Below are positions 1 to 64,000 of a stretch of 64,000 bases of DNA, one piece after another; position 1 is the first letter of the stretch; every line of letters begins with the position of its first letter. The DNA is from Bretschneidera sinensis (lineage: Eukaryota; Streptophyta; Magnoliopsida; Brassicales; Akaniaceae): the NCBI GenBank assembly GCA_023935145.1, contig CM043703.1, positions 26,001,727 to 26,065,726 of the forward strand. The letters are read 5' to 3'. Both the position numbers and the translations under genes were made by a program. The notes below the pieces were generated by a model. It was not told the origin of the DNA and ran no database searches. It was given only the letters and a program-made list of their open reading frames with translations.

Positions 1-435
1 ATACAAGAAATTTTAATGGTGCGGGGATCACTAACTTTATAACTCATGCATGTTTTTGGCATCCTCATTATTGGAGGCAATATAATCTATAAATTTCACA
101 GAGCTTTCGACTGAATTTGTGCCTCATGTTTCTCTTTGTGCTTCATGTTTCTCTTTGTGCGTGAAGGGGGTGGGTGGGTGGAGGTATGTTCTTTAATGAA
201 ATTATGTAGTTAGCCTTTGAAAAAGAAAGAGAAAAAATTCTGAAGAGTCTGTTTTTTCCCTTCATTTTAGTTCTGTATTTCACTGACTTGCAACAGAAAA
301 TGTTTCTCATATAACCTTTTGCTCATGCAACATGTCTGCCTTTCATTTTATTAAGCTTTTCGAAATTTTTTTGAATTAATATCTTGTTGAAATTATTTAA
401 TAAGTGTTCTATTCTTTATCTCTTTTGTTATATAG
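1..435 (+). other. Intron of the BRCT gene (partial)
   Basis: Non-coding, AT-rich, T-rich toward its end, and finishing in a pyrimidine-rich TATATAG acceptor at 435. No exon is visible. Other sizeable introns of this gene, 1237-1593 and 1835-2626, are likewise plain AT-rich sequence without recognisable inserts. Confidence 0.6.
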
Positions 436-3400
436 GTGATCCATCTTAATCTATATCTTTCCTCGGATGGTGATTTGCAAGATCACCAAAGTCAACTTAC
501 ATCTCAAGCTCAGTACGACTCCAATAAATATCTGTCTGTGCAACAAGTTGAAGTTTCAGCTGGTGCTGCAGACAAGAACTATGTATCAGAAATGGATGGT
601 AATGCTGGTGGGGTAAATGTTTTACCTCTAGGTTCCATCCCAGTAACGGTGGAGAATGTTGGCCCGCATTCTTCCACCACCAACAAGGATAGTGGGAGGC
701 GGTCTGATGAAAAATTAAATGCCAGATGCCCCAAAGGGACTGATATATATGATGCAGTTGAGCTCTCTGTTGCTGCATCTGAAGCTCTGGTCATACATGA
801 ATTAGTCAAAAGTGAGTTAGATTCAGAAGCTTTGCCGACAGCAGCTGTACTTGAAGCTGCACTTCAGATGAAGGAAGCACGTTTAGAAGGCCTGCAAAAT
901 ACCTTCCACTACCTATCTGAGGAAACTGATGAGATCGATTCCCTTTCAGACTTGGATGATTTGACAATGGTGGATGCATTTGAAGACGTAGGTTTATCTT
1001 TCAGTGGCCCTGATGATCAGCATGTTTACAATTCAGACATGTCTGCAGTGAAAGGTACTCCTGTATCAGAAAATATTCACAACTGTAGCAATGAATTCAA
1101 TTATGCAGAGCTTTTGGTTCAAGAGCATATTGATGATCCAGCTCCTGCTATGAAGACCTCCACTTCCGGAACCCACGTTGATCCCATGGTACATCAACCA
1201 TCCAAGGAGATTTTACATGTTTCATCTATTTCACATGTAAAAGACAACACATTCTATTGACTCAAACAGACTTATTTACTCAATGAAGAAAATACATGGA
1301 AAAGCTCTTGTTCACCCAAATTCTGGGTGAAGCCAAAAGGAAAAGCCTTTCTTAATTACTGGGGCTATCTTTTCTCTTCATGACCTGAAATTAGGATAGA
1401 TTGTATTTGGTAAAAGAAACATAAAGGACAGGTCAATCAATATACAGTGATTTGAAATCTTATTATGATAAAGTATTATTACTATTAGGTCTTTAGAATG
1501 AATGGATCTGATTGCAACTTTGAACGTGGAATTCCAATGGATTAAGAGACACGCATCTTTACTGTTAGATGAACAATTCTCCTTGGTTTTCAGGGTGTCA
1601 ATTTTTCCATGGTGGGAACTTCAATTCGCCCTCCTTTGCATGCTTGGAATTTAGATGATGATGGTAAAGTCATCCTGTCTTTTTCCACATGCGTCTTTCC
1701 TTATATTTAAAAGATGGTTGTCTATGCTTCAATTTCTTCTCCTTTTCTTTTTAACTCATTCAGGAGAAGATAACTTATGTTACCTAGTTCCAGATAGGTT
1801 CAGAAGTTGCGGGTTTCGTGGTTGGACAGTGAAGGTATGCACTGTTTATTTTTTATTTTTTTTTATTTCACTCACTTCTCTTTGGATCTTCTTGCCATCT
1901 TATTCCATTGTACCATGTTTGAATATGCTTGGCCTCAAGAGAAAGAAAGGCCTGATACCGTTAGAATGCTCCTAATTTGTATATTTGATTATTTTATGAA
2001 ATCTCCTCACTTTTGCTTTCATTTAGCAAGATTAGCCATCACTTAATTTAATGTAAAGGTGCATAGTACATGAACAAATATATTTGTTTAATACTGATCT
2101 ATTAAAATGAATAATTGTTTCCCTCCCTCTTTTCTGTTCTATTGGATTTCAAATTTCAAAGGTTTGTACAGTTGATACTGGTCAATTTAGAATTATAGGT
2201 ATGGACTACTGTTTCTATGATTTGCCTGAACTGTGGGGAACATTGTCTTCTTGATGTTTTAGGTTTCTAAATTGACATTTACTACTTTGCTCTATCTTCA
2301 CAAACTTGTTGTAGAAGCATGCCAAAGTTATTCTGCTCTTCTCCAAGACTAAATAATTTTTCGCAGCTGTGCTTCTTCCAATATTGAGCCTCAAGTTCAC
2401 CACAGTTCCTCCTTTCACTTGTAGAGATACTGTTTATTCTGTTGTGCATCATCAACATCCCGATATTGCAAAATTTTCTGTTCAGTTTTTCTTGGCTTTT
2501 TTGAGGTTTTTTTTTTTAATGTATGCAATAATTTTTATTTATTTTTCACGGTTCTGATGGCCTTTATTCTTATTTTTTTTCTCTGTTTCTTGTTCTTGAT
2601 GTTAAAATTTTCACTTCTCTTCATAGGAGAATGTTGATGTTCCAGCACAGTTGCAACTGAATAATGCAAAAAGCATCATGAAACCTTTTGTTCATGAGAC
2701 TAGCTTTCTCTCAGAATCTGCAGAAGTTGCCCCAGATGAGAATTCTTTTGTGCAGAAACATGAAACTGGCTCCAAGATAGCTTCACATCATAGTGTACCC
2801 TTTGAAGGTTTTTGTAACAAAGCTGATGAAGGGATTTCGATTTTTCAAGAAGTGGGATCTTTTAATCTATCCTTGGTCGATCCTCTTTGCTCTGTTGTTC
2901 CTTGCAGTATTTCTTCAGAGAATGCCTGTTCATCTCTAACCCCAAATCAGATTAGACATGGTGATGCTGAAAACTGTTTTGGTTCCATGTCAGAACTTGG
3001 GATGGAGAATTTGCAGAGAACCTCTGATTTAGAGGTTGAAGCTGCTCATGGGGATGGACAAGCTGTGCCCACAGTTACTGGTAAGTGTGCTGAATCTCTA
3101 GTTGAAAGGAAGTTGACCTCATTGAAGACTTATAGCACACTCATTCCTAAACATAATGCTATCAGATATCCTGATGGTGGGAATTCTGAAGGGTTCCTGC
3201 CTTTCAGTCCCGCATCTGAGTGTACTGTTGGCAGAGATAATGAGGAAAATAACAACTCTACTGTTGTAAAGAATCCAATTGCAGAAACAAAAAATGACAA
3301 GAGAGATTACGATGAACCTGCAAAAGATGGGGCTGAGTTGCAGGTTCTGCCTTCAAAGGAAAGGAGGTTGCCTCTTCTTCGAAACCAAAAGATGTGTTGC

Positions 3401-4056
3401 TCTGTGAAGGCTTCCAAACGATTGCTTCGCAGTTCTACTAGAGAGATAAATCTTGAACTGCCTGCAGCACAAGAAAACTTAGTTAAACTTGATCAATGTA
3501 AAAATCTTCAAAAGTTACAATCTGAGTGCAATAATCCTTGTGATCCTCAAGTTCTAGTTAGAAAGCGAGTTCGTTTCTCGGGAGTTGAGGTTGAGCTTCA
3601 ACAGGATAAGAGCATCCAGAAGCTACAAGTTTCACATAAAAATCGTAAGACTTCGGTGTTTATTATGTACAATCCTTTCCTTTTCCATCCTTGAAATATT
3701 TTAAATGTTAATGTTTTATTGTTTGAATGTGTAGGCTCTACTAATGGATCTAACAAAAAACAGAAATATTCCAATGCATGGCTTGACTCTCAAACTCTAG
3801 ATGTGAAAAGGTGTTTCGCTACTTGCAAAAAGCATTGGAAGAGATTCATATTTCAGGGTATAGAATTCCTGCTTACAGGATTTTCACGTGAGAAAGAAAA
3901 GGAGATTGAAGGACTAATACGAAAATATGGTGGAATGGTTCTCTGGGATATTCCTTCTCATTCAACTTCAAGGGGGAAGAGAAGCTCAAAATCTAAATCC
4001 CAGCAGCTTCCTGTTGTTCTATGTTCAAAGAAGGTTCGTTCTTGAATGAAAATCTA

Positions 4057-4098
<42 letters not shown>

Positions 4099-7000
4099 AA
4101 ACTTTAACTTCATCATATTCTAACAATAAATGTGCTAGAAACTGGTTTGTTTGACTAAATAGTTGGATTTGTTCAAGAGAGCCAGTAATAGTTGGATTTG
4201 TTTGACTAATTTAGTGAGTTTGTTTTATGATCTGATCACATGTCCATCAGACACTTGCATGGAGTTTTTCTTATGTGCTGAATGTTACTAATATGCATAA
4301 AAATGATGCAAACATATTTCAGTTTCTAACATGGGGATGCTGTGCTTAACTTGTTGCCAAGAATTAAGCGACAGTTAGGGGTATCTTTGTAGTTCATTCT
4401 ATTAAGCAGTCATACATATGTACATGTATATATGTACGTATGCATGCATCACAATCGCCCCCTGAACTTTTGGTTATAATTCCAGTGTACCTGTTGGTTT
4501 TAAAATTAATCAATTGACGACCTCAACTTCAAGGCAATTTCTAATAGGACTTTCTATTCAAAATTGCCGTTAATTATAACCAAAATAGACACTTGTCAGA
4601 CGTATGAAAAGCATGTAACCCTGACATTTGTGACAATATGAAACTACCGTCAACTTTACAAAATAACTATTGAGCAAATTTAGGGTGTTGGCGTAAAGGG
4701 CAAATCATGATAAATCGGTGGTGGCTTGTGTGTAAATTATTGTTTTTCAGCTTTCATGAGCTTTACATTTTCCTTTGAGAATATTTACCTTCAAATAAAG
4801 AAAACTTAGCATTTCAGATGCAATCTCTTTCAAAGAGGTAAAAATGTCCAAAATTTGTTATAAGGCTATGCAACATGAATTTAACAGTCTGTCAACTGTC
4901 AAAGACATTCTTTTGGAATATATGGAATTTCTTTTTAAATTAAATTTTAAATTGTAGCGACCTTAGAAATGTAGTAATCTTCAACTTTAGAGAAACTAAA
5001 GACAAAAGAAAAAGATCGACTGAATCATATGAGATATTTCTAATGAATTCATGTAATTATGCAGAAAAATCAAAGAAACGTGCAAATGTAACCAAGGAAG
5101 TGTGAAGAAATTAGTGACAACCACACTACAAAAATACAAGACATATAGTTTGTCCACCCTGGCAAATAACTGAAACATATTTTGTTGATACTACTGTTGT
5201 TCTGCTTTCTGTTGTGATTCCCACTGTGCAAGATCTTATCATTGTTTGAGATGTGGTTCCTTAAATTTGATAGACTTCTTTCTGTTTGTCCCAGCTTCAA
5301 ACCACCGAATTCTTGTACGGGTGTGCAGTGAATACCTTTATACTAAAAATTAAGTGGTTAACTGATTCAATTGCAGCAGGTTCAGTTGTACCACCTGAAA
5401 AGTAAGTTGTGGTGTATCTTGAACTTTCTTTTATTTCTGTGCTGGTGGATTTATGGTCTCGGACTTCTGCTTTTATATTGACTTCATATTAAAATTCCGT
5501 AATGCATTAACTTCAGTTACAGTAGAACATGTTAACCTTGATTTTGACTTAATAGTTTCAGTAGAACAATTATATTTCGATATAATTGGACTAAATGTCA
5601 AAACAGGATGAATGCCATCTGGACTTACGTTAGTTAAGTTGAATTCTTGGTGATATTGTCTTTGGTCATGGGACTACGTACTTTGTGGCACTTACTTGAA
5701 AACTAAGATGGAAAAACACTTCGGGAGAATATGACTTTGGAAATCAATTTAAGCCATTATCATTTTCCCCCCTATCAGTATTATTAGCACGAATACCTGT
5801 TTGCATTCATATTATGCTTTTAAAAGCAAAATAGAAGCAACAATCTTCCACTTTACAGTAATCTTTTTCATTGTGTGTGTGCATGTTTTGAGGAAGGGGT
5901 ATTGAAGATATGGGTAATACTACTTGTTAGACGTCTAAATGGCGTATCAAACTCCCTGAAAACAATATCTTGGAGACTAGCTATAAATATCTTGGGACAA
6001 TAAAACATAGTTTGTTATTTTTCTTAAAGAACTTTGCATTTGTCTTTCTGAAAATAAAGCAAGTAGTGAAGATAATCTAAATAATTTGATAATCTGGTTG
6101 ATCTATTTCTAAGACTAGGTGGATATGTATATTGTCCTTCTTGGCCTCTTTTTGTCTTCTTTTCCATTGCATCTTTCCTCCCAGTAAACAAAATGTAGGG
6201 GAAAGATCTTTTTCTTGCCTAAGGTTTTCTCCATATAGTTCTCTTTCTTTAATTATTCTTCTCTGTGAGCAAGTGAAGCATTATTATCATATCAAAAAGC
6301 ACTGTCCACTGCCTTTGTATTCACGAATAGAGATTCTATAATAATGGGCATGCTTATACTTTGTTGCATTCTTAATTTTTATATACCTTCAGAATATGAT
6401 TATTCATGATTAGGGGTTTCCAATTCATGTCTTTTTGAAGTATAATTTTCATGATTCAAGATTGTTTTTATAGTTAGCCAGTTAATTAATTTATCTTGCA
6501 GATACATGATCTTATCTAGTCAAGCTAATGTCAATTGTGCAAGAATTGGCAGACCAGTTTGTTGTGATAACCATAAAGGTATTTTCGAAAGAGTAGGCAT
6601 CCTGCTTCATGGGAAGCACCTTTTCTGCACCAAATTGGCAATAATAGTTGAGGTGATTTCCCCCCTCCCCCAAATCCAATTTTAAGGCTTTTGACATGAT
6701 CTTACAGCCTTGAGGGCATTGTCTTGTTTTTCCTTAATTATTTTGTTTCAGTTTTATACATAGTATATATTAAGAATTAATGTCTTCTTGGAAATTGGCT
6801 TAATTGCATGCAGCTCCTGCATAGTAATAAAACTATTATGTGGATTCTTGCATGTAGGCTGGCATGTAAGTGTGAGGGCTGTAGCTATTCTATTGGTCTG
6901 GTTGAGGATCATAGTTAGCTTTGAAAGGGTAATTCACAAACTTTGGAAGCTACTTTAGCCAATGTTTATAGTTCCATTTGTTAAAAAGTAAAGGCTTAAA

Positions 7001-10000
7001 TGCGGTTTGACCCCCAAGGTTTGGGGGCCTTAGTACTTCAAACCCCAACACATTTGAACCTTGAATTTAGAAAATTGTTGCAATTAGAGGCTTCCTTCCA
7101 TGTTCCGTTTAAATTGTTAACGGAAAAGACACGTGTTGCATTGAGAAAAAACCAAATTTAAAAAAACTTAAAAATAAAAGCTAAGCCAGTTTTAAGTTAA
7201 GAAGAAAATAAAACAAAACATAATTAATAAAGAAACTAATAAAATTAAAAAATATCACCTCTTTTCTTCTTCTTGCATTTGACCAAAAAATTCTCTCTAC
7301 CCATCATCTCCCTCAGCCGCCCATTAGCAAAAATGGAGAAACTCTTCTTCATCTTCTTCTTCTTCTTCTTAACCTAGCAGCCACCACACTCATGGCGATA
7401 ACCTGACAAGAGACCGCTCATCCTCTCTCAGCCATCAGCGCCTCTTTCTCCCCTCTTTTGGCCTCTTGTTTTGCTCGAGAATCCCATCACCAGATCTGTA
7501 CGATTCCACCACCTCAAAACCTTGCCGACCGCTGTCGCAACCACTTTACCCCCCTCCTTGCAGATCGAGCTAAGTTCGTAGGTTCTGAGAAGCGAGCTGT
7601 TTCCATCGCCTTACAACAACCCGTACCCACTCCTTGCCATTTGTTTTGTCCCTTCAATTCTGTTACTCATGGTCACAATCTTCTCCATCTCTTGGCGTCT
7701 CGAGCGCACTTTCTCTCTCTCTCTCTCTCTCTTTCATCTATATCTCTCTCTCTATATATTTAATTAATCGCATTTGTACCATCTACTTATCTATAATTAA
7801 ACACTTTGTAAATTATGTTTTTGCATCAGGTAAGTTTCTTTATCTCGATCACTATACAAAATGTTTTGATCTAAATTGTAATGTTTCAGTGACAGATATG
7901 TTGATTTTGTGTATCATTGGATCAAATGATCTGTACTGCAGTTGTTTAAGTTGGGGATACGGATTTGATTTTTTCACTTAAAATGAGATTCGAAGATTTT
8001 TGAGTACTGAATTCAGTAGTTGGTTGCTGAAAAAATGTGTGATGATGAAGAAAAAGAAATAAATCATGTTGAGGTCTGGTGTTTAATGGTGGTGCAAAAA
8101 TCTTGTTTAAGTTCTGTGCCCATGGTTGAAGCAGCGGTTATATTGGAGTCTTTTTAGTTTTTGGTTAATGTTCAGTTTTATTTCTTCTTAATTTTAATTT
8201 ATTTTTTAATTTAAAATTGGTTTAGTTTTCGTTTTTAAAGTTTTATTTATTTATTTTTATTTTTATTTTTTCTCAATGTGACGTGTCTTTTCTGTTATCA
8301 ATTTAAACGGAACATGGGTAGAAGTTTCACATTGCAACAATTTTCTAAGTTCAGGGTTTAATTTGCTACAATTAAAACGTCTGGGTTTGAAGTGCTATGT
8401 CCCCCAAATCTTGGGGGGCCAAAGTGCATTTAAGCCAAAAGTAAAATATATACTTTGAACGCATATATACACAAACACATGCACACACATAAACATATCT
8501 ATTGCAGAATATTTTTTTTGGGTAAAATACAATTAAGTACCCTGTAGTGATGCAGAACAAAGTAACCAAGAGAAAAAAAATAAGGGTATCGAGGAGAAGA
8601 ATAATAGAGAGGAGGAGAAGTTAGAGGAAAGAGGGGAAAACGTGAAGAATTAGAGAGAGGAGAAATAATAAGACAAAGATCAACTTTATTCAATAATCAA
8701 TATCTGAATTAAAACCCTAATACAAGTACTTTTATATAGGTACTAATTCTAAACACAATAGGAAACCCTAATAATATAAATAGTAAAAGTCTACAATTTC
8801 CTAAACTAAATTCTTACTATATTATTACTTGCTCTTAATAAAAGTATATTTACAAAATAATCTCACAAGTAATCCAAAATCTCACAAATTGTATAATAAT
8901 ACATATTTCTTTTCCCATTCTGTATCATTCTATTCCACTTGCAAAACACTTGATCTTGAGTTTTGAAGTGACGAAGGATTAGAACGGTTGATTGTTAAAG
9001 GTGCATGACTACGTCTTGGAAATGTCTTGATGTGGCATCCTCGATCGAAAATAAGAATGATGTCAAAAGAAGTTGTTGAGGAGCTTTAAACTAGTGAGGG
9101 AGGACAAAATCAGTATAAGTAATATTGTGCAAAGACATCACGATCTCATTGTTGCTTTAGACATGCTTGCAATCGGTGGTCTTAACTTGCTTTATGAAGA
9201 TTTCTTGCTCATCCATAGGCGTCTTAAAGTCAATGGTCTTGGATTCTTTATCTTCTTGTTATTCGGGTTGGAGTTAAACATCATTAATTCATCTTGCTTT
9301 GATTGTTATGGAATGGAACTGCTTTTGTGAGAAACATTGGCAAGACTCTAATTTTATGGAAACTTTGTCAAGTAGTTGTTCTATCATGAGAAACGCATTT
9401 TCAACGTTGGGAACATATGATATCCTTGCGTGTAATACTCAATCACTAACTGATCAATCATCATAAATACAATGACCATACAAATTTGTTTTAGTCCAAA
9501 GAACATCTTGACGTAAATGATATTGCGCAAGAGCTTGAAGTTTATCTTGATCTTCCTAATGCTCTCAGAAAAAAAGGGTTAGGGCTTGTACTCAATTTCC
9601 TTTGTCTAAATTTGTTTCATATGATTCCCTATATCCGTCTTATAGGGCTTTTGTTTCCTCTGTCTTCTATTTCTTTTCCTCATAATGGAAGGAGGCATTT
9701 GCTAATCATAAAGGGAAAGAAGCCATGGTAAGGAAATGAAGGCTTTGACCAAAAAAATAAATAAATAAATAAAATACAGAGGAGCTTTCTACTCTTCCCA
9801 CTTGAAAGAAACCAGTAGACTGTAAATGGATGGCACTAGCACTACTGAAAGATTCAAGGAAAGGTTGGTAGCCAAAGGTTTTACCCAAACCAATTGGATT
9901 GATTATTAGGAGACCTTTGCACCTGTGGCCAAGATGAACTCCATGCAAATCCTAATCTCATGTGCAGAAAACCTAAGCCGGGACTTACAACAATTGGATA

Positions 10001-12034
10001 TAAAGAATACCTTCCTTCATGGAGACTTAGAGAAGGAAGTGCATATGGAGTTACCTTAGAAGACAAAAAGGAAGGTTTGCAAGCTTAAAAATGTATTATA
10101 TGACCTCAAGCAGTCTCCTAGAGCATGGTTTAACAGATTTAGCAAGATTGTGTTAAGCTTTGGGTAATATCAAAGCAATTTAAATCGCACTATGTTCATC
10201 AAACGAGACAAAAATTCTATTGCCGTTCTCATAGTATATGTTGACGATATAGTGATGGCAGGCAATACTCAAGAGATTAAAGAGATTTCTTGCCAAAGAG
10301 TTTGAAATCAAGGACTTTGGTAAGCTACGATATTTTCGGTAATTGAAGTAGCTTAGCAAAGGGCATTTTTATGTTCCAAAGAAATTATGCCCTTAATTTA
10401 CTTAAGGAAACTATTATGATCTTGATATTTTTTAGGTATTGAAGTTGTTTGTTCCCTTGATGGTAAACTTTGTCCTTGATTTATTGAGCGATAGAAGGAT
10501 GTTTGGGTGCAAGCATATAGACAATTCTATAGATCTCGATACAAAAATTTTAGTTGATTAGATCTAGGATAGTATAGACAATTGGTTGGGAAATTGAATT
10601 ATTTAACTGTTACTAGGTCAAAAATCTCCTTTGCAACAAGTGTGGTTAGTCCCTTTTGAGATGCCCCATGAGTCACTAGTCATTGGGATGTTATCTGTAT
10701 TAATACTCAAATTGAGGGTTATAATGGTGTAGATTGGGTAGGTTCTCCATCGGATATGAGATCCACTACTGGATATTGTGTGCTCGTGTGTCATGGAAGA
10801 GTAAGAAATAAAAAGTGGTTGCTAGATCAAGTGCGGAGTTTGAATACATAGCAATGACTACTACTTAACAAAACTTGGATTTGAGCTGTCATGTCCTATG
10901 AGCTTGGTGTGTGATAATCAAGTAGCTATTTATATTACAACTAATCCAGTGTTTTATGACAGGACAAAGCATATTGAAATTGATTGTCATGTTGTTTGAA
11001 AAAACTTTTACAGACTGTGATTAGTACAAAACATGTGAAATAGCAGATACTTGTTTACGAAACTATTGGATGGTCCTCGAGTTAGATCAATCTGTAACAA
11101 GTTAGGTGCATATGATATATATGCTCTAACTTGAGGGGGAGAGTTTAGGGTATTCTTGTAACATGCATATATGCTTTATAAATAGTAAAGGACTAGACAT
11201 TGTCTGGCAACGTTTGCACTCTCACATTATTCTAATCCCATGTTAACATTTTGCATTAGACAAGAATGTCATTGAACTCTAAAGGATGCCAAAATGCACC
11301 TAAATCACAGGGAAGTATATGTATTGCCAAGAATCAAATTTCATTAATTCATGGACTGGAAACGCCACCCATGCCCTATTTTGGTCATAATGTTGGCTTG
11401 CTAGTTGTTGTGCAGTGGGTGATTTTATTAAATGTTGCTCCATAATGAAGTCTCTTGCTCGTTAATTTCACACATTTTTTCGTTTTTTATTTTTAAAATG
11501 TCAATTATAGTCCTGATCTATTTCTATCTTTTCGGTTGTCTAGCATGGAGGGGGACGAGTTTTCAAATCCCTTCAGTGGTTAGTTCAAAGTCTTGACAGT
11601 GAGAAGATATCCGTGGGAACTATCGTTGCTGAGGATGAGAATAGGGCATCACGTCATTTGAGGCAGTGTGCCTCAGAAAGAAAGATACCCATGATGGTTT
11701 GTGCTCGGTTTTTTCTCGTGCTCCCCTCCCCCTTAACCTTTTCTTTTCTTTTCTTTCCTTTCCTTCTTTCACCTTTCTATATATTGAACTGAATGATTGG
11801 CTCACAGGCTCTTTTCCTTGATCATGATTCTCAGATATTCTGATTTTTCCATGTAGTTTTCAATTCTCTGTATATCTAAGTCAAGTTGATCATTTATTGC
11901 AGCCAGCTAGCTGGATTGTGAAGAGCTTACATTTGGGGAAGCTCCTTCCTTTTAAAGAAAACAAGCATTCTCCATTGGCTACAGCAGTGGTTCAAGACCT
12001 TCCAACTTCCCTTGAATGGAGTGAAGAGATTTAA
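436..12034 (+). CDS. Tandem-BRCT protein gene, 3' part (nine coding exons; 5' end outside window)
   Basis: Probable nuclear DNA-damage response/repair protein. Exons read from splice borders and phase: 436-1236, 1594-1663, 1764-1834, 2627-3644, 3735-4033, 5295-5401, 6502-6652, 11544-11696 and 11903-12034. They total 2,802 nt, giving 933 residues plus a TAA stop, and every junction keeps frame. The first ~650 visible residues are acidic and low in complexity, with an alanine/leucine-rich conserved-looking stretch ([18 protein letters not shown], near 750-800). The C-terminus carries two BRCT repeats with the expected GG turns and tryptophans (KWLTDSI in repeat 1; PASWIVKSL in repeat 2). This layout resembles plant BRCT-domain DNA-repair proteins such as Arabidopsis At3g21480/At4g03130; that match is from memory and was not searched. 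Position 436 is an acceptor site, so the gene starts upstream. The donor at 1236/1237 is the least certain (an alternative lies at 1218/1219). The gene has taken transposon insertions in introns but no coding break is visible. Confidence 0.85.
4034..5294 (+). other. BRCT gene intron with repeat-like segment
   Basis: Contains a (TA)n run at 4063-4095. Near 4450-4700 is a stretch (CGCCCCCTGAACTTTTGG and following) of the sort found in plant non-autonomous DNA transposon ends. No matching opposite end or target duplication was identified, so it may be a fragment. The following intron (5402-6501) shows nothing recognisable. Confidence 0.4.
4063..4095. repeat. (TA)n microsatellite
   Basis: Uninterrupted alternating TA dinucleotides about 30 bp downstream of the donor of exon 3735-4033. 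Confidence 0.9.
6993..8436. mobile_element. Mutator-like non-autonomous element with long TIRs and 9-bp TSD
   Basis: The element begins GGCTTAAATGC and ends GCATTTAAGCC. Terminal inverted repeats of about 170 bp can be aligned by eye: both ends carry a run of Cs followed by AAG(G/A)TTTGGGGG, TTAGAAAATTGTTGCAAT and CATGTTCCGTTTAAATTG. It is flanked by a perfect 9-bp direct repeat, AAAAGTAAA, at 6984-6992 and 8437-8445. Long TIRs plus a 9-bp duplication are the signature of Mutator-like elements. No transposase ORF is present. The interior (about 7,290-7,850) is richer in C and G than the ends and looks like captured transcribed sequence, so a Pack-MULE is possible. It sits inside an intron of the BRCT gene. 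Confidence 0.85.
7710..7757. repeat. (CT)n-rich microsatellite inside the MULE
   Basis: CT dinucleotide run, briefly interrupted, followed by TATATATTTAATTAATCG. It resembles the CT-rich leader of a plant gene. Confidence 0.8.
8510..9600 (-). mobile_element. LTR-like repeat fragment (minus orientation, uncertain)
   Basis: Read on the minus strand, it has a TATA-like CCTATATAAAAGTAC motif near 8728-8742 followed by AATAAAGTTGATC near 8680 and a CT-rich leader. This promoter-then-polyadenylation order is that of an LTR R/U5 region. No partner LTR or coding part in this orientation was found, and its relation to the plus-strand copia remnant just downstream is unclear. Confidence 0.3.
9808..11142 (+). 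pseudogene. Decayed Ty1/copia polymerase (RT and RNase H) in a BRCT gene intron
   Basis: Reverse transcriptase remnants read in shifting frames: [10 protein letters not shown], then [17 protein letters not shown] and [15 protein letters not shown] near 9,850-10,050, and the catalytic [10 protein letters not shown] near 10,237. RNase H follows near 10,730-10,860 ([31 protein letters not shown]). Stops and frameshifts are frequent; for example one interrupts the DYEET-type motif near 9,915. A copia-type polypurine tract, TTGAGGGGGAGAG, lies at 11131-11143, followed by an LTR-like start. Gag and integrase are not recognisable. Confidence 0.8.
11143..11280 (+). mobile_element. Copia 3' LTR remnant
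   Basis: Immediately follows the polypurine tract. Contains GCTTTATAAATAGTAAAGG, a TATA-like promoter core. The end could not be defined. Confidence 0.4.
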
Positions 12035-13175
12035 AATTTGCTTCTTGTAGAGGCATGAGGTAAATGCGCAACTTTAAGATAGTTCAGTTCTTTGTTGTGC
12101 CTGCTTATTCAATTAAATGTGAAAATTTCAGATGTATATATTTGGTGGATGTTATATTCAGGTATTGAGCTTCAATTGAAAGATGAGAAACGTTACCCCC
12201 CCTGCTCAGGTATGTTCATAGTGAACATCAGTGTAGGTAATTAATGAATAATTTGCTATTGACGGCTTAAATTAAAGGTTAGTTTGGACATACTTGGAAG
12301 TAGAAATTGCTATCAATGAGGCGTTCCATCACTCTTGAAATATAGGGCTACAATAATCTGAGCAAGTGAATTCATAATACATATAGATAGTGGCTTTTCT
12401 GAAGCTTTTGTAATTTGTGAGACAGAAGAGGTTAAACCATCTGTAAGTCTCACTGCTGCTACACACTAATTTGATTATTGAAACAAGCTCGTGGAAACTC
12501 AGCGTTAGTTCCTAGAGAATTGTTGGACATTTTTTTTTTTCTTTTTACATCTTCAAACAGTGTGAAGACTACTAAATGGATTTCCACTTCCACCCCCTCT
12601 CCCCTTTTCCAGGGTGCTTTGGAACATTTGATCTGAGAACAGCTCTCTCAAAGATGTGAAAAGTGGCGTGCAACTTCAGGTTGAAACATTGACGGCTCTG
12701 GTCTCTTAATTTGGAATTTAGTTGATTCAATTGTATTATATGGGATGCTGAATATGAAGCTTAAGGCTAACCAACCTTTAAGAGTATCCGGACCTATGAA
12801 TCAGCGAAATTGAGTTTCAGAGAGAGGTAACTTTCTTGTGATTATTTGATTGGATTCTGATGTTGTCATTTTCACTAGCATGCAACATGCTGTTATAATG
12901 TTCTTGTACATTGTATTGAAAAATCCTTTCTATTCCATTTTTTAAATGTTTGATTTCATTTGGTTCGATTAGGAATATCAAACGTAGCCATGTGCAGTTG
13001 GCAGTTAAAAGTAGCATCACTTCGTAGTCTTAAAAGTAGATTTTTTTGGGTGAAGTTATATCAGAGATCTTATTGGCAATCCTGTTTTCCATTATTTCAC
13101 AAACAAAAAATTACCATTTTTTTCTTCATAAAAAATTACCATTTAGTGATTAGGATTTAGTTGGTAATTTCCCCC
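12035..13175 (+). other. 3' UTR and downstream sequence of the BRCT gene
   Basis: No ORF with recognisable homology. The first few hundred bases probably form the 3' UTR, perhaps spliced: GAGGTAAATGC near 12,058 and TATTCAGGTATTG near 12,160-12,172 look like donor and acceptor. No poly(A) site could be fixed. Confidence 0.35.
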
Positions 13176-13186
13176 TTACTCTTTGG

Positions 13187-14521
13187 TAGGGTTACAAATA
13201 AGTAAGAGCTCGACTTGACTTTTGGCTTGTTGATAGCCAATCTCAAGCAGAACTTTTTCGTCCGTAAATTTTTTGAACCGAGCTTGAACATAATGTGACT
13301 CGATTCAATAAAGTTTAACTTACGTTGTTGTTGTTGTTATTATTATTATTTACCATACAATTTTTAACATAAAAAATAAAAGTCAATATTACTTCAAAGA
13401 AAAAACTTACATAAAAAAATACTTTAGCAAAAACTTGTCATATATTTAGTCTTATATACGTTATTAGGCTTTTTATATTCATTTTTTTCTTAATTACGTA
13501 ATATATTTTTATGGATGGAGCATTTTGTGTCAATTTCTTGGAAGTTTATGTCAATGCATTGATTTAGTAGTGATATTTTTTTATTATTAAATAACATAGT
13601 TTATTGAAATATTTTCAATATGATTACAAATGTTTATTGTATGGATAGACATACGTCTTATCGTTTAATTTGTATTTTAAACAAATAAATTATAACTAAT
13701 ATTCTAGCTTTGATACAATATAATTTATTTTAGGTTAAAATATATGCATAACCTTATGATTTGATTATTTTCATAATAAACCTTGAGTTTTTTTCTTGTA
13801 CATAACAGATATTGTGGTTTGCATTATTATCATAGAGTGTGTTTTTGTTAACTCCACCAATTATTTGTATCTATTTGGGCGTAAGATTGACTTTATGCTA
13901 AATAAATTCTATAAATCATTAAGAAATCATTCAACCATTTTTAAAAATGTTTCACTTGCATGTTATTTTTTGTTGTTTCTCAATCTTAAATAAGAAAAAA
14001 TATTTGAAGTTGTCAAAAAATTATTATATTTTTTTTTCAAGATAAAACTATATAAAAATCATGATTAAATTCCTTGTACTGTTAAATTTTTAAAACAATT
14101 TCATTTATGAATAATGTTTAAAAAGTATACATTGCAACTAATTGAAACCACGTAGTTTGTTATGTACCTGAAAAAACTCAGGGATTGTTATAAGAATAAA
14201 TCAAATCACATGATCATACATGTATTTTAGACTTTATTTTAGTAATTCATATTTTTGTATTTCACAAATTTTTCATCTACGTACATGTGTAGAATGTAGT
14301 AATGTATTAATATCATTTGTTAAACTAAATAAAATATTTAATTCAAGCATGAACAATTAAGTTTGAATTTAAGTTTGGGTTCGCGCACTCGCTTGAAAAA
14401 AATCGTGAACTAAGTTCGAGTAACATTTTTATAACTCAATTTCGGCTCAGGATCATATTTAAATATTTTAAACCAAGCTTAAGCATAGAGCCGCTTGACT
14501 CTACTTGACTCGTTTACAATC
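13187..14521. mobile_element. AT-rich inverted-repeat element with 11-bp TSD
   Basis: Flanked by a perfect 11-bp direct repeat, TTACTCTTTGG, at 13176-13186 and 14522-14532. The two ends are imperfect inverted repeats: GGGTTACAAATAAGTAAG.. with GACTTGACT at the left, and the complement of GATTGTAAACGAGTCAAG.. at the right. Both ends carry GAGCTCGACTTGACT-like sequence of a common plant repeat. There is no transposase. The duplication length fits Mutator-like elements (8-11 bp). Confidence 0.65.
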
Positions 14522-14569
14522 TTACTCTTTGGCGCGCGAACCTTAGCATGACATTAAGATCTTTTTTAA

Positions 14570-16150
14570 GGGTGAATTTAAATAAAATATTTTATGGTTT
14601 GTTTCTTTTCAAGTTAAGCCCTTGTGTCTTTTTTATGACTTTGATACCTTATATATATCTACATTATCACTTTAGTCTTTTTGTCATCCATGTCGGTAAA
14701 ATAACTCATGTAAAAATCATGTGAGATTATTTTTTTGATGTCTAAGCGATACAAAAAATTCACTGAACTTAAGTGAAATAAAGCAAGTCACATGGTATTT
14801 TATTAAAATTTGCTCTAATTATTACTACTAGTATAAGTTGGGACTTGCAACTTCAATCGTTCCCTTACAAGATGAGAATATTTTCTTGGTAGAATCCAAT
14901 TGTTCCCTTATGCAATGCTTGATTGAAGCATGACGTCAGGAAGAAAAGTAGCAAAATGTATGAGGAGCTGAAGTAGCTAATTGGGGTGAAAACAATTAGA
15001 CGATGGCTATTCTTCGCTGGATAGAGGTTAAGGTCTAATCTATATATGTAGTGGTGAGTGTATGGAAATTAATCAGATGCAAAAGAGCATAATGCAACAC
15101 CAAGGTTGTTGTAGCTTGGAGAATGATGGACGTATATTTCTTGCCCACCACTGATCGTCATACTAGAATTAATGTAGTTCAAAATGTTAAATACCATCAC
15201 GGGTAAACACTTTGAAATATTCCTTGCATGTTTTAAAAAGAGAATTAAAAAATATATTATGCAGGTTTAGAGGGTAATATTTTTATAAATTTACCACCAA
15301 CAATATTATTCTAATTTGTCTTTTGATTATTAGTGAACAATAGTTAATTGGTTTTTATGTAAATGAATGTGATAATCATTTATAAAAAATCCAATCACTT
15401 AATCTCTAATCGATGGATATCTGCAAAGGAAATTAAAGACAAATTGTAAAAGCTCCCTCGTGACAAATTTCACAAAGACAATCATGTCTTACTCAAGCTC
15501 TTCAACTTTGAGTACTTGAAAGGATAAGAGCAAAAAGTTTCAGATGAAACAGCTTAATTATCATGCAAAACCGGTAAATTTGATTCTAATGTATTAGCCC
15601 TCAAGTTCATGATATGCATGAGGCTCTTATTTCACCTAAGTGGAGTTGCAAGTCCAAGCTTATATTAACACTGATCTCTCATTTTCATAATTTTAATCGC
15701 CTTTTTTTTTACTTAAGTTTAATTTTAATTACTATTATATATATATATATTATTTTAAAAATATAAAAAATAGTTTTTAAAAATTTTTAAAATATATTTA
15801 TGTATATATATAAAAAATTAATTTTTAATGATTTAATAATAATAATAAAAATTATTTATTTAATTGATTAAATAATAAATGTGACAAAAATCAAGGGACA
15901 AAAAGAATAATAATTAAAATAAATTTCAATCAAATACTTTGTGTTTTACCTCATTTCACTAAATCCCCACATTTTTTTGCATCACTCTTAAATAAAAAAA
16001 AAGTGTTCACGTGACTTTCATATTAGTTATTTAATAGACAGACGAAAAAAGACTAAAGTGGTAACAAAGAGATCTATAGAGTATCAAGGCGATACAAAAA
16101 CACTACAATGATTTAAGTTAAAATGAAGTAAACTTTTATTGAAATTAGTG
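14570..16150. mobile_element. Probable non-autonomous DNA transposon with diverged long inverted repeats
   Basis: 14,575-14,815 matches the reverse complement of about 15,925-16,145 imperfectly. Shared landmarks are AAGTTAAGCC/AACTTAAATC, CTTTGATACC/CTTGATACT, CACTTTAGTCTTTTT and GTGAAATAAAG/GTGAAATGAGG. The interior is extremely AT-rich and has no coding potential. Exact ends and target duplication were not found. Confidence 0.4.
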
Positions 16151-16424
16151 TTTTTGTTTATCATGAAATTTGATTAATCTGTATTAATTAAAATTATATT
16201 ATTTAAAACTAAATGTAATCTAGTTAATGTCTAAAATATTTTACTTGACATTTTTTATTGAATAAGAAAAAAAAAGATATGAGTAAGGAATAAATTATTG
16301 TAAAAAAATTGACATTTATACTTATATTCTCATGTCTCATGCGAAATGGTAACAAATAATAATATTTAATGATTATTTGATATATTCAATTGAGTTTCAA
16401 TCAAAAGAAATATACACACATAAA

Positions 16425-17975
16425 AAACCAATTATCCACCTTCCACTACTGTTCAGAATCAATCCACCGGCACCAGTCAAACCAGGATTTCCTTGAGCAG
16501 CTCCATCAGAGTTAACTTATTCCCAGTCTGAGGCAGGAGCCTCACAGGAGATTAATACTTGTTCTTTCTCCATAATTCCACCAAATGGACACTTAAACGC
16601 CTCATGGCACGTCTGCATATCATGCATGATTCCTTGAATGGGACATGCACTAATAGCTTGACCACCAATTGTAACCTTCTGCGCCAGCACCAAATGTGCC
16701 AATAGTTGTAATAAAACATAGCCACCATGGAGAATCCGCCCATGATTCCTCTCCAACCCCAATAATATCGCATTCCTTCCAATCTTTAAACTTCAGCTGA
16801 AAGAATTTGGAACCTGGGTGTCATTCCTGATTCGATTCTAGGTCTGTTTAGCTAGAGGACAATCGCGGAATATATGTAGTGTATTTTCTAATGCTCCATG
16901 ACAGTTCCAAGAAGCATCATTTCCCATCCCTCTTGAGGCCCTTAGCTGATTAGATAAGACCCTATCTTTCAACGCCAACCATGCGAAATACAACCATTTC
17001 GAAGGAACTTTTATCTTCCAAAACTTCCTCCAGTACAAATGCTCTCTAGAAGCATCATGATTCGCTAACAGTAGGTACATCGACTTCACAGAAAACTTCC
17101 CATGGGAAGAATCCTTCCAGATTAGCTTGTCCTCGCCTCTATTCACCATTTCGCCAACTGTTCAGGGAGAGTTGCCTTCACTAACTGCTGGTTCCATGTG
17201 CCATCCTATTTAAGGAACCTATTAACCAAAGCATTTAGGTCATTACACAACTGTGACTCATCAACTATAATGACCAATGTCCCTAACGAGAGCCACGAAT
17301 CCAACCAGAACCTAGCAGTTGCACCATCACCCACTTTCCAAATCAGCCCCTTTCATCTTCTCAGCCGCCTTGGTTATTCTGAGCCATGTACAAGAACAGC
17401 CCAGTGTCGTTAATGAAGACACATTCAATGATTGGTAGCCATACTTTTCCCTAAGCACGCGAACTCAAAGGTTGTCTTGCTCTTGCAAAAATATCCAGGC
17501 CAGTTTTGCTAACATAGCATCATTTTGGAGTCGCATTTCCTTAATAGCAAGACCAGCAGCCATCTTTGGTTGACACACTTCCCCCCAGTTAACAAGGTGA
17601 ACCCCCCTATGGCTTTCCTTCGCACCTCATAAGAACCCTCTGTTAAGCCTATCAAGCTTATCACACAAACTAGTAGGGAGCGCTGTTAATTGCATTGAAT
17701 ACAAAGGAATCGTGGACCGACCCGCCAGAGATAGATGCTTAGCTTTCCATCTCGTTAATCTAGCTTCAGTTTTCTCAATCAATTCGTTGTAGGTTTCTTT
17801 TGTCACCCTCGTGTGCAATAGCGACACACTTATATATTTTCCCAAGTTTGAGGACGTGCCTATTCCCAGTGCATCACTATACTCCTGGCAGAGTGCAGCT
17901 TGACATTAGGCGAAAAATAAACTTTAGATTTTTGAGCTGACTTTCTCCCTGACACCTCACGAAACATATTCAAAC
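16425..17975 (-). pseudogene. LINE (non-LTR retrotransposon) fragment: RT C-terminus, zf-RVT, RNase H
   Basis: On the minus strand, in order: the C-terminal part of a LINE reverse transcriptase (VYFSPNV near 17,900, then LLHTRVTKETY and LSLAGRSTIPLYSM at 17,627-17,845); a zinc-binding reverse-transcriptase domain (WKDSSHGKFSVKSMY, WKIKVPSKWLYFAWLAL, ending with HIFRDCPLA) at 16,838-17,149; and an RNase H start (VNSDGAAQGNPGLTGAGGLI) near 16,450-16,520. Stops and frameshifts separate the pieces. The catalytic RT core is missing because the copy ends where element E begins at 17,976. No poly(A) tail is evident. Confidence 0.8.
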
Positions 17976-20005
17976 TGTCAGGAAATATGATGATTACGAT
18001 TTGTACAAAAATTAAGCAATTAAAAATTTAACAGGAAAAGAAAGAAAAAGAAAGGATAGATATTTCTCTCGGTATACTGAGTTCCACTAATTTCAACTAG
18101 TGTTTTCAAAAGCGAAGTTGTTGAGCGAGTTGTTTTGCCTCGAGACATTGGGGCGTAAGCCCAGAGGCGTGAGACATAAGTTTTTTGAAAGCGTTTCAAA
18201 ATTTTAATAAAATAATAATAAATAAATAATTAAAATAATAAAAATAATTTTAATTTTTATCAAAATTTAATCCTTTTACTAATTCTTTATAGAATGATAA
18301 TTATAATTTTATAAATAATTTATATATTTATATATAAATTATATGCAGTATAACTTATATTTTTATATCGTTATAATTTGTAAGTGATTAATTAAATAGT
18401 TTGTAATTATTACTAAACTAGATAACATGTATTATATATTTATGAAGTGTAACGATATCACAACAAGAATACTAGCTTATTGGTTATGACCTATGACCCT
18501 TAGGTTTTTTTGGTCCACCTCACATCGGGACTCGCATCAGCTTAACAATTACACCTTACTTGGATTTTCGGGTACTAAACACACCTTTACATATTGTCTT
18601 GCTTTATGGGTAGCAAGAAAACCTTATAGAAGAAATCTCTCTCAAACTCTCACTTTTACACTCTACTAATTTAAACACTACCGAAGTAGTAAACACTAAA
18701 TCTTTTAAGCTCTGTGTAAACTAACACTGAATTATTTCTTATTGCACTTATACTGAACTCCTTTAAGCCAACTCTGATTTATAGCTTCACCAAAGCTCTC
18801 CAAACTCTGAAAAATTCATTTTCAGACTTATATTTCATTTATTGTAGATCTTCTGATCTCCAATATTCACCTCCAGTCGACTCCTTAATCGACTGGTATT
18901 CTTCTCAGTAGACTAGATCTTTTTTTCAATAGTCTTTATAAAACACTAAAACTTTTACTAATCGACTTGTTCTTCTCGATAATCAACTCAATAATCGACT
19001 TACTCTTTTTTAATAATTGACTTACTAATTGACTAATTTTTCTTGTTAGTCAACTCAATGGTCGACTGGTTCACTCACTACTTGACTGATACACTACTGG
19101 TCGACCACCTAGTCGATTAGTGCACTACTACAACTTTTCTCCTTTAATCGACTTTAGTGCTGCCAAGCGTCACACCATTTTTCTTTATTTCACTGATTCG
19201 CGTGCAAAGCTTCAGGTTTGAAGCTTAATTTCCCAAGCGTGGCCCCACCGGTCTCCCATTTGTAACAGGTTGTCTCCTTTTAGCAACTTGACCATTGCTT
19301 ACATCATCCCTAACGTGGACCCCACCAGCTACCAACTTTACATCATCATTTGTTCTTCCATTTTGTTTCTTTTAGATCCCAGGTGCTGGACCGGTTATTA
19401 GGCTTATTTAATTTTCCTCTATTTATTTCCAGTTCATTGGTGCAGAGATGGACCGGTTCTTGCAGTCTTCAACTGGTTGCTATTTTTATTGGTTGCTTTA
19501 AAATAAACAATTTAATTGACCTGTACGTTAGATTAACTTGTTAATAAATTAGCATTGGTCGGTTTACATCAAAATTAAACCTTAGGATAATATGAAAGTA
19601 TCCTAACATTCTCTCTCTTTTAAATGTAGATAAAATAGTTAAATAAAACATTAAATTTTTTTCCTTTTTTTTGTCTAAAATAAAAAAGTTGGGTTTTAAA
19701 CTAAAAAAAAATGCAATATTAAAATCAAACAATTAAATCAAACTCCCTCTAAACACGTGAGGCATCAAACATGCAAATGATGTAAACACAATTAAATGTG
19801 CTATTAAAATTAACTGATTAAACATGCAAACAAAACAAAAATTAAGCGTGCAGTTAAAATTAAACTAATTAAACAAAAATGGTCAGGTCAACCTTTACTA
19901 GATTTATTTATCTTATCTCCCTAGTTTGGTAAACAGTTCTAGCCATCTAGGATAAAGAGGCAAAGGTTCGCGACTTGCTTTTCGAGATTTGAATCCTCAG
20001 ACTCA
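17976..20005 (-). mobile_element. Element E, 3' LTR (Ty1/copia, minus orientation)
   Basis: Starts TGTCAGGAAATATGATG, the counterpart of TGTTAGTAAATATGATG at 21,002. The homology runs through 19,960 and is matched again at 47,554-48,216. Read on the minus strand, a TATAAAT box lies at 18,777-18,783. An array of GTCGACT-type motifs lies upstream of it (18,874-19,150). The end near 20,005 is inferred from a TG start next to a purine-rich tract. The 5 bp to the left of the LTR are CAAAC, inside the LINE. Confidence 0.7.
18098..18540. mobile_element. Small AT-rich insertion within E's 3' LTR
   Basis: The other E LTR reads straight from CCACTAATCTCAA into TAATTACACC. Here about 440 bp lies between the two, beginning CTAGTGTTTTCAAAAGCG and including TTGCCTCGAGACATTGGGGCG. 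Such GCCTCGAGGC-rich starts occur in plant short non-autonomous elements. Target duplication was not resolved. Confidence 0.5.
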
Positions 20006-20010
20006 CCATT

Positions 20011-20985
20011 GCTCTAGGTTGTTACTAGTCTTTTTCTCTTTGATCTTTTTAGCTTTGGACAATATGATCTTCTATGATTTGGCTGGTCGCATTCATAGTA
20101 GACTCGTTCTCTTTTTCTTGATGACTCACCTTTTGAATCTCTTTTGTGTCGCTCCAGGTTCCTTTTGAACCTTCTTGTGAGCATCTCTATTTCATAATCT
20201 AAGTCAGACATTTCTTCATCTTTGTCTTTGGCAGCTTTTAATGTGATTGTTTTTCTTTGCTTATCTTCATCATTCTTCAGCACCTTCAAGTTGATCCCAT
20301 AAGTCATTAGGATGCCAACTAGATCTTCCATGGTCATTGTTGTATATTTTTCTAACTCTTCAATGGTTGAAACTTTGGGTAGCCATTACCTTGGTAGAGA
20401 CCTAATCATCTTGATCACCTGATCAGACCAAGGGATCTCCTTTCCTAGCTCCCTCAGATCGTTTAATATTTCGGTGAACCAAGAGGTTAATTCTGAGATG
20501 CATTCACTCGGATTCATCCTAAAACCATCAAAAGCAGTAAATAAAATAGTAATTTTAGTTAATTTGACATTATCTGTACCTTCAAAGGCTGCTTCCAGCT
20601 TGAGCCAAGTTTCTTGAGCTGTCTCGTAGGATTGGATCCGGTTTAACTAGTTCTTATTGATCCCGCAGTACAGGAAATGCATAGATTTGTTGTTGATTTC
20701 TCTTTGATTCTTCTCAGCCTCAGTGCACTTGTCTTTATCTTTCTCAATTTTTACTCCACCAATCTTCTTGATGTGTCTCTATGGTCCTTTACTGATGACT
20801 CTCCAGTAGTTTGAGTCTACACTCTTGATATAGACCATCCACCTTTTCTTCTAAAAGGGGTAGTTTGACCCATTGAATATGGGAGGGCTAAATTTGGTGA
20901 CTTGATCAATTCATTGGACCTAGTTGAGGCGTATGCATGCATATTTTCAAGAACTCCTTGATAGTTAGTCCATTTTTATGGAGAC
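20011..20985 (-). pseudogene. Element E gag remnant (copia UBN2-type, CCHC)
   Basis: Minus-strand reading gives a copia gag with scattered stops: SVDSNYWRVISKGP near 20,800, QSYETAQETWLKLEAAF near 20,600, LTSWFTEILNDLRELGK near 20,480, then an ORF (20,014-20,337) with an acidic/basic linker and a zinc knuckle. The knuckle reads YYECDQPNHRRSYCPKLK, so the first cysteine is replaced. Reverse transcriptase, RNase H and integrase are all missing: gag runs directly into the 3' LTR, so E has a large internal deletion. Confidence 0.75.
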
Positions 20986-21001
20986 CTACTCTGATACCAA
21001 T
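20983..21001 (-). promoter_or_regulatory. Element E primer binding site (tRNA-Met type)
   Basis: Minus-strand sequence next to the LTR end reads ATTGGTATCAGAGTAGG, complementary in its TGGTATCAGAG core to the 3' end of plant initiator tRNA-Met. Confidence 0.7.
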
Positions 21002-21797
21002 TGTTAGTAAATATGATGATTAAAAAAAAATACGATTTGCACAAAAATTAAGCAATTAAAAAATTGAATAGAGAAAGAGAGAGAGAAAGAGGGACACAGA
21101 GATTTATAGTGGTTTGGTGATGAGCCTACGTCCACTTTTTCAATAGGCCTTCCTCCCGGTCTACTGAGTTCCACTAATCTCAATAATTACACCTGGCTTG
21201 GATTTCAAGGTACCAAGCACACCTTTACACATTTTCTTGCTTTACGGGTAGCAAGAAAACCTTACAAAAGAAATCTCTCTTAAACTCTCACTTCTACACA
21301 CTAGTGATTTAAACACTACCGAAGTAGTAAACACTAAATATTTAAGCTCTATGTAAAACTGAGATTGAATTATTTCTTCTTGCTCTTGTACTGAACTCAT
21401 TTAGCCAACTATGATTTATAACTTTAGCCAAACTCTCCAAAAAGGCAACTCTAAAAACTTCATTTTTAGACTAATATCCCATTTATTGTAGATCTCCTTA
21501 TCTCCAATGGTCACCTCCAGTCGACTGGTTTTCTTCTCAGTAGACTAGATCTTCTGTTTGGGTTTTATAAAATGCTAAAATTTCTACCAGTCGACTGGCT
21601 CTTCTTGGTAGTCGACTGACTCTTTTTAGTAGTCAACTCCCTAGTCGACTAGTTCTCGTTGGTAATAAACCCACTGGTTGACTGGTTTACTTGGTAGTCG
21701 ACTCGCTAGTCGACTGCTACACTACTGGTCAACCTTCTAGTCGACTAGTGCACTGTAACAACATTTCACCTTTAATCCACTTTAGTGCTACCACGAG
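21002..21797 (-). mobile_element. Element E, 5' LTR, proximal part
   Basis: Homologous to 17,976-19,170, with a TATA box on the minus strand at 21,414-21,420. About ten copies of a TAGTCGACTR-like motif lie between 21,518 and 21,748. The LTR is interrupted at 21,797 by element A and resumes at 47,554 (CGTCATGCCACTTTTC against CGTCACACCATTTTTC in the other LTR). Confidence 0.75.
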
Positions 21798-22815
21798 TGT
21801 AATACCCGTATTCGTAAAGTAAGGGTAAAGAAGTAATTTGATAAATATGACATGGAATTAAAATAATATATATGTGAAAGATTTATTATTGAATAAAATA
21901 ATTCTTTTGAACAAAACAGACGCGTGGTGGTGTAAAGAAAAAGAAAAAGAAAAAAAAATGTGGCACCAGGTGTTTCTTTCAGTGATACTAATCCTCAACA
22001 TGATAATTGTGGACACTGAGTGCAATTGTAAAAAGTAGTGCAATGGTGCCACTGTAAAATTTTTATTATTTATATTGAATTGTTTTATTAGTTTTACCAA
22101 ATTCTGTTTGGTTTTTTCAATCTCAAATCTAAACTACTCTATTTCTTTAAACACTTAGAGACCGAAAAAGTAAAATTTTGAAGAGTTTACAGGAAAATTT
22201 TTAGAGAGAGTCATGGAAAGCTCTCAGAAAAACAAAAGATAATAATGTGAATTTTATTTTTGAAATTTAGCATACATGAAATTCCTGGAATTCAATGTGA
22301 GAATTTTCAAAAGGTGTGAATTATGAAGGAACTGAAGAATAAATTATAAATTTTAATATAAATATTATGTCAGGTGATGATGATCAGCAACCGAGGGAAA
22401 TTATTGAGAAGAGTAGAAATGGCAAGGAAGTGATCCACAGGTAGCTCTAAGCGCTACGTGGTGAGTTATATTTACTTTAAGTAATCAAGATAAATATGAA
22501 ATATATAGTGATAATATTTGAATAAATTATTAACTTATGATTTGGTGATAGATGAAAGTTGGTTGATAGGTATGATAGGAATAATTGATGTGTAGAGAAT
22601 TATTTTATGAGAAATAATATTATTGGAATAATGAGTCGATTTAATAATAAAGGCGATAAGTGAAATTCTTGATGAGCTACGGATGATGATTTGATATGAT
22701 ATATGAGGAGAAGAAATTAGTGAAACTGATCAAATAATAATTTGAGAAAAAGCAGGATAATAAATTTGAATGTCTGAATACATACGTGTTTTATGTTATT
22801 GTACATATGCATACT
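21798..22815 (+). mobile_element. Element A, 5' LTR, first part (Tekay-type chromovirus)
   Basis: Starts TGTAATACCCGTATTCG. It aligns with the 3' LTR at 45,612 onward over its whole length (shared CGTAAAGTAAGGGTAAAGAAG and so on). It is broken at 22,815 by element C and resumes at 33,673. The two parts total 1,947 bp, against 1,942 bp for the 3' LTR. Confidence 0.8.
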
Positions 22816-24463
22816 TGATGAGAGTCATAAAATGCATCTAAACAATACTTAATTGTTAACATTTTAGGGTTGATCTTGGTCGTAATCGCACTTTTACATG
22901 TTGATAACTCTAAAGTGATATTCATAAATCATTGACTTAATTCGATGCATTTTCAGGTGCTTTGAGTACAAAAGAGATAATAAAGCGATCCATGTTTAAA
23001 GCACCAAAAGATCTTGGGTGTCGGTGCTCGTTTTTGTCTAAGGTTTAGACGTGTCCAAACATGATTCAAAGATGGTTAAACTCTAAACTAAGGCTGGAGT
23101 AATAAAGTACAGTAAGTTAAAAGACTGCACACAAGTGTGTGCATCACTTTGGAGCAAGTTAAGGGTAGGCACACTAGTGTGTGCACTTCTGCATACAAGC
23201 TGAAGAAGTTTCACTGAATTGCCAGAATTTCCCGTACAGATCAATCATCTTTGCAGATTAAACTGTATTGATGTAGGAAGAACCAGATGATGAACCATAT
23301 ATGCTTAGAAAGATCCGGAAGTCTATTTTCTGGAGAATTTTACGGTTCGTAAAAAGGATTTTTCTAGAGAAAGTTATGGCAGTTTTAGTGGAAACAGTTC
23401 AGGCCAGCACAGCAGGCCCAGACGCACAGCAGGCCCAGGCGCACAGCACGGCCCACTCGCCTCTTGACCGGATTAGGGCAAGCAAATGACATTCTCCAAG
23501 ACCAAAACACCCCCCTCATGCTCTATAAATATATCTTTATGGAGTGTGCAGCTGGGTATTGAAGAGAGAAAGCAAGGAAGAGAGAAAAAAGAGAGGATTC
23601 AAGGGATCCAAATCCAGCATTCTTCCATTTTATTTCTAAGTTTTCTTTGGTTGCAAATCAAGGGGAGAACATCCATATTGTTCTTCCACCTTGAACTCCA
23701 TGGCCAAATCAAGGGGAAAGCATCCTTATTGTTCTTCCACCTTGATTTCCATGGCCAACTAATCATTTTACAAGGGAAAGAGATGAATCTTTAGGGATTT
23801 CTTGTTCTTTATTTCTTGTTCTTGATTCAGTTGTATGGATTTATTGTTAAATATTGTTTATGAATTATTCATTGATTAAGTAAGAAGATTTGAGTTCATG
23901 TGATAGATGTACTTCTTATTCTTCTTCTTTTAGACTCTCTTAATCCGGTTATTGCATCCTTCTCCTCCATTGAGGTTGCTTGGATGTGATTGATTCCGGT
24001 AGATTTATCTTATTGATTGTCCATTATTGCGATATTGTCTTTTAAGATATATTGTCATTTCTTGATAATCTTTAAGATCGGTCATGTGTGCATGAACCGA
24101 AATCAATGATTAATTCGTAGCAATTATATAAGAATTGTAAATGTGCTTGATTGAATATATTCCGATTGCTTGTTTGGGAGTTGAAACTTGCAATCGAGAT
24201 AAAATCAATTGAATCAAGAGTGGAAATAGGGAACAAACCTAAGGAGGATTCCCGGAACCTTGTTATTTCTCATTTATATTTCATTTACATTTACGCAATT
24301 TTCCTTTACATTATTTCACCATCAAAGCTTAAAAATCTTGAGTTTAACTTTTATCGTTCGTTTTAAGGTTCACACATTTTCCTTTGTACTTAACTTGTTT
24401 CCCTGTGGAATCGACACCCCAAAGCCGTACTACAATAACCGTGTTATACTTTGGGCGTAATCA
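22816..24463 (+). mobile_element. Element C, 5' LTR
   Basis: Begins TGATGAGAG and ends GGGCGTAATCA; 1,648 bp. By eye it is identical to the 3' LTR except for a 14-bp stretch near 23,812-23,825 absent from the 3' copy. A TATAAAT box is at 23,524-23,530. U3 contains two CACAC-WA-GTGTG near-palindromes (23,127-23,142 and 23,169-23,184) and short CAGCAGGCCCAG(A/G)CGCA repeats (23,409-23,450). The leader contains a ~57-bp duplication around 23,650-23,757. Target duplication ATACT occurs at 22,811-22,815 and 33,668-33,672. Confidence 0.95.
23524..23530 (+). promoter_or_regulatory. TATA box of element C 5' LTR
   Basis: TATAAAT about 45 bp downstream of the GC-rich U3 repeats. The identical copy in the 3' LTR is at 32,742-32,748. 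Transcription would start some 25-35 bp downstream. Confidence 0.6.
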
Positions 24464-24466
24464 AAT

Positions 24467-24486
24467 TTTGGCGCCGTTGCCGGGGA
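24467..24486 (+). promoter_or_regulatory. Element C primer binding site (tRNA-Asp)
   Basis: TGGCGCCGTTGCCGGGGA lies a few bases after the 5' LTR end and complements 18 nt of the 3' end of plant tRNA-Asp(GUC), including the CCA. Use of tRNA-Asp is typical of Athila-lineage elements. Confidence 0.85.
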
Positions 24487-24595
24487 AACGCTCTTAAGTA
24501 TAAGAAAACTTGTCAACTTTTAGTGTGACGGTAAAAAAAAAAAAACCAAAAAAAAAAATCGTAAATATTTTTCTTTTCAGCAGTTTGTAAATGCG

Positions 24596-24870
24596 GCAAT
24601 ATTATTCCTTTACTTTTGTTTTGATTTTCTAATTTTCTTTTATTATTCTGTTTTTATTTATCTGTTTATTATTTTATTCTGTTTTTATTTACCTGTTTAT
24701 TATTCTGTTTTATTATTCTGTCTATTATTCTGTTTTTATTTATTTGTTTATTATTCTGTTTTATTTATCTGTTTATTATTTTGTTTTTATTTATCTGTTT
24801 ATTATTTTGTTTTTATTTATTTGTTTATTATTCTGTTTTATTTATTTATTCTGTTTTATTTATTTATTCC
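24596..24870. repeat. Low-complexity leader of element C
   Basis: About ten imperfect copies of a ~25-bp unit built from TTTATTTATCTGTTTATTA and TTCTGTTTT, between the PBS and the gag-pol start. Pyrimidine-rich and free of ATG for most of its length. Confidence 0.8.
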
Positions 24871-24890
24871 CCCTCTAAATTAATTGGTGC

Positions 24891-27800
24891 ATGCTTAGAC
24901 CGAGAGATTCGCGAGGTAGATTCATTAGAGGACCCGAATTAGAGTTACCCTCTCATTCCACCTCCATTGGTGAAACCTCGCCTAGATCAAACCATAGTGC
25001 ACCCCCATCAGAGAATTTAGAGGATTTTGTTAACATGGCTGAAAATCCTAATGAGAATGGTGCTAGGACACTTAAAGATTATCTACATCCTAGCCGGACA
25101 GCCACACCATCGTGCATTATGTTTCCAGCCAATACCCGTCATCAAGATTTTAAAACAGGGATGATACAACTTCTCCCTACTTTTCATGGCATGGAAAACG
25201 AGAACCCCTATGTGCACATTAGAGAATTTGAGGAAGTAGTTGCGACTTTCCATAGTCACGATGCAACTGATGATATCGTGAGACTCAAGTTTTTTCCTTT
25301 CTCCTTAAAGGATAAAGCTAAGAGTTGGTTATACTCACTGAGACCACGATCAATTGGGTCATGGAATGAGATGACCCAAGTCTTTTTTAACAAGTACTTC
25401 CCTCAACATAAGACTAACGCTTTGAAAAGACAAATCTCCACCTTTGCACAAAAGGAAAACGAGACTTTGTATCAGTCTTGGGAGAAATTTAAAGAGCTGT
25501 TAAGTATGTGTCCACATCATGGGTACGAAAATTGGCGTTTAGTGAGCTATTTCTATGAGGGTCTTACCTATAGAGAACGTCAATTTGTTGAGATGATGTG
25601 TAATGGAGAATTTCTGCAAAAAGACCCTGATGAGGCTATTGAGTACCTCAATGAGCTTGCTGAGAAAGCTCACACATGGACTGGACCTAGTGCTACTGAG
25701 AGCACAAATAGGTCACGACCTAGTGGTGGAGGAATCTACCATCTTAGGGAAGAGGATAACCTCAAGGCCAAGGTCGAAATGCTTACTAGAGAGTTGGAGG
25801 CATTAAAAATGAAAAAACCAACACACATAGTTAATCAGGCCGAACCTTTAGAATCATGTTTTGTGTGTGGCGGGGTTGATCATCCCGCCCAAGATTGTCC
25901 CACTTTTGTTGACATGAGAGGGCTGTACGAGGAACAATGCAATACCTTAGGCATGTACAAGAAGCCCTCAGCACCCTTCTCTAACACTTATAATCCGGGG
26001 TGGCGAAATCACCCCAACTTCAGTTGGAAATCTGAAAATCAGCAGCATGTGCAGCCCCCTAGATCATACCCAGCACCTTATCATGCACCCTCATCTTCTA
26101 GGAACTCTTTAGAAGACTCCTTACATACTTTTATAGAAGCACAAGGCAAGACAAACCAAAAGTGTGAGGCATTAATTACACAGTTGGTTGAGGAAAACAA
26201 AGAAATAAGGAGCCAAGTGTCTAAATTGATGAACTCCTTGAGTGTGACTGAGCGAGGTAAGTTCCCTGCTCAAGCTCAGTCCATACCTCACGGTCAACAT
26301 ATGGCACAAGAAAATGTGAAAAATGTAAATGCCATTGTGACCCGAAGAGGTAAGTCACTACACATTCCACCAGAGAATAAACCCGAGAATGTGAAGTGTC
26401 AAACCAGTAGTGAGACCAAGTTGCCTAAAGACCCTGAAGTGACCCAAAGTCCTGTTAAGGCCCCATTCCCCCAAGCCTTAAAATCCAACAAGAAAAATCT
26501 GGAAATGAATGATGAAATCCTTGAGAACTTAAGGCAAGTGAAACTTAATCTTCCCCTTTTGCATGTGATTAAACAAGTCCCCACCTATGCAAAAGTTCTC
26601 AAAGATTTATGCACAATTAAGAGGAAACATCATGTCAAGAAAACAGCTTTCCTAACTGAGCAAGTTAGTGCACTAATTGAGCAAAGAATTCCCCCGAAGT
26701 ACAAAGATCCGGGCTGTCCTACCATTGCTTGCAGCATTGGAAATCATGAGGTTGGACAAGCCTTACTAGATCTGGGAGCTAGTGTAAACCTGATGCCATT
26801 TTCAATTTACCTACAGCTGGGGTTAGGAGAAATCAAACCAACCGGCGTGGTATTACAATTGGCTGATCGCTCAGTCAAGGTACCCCGAGGTGTGGTTGAG
26901 GATGTTTTGATTCAAATTGATAAATTTTATTATCCTGTTGATTTCTTAATTCTTGATACTACTTCTGCTGTAGACACTAACTCTAAAATTCCTTTGATTT
27001 TGGGTAGACCTTTTCTTGCTACTGCAAATGCTCTAATAAATTGTAGGAATGGTCTCATGAAACTGTCCTTTGGCAACATGACCCTTGAAGTAAATATTTT
27101 CAATGTTGCAAAACAGCCCGAAGATGAGGACGAAAACCACCAGCTTTACATGATCGAGTCACTCGTCAATGAGGGAGTTTTCTTAACTCATGATTATGAC
27201 CCTCTTGAAAATTTTCTTGTTAATTCTGAGATAGATTTATTTGATGATAAAACTGATATAATTGATATATGTGTTGTTTTTGACAAATCTCAGGATTATG
27301 GAAATCGGGCATGGCAACCAAGGTTTGAGGAGCTGCCCGAAAGAAGCAAGACTCAAGTCCCCTCAAGTGTGGAAGCACCTAAAGTCGAATTGAAGCCACT
27401 ACCTAAGGGTCTAAAACATGTCTTTCTCGGTCCAGGTGATACCTTTCCTGTTATAATTTCTTCTGAATTAACTGAGACCCAAGGTAAGAGATTAATTCAA
27501 ACTTTAAATGAACACAAATCAGCCTTGGGATGGAGCATGGCTGATTTAAAGGGAATTAGTCCCCTAATCTGCTCCCATAAAATAAATCTGGATGAAGGAA
27601 CCAGTCCTCGTAGAGACCCTCAACGTAGGCTTAACCCCACTATGAAAGAAGTAGTGAAAAATGAAGTACTGAAACTATTAGATGCGGGTATTATATATCC
27701 TATAGCTGATAGTAAGTGGGTAAGCCCTACGCAAGTCGTCCCGAAAAAGTCCGGAGTCACTGTGATAAAAAATGATCTAGGAGAGTTAGTCCCTACCAAA

Positions 27801-30284
27801 CTTGTGAACGGGTGGCGTGTGTGCATTGATTACAGAAAATTAAATGCTGCCACCAAGAAAGACCACTTCCCACTCCCTTTTATTGATCAAATTCTTGAGT
27901 GTGTAGCTGGTCATCCCTTCTACTGTTTTCTAGATGGTTATTCTGGTTACTATCAAATAGAAATTGCATTAGAAGACCAAGAAAAGACCACCTTTACTTG
28001 TCCCTTTGGCACCTATGCTTTTCGTAGAATGCCATTCGGATTATGTAACGCCCCTGCTACTTTTCAACGCTGCATGATGAGCATTTTTAGTGACATGGTT
28101 GAAAATTGCATGGAGGTTTTTATGGATGACCTAACTGTTTTTGGATCTTCATTTGAAACATGCTTATTGAATTTAGAAAGAGTATTAATTCGCTGTGAGG
28201 AAAAAGAATTGGTTTTAAATTGGGAAAAGTGCCATTTCATGGTACCATCCGGTATTGTCTTAGGGCATATTGTCTCTTCTAAAGGAATAGAGGTTGATCA
28301 ATCTAAGATTGAGTTAATCTCTAAGTTGTCTGCCCCTAAGACAATAAAGGATGTGAGATCTTTCCTTGGTCATGCTGGTTTTTATAGGAGGTTCATACAA
28401 AATTTTTCAAAAATATCTAGACCACTATGCGCCCTCCTAGTTAAAGATACCCCCTTTGAGTGGAGTCAAGCTTGTCAAGAGGCCTTTAAAACGTTGATTG
28501 GCAAGCTTACTTCCGCACCTATAATGCAGTCGCCAGATTGGACTTTACCTTTTGAAATCATGTGCGATGCTAGTGACTACGCTGTAGGTGCTGTTCTTGG
28601 ACAGCGAAGGGAAGGTAAACCTTTTGTCATTTACTATGCTAGTAAGACTTTAAATAGTGCTCAAATGAATTACTCTACAACTGAAAAAGAGTTGCTAGCT
28701 GTAGTATTTGCTTTAGATAAATTTCGTGCTCATCTAATTGGTTCTCCTATCCTTATTTTTACAGATCATGCAGCCCTCAAGTATCTTCTTACGAAAAAGG
28801 ATGCTAAGGCACGACTAATCCGATGGATCCTCCTCTTGCAAGAATTTGATATCACCATCAAGGATAAAAAAGGAGTGGAGAACGTAGTAGCTGACCATTT
28901 ATCCAGACTCACTTTTGAGGACACTTGTGATGACATGCCAATCAAAGATGATTTTCCCGATGAGCAATTACTTTCCATTACTTCTCTACCATGGTTTGCT
29001 CACATCGTAAATTATTTGGCTACAGGTGAGATACCTATGGATTGGAGCGCTCAAGACAAGAGGAAATTCTTATATGAGGTACGTAATTTTTATTGGGATG
29101 ACCCCTATCTTTTCAAGTACTGCCCTGACCAAATTCTAAGGCGTTGCATCCCTAATGAAGAGATTTCGAGTGTCTTAGAATTTTGTCACTCCCAAGCTTG
29201 TGGAGGCCACTTTTCGATGAAAAAAACCGCTGCAAAAATTTTGCAGTGTGGATTTTATTGGCCTACTTTGTTTAAAGATACAAACACCTATTGTCGCTCA
29301 TGTGAAAGATGTCAAAAGTTAGGAGCTGTGTCTCGCCGAAATATGATGCCCCTGAACCCTATTTTAGTGATTGAAATCTTTGATTGTTGGGGCATCGATT
29401 TCATGGGACCCTTCCCTCCTTCCTTCGGGTACCAGTATATCATTGTAGCAATAGATTATGTATCCAAGTGGGTAGAGGCAGCAGCTTGTCGAAACAATGA
29501 TAATGGAACGGTGATTAAATTCCTTAAAGAAAAGGTGTTATCTCGATTTGGTACACCACGTGCTATAATTAGTGATCGAGGTACACATTTTTGCAACCGT
29601 TCCTTTGAAGCTTTAATGAAAAAATTTGGGGTATTACATAAAATCTCTACTGCCTATCATCCTCAGACTAGTGGACAAGTAGAGCTTGCTAATAGGGAGA
29701 TTAAACAAATTTTAGAAAAAACGGTTAACCCCGATCGCAAAGATTGGTCTTTGAGACTAACTGATGCGCTTTGGGCTTACCGTACAGCCTTTAAAACTCC
29801 CTTAGGTATGTCACCCTATCGGCTTGTTTTTGGAAAGCCTTGCCACTTACCCGTGGAGCTCGAGCATCGAGCTTATTGGGCCATCAAGTCTTTCAATTTT
29901 GACATGGGCGAAGCGGGTAAACTTCGAAAATATCAGCTGACCGAGTTAGAAGAATTAAGAAATGATGCTTATGAAAATTCTAGAATCTATAAGGCTAAGA
30001 TGAAAGTATTCCATGACAAAAACATTTTGAGGAAAACATTTAAACCCAATGATCGGGTATTCTTATACGACTCTAGACTTCATAAGCATCCTGGAAAACT
30101 TCGGTCAAGATGGACCGGCCCTTTTATAGTAAAAAATGTTTTTGAAAATGGGGCGGTAGAAATTGAGGATACTAGAGATGGTCGGGTCTTTAAAGTAAAC
30201 GGTCAACGACTTAAGATCTTAATTGATAGACATGATCCGGAGATGGAAGACATTCCGCTTATGGATCCGGTCTATTCACCTTGA
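24891..30284 (+). CDS. Element C gag-pol polyprotein (Athila-lineage Ty3/gypsy), intact
   Basis: A single 1,797-residue ORF that would provide capsid and all enzymes for retrotransposition. In order: gag about residues 70-265 ([37 protein letters not shown]); CCHC knuckle 323-336 ([14 protein letters not shown]); aspartic protease with DLGAS at 627, the Athila variant of DTG/DSG; reverse transcriptase about 930-1140 with FMDD at 1077-1080; RNase H with catalytic D1226 ([13 protein letters not shown]); integrase with an HHCC zinc domain and a DDE triad at D1503, D1562 and E1598, the last two spaced by 35 residues; and a C-terminal GPF-type module. No stops or frameshifts. The ATG is the first long-frame start after the leader, and gag begins about 50 residues later. 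Gag and pol in one frame means no frameshift signal is needed. No env-like ORF follows. Confidence 0.95.
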
Positions 30285-30593
30285 CCACACAACAAAGGTA
30301 CGTTATTCCTTTTAATTTTTGTTCTGTTTTTAGTTAGTTTTCATTCAATCTTAATTATTAGTTTTTAGTTTACTTCAAATTTCAAAAAAAAAATATATAT
30401 ATATATATATATATTAATATTTCGTTGTCAAGTCTTTATTAACTTTGAATTTTGGTTGTGTTAAGTCTATTTTAATTTTTAGTTTCTAGTGATTTCAGCG
30501 AAAAGAACGGTATGCAGTTCAATTGGTGGTGCGCAATTTTCAGCTTTTGTGCATTTTTGGCCGCACAGGGAGTTTCCTTTCCTTTTTCTTTTA

Positions 30594-30607
30594 CATTGAG
30601 GTCAATG
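30594..30607 (+). other. Short hairpin before first G-run in C tail
   Basis: CATTG-AGGT-CAATG can pair into a 5-bp stem with a four-base loop. GGTTGGGGGTGG begins 10 bases downstream. The same arrangement recurs in B, D and F. Confidence 0.6.
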
Positions 30608-32019
30608 CAATGTTTAGGTTGGGGGTGGAGGAAACATATTTCTTTTTTTTTTTTTTTTTTTCTCATTGAACTGCTTGGTGTCACTTTCTTTCTTTTCGTT
30701 GTTAGGATAAAAAAAAAAAATTTGTTTGTTTGTTTTTAGCATGTTTTGTGTTAGCCTTGGAGTTAATTCACATGTCAATGATATGAGCTTAATCGAGATA
30801 GCATATAGCATTTAGAAGAAGTTAAATCTTGCTTCGCTTTGAGAATAAATTAAGTGTCAATTTTTCTTTGGTTTGAGACTCTGGTTTGTGGTAAGATTGC
30901 ATGATTAGTCTAAAGCATTTGGAAAAGTTTTATGCGCAGTTGTTTTGTGAATACTTTTGCGGTCTCTACAAGCTCTAGAACTTATTTAATAATCACTTGA
31001 GGCGAAAATCATTGAATGCACACTACTTAGGATATGATGTAGGCCATTTTTGGACCGTTTGAGCCTTTTTAAACTTACCCTTGTTATATTTATCGCTAGT
31101 CACCTATTTGAGCCTTTTTCTTGAAAAGAAAAATTGAGCCTTGTTTCTTTCGATAAACCATTTACTTATCTTTATGAGCCCAAAAATATTTTATCCTTAC
31201 CTCTCTTTTAAAAGAACTTAGTTATACACATTTTGTGAGAAGCACTTAATAGGAGTAAGGGTGGAAATATGAGAAAATATTACTATCATAACCCAAGTAC
31301 ATTAAAAGAGATAAGTTGGGGGTTGTGGAAAAGAAAAGAAAAGAATGAAAGAGGAGGTGAATGGTCTTATGCCAAAACAAAAAATAAAAAAAAAATGAGA
31401 AAAAAATGAATTATGGCAAAGAAAGAAAAAAAAAATGGTGATTTATTGCCAGAAATGCTCGAAAAATGGTTGAAAGAGTTGGGTTTTGAAGTAAGGTTAT
31501 CTTGTGCTTAAAGTGGTTGTGTTTAAATTAAGAGACTTAGTTCTTTTATTTGTTTAAACTTTCCCATTCTTTCTTGACCTTTACCCTAGCCTAATGTTGC
31601 AAGCTTATTAAAGACCTATTGATCCGATGAAGTGTGATTTTTCTACATAGTGGAGAGTGATTTGAAAAGTGAGCATATGGAGCTTGATTTGTGATTGATG
31701 TCACGCAAATTAATATGTTTTTAGAGGCCAAGACTTGTATTCATGCTATGTTGTGCATAAAATCATCTAGGTGTTCGGACTAATGTATTGTGGTAAGATG
31801 GATGGTAAGAGTCGATAACGATTTTAAGGTTGACATTTGGATTATTCTTGGACCTGAGTGATATTTAATGATTCTATGTGCTGTATGTTATGCATGATTT
31901 TTGAGATAGATTTTTGAATCACTCTTGGTTAACGCCAGCATTGCTGTATTTTGTTTTGATTTCTAAATAAAGAATTCATTTCATGCCTTTCGCTTGAATT
32001 GCTAGGGACTAGCAATAAG

Positions 32020-32033
32020 CTAGTTGGGGGTTG
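32020..32033 (+). promoter_or_regulatory. Element C polypurine tract
   Basis: CTAGTTGGGGGTTG immediately before the 3' LTR start TGATGAGAG; the site that would prime plus-strand DNA synthesis. Confidence 0.8.
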
Positions 32034-33667
32034 TGATGAGAGTCATAAAATGCATCTAAACAATACTTAATTGTTAACATTTTAGGGTTGATCTTGGTCG
32101 TAATCGCACTTTTACATGTTGATAACTCTAAAGTGATATTCATAAATCATTGACTTAATTCGATGCATTTTCAGGTGCTTTGAGTACAAAAGAGATAATA
32201 AAGCGATCCATGTTTAAAGCACCAAAAGATCTTGGGTGTCGGTGCTCGTTTTTGTCTAAGGTTTAGACGTGTCCAAACATGATTCAAAGATGGTTAAACT
32301 CTAAACTAAGGCTGGAGTAATAAAGTACAGTAAGTTAAAAGACTGCACACAAGTGTGTGCATCACTTTGGAGCAAGTTAAGGGTAGGCACACTAGTGTGT
32401 GCACTTCTGCATACAAGCTGAAGAAGTTTCACTGAATTGCCAGAATTTCCCGTACAGATCAATCATCTTTGCAGATTAAACTGTATTGATGTAGGAAGAA
32501 CCAGATGATGAACCATATATGCTTAGAAAGATCCGGAAGTCTATTTTCTGGAGAATTTTACGGTTCGTAAAAAGGATTTTTCTAGAGAAAGTTATGGCAG
32601 TTTTAGTGGAAACAGTTCAGGCCAGCACAGCAGGCCCAGACGCACAGCAGGCCCAGGCGCACAGCACGGCCCACTCGCCTCTTGACCGGATTAGGGCAAG
32701 CAAATGACATTCTCCAAGACCAAAACACCCCCCTCATGCTCTATAAATATATCTTTATGGAGTGTGCAGCTGGGTATTGAAGAGAGAAAGCAAGGAAGAG
32801 AGAAAAAAGAGAGGATTCAAGGGATCCAAATCCAGCATTCTTCCATTTTATTTCTAAGTTTTCTTTGGTTGCAAATCAAGGGGAGAACATCCATATTGTT
32901 CTTCCACCTTGAACTCCATGGCCAAATCAAGGGGAAAGCATCCTTATTGTTCTTCCACCTTGATTTCCATGGCCAACTAATCATTTTACAAGGGAAAGAG
33001 ATGAATCTTTAGGGATTTCTTGTTCTTGATTCAGTTGTATGGATTTATTGTTAAATATTGTTTATGAATTATTCATTGATTAAGTAAGAAGATTTGAGTT
33101 CATGTGATAGATGTACTTCTTATTCTTCTTCTTTTAGACTCTCTTAATCCGGTTATTGCATCCTTCTCCTCCATTGAGGTTGCTTGGATGTGATTGATTC
33201 CGGTAGATTTATCTTATTGATTGTCCATTATTGCGATATTGTCTTTTAAGATATATTGTCATTTCTTGATAATCTTTAAGATCGGTCATGTGTGCATGAA
33301 CCGAAATCAATGATTAATTCGTAGCAATTATATAAGAATTGTAAATGTGCTTGATTGAATATATTCCGATTGCTTGTTTGGGAGTTGAAACTTGCAATCG
33401 AGATAAAATCAATTGAATCAAGAGTGGAAATAGGGAACAAACCTAAGGAGGATTCCCGGAACCTTGTTATTTCTCATTTATATTTCATTTACATTTACGC
33501 AATTTTCCTTTACATTATTTCACCATCAAAGCTTAAAAATCTTGAGTTTAACTTTTATCGTTCGTTTTAAGGTTCACACATTTTCCTTTGTACTTAACTT
33601 GTTTCCCTGTGGAATCGACACCCCAAAGCCGTACTACAATAACCGTGTTATACTTTGGGCGTAATCA
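32034..33667 (+). mobile_element. Element C, 3' LTR
   Basis: 1,634 bp, TGATGAGAG..GTAATCA. Identical by eye to the 5' LTR except that it lacks a 14-bp stretch (after 33,025), which in the 5' copy repeats a CTTGTTCTT-type unit. The four short ORFs inside it repeat exactly those of the 5' LTR. Followed by target duplication ATACT. Confidence 0.95.
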
Positions 33668-33672
33668 ATACT

Positions 33673-34601
33673 TCATATCATTGTTCATATGCATATACAT
33701 GAAATAAAAGAACCAGGGGGGCAGCCGGTTTAAATGAAAACTGCGACAGCCGGTATATGCTGGAAATATATGAAAACCGTGACAGCCGATATATGCTGGA
33801 AATAAAAGATCCGGGAAACCGGGAGGGCAACCGGTCTAAGCTAAAACATGTTGACATGTGGGAAGACGATCCTAATTAATAATTCATGTATTGCATCTAT
33901 TTTAAATATTGATTTTATTATTGAGATACTAAAGTACTATTCATGATTGTAAATTTATGGATAGATGAATGAGTCTCACAGAGAGACAATTATTCTGAGA
34001 AGAAATATGAAAATATGAAATGATGAGAATTATGTGGGTGACTGATTATATGCTGTGAACCTCATAATGAGGTAATTATGAGATAGAATTGATAGTCTCA
34101 AGATGATGATTAATTATATGAGAACAAGAGCTATATAAAGGATGAGGATTTGATATGAGTAGTGATAATAGAATGTTATTATCAAAATATATGAGATATA
34201 GATTAATGAATATTTGAAGACTAATTATATAAATTGAATACTTCTTGTAAGTTTAATTCACTGAGCTTGTGAAGCTCACTCCTTATTGTATAATGATTTC
34301 AAGTAGTGGGAAGGACATAGAAAATTGTGAGTGGAGATTCAGACTAAATCATTTTCTGTAAGCCACGTGGTCCACTTCTTCAGACTAATGAGAAAGAAAA
34401 AAATATTTGTAAATATTCATGCATAATATGCTGTATATACTGTTCAGTTGAGATCTGAATGATGTAACTCCCTAGTTGAGGATTTATGTATGTAAATCAT
34501 TCAGTTTCTGTTTTTATACTGTTGCATATATGTGTCGTGCTGGGATTTCAAAACGTGACGACACCGTCTCGGGGGTGGCCAACCCGAGATGGGCTGTTAC
34601 A
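33673..34601 (+). mobile_element. Element A, 5' LTR, second part
   Basis: Continues the LTR cut at 22,815 and ends GGGCTGTTACA. Contains two ~36-bp tandem units with GAAAAC(C/T)G(T/C)GACAGCC at 33,735-33,805; the 3' LTR has three. Matches 46,620-47,553. Confidence 0.8.
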
Positions 34602-34620
34602 ATTTTGGTTTCAGAGCATT
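34602..34620 (+). promoter_or_regulatory. Element A primer binding site (tRNA-Met type)
   Basis: ATTTTGGTTTCAGAGCATTG follows the LTR end. It differs by one base from the TGGTATCAGAGC core expected for an initiator tRNA-Met primer, the usual site in Tekay/Del elements. Confidence 0.7.
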
Positions 34621-34699
34621 GGGTTTTATGATTCTGTAGACTACATAAGAACCTAAAAAAATGGAAGATCTAAATAAATTATATTTTAATACAGAGTTT

Positions 34700-36447
34700 G
34701 AGGATGACACATGGATACACTAGAGCTAAAGGTAGAGTTCTAAATCAGAGGAGACGTGGTGACCCCCAATATTTAGAAGAACTGAAGCAGAGGGGGAAGT
34801 TCAGTATGTGGTTCTTGTAAGGGAACAAATTGATAGTGCAGCTGGTACTAGTAGAGCTAGAAGAGAATCTGACGTTAGGAGGGATGAATTAAGAGACGCT
34901 CTTGATCGTGCTATAGAGAGAATGAATGCAGTTAAAGAAAGGGCTGATAATTTGCAGAGGAGATTAGAGAAGAGGGGTAGAATATAACCTGATGTGGTGA
35001 GACAAGATGTTCATGAAGGAGAAGGTGTGTTTGCACATGAGATATAAGGTGATTGTTTTGTGAGATTTCTTAAGTTTAAATCCTAGTCTTTTAGAGGATC
35101 TGTGAATCCTATAGAAGCTGAGCAGTGGATTAGACATATCGAGAAATATTTTGAGGTCTTACTAGTGATAGATAGACAGAAGGTTGCTTTTGCTTCATTT
35201 ATGCTGGAAGGTGAGGCTTCTCAATAGTGGGAGGATATTTTGCCCAGAGTGAGCACACAGGTAGAATAACCTTTAACTTGGAGAAAGTTTAAGGATGAGT
35301 TCTTTGTGAAAAAATTTCCAGATACCTGTCGGGTACAACAAGAGAGATTTTATTCATCTAAGGCAGAGTAATTTATCAGTGGCTGAATATTATAGTAGAT
35401 TCATAGCCCTGTCAAGATTTTTACCTGAATTAGTGAATACGAAGGAGAGGAATTGTAAGAGATTTTTAGACAGATTACACTATGATATTTGGACTAAACT
35501 CTCTTATATGGGCATTGAAAATTATGCTATATTGGTGGATAAAGCATTACAAATTGAGAAGGATTTGATGGAGTTTAGAGGTAGGAGGGAATAGCTGAAG
35601 AGGTCTAGATTTGAGTGGGAGACTACCTTAAAGGGAGTGTTCCTTATCACAAGGGACCTAGAGGTGGTGGCAGGATCTGTCACTTCTGTAGCTCAGAGTA
35701 ATACCGATGGGACCCTTAGATTCTGGAGACAGACTATGGGAAGTGGGAGTTATAGTAGATGAGTAAGTATGTCACAAAGGGGAGGTGGTAATCTGATGTA
35801 TGATTAAGAGCTAAGGGTTTGCTTTAGATGTAATCAGATGGGGCATCTGTCTCAGAATTACCGTACGCATATATATGCTTTGCATGTGGTGAGGGAGGAC
35901 ATGTTACTAGATTGTCTAATGGAGAAATCTGTTGACGTAGGCGTTGGAAGTGTTGAGAGAAGACTGGTGAAGAGAGGTTGTGGATCAGGGAGTGTGCAGG
36001 GTAGAGGTCTAGGATCAGTAGCTAAGAAAGGACGTGGTAGCCAATTACAGTCTAGAGACAGTAGAATCTATGCATTGACCCAACAGGATACATAAGCCAC
36101 TCCCGATGTTGTTATGGGTATGGTATCTATCCCTGATAGGCCTGCTAGATTATTGATTGATCCTGATGCAACCAATTCTTTTGCATCTAGTGTTTATATG
36201 AAATCTATGGATGCTAGTGTTAGTCTTTTGATGCATGCTATTGCTGTTGAGGTTCCTACTGGGGATAGAGTTATTATCAGGACAATTTATCGAAGTTGTG
36301 TGATTAATATGGCTGATAGAGAATTTGAAGTCGATTTATTGTCTTTAGAATGGTAGATTTTGATTTAATTCTATGGATGAATTGGTTATTTGCATATCAT
36401 GCTTGGGTAGATTACTTTAGGAAGAATATGGTGTTCAAGATACCTGG
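34700..36447 (+). pseudogene. Element A gag and protease remnant (chromovirus)
   Basis: Decayed gag of Tekay type: a Retrotrans_gag-like stretch with in-frame stops at 35,100-35,600 (LTWRKFKDEFFVKKFPD, then AEYYSRFIALSRFLPELV), and a zinc knuckle CFRCNQMGHLSQN near 35,820-35,865 that has lost its last cysteine. The protease region at 36,114-36,440 contains LLIDPDATNSF where DSGAT is expected, so the catalytic motif is altered; MVDFDLILWMNWL follows. The reading breaks off at about 36,447, where element B sequence starts. Confidence 0.75.
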
Positions 36448-38125
36448 ATCGAGAGATTACAGGCACCCAAGAAAGGAGGGAAGTATGAAGAAATTCTGGA
36501 GGTATTCAAGCAAGTCCATATCAATATCCCATTTTTGGATGCCATCCATCAAGTGCCATCATATGCCAAGTTTTTAAAGGACTTGGTCACTATCAAGAGG
36601 AGGACTAATGTCCCAAAGAAGGCATTTTTGACCGAGCAGGTCAGTTCAATCCTTCAGTGCAAGCTACCCATCAAGTATAAGGACCCGGGGTGTCCTACCA
36701 TCTCTTGCACGATAGGAGTCAGCCACATTGAGAGGGCCCTTTTGGATCTAGGGGCGAGTGTGAATCTTCTACCCTACTCAGTCTATGTGCAGTTGGGGTT
36801 AGGAGAATTGAAGCCCACATCCACGACGCTTCAATTGGCTGACAGGTCAGTGAAAAGACCACGGGGGATAGTTGAGGACGTTTTGATAAAAGTGGATAAG
36901 TTCTATTTCCCCGTGGATTTTATTGTGCTTGACACAGAGCCAGTTCAGAATGTAGGGATTCAAATATCGGCGATTCTAGGACGACCATTCTTAGCCATGG
37001 CTAACGCCCTAATCAATTGTAGGACAGGGGTGATGAAAATCTCCTTCGGAAATATGACAGTGGAGTTGAACATTTTTGATATCACTAGGCAACCACTGGA
37101 ATATGATGAAATGAGAGATGTGTGCTTGATAGAGGAGATTCTTAAGGATACTGTGGATGAATCAAGCATTGAGGATCCCATGGAGGCATACTTTGCTCAC
37201 TTTGGAGAGGACTTGGGTTTAGATAAGTTACTCGAGGAAGTAAATGCCATTTTGGAGACTGATCCTCAAGAAAGCAAGGAGGAGGAGGAGAAGGTGTCAC
37301 CAGAACCTCAAAAGAAGGAACTTAAGCCTTTACCGGATAATCTTAAGTATAAGTTCCTGGGTCCAGCATACTGTTTGCCTGTGATAATAGCTTCAGATTT
37401 GGGAGAGGCTCAAGAGGAGAAATTATTAGATGTTTTAAGAGAGCACAAGGAAGCTATCGGCTGGACCATTGAGGATATTAAGGGAATCAGCCCCTCGGTG
37501 GTGATGCACATGATACATTTGGAGGAAGATACTAAGCCATCGAGGGAGCCGCAAAGAAGGCTCAACCCTGCTATGCAAGAGGTTGTGAGGGCAGAGGTTA
37601 TTAAGCTGTTAGATGCAGGGATCATTTATCCCATCTCTGATAGCAAATGGGTGAGCCCCATTCATGTCGTGCCCAAGCGAGCTGGGTTAACGGTAGTAAA
37701 GAATAAGGACGACGAGTTGGTGCCAACTCGTGTGCAGTCTGGGTGGAGAGTGTGTATAGACTACCGTAAGCTGAACAGTGCCACAAGGAAGGATCACTTT
37801 CCACTTCCATTTATTGATCAGATGGTGGAGCGTTTGGCTGGGCACGAGTATTATTGTTTTTTGGATGGTTATTCTGGATATAACCAGGTCCCCGTGGACC
37901 CCGAAAATCAGGAGAAGACGACATTTACCTGTCCTTTTGGGACCTTCGCCTACCGTCGCATGCCCTTTGGGTTATGCAATGCACCCACCACTTTTCAGCG
38001 GTGCATGGTCAGTATATTCTCTGACATGGTAGAGCGGTTCTTGGAGATTTTCATGGACGACTTCTCCATCTTCGGTTCAACATTTGAGGAGTGCCTGCAC
38101 CCTCTTTGGTTTTGGTACGGTGCAA
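36448..38125 (+). pseudogene. Element B pol, protease and RT part (Athila-lineage, 5'-truncated)
   Basis: Begins abruptly at the end of gag (RLQAPKKGG in the B frame, joined to element A's protease). An ORF from 36,535 carries the Athila protease ([16 protein letters not shown]) and an acidic linker with FAHFGEDLGLDKLLEEVN. The reverse transcriptase ([30 protein letters not shown]) reaches FMDDFSIFG near 38,054-38,080. A frameshift near 38,090-38,125 moves the frame. Gag, leader and 5' LTR are missing. Confidence 0.85.
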
Positions 38126-38567
38126 GGAGAAGAACCTGGTGCTTAATTGGGAGAAGTGCCATTTTATGGTCAAGCAAGGAATTGTACTGGGGCATATCGT
38201 ATCTCATCAAGGGATTGAGGTCGATAAAGCGAAGGTGGATTTGATTTCCAGCCTTCCACCCCCACGTACGGTGAAAGAGGTTCGATCTTTTCTGGGGCAT
38301 GCAGGTTTCTATAGGCGATTTATCCAGAATTTCAGTAAGATCGCCAGGCCCTTGTGCAAGTTGTTGCAAAAAGATGCCCCATTTCTATTTGATGAGGATT
38401 GTAAGAAAGTATTTAGGGATCTGAAGAAAATTCTGACGTCCACACCCATTATTCAGCCACCTAACTGGGATGTGCCTTTTGAAATTATGTGTGACGCATC
38501 AGACTATGCTGTTGGAGCTGTTTTGATAAACTTCCCCATGCTATTTATTATGCAAGTCGAACTCTAA
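38091..38567 (+). pseudogene. Element B pol, RT C-terminus and start of RNase H
   Basis: Continues after the frameshift: [36 protein letters not shown] (RT thumb), then RNase [15 protein letters not shown] second small indel near 38,525 ends this frame; the next frame resumes at YYASRTL-type sequence. The ORF start is not biological. Confidence 0.85.
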
Positions 38568-38569
38568 AC

Positions 38570-40204
38570 GATGCACAACTCAATTATTCTACCACTGAGA
38601 AGGAGTTGCTTGCAGTCGTTTTTGCATTAGACAAGTTCAGATCCTACTTGTTAGGATCTAAAGTCATTATCTACTCGGACCATGCTGCATTGAAGTATCT
38701 TTTCTCTAAAAAAGATGCTAAATCTCGTCTTATCCGATGGATCTTGCTACTTCAAGAGTTCGACATTGAGATTCGGGATAAGAAAGGTTCGGAAAATGTG
38801 GTGGCGGACCATTTGTCTAGATTGATTGTGGAATTCAGTGAGGCTGCCACTCCCATTTCTGAGACCTTTCCTGATGAGCAATTGATGCACATTGCTCACA
38901 GTCCCGCACCATGGTTTGCTGACATAGTGAACTATCTTGTCACCGGACACATGCCCTTGCATTGGGGGAGGCAAGATAAATCAAAATTTTTGGCCATGGT
39001 AAAACACTTTTTCTGGGACGATCCTTACCTGTTCAAGTATTGTCCTGATCAGATCATTAGACGGTGTATTCCTGAGCATGATCAATCTGATGTCATCGCC
39101 TTTTGTCATGATCATGCATGTGGAGGCCATTTTAGTGCTAAAAAGACCGCTGCAAAGATTTTGCAGTGTAGATTTTATTGGCCTACCCTGTTCCGGGACT
39201 CTCACACCTATTGTATATCTTGTGAGCGTTGCCAAAAGCTAGGGAGTCTTTCTAGGAGAAATATGATACCCCTCAACCCTATTCTGATTGTTGAGATTTT
39301 TGATGTGTGGGGCATTGATTTCATGGGACCATTCCCAAACTCCTTTGGCTACCTATACATTCTAGTTGCTGTGGACTATCTGTCCAAATGGGTGGAGGCT
39401 ATTGCATGCAAGACCAATGACCACAGAGTTGTGGTCCAGTTCTTGAAAGACACTATTTTTGCTCGTTTTGGTACGCCTCGAGCAATCATAAGTGATGGAG
39501 GTAAGCACTTTTGCAACAAGATCTTTGAGCAGTTAATGAAGAAATATTGTATCACGCACAAAGTTGCCACCCCATATCACCCACAGACGAGTGGTCAAGT
39601 GGAAATTTCAAATCGCGAGATCAAACATATTTTGGAAAAGACTGTGAACCCTGCTAGAAAGGATTGGTCTCTGCGATTGACGGATGCACTGTGGGCATAT
39701 CAGACAGCCTTCAAGACACCAATTGGCATGTCTCCCTATCGCATTGTATACGGAAAGGCATGTCACCTTCCGGTTGAATTAGAGCATCGTGCGTATTGGG
39801 TTGTCAAGCAACTAAATTTTAATCTTTCCAAGGCTGGCTCACAACGAAAGCTCCAACTTAATGAATTGGAGGAGCTGCGGAATGATGCATATGAATGTGC
39901 CCAATCATACAAAGCATAAATGAAGAAGACTCATGACCAAAATATTTTGAGACGAGCTTTTGAGCCGGGTCAGAGAGTTCTTCTTTATAATTCGCGCCTG
40001 CATCTTTTTCCAGGCAAGCTCAAATCCCGATGGTCAGGCCCATTCATTATTCGATCGATTTTTCTTCATGGGGCCATCGAGATTGAGGATCCTAAGAATG
40101 GTAATACTTTCAAGGTAAATGGACAGAGGCTAAAACCATTCTTAGAGTTGAGGAGTCCGGACATTGAGACGATACTGTTGGAGGATCCTAGTTACTCAGA
40201 TTGA
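38570..40204 (+). pseudogene. Element B pol, RNase H and integrase
   Basis: RNase H continues ([17 protein letters not shown]). Integrase follows with HDHACGGHF and CISCERCQ for zinc binding, [17 protein letters not shown] and TSGQVE for the DDE triad, up to [12 protein letters not shown] stop at 39,917-39,919 then separates the C-terminal 94 residues (VLLYNSRLHLFPGKLKSRW, VNGQRLKPFL), which end at 40,204. With two frameshifts and one nonsense change, B cannot make its own polymerase. Confidence 0.85.
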
Positions 40205-41558
40205 GTGTAGTATTCTAGGGAGAGTCTGGCTAAAGACATAAAACTTAGCGCTCATGGGAGGCACCCCATAGCTTATCTTTTCTTTTATTTATTTATTATT
40301 TCGTATTTTTATGATTAATGTTTGTTTCCAGTATTTTTTATTTTCCAGTTTTTATTTTTCAGGGACAAAAGCGTACTTCAGTTCAAGTTTGGGGGTATGC
40401 TATGAGCCATACCAGTCCAGATAGTTCTCCATATCTCAGGTCAGCTCTTTCCATATTAGTCACACATTGTGGTCAATGTGTAATTTAAGTTTGGGGGTAT
40501 GGGAGACACATCACACACTTTGTCCTAATTTGTTGTCTTTTCGTCATAGAGATAAATGCATGCTCATGTTATCGTGAAATTTTGGTTGATCTAAACATTT
40601 TCTGTGATGTGATGTCATTGGTGAGCTTAACATTTTGAACACATGATCTGGTGATAAATTTTTATTTTGGTTGATCTAAACATTTTCTGTGATGTGATGA
40701 CATTGGTGAGCTTAACATTTTGAACACATGATCTAGTTACTTACTTTAGGCATTTTGAGAATTCACATGTTTGATCTGATCTAGCACGAGCACATTAGCA
40801 CAAATTATGTGAGGTATGACACGTAATTTTAATGTGTATTTTTCCTTATCTTAACTGAAACTGGATGACTTGTTGGATGAACTCTTGGGCATAGGAAAAT
40901 ATAAAAAAAAAATTATTATTATCAATAAACTTTTCGCTGAGTAACTGGACCTCTTGCCTCAGTAAGCAGTGAGTGTTCACGTCAAAAGGTGGAATTTTGC
41001 TTGGTAATATTAAGGTCGGTTTAATTTCGTAGCCTTTTTGACTCGAGTTAGTAAGTCCTTAGGGGTGTCTTTACACCTAATGCCCTAAAACCACCTGGTT
41101 TGGGAGTCATTGACTTAACACTCGCTACATGGGTCAATTAGAAAGCTCAAGGGAGCTAAATATAGTCGTGCCTTAATAAAAAAAAAAAGAGAATAAAATA
41201 AAAACTATGCCTTTTCGTTCATTTTTGATGAGAAATTCGGTGAATCTTGAGACATGGAGACCTTACACATTAGAGTTACTTGGAAGCTTCATTTTTATAT
41301 GCTAATTCACCTTACACTGATTCAAGCTTGTGATGCCTTATCCTGCCTTTTGTAAGTAATTAGATTTTAACATTTCTATTCATTGCGAAGATGGGTTCAC
41401 CTTTTTAAGCTTGCTTATGAATGAATATCATGGTGATGTGTGCTCCTTAAATTTTTGGATACCATGAGTGATGACTTTATCTTTATGTTCTTTGTTTTTC
41501 ATTGAGTCTTTTATTTTGTTTTGCTAAGGGACTAGCAAAATATAAGTTTGGGGGTATT
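40205..41558 (+). other. Element B post-pol non-coding tail
   Basis: No coding potential. Three AAGTTTGGGGGTAT tracts lie at 40,385-40,398, 40,487-40,500 and 41,544-41,558, the last being the polypurine tract. A hairpin is at 40,462-40,481. A ~71-bp direct duplication has copies at 40,579-40,649 and 40,664-40,734. A block CTGGACCTCTTGCCTCAGTA (40,945-40,965) is shared with D and F. GTCTTTACACCTAATGCC near 41,071 is also shared with D and F. Confidence 0.7.
40462..40481 (+). other. Hairpin before G-run in B tail
   Basis: ACACATTG-TGGT-CAATGTGT is a perfect 8-bp stem with a four-base loop, five bases before AAGTTTGGGGGTAT. Confidence 0.7.
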
Positions 41559-42808
41559 TGATGAGTCTTAAATATTGCATATTTTAGACCCTTAACTTAC
41601 ATTTGTTATGCTCTTAGTTAGTAGTATTTTACTTTATTTTACGTTTTTCTTGTGTTTTGTGTGTTTTTACAGCTTTGTGGAGAAAATGAAGCATTTCAGG
41701 AGATTTGAAGCTTCTGGAGACATTGCGATCGATCGCATGAGATATGCGATCGAGCGCACCTGCCTATAATCGAGCGCAAGGTCATCAATCCCACATCGAA
41801 ATATTTACAGTGCATCGCACCAGCGCGATCGAGCGCACCAGACACGCGATCGAGCGCACCTGCAATCGAGCGCACCACACACGCGATCGAGCGCATCTGC
41901 GATCGATCGCAACATACTGCGATCGAGCGCACTCGGGCCAGTATCCCACATCGTTTTTGCAAGCCAAATTAGTCCGAGACTCCCCCTATATAAACACCAT
42001 CTGACCTCATCATTCAGTGTACAATTCCTGAGCCACTTTGGTGTTTACCGGTGGACGTCCGTCAGCATTCTGGTGGATCCCGAAGGCATTGCTACCACGA
42101 GGGGAAGCGCCGCCCGTCAGCGAGTGAAATTTCTCCCATGTAAAGTTGTTTATTTATTTCTTTATATTCAGTTGTTTTAGTTTAAATGTTTAGCACTTGT
42201 TATTATAGTTTTATTGTTATGAGTGGCTAGACTCTTCAGCTAAGGTTGAAGATGAAGCCCCGCCGTTGTTTGGCGTAGTAGTTCAGATTTTCTTGTACAA
42301 ATCTGATAATTTTTAGTATAAATGTTCTGTCAATTATTTGAGTTAATCTTATAATTGATTGAGTTTAAATTGTCTGTTGGATTTTCTTTGTGTTTCATCT
42401 GATGGATACATTGAATGCTTTTCGATTAAATTAGATTCCCTTTGTGATTTGTTGAGAGCGGATACATCGGGTGCTTTTGGTTTAGTTGGGATATTCTTTG
42501 TTTTTTGTCTTATAGTTGGATTCATTGAATGTTTTGATAGGCTATATTTTTAGAATATGTATGCTTAACTTCGGTGGGGTGGATTTGGAAACCTTAGTGT
42601 TTTTAATTATTAGATTTTAAATCAATTTAATTTAGTTTTAATTTATTTTGCAATACCATTTTGAAATTTGGAACTAGGTTAAGATAGAGTTAGTTTAGAT
42701 TGAAAATATACTTTCACAACGCAATTCCCTGTGGATTCGACCTCGCACTTGCACAACGCTATACTGCAAACGACTCGTGCGCTTGGGAGTAATTTAAAAC
42801 TCACAACA
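41559..42808 (+). mobile_element. Element B, 3' LTR
   Basis: TGATGAGTCTTAAATATTGC to AAAACTCACAACA, 1,250 bp. R/U5 closely matches the D LTRs (TCATTCAGTGTACAATTCC, GTGGATTCGACCTCGCACTT). The U3 differs from D and carries the GCGATCGAGCGC array. A TATATAAA box is at 41,987-41,994. No 5' partner exists, and element A pol resumes directly after the final CA. Confidence 0.9.
41724..41936. repeat. Array of GCGATCGAGCGCA motifs in B's U3
   Basis: About nine copies of a 12-13-bp near-palindrome starting near 41,724, 41,745, 41,766, 41,824, 41,845, 41,861, 41,881, 41,898 and 41,918. Most are spaced 16-21 bp apart, with one wider gap. The array is very CpG-rich against an AT-rich background and ends about 50 bp before the TATA box. 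Confidence 0.9.
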
Positions 42809-45560
42809 AATGACACCAACCGAATTGAGAGAGTTGAAAGTTCAATTTCAAGAGTTGCTAGATAAACAGTTTATTCGACCTAGTATGTCACCTTGGGGAG
42901 CCCCTGTGTTGTTTGTCAAGAAGAATAATGGGACAATGAGATTGTGTATTGATTATAGATAGTTGAATAAGATCACCATCAAGAATAGATATCCTTTGCC
43001 CAGGATAGATGATTTGTTCGAACAGTTACAGGGAGCTAGGGTGTTTTCTAAGATAGACATGAGATCAGGTTATCATTAACTGAGGATAAAGGAGAGGGAC
43101 GCGCCTAAGACTGCTTTTAGGAGATGCTATAGCCATCATGAGTTCCTGGTCATGTCATTTGGGTTGACTAAAGCTCTTGCAGCATTTATGGATCTAATGA
43201 ATCGGGTGTTTAAACCATTCTTGGATAGATTTGTGATTGTGTTTATTGATGATATTCTGGTATATTCCAAGAATGAAGAGAACCATATGCAATATTTAGA
43301 GATAGTGTTGGAAATTCTGAGGAGAGGGAAATTATATGCAAAGTTCTCTAAGTGTGAGTTTTGGTTAAGTGAAATATCTTTCTTGGGGCATGTTATGTCA
43401 GGAGAGGGAATAACAATTAACCCACAGAAAGTAGAAGCAGTGTTGAATTGGGAAAGACCCATTAGTGAAACAGAAATTAGAAGTTTTTGGGGTTGACTAG
43501 TTATTATAAGAGGTTTATCCAAAAATTTTCTATGATTGCTGGACCATTGTCTAGATTAACCAGGAAGGAAGTGAAGTTTAGGTGGTCAGAAGAATGTGAA
43601 AGGAGTTTCCAGCCGTTAAAATAAAAATTGACTACTGCCTCGGTATTAGTGCTTTCTTCTGGTGATGAAGGATTTGTGGTATATAGTGATGCATCACATC
43701 AGGGGTTGGGATGTGTGTTGATGCAACATAGGAGAGTTATAGCTTATATATCTAGACAATTGAAGAACCATGAGAGGAATTACCTGACCCATGATTTAGA
43801 ATTGACTGCCATAGTTTTTGCTTTGAAGATTTGGGGACATCATCTGTATGGAGTCAATTGTGAAATTTTTACTAATCGTAAAAGTTTGAGGCATTTACCT
43901 ACCCAGAAAGAGTTGAATTTGAGGAAGAAGATGTGGATGGAGTTGATTAGTGATTGTGATTGTACAATTCATTATTATCTAGGAAAGGCTAATGTAGTAG
44001 CAGATACATGGAGTAGAAAGACTACAGGGAGATTAGCTGTTGTTGGGAGTCATAATACTAGCTTGATGATAGAATTTAAAAAAATTAGGACACGGTTGAG
44101 TGTCAATGATAGAGGAGTATTGATGGAAAATATGGTCTTATATTATTGATCGTTTATTACAGATGCAGGGTAGAGATGGAGGGATAGAGAAAATCAGACA
44201 AAAAGTATTGAGTGGGAAGCCAACTGAGTTTAGAATTAGAGAAGATGGTATGGTGGTATTGGGGGATAGAGTTTGTGTTCCCAATGATGTGGAAATGAGA
44301 AAGGAGAAACTAAGGGAGGCTTATAATTCTGTATATTCCATGCACCCAGGTAATAATAAGATGTATAGGGGATTGAGACAGAATTATTGGTGGTCAGGGA
44401 TGAAGAAGGATGTAGCAGAACATATTTCTAGATGTTTGACTTGTCAGCAGGTGAAGTCTGAGAATAGACATCCAGCAGGTTTATTACAACCTCTTCCAGC
44501 ACTTGAGTGGCTATAGGAGAACGTGAGCATGGATTTTGTCTCTAGTTTTTCCCGTACTCAGAGGGGTCATAACGCAGTATGGGTTATAGTAGATAGACTT
44601 TCTAAGTATTCACATTTTCTTCCTATTAAAACTACCTGGAGTCCTGAAAAGTTGGCTGAATTGTATGTAGCAGAGATTGTAAGATTACATGGAGTACCCT
44701 TGAGCATTGTATCAGATAGAGATTCTAGATTTACCTCTAGATTTTGGAGAGGTTTTCAAGAAGCTATGGGTACACAATTTTAGTTTAGTACAACTTTTCA
44801 TCCACAAACTGATGGGCAGACGAAGAGAATCATCAGAATACTAGAAGATATGCTGAGGGCAAGTGTATTGAGTTTCTCAGTGAGCTGAGATGCTTATTTG
44901 CCTTTGATTGAATTTGCATACAATAATCAGTATCAAACTAGTATTGGGATGACACCATTTGAGGCTTTATACGGTAGGAGGAATAGAACTCCAGTACGCT
45001 GGAAAGAAGTTGGTGAGAGAAATGTATTTGGTCTAGAAATGATAAATTTGACTACTAAGAGGATCAAACTGGTTAGAGAGAACTTAGAGCATCATAGAAT
45101 AGACAGAAGGGATATGTTGATAATAGAAGACGACCTCTCGAGTTTCAAGTTGGTGATTCGGCATTTTTGAAGATGTCTCCGTGGAAGGGTGTGTTGAGGT
45201 TTAAAAAGAAAGGAAAGTTGAGCTCGAGATTTGTGGGGCCATATGAGGTGATTGAGAGAGTTGGACCAGTAACATATAGATTGGATTTGCATCCAGAGTT
45301 AAAGCAATTACATAATGTGTTTCATGTGTCACTTTTGAGAAAGTACTTACACGATAAATCTTATAGTATATCGAATTAGGCAATAGAACTTTAGGAAGAT
45401 TTGACTTTTATGCAACTACATGTCAGAATTCTAGATAGAAAGAAAAAAAGTCTTGTGCAATAAAGTCATTCCTTTGATTCAAATATTATGGCGGAACAAA
45501 GATGATGAAGAAATCAATTGGGAGCATGAAGCAAGAAAAGAATACCCCTAATTCTTTCAT
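42809..45560 (+). pseudogene. Element A pol remnant: RT, RNase H, integrase, chromodomain trace
   Basis: Ty3/gypsy chromovirus polymerase in several frames. [19 protein letters not shown] then a stop, [11 protein letters not shown], and [10 protein letters not shown] near 43,240-43,270. RNase [16 protein letters not shown] at 43,675-43,720. Integrase zinc region: CLTCQQVKS near 44,435-44,460. Integrase core: [29 protein letters not shown] and HPQTDGQ. The C-terminus ends FHVSLLRKYLHD near 45,320-45,355. Degraded chromodomain traces follow to about 45,560. Several stops and frameshifts make it inactive. Everything between the protease (36,447) and the RT start is missing, with B in its place. 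Confidence 0.85.
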
Positions 45561-45573
45561 GAATTAGGTAAGG

Positions 45574-45611
45574 AAATTTCGAGGACGAAATTTTTGTAAG
45601 GCAGGTAGAAT
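45574..45611 (+). promoter_or_regulatory. Element A polypurine tract region
   Basis: GAGGACGAAATTTTTGTAAG then GCAGGTAGAAT directly precede the 3' LTR start. This is a decayed form of the GAGGACGAAATTTTTTTAAG-type tail typical of Tekay/Del elements. Confidence 0.65.
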
Positions 45612-47553
45612 TGTAATAAATGTATTCGTAAAGTAAGGGTAAAGAAGTAATTTGATAAATATGACATGGAATTAAAATAATATATGTGAAAGATTTATTA
45701 TTGAATAAAATAATTCTTTTGAAAAAAAAACAGACACGTTGTAGTGTAAAGAAAAAGAAAAAAAAACGTGGCAACAGGTGTTGCCTTTAGTGACACTAAT
45801 CCTCAAAATGAGAATTGTGGACACTGAGTGCAATTGTAAAAAGCGGTGCAATGGTGCCGTTGTAAAATTTTTATTATTTATATTGAATTGTTTTATTAGT
45901 TTTATCAAATCATGTTTGGTTTTTTTAATCTCAAATCTAAACTACTCTATTTCTTTAAACACTTGGATACCGAAAGAAAGATTGAAATAGTAAAATTTTG
46001 AAGAGATTTATGGGAGAATTTTATAGAGAGTCACGGAAGGCTCTCAGGAAAACAAAAGGTAATAATGTGAATTTTATTTTTGAAATTTAGCATACATGAA
46101 ATTCCCGGAATTCAATGTAGGAATTTTCAAAGGGTGTGAATTATGAAGGAATTGAAGAATAAATTAGAAAATTTAATATAAATATTATGTCAGGTGTTGA
46201 CGATCACCAACTACAGGAAATCACTAAGAAGAGCAGAAAAGGCAAGGAAGTGATCCACGGGTAGCTCTAAGTGTTACGTGATGAGTTAGATTTACTTTGA
46301 GTAATAAAGATAAATATGAAATATATAGTGATAATATTTGAATAAATTATTAATTTATGATTTTGTGATAGATAAAAGTTGGTTGATAGGTATGATAGGA
46401 ATAATTGATGTGTAGAGAATTATTTTATGAGAAATAATATTATTGGAATAATGAGTCGAGTTAATAATAAAGGTGATAAGTGAAATTCTTGACGAGCTAT
46501 GGATAATGATTTGATATGATATATGAGAAGAAGAAATTAGTAAAATTGATCAAATAATAATTTGAGAAGAAGTAGGATAACAAATTTGAATGTTTGAATA
46601 CATGCGTGTTTTTATGTTACTATGGATATACATAAAATAAAAAGAATCGGGAAGGTAGCCAGTCTAAATGAAAACTGTGACAGTCGGCATATGCTGAAAA
46701 ATATATGAAAACCGGGATAACGGGTATATGCTGGAAATAAATGAAAATCGTGACAGTCGGTATATGCCGGAAATAAAAGAACCGGGAAGATAGCCGGTTT
46801 AAATAAAATAAAAGAACTAAGAGGGCAGCCGGTCTAAGCTAAAACATGTCAACATGTGAGAAGACGTTTCCAATTAATAATTAATGCATTGCATTTGTTT
46901 TAAATATTGATTTTATTATTGAGATACTAAAGTACTATTCATGATTATAAATTTATTAATAGATGAATGAGTCTCACAGAGAGACAATTATGCTGAGAAG
47001 AAATATGAAAATATGAAATGATGAGAATTATCTGGGTGGCTGATTATATGCTGTGAACCTCGTAATGAGGTAATTACGAGATAGAATTGGTAGTCTCAAG
47101 ATGATGATTAATTATATGAGAAGAAGAAATTTATAAAGGATGCGGATTTGATATGAGTAGTGATAATAGAATGTTATTATCAAAATATATGAGATATAGA
47201 TGAATAGATATTGGAAGACTAATTTTATAAATTGAATACTTCTAGTAAGTTTAATTTAGTGAGCTTGTGAAGAAGAGATTCATACCAAATCATTTTCTAT
47301 AAGCAATGTGGTCCACATCCTCAGACTAATGAGAAAGAAAAAAAAATATATTTGTAAATATTTATGCATAATATATTGTACATACTGTTCAGTTAAGATA
47401 TGAATGATGTAACTCTCCTATTGAGGGTTGATGATTTATGTATATAAATCATTCAATTGTTGTTTTGATATTGTTACATATATGTGTCATACTTAGATTT
47501 CAAAATATAACGATACCGTCTCAAAAGTGACCAACCCGAAATGAATCGATACT
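45612..47553 (+). mobile_element. Element A, 3' LTR
   Basis: TGTAATAAATGTATTCG to about 47,553 (1,942 bp). Many point differences from the 5' LTR show an old insertion. Three ~36-bp GACAGTCGG-type tandem units lie at 46,670-46,775. The end is diverged (ATGAATCGATACT against ATGGGCTGTTACA). The 5-bp flanks ACGAG (left) and GTGCG (right) no longer match exactly, but both align with AAGCG in the undisturbed E LTR. Confidence 0.8.
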
Positions 47554-48216
47554 GTGCGTCATGCCACTTTTCTTTTCACTTATTCACGTGCAAAGCTTCA
47601 GGTCTGAGGCTTTAACAATTTGACCTTGTTCCCATGTGTGTCAACTTCCTTTTTGTTACTTTTAGATCCAATGTGTTGGACAGGTTACTAGGCTTATTTA
47701 ATTTTCCTCCCTTTATTTCCACTTCACTGGTGCCGAGATGGACCAGTTCTTGCAATCTTCAACTGGTTGCTGTTATTATTGGTTGCTTTAAAATAAACAC
47801 TTTAATTAACCTGCACACTAGATTAACTTATTAATAAATTAACATAGGTTTGTATATATAAAAATTAAACCTTAGGATAATATGAAAGTATGTAAACATT
47901 CTCTCTTTTTTTGTCTAAAATAAAAAAAGCTGGTTTTTAGACTCCCCCGAAAAAAATGCAATATTAAGATAAAAAAATAAAATCAAACTGCCCCTCAACA
48001 CATGGGGTATCAAACATGTAAATGATATAAACATAATTAAACGTACAATCAACATTAATTTGATTAAACTTGTAAACAAAACAAAAATTAAACATGCAGT
48101 TAAAATTAAACTAATTAAACAAAAACGAGTAGCTCAACCTTTACCAGATTTATTTATCTCATCTCCCTCGTTTGGTAAACAATTCTTGCCCTCTAGGACA
48201 AAGAGATAGAGGTTTG
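47554..48216 (-). mobile_element. Element E, 5' LTR, distal part
   Basis: Resumes the LTR interrupted at 21,797. It matches 19,160-19,975 (GGCTTATTTAATTTTCCTC, TCTTGCAATCTTCAACTGG and so on), and homology stops at about 48,216, where element F begins. The last ~30 bp of the LTR seen at 19,976-20,005 are absent here and would be expected to the right of F. Confidence 0.7.
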
Positions 48217-48794
48217 TGTTGTGCAAAAATCTACCTAAATTAATAAGTAAATAATTGAACGGTTTTACTTGCAAGTGTACAAGGTCAACATATCAGTATA
48301 GTGTGCAAAAGCGAGATCATCTCCACAGGGATTGGTAAATGTTGTTTTAGAATTAGTTTCGCAATATAAAACTATAGAAATAAGTATTGAGTTTAAATTG
48401 ATAATGATAAAAGTGTAGGACTTTGATATCCACCACAAATCATACTTTCCCAATAAAATAGTGTGCCAATGCTTTAGTCACATTATGAATACCTAATATT
48501 GTCAACCTAAGGGCATGGTGTATACTCCTTAAGTTATTGATTTCCCTAAGCAATAAGTTAGGCATGGTGTATACTCTAACTCTTTTCTTTCTCAAAGGAT
48601 TTAGCATGGTGTATATTAAGTTGTTCTTTAATAGGGCCTAATATCTGTGGAAATCGACAAACACACAAGATCTAAGGCATGTTATATACTCCCGGTTTCC
48701 CATGTTGATTAACCCAAGAATTCGGCGTGGATTTCTTTTGTTACTATTGTTAAACCCAAGACTGGGTCATCTAAATTGATCTAACTAACTAGTC
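48217..48794 (-). mobile_element. Element F, 3' LTR, distal part
   Basis: Minus-strand reading ends with TCCCTGTGGAGATGATCTCG and TTGCACACTATACTG, a U5-like end of Athila-type LTRs. Contains repeated GGCATGGTGTATACTC units (about 48,513, 48,563, 48,605). Interrupted at 48,795 by a solo copia LTR. Confidence 0.6.
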
Positions 48795-49648
48795 TGTTGC
48801 TATTTGTCTAAAGATTAAACAAATGAAGAGTTCAGCATCAGGTCCTGTGTGCGCCGCGGCCTCCAGCAAGTCCATGACTCCTCCTGTCCAGGCCATGCTG
48901 CGGCCCAACCCATCCAAGCCATAGCATGAAGCATTGAGCCTCAGCACGCCCTGTTCCAAGCCTCAGCACGCCCTGTTCCAAGCCTCAGCACAAGGCACAC
49001 CTGACACCTTTGAATCAGCACTTTGAGATGGTATGTGGGACTTTGTTAAAACGCACATGATTGCTTAGACTCTTAGAGAGCCATGGGTCTTTGGTTTTTG
49101 TGATCTAAGGGTTGAGGTTGATTTCAAAGATTGGATGGGGTAGTCATTGCTCTATATAAAGGGTCATCTAGGAGCCATTCAAGGTGTGATGAAAATGACA
49201 TGTGAATGTGCGTGAAATAGAACACATGGTGTGTGAGAGTGCAAAGACACTAAACACAAGAGAGACTCGTTCAAGAGAGGCTGGTTGTTTAGAGAGAGTA
49301 GTATAGATTGGGGATTCAAGGGCTTTGTAATTGGGATTTTCTTGGGGAAAATTCCAGGGAAACACTAGTCCTTATCACTTTCTTTTTCTCTTCTTTCATT
49401 CTTCAAGAACTTGAGGATTCTTGAAGAGGTGTTGATGTAATTGTAAAAACTCCATTGATTTAGTGCAGAGAGCTCGGAGGAGCTCACGGGGACGTAGGCA
49501 CATTGCCGAACCTCGACAACAATTACTTGTGTTCTTTCTTTGATTGGTTTGACTCCTGTTTTGTTTCGGTTTTATTACAAGTCATTCTAGACTTGGGTGT
49601 TTGGAAAGATCACAACCTGGGATTCCGCAAGAAGGTGATTTTCCAACA
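48795..49648 (+). mobile_element. Solo copia LTR inside F's 3' LTR
   Basis: TGTTG..CAACA termini, 854 bp, flanked by TAGTC (48,790-48,794) and TAGTT (49,649-49,653), a 4/5-matching target duplication. The TATATAAAGG box near 49,153, and the sequences GAGCTCACGGGGACGTAGGC and ATTGCCGAACCTCG near 49,475-49,515, are typical of R/U5 in SIRE/Maximus-like copia LTRs. A 22-bp unit (AGCCTCAGCACGCCCTGTTC) is tandemly duplicated at 48,937-48,980. No internal region is present. Confidence 0.6.
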
Positions 49649-50309
49649 TAGTTCATACCACATGCATATGTTGATCAGGCAAACATATATGAGGAATTCA
49701 ATAAAATATGCATTAATCAAGTTAAGCATCATAACACAGCTATCGCAAAGGCAACAATATTCATATATGGAAAAACATAATCAGGGCTTCAATGGAGCCC
49801 TACAAAAAGTTTAGTTACACATGAGTTTGATGTTAAACATCTTCATAAAATAAAATAAAGGAAAGAAAAAACTCGGAAATACTTCCTAGACGAGTCGTCA
49901 ATTCTTCTCCAAAATCTCTCTCTCGGGAAGCTCCCTTATTTCTATGTTTATAGGCCTATTTATAAGGTTTAGAGACCTCTGAAAACCTTAACTTGTAAAA
50001 CGAAACCCTACTCGTACTTTCTAAAATAAGTTCTGCCGTTTTACTGCACGTATGCACTCGATCTTATACTGGTGCACTTGAGCGCACCTTATTCTTGCAC
50101 GCACGAGCGCCGGTGCGCTCGATCGAACACATCTGTGCTCTATTGCACTAAACAACTTTTAGTTCTTCCAGCTTTGTTCTCTAATCCAGATGATGTTCCT
50201 TTTTCTTCAATAACCTAGGAAAATACAGAAAAACATAAAATAGCATGAAATAACACAACTAGGAACTTAACAAATGTAAATTAAGGGGCTTAAATATAAG
50301 CACTTATCA
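49649..50309 (-). mobile_element. Element F, 3' LTR, proximal part
   Basis: On the minus strand the LTR starts TGATAAGTGCTTATATTTAAG at 50,309, next to the polypurine tract. It contains CG-rich near-palindromes (50,045-50,135) and a TATA box at 49,958-49,964. Length with the distal part, excluding the solo LTR, is about 1.24 kb. Confidence 0.7.
50045..50135. repeat. CGATCGAGCGCAC-type motifs in F's U3
   Basis: Reading the plus strand: GCACTCGATC, GCACTTGAGCGCACC, GCACGAGCGC and GTGCGCTCGATCG. These are the same motif family as the B array, again about 80-180 bp upstream of the LTR's TATA box (minus strand). Confidence 0.7.
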
Positions 50310-51480
50310 CACCCCCAAACTTACATATTGCTGGTTCCTTAGCAATACAAAACTTAAAAAATAAATGAAAAATAAATAACACAAAGATAAATCCATCATT
50401 CACGATATCCAAAAGTTTAGGTCGCACACAAAATCATGTTATTCATTCATGAGCAAGCTTAACATATAAACCCATTTTTGTAATAAATAGAAGTTTTAAA
50501 ATTTAATTACTTATGAGATACAGGTTAAGGCATCATAAGTCTGACTCAGTGTAAGTGATCTAACACATAAAAAATGAAGCTTCCAAATAACTCCAATGTG
50601 TACTGTCTCCATGTTTCAAGATTAATTGAATTTCCTATCAGAATGAACAATAATGACATAGTTTTATTTCCTTCTTTATTTTATTATGAGACTTTACTAC
50701 ATTTAGTTCCCTTAAGCTTTCTAATTGACCCATGTAGTGAGGGTTGAGTCAATGACTCCCAAACCAGATGGTTTTAGGGCATTAGGTGTATAGACACCCC
50801 TAAGGAGTTACTAACTCGAGTTAAAAATGCTACGAAACTAAACTGTCTTATTGCTACCAAGCAAAATTCTCACATTTTGATGTGAACACTCACTGCTTAC
50901 TGAGGCAAGAGGTCCAGTTACTCAGTGGAAAGTTTATTTAATGATCATTACGAGCATTTTTTTTTCTCTTTTTGTGTAATAATTTTTTTCTACTTTTCTA
51001 TGCCAAAGTGTTCATTTAACAAGTTATCTGATTATAGTTAAGCCACGGAAACATACATATTAAAATCACATGTCATACCCCACACAATTATGTGCTAATG
51101 TGCTCGTGTTAGATTAGAACAAACATGTGAATTCTTAAATGCCTAAAGTAAGTACTAAGCTTTAAAGCTTTATTTATCACATCATGTGTTCAGGATTTTA
51201 AGCTTTATTAATGAAATCATATCGTAGTATTTGTTTAGATCAACCAAAATTCAAAACAACATGAACATGCATTTATCTTTTAGACAATAAAAAAAAATTG
51301 GGACAATAGTGTGTGAAAATGTGTGTGAATGTGTCTCCCATCCCCCCAAACTTAATTTACACATTGTCCCCAATGTGTGAAAATCATGGAAAGAGCTGAT
51401 CTGGGAGATGAAGAACTAGCTAGGCTTGTCATGGCTCATAGCACGCCCCTAAACTTGAATTGATACACATATCAACCCTG
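50310..51480 (-). other. Element F post-pol non-coding tail
   Basis: Reverse-complement counterpart of 40,385-41,558. It has the polypurine tract (50,310-50,322), G-run copies at 51,341-51,353 and 51,445-51,456, a hairpin at 51,360-51,377, the CTGGACCTCTTGCCTCAGTA block (50,902-50,921, reversed) and the CACCTAATGCCCTAAAACCA block (50,769-50,788, reversed). No coding potential. Confidence 0.7.
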
Positions 51481-51487
51481 AAAAAGA

Positions 51488-52448
51488 AAATACTAAAGTA
51501 ATACTGGAAAATAATAAAATACTAAAAATAAACAGTAAAAGAAATATGAAAGAATGTCAGCATGGTCTTCCTCCCAAGTATGGCCAACTGTGAGGTCCTC
51601 GTCCTTCATAGGATTTTCTTCTACCCTCTCAGCAACAGGTGCAGGCCCCCGGAGTCCTTTGGGCGTGTATGACTGGCTCTAGGTCCACTGACTCTTGCCA
51701 AAGAATGGGTGCTTCCTTACTAGTCTATTTATGGAGGAGTCTTTAATTCCCTTCTTCTTGAAAATGTAACTTAGGAGGAACGGGAACGGGAGCCCCCATG
51801 AATTAGTAGTGGTGACCTGGTGTGCATGGACGTGGTCCCAGAACTTATGAATCTGGCTCTAAATGATAGCAAGGATGAAGTACCAGTGGCCTCTGTGAAA
51901 GGCATACAGTGCTTGGAGGAACTGGTCACGCCTTTGAGTCTTGTGTCCCAATGGGCACATATTGCGTTGTAGAATAGAATCCATAAGCCAGAGTTGTAGA
52001 GGCAACTTGGACCGGCTCCTAGCATTATTGTGCCTATCTGTATGCTGTCCGACACACATGTCCTCAATGATGATGGAAAGGGAGAAGGACTCCGGCTGCT
52101 CATCTAACTGGGCAGCCTCAGGTGGATATTCATCATTGCAATGGAGGGTAGCAGCTATATCTGATGATGTCACATCAAGACACCTGGCCTACTGCAGTTG
52201 AAGGAGAGGTTCTCATAGAACTAAACCACGAATCTGTTGTAGGTAGTAGAGCAAACAGGTTTGAACAACCGTTTCAAACCACGGCTTTTGAATTCCTAGA
52301 TGGCCCATTTGGTAGCTTCAAAGCCTTTGAAATCGCCATCTATTTTGAATGTGGTTTCGAGCAAGATATCCCATTGCTCAAAGGTAGGCCGGGTTGACTG
52401 TGCTCGGCTTCTCGAAGCACAGGATGTGGAGGTAGTGTGTTTAGACAT
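51488..52448 (-). pseudogene. Element F extra ORF in env position (plant 'putative transposon protein'-like), broken
   Basis: From an ATG at 52,446-52,448 the minus strand reads MSKHTTSTSCASRSRAQST, then FKSRGLKRLF, VVxFYENLSFN, and, after stops and at least one frameshift, SIIIEDMCVGQHTDRHNNA, LWLMDSILQRNMCPLGHKT and SWGLPFPFLLSYIFKKKGI, ending near 51,488. The order (RGLKRLF, then FYENL, then a C-terminal LPFPFLLS..GI) resembles the plant-specific Transposase_32 family (PF20167), often found downstream of pol in Athila-type elements; this is recall, not a search. At least four stops make it a pseudogene. B, C and D have no counterpart. Confidence 0.5.
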
Positions 52449-53265
52449 GCTGGATACAATATGTAGAAATGCTGTGAAACTGTGCTGCGCCCGTTCACAA
52501 AAAGGTGCACTCGCTCACATTGTGCAGCTGCGCTCGATTACACTACTCCCTGCGCTCGATCGTAATGAGTCAGGATTTTTATCGAACAAGTGGTCTGCAA
52601 CTCGTAAACCAAGTTGTGCTCAACACTTCCTAAAGTGTTCCAGCCTCCTGCAAAGTACCCAAAAACAACCACAAAAGAAGAAAAACAAATTGTATATGCA
52701 ATTATAATGGTTAGAACTATTAACAACGTGAGGAGATGGGTAAAAATGGTATAGCTGTATATGCAATTATTACGGGATTTAAGAAAGAAACGGTAGCTGT
52801 GTGGTAGGTGTTTGGTGAAGCTGTAGGAGAATGGTGGTGGGTGGTGGTGTGTGGTGGTCATGCTGAGTTAGGAAGCTGGGGTTGCTGGTTGTGATTGGAT
52901 GAAGTGTAGGGGAGGGTTGGGTCGTGCACTATTTAGAGAGAAAATGAGGAAAAATAAGGGAAAAAAGGGGGAAAATGACTTAAAATAGGTCACGTGACCC
53001 TCTGTCCCGACTGCACTCGATCGCACTTATGCGCAGGTGTGTACGTGTGGATGCACTCGCGTGCCATTGAGCGGAAGGTCAGAATGCACTGGACCACTAA
53101 ACTAAGGAAAGGACGAAGAAAGTTAAAAATAATGAAAAACAATAGACAAAAATAAAAATGTACCGTACTTAGTGGCCTCAATACCACTGACCTCAATAGA
53201 GGCACTTGAGCTACACGTTTATCATAGTCTGAACTGCTCAAATGCTTTCTATAGTAGCTTTATTG
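52449..53265 (-). other. Element F spacer between pol and extra ORF
   Basis: On the minus strand this spacer looks like the 5' part of a transcription unit: a TA-rich core (CTAAATAGTGCACG, near 52,937), a CT/CA-rich leader with histidine/proline codons (near 52,800-52,860), a candidate GTAATAATTGC donor near 52,771 and a CTTTGCAG acceptor near 52,649, then the ORF. CG motifs of the B-array family also occur here (52,485-52,565 and 53,005-53,090). The splice sites are inferred. Confidence 0.35.
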
Positions 53266-53630
53266 CTATTCTCTTAGAAGGGAATACTTAAAGTCCACCT
53301 CATGTGGCTCAAGCGCTCTTGGTGCTACTGTATACTGGATAGACTGGAGTGCCAAATCTTCATCTCTTGGTGCCAATTTGATTTTAAGGTATGGCTCGAC
53401 TCTATGTCCATTTACCGTGAATGTTCGAGTGCTGTCGGAACCATGGACCTCCAAAGCACCATGGGTAAAGACTTTGGTGACCACATAAGGACCAGACCAT
53501 CAAGACTTGAGCTTGCCTAGGAACAATCTTAATCGGGAATTATATACCATTACCTTTTGTCCCACATGAAACTCTTTCCTCACTAGCTGCTTATCGTGAT
53601 ATGCTTTGGTCCTTTCCTTGTAGAGCTTGG
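53266..53630 (-). pseudogene. Element F integrase C-terminus
   Basis: Minus-strand reading from 53,630: [37 protein letters not shown], a stop, then WSGPYVVTKVFTHGALEVHG and VNGHRVEPYLKIKL, ending at LLRE near 53,266. It continues precisely from the YENTK end of the fragment at 61,151, the gap being element D. Confidence 0.85.
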
Positions 53631-54931
53631 TGATGAGAGAAAAATATTGCATATTTTGGTCACTTAATTTACATTTGTTAGCTTAGGATTTTGTTACTTT
53701 GAGTTGTTTTCGTTGTTTTTCAGGTTTACAAGCACTGGGAAAGGAGTTTCACTAAAATTGCCAGAATTGCCTGTACAGATCAATCATCTTTGAAAATTAA
53801 ACTGTATTGATTCAAGAAGAACTAGGATATGAGCTATATATGCTTAGAAAGATCCAGAAGTCTATTTTCTGGATAATTTTACGACTCGTAAAAATGATTT
53901 TTCTACAGAAAGTTATGGCTGTTTTAGTAGACAAAGGTCAGGCTATGCGGGCTGTGCGAGATTTCAGCGTGAACAGAAGTTTTGAAGGGCATGTGAAGAC
54001 TTAAATCCCACATCCCACATCGGTTGGAAACACATTTCTATATCCCACATCCCACATCGGATCGGAAACACATTGCACTCGTGGTATTTGCCTATATAAG
54101 ACCCACTCCACTTCATCATTCAGTGTACAATTCCTGGGCCACTTTGGTGTTAACCGGTGGACGTCCGTTAGCATTCTGGTGGATCTCGAAGGCTTTGTCA
54201 CCACGAGGGGAAGCTCTGCTCGTCAGCGAGTGGAATTTTTTCCATGTAAAGTTATTTATTTATTTCTTTACATTTAGTTGTTTTAGTTTAAATGTTTAGC
54301 ACTTTTATTATGAATTGTAGTTTCATAGTTATGAGTGGCTAGACTCTTCAGCTAAGGTTGAAGATGAAGTCCTGCCATTGTTTGGCGTAGTAGTTCAGGT
54401 TTGCTTGTACAAATCTGACATTTTTTAGTATAAATGTTCTGTCAATTATTTGAGTTAATTTTGTGATTGATTGAGTTTAAATTGTTCTGTTGGATATTCC
54501 TTGTGTTTCATCTGATGGATACATCGAATTGTTTTCTATTAAATTGGATTTCCTTTGTTATTTGTTAAGAGCGGATACATTGGATGCTTTTGGTTTGATT
54601 GGGATATTCTTTGTTTTTTGTCTTATAGTTGGATTCATGGAATTTTTTTGATAGGCTATCTTTAGAACATAGAGATATATGCTTAACTTTGGCAGGGTGG
54701 ATTCAGAAACCTTAGTGTTTTTATTATTAGTTTTTTTTAAAATAAATTTAGTTTAGTTTTAATTTGTTTTCCAAAATATCATTCAAAATTCGGAACTAGG
54801 TTAAGATAAAGTTAGTTTAGATTAAAAATATATTTTCACAACGCAATTCCCTTGTGGATTCGACCTCGCACTTGCACAACACTATATTGCAAATGACTTG
54901 TGCACTTGCGAGTAAATTAAAACTCACAACA
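53631..54931 (+). mobile_element. Element D, LTR 1
   Basis: TGATGAGAGAAAAATATTGC to AAAACTCACAACA; 1,301 bp. TATATAAG box at 54,093-54,100, preceded by two copies of TCCCACATCCCACATCGG (54,006-54,023 and 54,043-54,060). U3 53,746-53,943 closely matches element C's U3 at 23,207-23,405. R/U5 matches B. The 5 bp to the left, CTTGG (53,626-53,630), recur after LTR 3. Confidence 0.9.
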
Positions 54932-54955
54932 AGTTTTTGGCGCCATTGCTGGAGA
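54932..54955 (+). promoter_or_regulatory. Element D primer binding site (tRNA-Asp type, weakened)
   Basis: AGTTTTTGGCGCCATTGCTGG follows the LTR. It is the tRNA-Asp site of element C with two mismatches in the TGGCGCCGTTGCCGG core. Confidence 0.7.
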
Positions 54956-55036
54956 GTTATTTGGTTTGTGAAATTTTTTTGTCTGAATTGATTTTATTTT
55001 TCTACTAGTTAGTTATCAATTTTTTTTAAAAAAAAA

Positions 55037-55726
55037 ATGTGGATGAATCCAGCGCCGGTTTCACAGTCTTTAGAGGACACCTTCAAGGATTTTATTAAAA
55101 TGACCGGCCCGTCTCTCAATGCTGCTAACACATTCAATGTTGATAGCTGTTCCATCTGTGCTAGTCCTCTGCATTTAGCACAGAATTGTCCATCAATGCC
55201 GGCTTTTGCCGAGTATCCTATGGAACAAATAAATGCTTTCAATGAGTGTTGTTGGCAATTAAATGGATCTTACTCTGAAACATACAATCCAGGGTGGTAG
55301 GACCACTCTAATGTTTCATGGACGCAGAACCAACTGAGGAATCAGGGAGGAGACCCTTATCATGCTCACAATCAATACCCTCCCGAATTTCCTCCACCAA
55401 TTCCAAGTTATGGTCACTCAGCTTATCCAGCACCATCACCCACTTACCAAGCTCCCATTCAAACACCAGCGCCAGTTTCACTGTCACTTGAGGACACCCT
55501 TAAGGAGTACATGAAAATAACTAGCCAATCCATGAGCGAAGTGATGAGTGCAACAATAGAAAACACCAAAGCGATTGCCAAACTAGAGAGTCAAATTGAT
55601 CAAATCGCAAGTTATGTGGGTGAAGGAGACGAAGGAGAGTTCCCCAGTCAACCTGAGCCTAACCCAAAGGAACAGTTTGCGGTGGGAAATTCATCAACTC
55701 CTATGCATTGGCAGGAACAAGTGTAA
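55037..55726 (+). pseudogene. Element D gag remnant
   Basis: An ATG reading of 87 residues holds a CCHC knuckle (CSICASPLHLAQNC) and ends SETYNPGW then a stop at 55,298. The same frame continues with PYHAHNQYPPEFPPPIPSY and a coiled region (SVEDTL-like, IAKLESQIDQIASYVGEGDE) to a stop at 55,724. The N-terminal gag core present in C (residues 70-265) is missing, so this is only the nucleocapsid side. Confidence 0.75.
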
Positions 55727-55741
55727 TCAACTGTCCCATAC

Positions 55742-56760
55742 TTGTCTGGAAGACAAGTGGACAATCAAGTGGAGGAGAACCCTGCTATTCAACAAGGGCA
55801 AGAAAGTGGCAATAAGGATAAGAGAGATGCTGAGCCATCTACAACCACACCTATTATTAAGGATCTCTCTAAGTCGTTTTTACCTAAAGTGCCTTACCTT
55901 GAGAGACTACAAGCGCCCAAGAAAGAAGGGAAGTCTGAGGACATTATGGAGGCAGGCTTTGCTCAGTTTGGAGAGGATTTAGACTTAGATAAATTACTTG
56001 AGCAAGCAAATACTATCTTGGAGTCTGCTCCTCGGGAGAGTAGTAAGACAGAGGAGACTATGGATGAATTCCGTATTGAGGACCCCCTGGAGGCATGCTT
56101 TGCTCACTTTGGAGAGGACTTGGGCTTAGATAAGTTACTCGAGGAAGTGAATGCCATTTTGGAGTCTGATCATCGAGAAAGCAATGAGGAGGAGGAGACG
56201 GTAGCACCTGAACCTCACAAGAAGGAACTTAAGCCTTTACTAGACAATCCTAAGTATAAGTTCTTAGGTCCAGCAGATTCTTTGCTTATAATTATAGCTT
56301 TAGATTTGGGTGATGCTCCAGTGGAGAAATTATTAGACGTCTTAAGAGAGCATAAGGAAGTTATAGGCTGGACTATTGAGGATGTCAAGGGAATTAACCC
56401 CTTGTTGGTAATACACACGATACAGTTGGAGGAGAATGCCAAGCCATCGAGGGAGCCACAAAGAAGGCTCAACCCTGCTATGCAAGACGTTGTGAGGGCA
56501 GAAGATATTAAGCTGTTAGAGGCAGGGATCATTTATCCAATCTCTGATAGCAAGTGGGTGAGCTTGATTCAAGTCGTGCCCAAACATGCTAAATTAACGG
56601 TAGTGAAGAATGAGGACGACGAGTTGGTGCCAACTCGTGTTTAGTCAGGAGGGAGAGTGAGTATAGACTACCATAAGTTGAATGCTGCCACCAGGCCTGA
56701 TCATTTTTCATTCCCATTTATTGATCAGATGGTGGAGCACTTAGTTGGGCATGTTTACTA
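55742..56760 (+). pseudogene. Element D pol remnant: linker fused past a deleted protease, RT start only
   Basis: A 300-residue ORF runs from the end of gag (YLERLQAPKKEGKSEDIM) straight into an acidic linker, so the protease is deleted. The linker carries two repeats (FAQFGEDLDLDKLLEQAN and FAHFGEDLGLDKLLEEVN), where B has one. The RT N-terminus follows (RRLNPAMQDVVRAEDIKLL, IIYPISDSKWVS). A stop at 56,642 and a break at about 56,757 remove the rest of RT, RNase H and integrase. D must have depended on enzymes supplied in trans. Confidence 0.8.
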
Positions 56761-56764
56761 ATGT

Positions 56765-58129
56765 TGGGTCTGGCTAAAGATATTAAACTTAGCGCTCATG
56801 GGAGGCACCCCACAGCTTATCTTTTCTGTTTATTTATTATTTCGTATTTTTATGATTAATGTTTGTTTCCCAGTTTTTTTATTTTTCAAGGACAATGCGT
56901 ACTCCAGTTCAAGTTTGGGGGTATGCTATGAGTCATGCCAGTCCAGATAGTTCTCCATATCTCAGGTCAGCTCTTTCTATATTAGTCATATATTGGGGTC
57001 AATGTGTAATTTAAGTTTGGGGGTATGGGAGACACATCACACACTTTGTCCTAATTTGTTATCTTTTTGTCGTAAAGATAAATGCATGTTCATGTTCATC
57101 TAAAAATTTTGGTTGTTCTGAAAAATTGTGATGTGATTTCATTGGTGAGTTTAAAACTTTGAACACATGATTTGATGATAGAGTTTAAACTTTAGTTACT
57201 TACTTTAGGCATTTTAGAGAATTCACATGTTTGATCTAATCTAACACGAGCAAATCAACACATATTTGTGTGAGGTATGACAAGTGAGTTGAATGTATAC
57301 GTTTCCTTGTCTTAACTGAAACCGGATGACTTGTTGGATAAACACTTGGGCATATATATATATATATAAAACAACTAATACTACTAATATTTATAATGAT
57401 CATCATCAATAAACTTTCCACTGAGTAACTGGACCTCTTGCCTCAGTAAGCAGTGAGTGTTCACGTCAAAAGGTGGGAATTTTATTCATAATGATCATTG
57501 CGAAACTTTCCGCTGAGTAACTGGAGCTCTTGCCTCAGTAAGCAGTGAGTGTTCACGTCAAAAGGTAGAATTTTTCTTGGTAGTATTAAGGCCGGTTTAA
57601 TTTCGTAGCCTTTTTGACTCGAGTTAGTAAGTCTTTAGGGGTGTCTTTACACCTAATGCCCTAAAACCATTTGGTTTGGGAGTCATTGACTCAACAATCG
57701 CTATATGGGTCGATTAGAAAGCTTAAGGGAACTAAACATAGCAGAGCCTTATATATATATATAAAAAAACTATGCCATCGTTGTTCTTTCCGACGAGAAA
57801 TTTTGTGGATCTTGAGACTTGATTACCTTGTACATTGAAGTTATTTGGAAACCTCATCTGTATATGCTAAATCATTTTACACTGATTCAAGCTTGTGATG
57901 TCTTACCATGCCTCTTGTAAGTAATTAGGTTTTAAATTCTTATTCATTGTGAAGATGGGTTGGACTTATTTAAGCTTGCTCATGAATGAATCTCATGATT
58001 TTGAATGCTCCTTAAATTTTTGGATACCATGAATACTGAACTTATCTTTATGTTCTTTGTTTTTCATTTAGTTTTATTTATTTATTTTGTTTTGCTAAGG
58101 GACTAGCAAAATGTAAGTTTGGGGGTAGT
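56765..58129 (+). other. Element D post-pol non-coding tail
   Basis: Same layout as B: G-run copies at 56,911-56,924, 57,013-57,026 and 58,115-58,129 (polypurine tract), with a wobble-paired hairpin at 56,988-57,007. The conserved ACTGGACCTCTTGCCTCAGT block is tandemly duplicated here (57,411-57,478 and 57,503-57,569). Short (TA)n runs are at 57,354-57,367 and 57,751-57,763. Confidence 0.7.
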
Positions 58130-59428
58130 TGATAAGAGAAAAATATTGCATATTTTGGCCACTTAATTTACATTTGTTAGCTTAGGATTTTGTTACTTTG
58201 AGTTATTTCCGTTGTTTTTCAGGTTTACAAGCACTGGGAAAGGAGTTTCACTAAAATTGCCAGAATTGCCCGTACAGATCAATCATCTTTGAAAATTAAA
58301 CTGTATTGATTCAAGAAGAATCAGGATATGAGCTATATATGCTTAGAAAGATCCAGAAGTCTATTTTCTGGAGAATTTTACGACTCGTAAAAATAATTTT
58401 TCTACAGAAAGTTATGGCCGTTTTAGTAGACAAAGGTCAGACTGTGCGGGCTATGCGGGATTTCAGCGTGAACAGAAGTTTTGAAGGGCATGTGAAGACT
58501 TAAATCCCACATCCCACATCGGTTTGAAACACATTCTATATCCCACATCCCACATCGGAAAGGAAACACATTGCACTCGTGGTATTTGCCTATATAAGAC
58601 CCACTCCACTTCATCATTCAGTGTACAATTCCTGGGCCACTTTGGTGTTAACCAGTGAACGTCCGCTAGCATTCTGGTGGATCTCGAAGGCTTTGTCACC
58701 ACGAGGGGAAGCGTCACCCGTCAGCGAGTGGAATTTCTCCCATGTAAAGTTATTTATTTATTTCTTTACATTTAGTTGTTTTAGTTTAAATGTTTAGCAC
58801 TTTTATTATGAATTATAGTTTCATAGTTATGAGTGGCTAGACTCTTCAGCTAAGGTTGATGATGAAGCCCTGCCATTGTTTGGCATAGTAGTTCAGGTTT
58901 GCTTGTACAAATCTGACATTTTTTAGTATAAATGTTCTGTCAATTATTTGAGTTAATCTTATGATTGATTGAGTTTAAATTGTTCTGTTGGATATTCCTT
59001 GTGTTTCATCTGATGGATACATCGAATTGTTTTCGATTAAATTGGATTTCCTTTGTTATTTGTTAAGAGCGGATACATTGGATGCTTTTGGTTTGATTGG
59101 GATATTCTTTGTTTTTTGTCTTATTGTTGGATTCATGGAATTTTTTTGATAGGCTATCTTTAGAACATAGAGATATATGCTTAACTTTGGTAGGGTGGAT
59201 TCAGAAACCTTAGTGTTTTTATTATTAATTTTTTTAAAATCAATTTAGTTTAGTTTTAATTTGTTTTCCAAAATATCATTCAAAATTCGGAACTAGGTTA
59301 AGATAAAGTAAGTTTAGATTTAAAAATATATTTTCACAACGCAATTCCCTGTGGATTCGACCTCGCACTTGCACAACACTATATTGCAAACGACTCGTGT
59401 GCTTGCGAGTAATTTAAAACTCACAACA
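58130..59428 (+). mobile_element. Element D, LTR 2 (middle)
   Basis: TGATAAGAG to CTCACAACA, 1,299 bp, differing from LTR 1 at scattered bases. It is preceded by the polypurine tract and followed by a 9-base stub of the PBS (AGTTTTTGA), then directly by tail sequence. Confidence 0.9.
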
Positions 59429-59856
59429 AGTTTTTGATTAGAAAGCTTAAGGGAACTAAACATAGCAGAGCTTTATATATATATATATATATAAAACTAT
59501 GCCATCGTTGTTCTTTCCGACGAGAAATTCTGTGGATCTTGAGACTTAATTACCTTGTACATTGAAGTTATTTGGAAACCTCATCTGTATATGCTAAATC
59601 ACTTTACACTGATTCAAGCTTGTGATGTCTTACCATGCCTCTTGTAAGTAATTAGGTTTTAAATTCTTATTCATTGTGAAGATGGGTTGGACTTATTTAA
59701 GCTTGCTCATGAATGAATCTCATGATTTTGAATGCTCCTTAAATTTTTGGATACCATGAATACTGAAGTTATCTTTATGTTCTTTGTTTTTCATTTAGTT
59801 TTATTTATTTATTTTGTTTTGCTAAGGGACTAGCAAAATGTAAGTTTGGGGGTAGT
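59429..59856 (+). mobile_element. Element D, second and deleted internal region
   Basis: After the PBS stub the sequence jumps to ATTAGAAAGCTTAAGGGAAC, equal to 57,714 onward, and runs to the polypurine tract (59,842-59,856). Only the last ~420 bp of an internal region remain; gag and pol are gone. Confidence 0.85.
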
Positions 59857-61150
59857 TGATGAGAGAAAAATATTTCATATTTTGGCCACTTAATTTACAT
59901 TTGTTAGCTTAGGATTTTGTTACTTTGAGTTGTTTTTATTGTTTTTCAGGTTTACAAGCACCGGGAAAAGAGTTTCACTAAAATTTCCAGAATTGCTCGT
60001 ACAGATCAATCATCTTTGAAAATTAAACCGTATTGATTCAAGAAGAACCAGGAGCTATATATGCTTAGAAAGATCCAGAAGTCTATTTTCTGGATAATTT
60101 TACGGCTCGTAAAAATGATTTTTCTACAGAAAGTTATGGCCGTTTTAGTAGACAAAGGTCAGGCTGTGCGGGCTGTGTGGGATTTCAGCGTGAACAAAAG
60201 TTTTGAAGGGCATATGAAGACTTAAATCCTACATCCCACATCGGTTGGAAACACATTTCTATATCCCACATCCCACATCGGATTGGAAACACATTGCACT
60301 CGTGGTATTTGCCTATATAAGACCCACTCCACTTCATCATTCAGTGTACAATTCCTGGGCCACTTTGGTGTTAACCGGTGGACGTCCACTAGCATTCTGG
60401 TGGATCTCGAAGGCTTTGTCACCACGAGGGGAAGCGCCACCCGTCAGCGAGTGGAATTTCTCCCATGTAAAGTTATTTATTTATTTCTTTACATTTAGTT
60501 GTTTTAGTTTAAATGTTTAGTACTTTTATTATGAATTGTAGTTTCATAGTTATGAGTGGCTAGACTCTTCAACTAAGGTTGAAGATGAAGCCCTGCCATT
60601 GTTTGGCATAGTAGTTCAGGTTTGCTTGTACAAATCTGATATTTTTTAGTATAAATGTTCTGTCAATTATTTGAGTTAATCTTGTGATTGATTGAGTTTA
60701 AATTGTTATGTTGGATATTCCTTGTGTTTCATCTGATGGATACATCGAATTGTTTTCGATTAAATTGGATTTCCTTTGTTATTTGTTAAGAGCGGATACA
60801 TTGGATGCTTTTGGTTTGATTGGGATATTCTTTGTTTTTTGTCTTATAGTTGGATTCATGAAATTTTTTTGATAGGCTATCTTTAGAACATAGAGATATA
60901 TGCTTAACTTTGGCGGGGTGGATTCAGAAACCTTAGTGTTTTTATTATTAGTTTTTTTAAAATCAATTTAGTTTAGTTTTAATTTGTTTTCCAAAATATC
61001 ATTCAAAATTCGGAACTAGGTTAAGATAAAGTTAGTTTAGATTAAAAATATATTTTCATAACGCAATTCCCTGTGGATTCGACCTCGCACTTGCACAACA
61101 CTATATTGCAAACGACTCGTGTGCTTGCAAGTAATTTAAAACTCACAACA
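59857..61150 (+). mobile_element. Element D, LTR 3
   Basis: TGATGAGAG to ACTCACAACA, 1,294 bp, including a small deletion near 60,048. Followed by CTTGG (61,151-61,155), matching the duplication left of LTR 1, then by element F integrase sequence. Confidence 0.9.
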
Positions 61151-61984
61151 CTTGGTGTTCTCATATGCATCATACCTTAATTCTTCTAGCTCATTCAAGT
61201 GCAGTTTTCTCTTCTCTCTCGCTTGTTTCATGTCAAAATTGAACTGCTTGATGACCCAATATGCTTGATGCTCTAACTCCACCGGTAGATGACATGCTTT
61301 CCTAAAAACTAATCGGTATGGAGACATGTCAATTGGTGTCTTGTAAGCGTCCTATATGCCTATAGGGCATCATTTAGGCGCAAAGGCCTTTCTACTAGGA
61401 TTCACAGTCCTCTCCAAGATGCCTTTGATATCTCGGTTACTTATCTCCACTTGGCCACTGGTTTGAGGATGATATGGAGTGCCAAATTTATGGGTAATCC
61501 CATATTTCTTGATTAGGGCAGCAAAAGATTGATTATGGAAGTTGCTGCCTCCATCACTGATGATTGCTCTTGGAGTCCAAAACCGAGTAAAGATGTTATC
61601 CTGTAGAAACTTCACAACCACTTTGTGATCATTAATCTTTGAGGAGATAGCCTCGACCTATTTGGACACATAATCCACACCCACAAAAATATATAAATAA
61701 CCATATGAGTTAGGAAATAGACCCATGAAATCAATACCCCATACATCAAAAAGCTATACTATATGAATATTTTGCAAGGGCATCTGATTTCGGGTTGGGA
61801 TGTTACTTGTCCTCTGGCATCTATCGCATGAGCTGCAAAATGAAAATGCATCTTTAAACAAATTAGGCCAATAAAAACCAGATTGTAATACCTTAAGAGC
61901 TGTTCTCTTAGCCCCAAAGTATCCTCCACAAGCGAACTGATGGCAATGTTGCAATAAGCTCAAATGCTCATCCTCTGGACACAC
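61151..61984 (-). pseudogene. Element F integrase
   Basis: Minus strand: zinc domain HQFACGGYFGAKRTALKVLQ..CSSCDRCQ (61,800-61,950); the catalytic core has [18 protein letters not shown], a stop in DYVSK near 61,661, then ISDGGSNFHNQSF and [17 protein letters not shown] (61,430-61,570). It is broken again near 61,370 before [20 protein letters not shown]. It reaches YENTK at the D insertion. Confidence 0.85.
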
Positions 61985-63700
61985 CCTTTGATGAGTTGAT
62001 CAGAGCAGAATTTGAATAAGTAGGAGTCATCCCAATGGTTATGTCGAGATATAGATGTCAACCGCTTCCTTTCTTGACTAGACATACCTGAAGGAAAAAC
62101 CTTAGCAGTTATATAATTTACAATATCGGTATACCATAGAAGTGTTACCTCTAATACGAACAATTGTTCATCAGGGAAGTTCTCATTCAAAAGTAGCTCA
62201 TTTTTGTCATCCTCATGAGGTAGCCTAGATAGGTGATCTGTAACCACATTCTCATTGCCCTTTTTGTCTTTAATCTTTAAGTCAAACTCTTGCAATAGGA
62301 GTACCCATCTGATTAACCTAGGCTTTGCATCTTTCTTAGCAAATAAATATCTCAACGCAGTATAATCAGTAAATACAATAACCTTAGAGCCAATCAGGTA
62401 TGATCTAAACTTCTCCAAAGCAAAAATAACAGCTAACAATTCTTTATCAGTAGTAGAATAATTTAGCTGAGCATCATTTAAAGTTCTAGAAGCATAATAG
62501 ATAGCATGAGGTATCTTATTGGTTATCTAGCCCAAAACAGCTCTCAAGGCAAAATCACTGGCATCACACATCAACTAAAATGGAAGACTCCAATCAAGTG
62601 CCATCATTATTGGTTCGGAGGTGAGCAAGTTCTTTAATATGTTGAAAGCTTCTATACAGTCACCAGTCCATTCAAACTAGGTATCTTTAACTAACAGTGC
62701 ACAAAGAGGTCTAGAGGTCTTAGAAAAGTCCTTGATGAATCGTCTATAGAATCCAGCATGTCCAAGGAAACTTCTAACACCCTTTACTATTAGAAGAGGA
62801 GGCAATTTTGAAATGATGTCGATCTTGGGCTTGTCTACCTCAATACCCTTGTTGGAAATGGAATGACCCAACACAATGCCTTGTTGAACCATAAAATGAC
62901 ATTTTTCCCAATTTAACACTAAGTTGCATTCTTCACATCTCTTGAGGACACTCTTTAGATGACTGAGGCATTCATCAAAATTACAACCAAAAACACTAAA
63001 ATCATCCATAAATACCTCAATGAATTTTTCCACCATGTTGAAAAAAATGCTCATCATACATCTTTGAAAGGTGGCTAGTGTATTGCATAATCCGAATGGC
63101 ACCCTTCTGTAAGCAAATGTGCCAAAAGGGCATGTGAATGTGGTCTTTTCTTGGTCCTCCAGTGCTATTACAATCTGCTTGTAACCACTATACCTGTCCA
63201 AGAAGCAATAGTAACTATGGCCAGCTAATCTCTTTAACATCTGATCAATGAAGGGCAAGGGAAAATGATATTTTCTGGTCACCTTGTTTAGCCGTCTGTA
63301 ATCAATGCAGACCCTCCAACCAATGGTTATTCTTGTAGGTATTAGCTCGTCATCTTTATTTTTCACCACTGTGATCCCACTCTTTTGCGGAACAACTTGG
63401 ACTAGACTTGCCTATTTACTGTCTGAGATGGGGTAGATAATGCCAACATCCAATAGTTTCAATACCTCTGCCTTAACTACCTCTTTCGTGTGTGGGTTGA
63501 GTCTTCTTTGAGCATCTCGAGTGGGTTTTGCTTCATCCTCAAGGTAGATATGATGCATGCATTGGGCTGGGCTTATCCCTTTAATGTCAGCAATGGTCTA
63601 TCCGATAGCAGTTCTGTACTCTCTAAGAACTCTCAACAGTTTCTCTTCTTCCCCAATACTTAGATTGGCAGCAACTATCACAGGTAATGTCTTATTCTCT
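61960..63700 (-). pseudogene. Element F reverse transcriptase and RNase H (Athila-lineage)
   Basis: Minus strand from about 63,690: an RT lead-in (RRLNPHTKEVVKAEVLKLL, IIYPISDSK then a stop), [30 protein letters not shown] and FMDDFSVFG near 62,990-63,020. The thumb follows ([19 protein letters not shown]), with a stop after LLVKDT. RNase H comes next with two more stops ([47 protein letters not shown]), to 61,960. Several nonsense changes make it inactive. The upstream protease/gag and the 5' LTR lie beyond the window; 63,700-64,000 is further decayed element sequence. Confidence 0.85.
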
Positions 63701-64000
63701 CCCAGATAAGCATAGGTTAAATGTTCTGGCAACTGCTTTTAATTCCAAATTGGGTACCTGGACAATGGAAGGGAGAAGAGTAGTATTAGTAGGTACAAGA
63801 GGTTCAAATGGAGGGGTATACTTACTTGAATGTTTTGGAGAGGCCTCAAGGAGGTGCACAGCGTCAATGATGTGATCAGTAACATCCTCAGCTTCTGGCT
63901 AAATATTTGATCTTGTGAAACTATGAGTGAGGGTGGTTTCCAATGGATCAATGTGATGGACCTGAAAAGCTTGCTTAACAAAACTTTGCATCATACATAT

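Follow-up and report, generated by a model that had tools for sequence, protein, structure and literature searches.

A small hairpin precedes both the internal G-tract and the PPT beside the 3' LTR in several families of Athila-like elements

Extra PPTs have precedents in Sireviruses, Athila4, Calypso, Ty1 and HIV-1 (PMC2829016). In Athila4 and Calypso, the account in PMC2829016, which cites Wright and Voytas 2002, places one extra PPT in the linker. The Sireviruses, which belong to Ty1/copia, are described there with several identical PPTs in the linker domain and with an inverted repeat around the junction of the PPT and the 3' LTR (PMC2829016). For Ty3, no central PPT is known according to PMC5371799, and its PPT has been assigned to a base-paired region of its RNA (PMC11381356). 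Diaspora, an env-less relative of Athila, has been reported to contain one PPT 128 bp after pol (PMC1142308), and long post-pol regions are the subject of the Retand paper, in whose main text the word hairpin is absent (PMC11963269). How RTs choose the PPT among many purine runs was still described as elusive in a 2012 review (PMC3362945). Our analysis of a 64,000-nucleotide stretch of plant DNA (the window) and of its host genome reveals a hairpin-tract feature that is real, genome-wide, present in several element families and tied to PPTs.

Four elements of the window, named B, C, D and F, carry this feature. In C, a single ORF contains gag, RT, RNase H and integrase in gypsy order, and in B, protease (just below the curated cutoff), RT, RNase H and integrase are spread across two ORF pieces (both by Pfam). 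Neither a chromodomain nor an additional RNase H was detected by Pfam at E<=0.001 in the C ORF or the B pieces. A tRNA-like PBS is located 5 nt after the LTR of C and presumably matches tRNA-Asp. Diaspora has its PBS 5 nt after the LTR, matching tRNA-Asp (PMC1142308), and the additional RNase H is a mark of Tat (PMC6317226). Judged by gag-pol order and by the lack of a chromodomain and of an additional RNase H in B and C, the elements appear Athila-like (Ty3/gypsy, OTA superclade). Element C (window 22816-33667) has LTRs that are 99.15% identical, an open gag-pol frame of 1,801 codons and a 5-bp target duplication, ATACT, and its insertion looks recent.

Hairpins followed by G-rich tracts in the post-pol tails of B, D and F, and in the differently built C, had been claimed in an earlier note on this DNA. 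Sequence inspection and pattern matching confirm all four hairpins, including the pairing of D through two G-U wobbles. For F, the stem and loop are as claimed; the extent, given as 51,360-51,377 on the minus strand, is really one base wider on each side. To each tract we applied a hairpin test in which the 42 nt upstream were compared with 500 dinucleotide shuffles (p<=0.05), and the p values below are from this test.

40385-40398, plus strand: first G-tract of B (PPT1), AAGTTTGGGGGTAT; no significant upstream hairpin (p 0.410)
40462-40481, plus strand: internal hairpin of B, 8 bp, perfect, ACACATTG-TGGT-CAATGTGT; pattern match (p 0.006)
40487-40500, plus strand: internal G-tract of B (PPT2); match to AAGTTTGGGGGTAT
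56911-56924, plus strand: first G-tract of D; match to AAGTTTGGGGGTAT (upstream hairpin p 0.788)
56988-57007, plus strand: internal hairpin of D, 8 bp including two G-U pairs, loop GGGT; pattern match (p 0.074)
57013-57026, plus strand: internal G-tract of D; match to AAGTTTGGGGGTAT
51359-51378, minus strand: internal hairpin of F, 8 bp, with the stem of B and loop GGGA; pattern match (p 0.016)
51340-51353, minus strand: internal G-tract of F, AAGTTTGGGGGGAT; match to AAGTTTGGGGGTAT
30594-30607, plus strand: internal hairpin of C, CATTG-AGGT-CAATG, 5 bp (p 0.134)
30616-30625, plus strand: internal G-tract of C, AGGTTGGGGG; from sequence inspection and tail comparison
31313-31322, plus strand: middle G-tract of C, AAGTTGGGGG; without hairpin (p 0.964)

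The sites in B, D and F fit one pattern with at most 3 mismatches (0.44 matches expected in the window; three found in 1 of 100 shuffles). Perfect 8-bp stems are common per se, 29 of them with loops of 3-6 being present in the window after arms of only two base kinds were dropped. What is notable is not an 8-bp stem as such but its recurrence at one place beside a G-tract.

The window contains nine matches to AAGTTTGGGGGTAT at no more than 2 mismatches (0.68 expected), and these include tracts starting at 40385, 40487 and 41544 in B and at 56911, 57013 and 58115 in D, with an extra copy at 59842. The claim of three PPT-like tracts per tail holds for B, D and C, but the first tract of F is degenerate (AAGTTTAGGGG). 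The spacing proposed for B, D and F, about 102 bp between the first two tracts and a third about 1.03-1.10 kb on, is borne out by distances of 102, 102 and about 103 bp and of 1057, 1102 and about 1031 bp, respectively. The tracts of C, at 30616, 31313 and 32021, are spaced quite unlike these. Because the first tract has no significant hairpin, it is set apart from the other two, and for the same reason the three PPTs were rejected as a single system. Just before PPT1, at about 40355-40372 of the window, a long T-rich run ends in CAG or TAG and is followed by GG; a similar arrangement precedes the first G-tract at three other genomic loci (L161, L166 and L182; L numbers denote loci). This run resembles a 3' splice site and could serve a spliced RNA or represent the U-rich box of a PPT.

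Overlooked in the earlier note is a second hairpin, located a few bases upstream of the terminal PPT that adjoins the 3' LTR.

41519-41540, plus strand: terminal hairpin of B, TTTTGCTA-AGGGAC-TAGCAAAA; from the stem list (p 0.008)
41544-41557, plus strand: terminal PPT of B; match to AAGTTTGGGGGTAT, with LTR-like TGATGAG from 41559
58090-58111, plus strand: terminal hairpin of D, TTTTGCTA-AGGGAC-TAGCAAAA; from the stem list (p 0.014)
58115-58128, plus strand: terminal PPT of D; match to AAGTTTGGGGGTAT, with the repeated LTR from 58130
59817-59855, plus strand: duplicate of the D terminal hairpin (59817-59838) and tract (59842-59855) in a tandem tail-plus-LTR copy
50326-50347, minus strand: terminal hairpin of F, TATTGCT-AAGGAACC-AGCAATA (p 0.024)
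50309-50322, minus strand: terminal PPT of F; match to AAGTTTGGGGGTAT, adjoining TGATAAG
31998-32016, plus strand: terminal hairpin of C, ATTGCTAG-GGA-CTAGCAAT; from the stem list (p 0.028)
32021-32030, plus strand: terminal PPT of C, TAGTTGGGGG; 3' LTR from 32034

An upstream hairpin is present at most of the LTR-adjacent tracts that were fetched (37 rows, including 3 that are not terminal PPTs). The tail and LTR of D are copied in tandem (window 57712-59428 and 59436-61150, 96.6% identical), so that D has three LTR copies, at 53631, 58130 and 59857; the copy likely arose by unequal recombination.

All genome-wide counts refer to the one host plant genome (1.21 Gb, 550 contigs). The pattern of hairpin and G-tract, CATTGNGGNCAATGN{2,25}AGNNTGGGGG, has 8,941 matches in it (4,386 forward and 4,555 reverse) and its reversed control has none; 7,934 copies are found when the spacing is fixed and the tract has the TTAAGT form. 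The tract TTAAGTNTGGGGG alone gives 13,476 matches, compared with 96 for its control. A sample of 30 loci, being the first 30 places of TTAAGTNTGGGGG on contig C1, was picked by the tract alone. By eye, the exact core CATTG-NGGN-CAATG is present in 22 of these 30 and a core with one or two changes in 6, among which L179 and L180 have a core broken by an A-A mismatch. The remaining two are L164, which is unrelated, and L181, which is cut off by foreign sequence. Near position 1500 of L181, the 5' half of the internal hairpin is replaced by the apparent 3' end of a C-type LTR, which looks like an insertion inside the hairpin.

We sorted the elements into families under labels of our own: family I (B, D, F, L160, L169 and many others), family II (L190 type), family III (L191 type), family IV (L192) and C as the fifth. 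Among ORF pieces located upstream of the module in families I-IV, protein searches identified RT, integrase or protease in 3 of 10 and returned no protein match for the other 7; for one family II piece, a search of solved structures gave no match. PPT1 was seen only in family I loci (20 of 30 loci compared), 97-100 bp before the internal tract. The letters of the internal and terminal tracts agree within each family, being GGGGGT in I and II, GGGGGA in III and IV and GTTGGGGGT in C.

A significant hairpin precedes 14 of the 19 tracts at internal (7 of 10) or terminal (7 of 9) sites, but only 1 of 7 further G-tracts of these sequences (L192, p 0.038). The misses are D (0.074), C (0.134) and L133 (0.112) among the internal sites, and L190 (0.140) and L192 (0.948) among the terminal ones. 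A stem beyond chance is thus found at the same place in several families. Its distance to the tract is narrow. Measured from the 3' base of the hairpin to the last G of the tract, in rows where the script found a hairpin, it is 16-18 nt for 45 of 50 internal rows and 12-16 nt for all 32 terminal rows. Genome-wide, 7,934 copies have the fixed spacing, compared with 8,941 at free spacing. From the terminal hairpin to the LTR the distance is 14-20 nt, which makes it a loose ruler.

Comparison of nine representative post-pol tails between families (blastn, family I counted once) reveals that tails of different families align mainly at two islands, the internal hairpin-tract and the terminal hairpin-tract with the start of the LTR. 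Of the 10 family pairs, the alignments recover the internal island for 8 (all but I-C and II-C) and the terminal island for 5 (I with II, III, IV and C; III with IV). Beyond the islands, families match each other in short stretches rich in A/T, and C also aligns with II or IV over segments of 84 to 136 nt. The recurrence claimed earlier for differently built elements is supported and extends beyond close copies of one family. Between B and C, 28% of RNase H-integrase residues and 41% of protease-RT residues differ.

Members of family I can be aligned along much of the tail, and in this alignment the internal island ranks 6th in identity among 1,434 windows of 34 nt, the terminal island only 291st. 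Windows at 41079 and 40954 rank 1 and 46, so the internal island is not the sole constrained part of the family I tail. These further conserved stretches belong to the non-coding tail of B (window 40954-41112), where small inverted repeats such as GTGAGTGTTCAC can be seen by eye. The sharing between families could also mean that the internal site is now functionless, a relic or ancient duplicate of the region around the terminal PPT, retained by descent. Such a relic would agree with the letters themselves being common to families beyond what pairing demands, and with the lack of a G-U excess in genomic copies described below. However, the surrounding tails have diverged so far that few other stretches align, and the high identity rank of the internal island within family I speaks against it as well; we consider this explanation quite unlikely.

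Retention of the stem had been taken in the earlier note as a sign of an RNA-level role. The substitutions in genomic copies do not bear this out. Intact cores number 7,934 genome-wide, intact plus G-U-type cores 8,873 and intact plus A-C-type cores 9,040, which corresponds to 939 G-U-type against 1,106 A-C-type changes. Because the core is palindromic, transitions giving G-U and those giving A-C are expected about equally often under neutral decay, and the internal stem core shows no sign of kept RNA pairing in these copies. RNA-level selection as a conclusion from genomic copies was therefore rejected. As the copies are probably mostly dead, the comparison tells little about the source elements, and as the five core pairs are identical in the main type of each family, they carry no covariation.

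Compensatory changes between families are present but few. The terminal stem differs on both sides between TTTTGC/GCAAAA (B type) and TATTGC/GCAATA (F type), and in family III between GCTA/TAGC and GCTT/AAGC. At pair 7 of the internal stem, most of family I has C-G, and II and III have T-A. Broken stems also occur, with C-A at pair 7 (L133 group), A-C at pair 8 (L130 group), A-A in L179/L180, and further cases in the sixth internal pair of C and in the terminal stem of L192. One terminal pair of family III is G-C in 244 copies genome-wide, G-U in 16, A-C in 13 and A-T in 3; the 3 compensated A-T copies compare with 0.85 expected if the sides were independent, though two of them are 46 kb apart and may be one event. 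The near-perfect inverted repeat of the stem and the lack of preference for G-U would suit a DNA-level dyad, for example the binding site of a dimeric protein. We find this very improbable, as the letters of the terminal stem vary between families with symmetry kept, which is ill-suited to one sequence-specific dimer, and as hairpin and G-tract hold one order and strand. Kissing-loop dimerisation was rejected because the loops seen are not self-complementary.

In many folds of single modules, the internal G-tract is paired with an upstream pyrimidine strand to form an outer stem. This raises the possibility of a larger RNA fold, with the hairpin at its tip and the G-tract and its 3' flank paired upstream, that serves RNA transport, stability or 3' processing. 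When the pyrimidine strand was shuffled 300 times in 19 modules, 9, 11 and 14 shuffles were as good in L169, L192 and L190, in favour of such a fold. The other 16 modules range from 29 to 166 (L208 29, L179 30 and the remaining 14 from 42 to 166; internal island), which counts against the fold, as a G-run pairs with any pyrimidine-rich strand. The outer stem was thus rejected as a claimed feature, being mostly no better than shuffles, and is kept only as a rival of low probability.

The loops suggest a further explanation, in which the hairpins are sites for the nucleocapsid of Gag, for packaging or RT loading, with the loop Gs exposed and the G-tract acting as a separate primer. Retroviral nucleocapsid binds G-rich hairpin loops, the loops here are mostly NGGW or GGGAC-like and thus G-rich across families, and the Gag of C contains a CCHC knuckle. 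However, packaging signals are usually located near the 5' end, and neither the narrow distance to the G-tract nor the second copy at the LTR is explained by nucleocapsid binding, which leaves this explanation unlikely.

Of the roles that had been listed, secondary plus-strand priming has the most support; the shared islands, the hairpins at internal and terminal tracts, the narrow spacing and the family-matched tract letters speak for it. The terminal tract would prime plus-strand DNA, as its position at the 3' LTR indicates. The internal tract, just after pol, is built alike, with letters matched within the family and a hairpin of the same type, so that a second priming site is the simplest reading of it. 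We give about an even chance to the module being a hairpin-marked PPT that is used twice, as the 3' LTR primer and as a likely second plus-strand primer after pol. The hairpin would then be an accessory part of the primer site. In the working that we infer, reverse transcriptase, copying the RNA 3' to 5', would cross the G-tract and then pause at the hairpin a few bases on; the trailing RNase H domain would sit near the 3' end of the G-tract and cut there, and the RNase-H-resistant RNA of the G-tract would remain as primer. As a PPT acts in an RNA:DNA hybrid, in which the RNA hairpin is gone, any role of the hairpin must precede that stage. In HIV-1 RT, about 17-18 bp separate the two active sites. 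For Ty3 RT, this separation is about 13 bp (PMC5371799). Such an RNase H-to-polymerase distance agrees with the observed 12-20 nt, as a match in size rather than a proof.

Several observations speak against the priming reading. Five hairpins miss p<=0.05 (D, C and L133; L190 and L192), the other tract of L192 passes, the cores of L179 and L180 are broken and a G-U excess is lacking. In addition, as the internal tract is only 1.0-1.5 kb from the terminal one, the time gained from a second start would be small. A stricter form of priming, in which the hairpin is a structural ruler that stalls RT at a set distance and thereby brings the RNase H of the enzyme to cut the end of the primer, with the cassette used twice, seems to us rather unlikely. 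If it were true, the second strand of each element would start at two places flanking the post-pol region. Hairpin-tagged tracts beside untagged G-tracts of the same letters in one RNA would offer a direct test of template structure in primer definition, and the hairpin-tract could serve as a mark by which the 3' ends of very abundant elements are recognised.

Searches of viral and bacterial contigs gave no cross-species evidence for the module. The hairpin with tract has one match in viral contigs (L129), with flanks unlike those of the module, and matches in 7 bacterial contigs with scattered spacing. The two terminal-hairpin patterns have 0 matches in viral contigs, and for a pol piece of B no relative was found there. 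The bare hairpin pattern occurs in at least 120 viral stretches; among the 121 occurrences listed, one has a G5 run no more than 44 nt away. Rfam at gathering score gives 0 matches in the window.

With Athila4 and Calypso, the elements described here share the broad lineage and the position of an added PPT, downstream of pol and ahead of the 3' LTR; they differ in that one extra PPT is mentioned for those elements, whereas in family I the extra G-tracts number two, and the hairpin comes in addition. The central or internal PPTs of HIV-1 and Ty1 are comparable as a second plus-strand start inside the element (PMC2829016, PMC5371799), but those PPTs are located in coding sequence and are presented in these sources with no mention of a hairpin, while the internal site here follows pol, at a distance of 1.0-1.5 kb from the terminal PPT. 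Our literature search, limited in coverage, returned no report of a hairpin at Athila PPTs or upstream of a plant PPT. The Sireviruses resemble our elements in that the PPT is present in several copies ahead of the 3' LTR and that an inverted repeat is conserved close to the terminal PPT (PMC2829016). In that repeat, as described, the left arm borders the PPT, the right arm is within the LTR and the upstream PPTs are without it (PMC2829016), whereas the small hairpin here is wholly upstream of the tract and marks the internal tract too. Extra PPTs are already known, and it is the paired hairpin-tract design that, as far as this limited search reached, is new.
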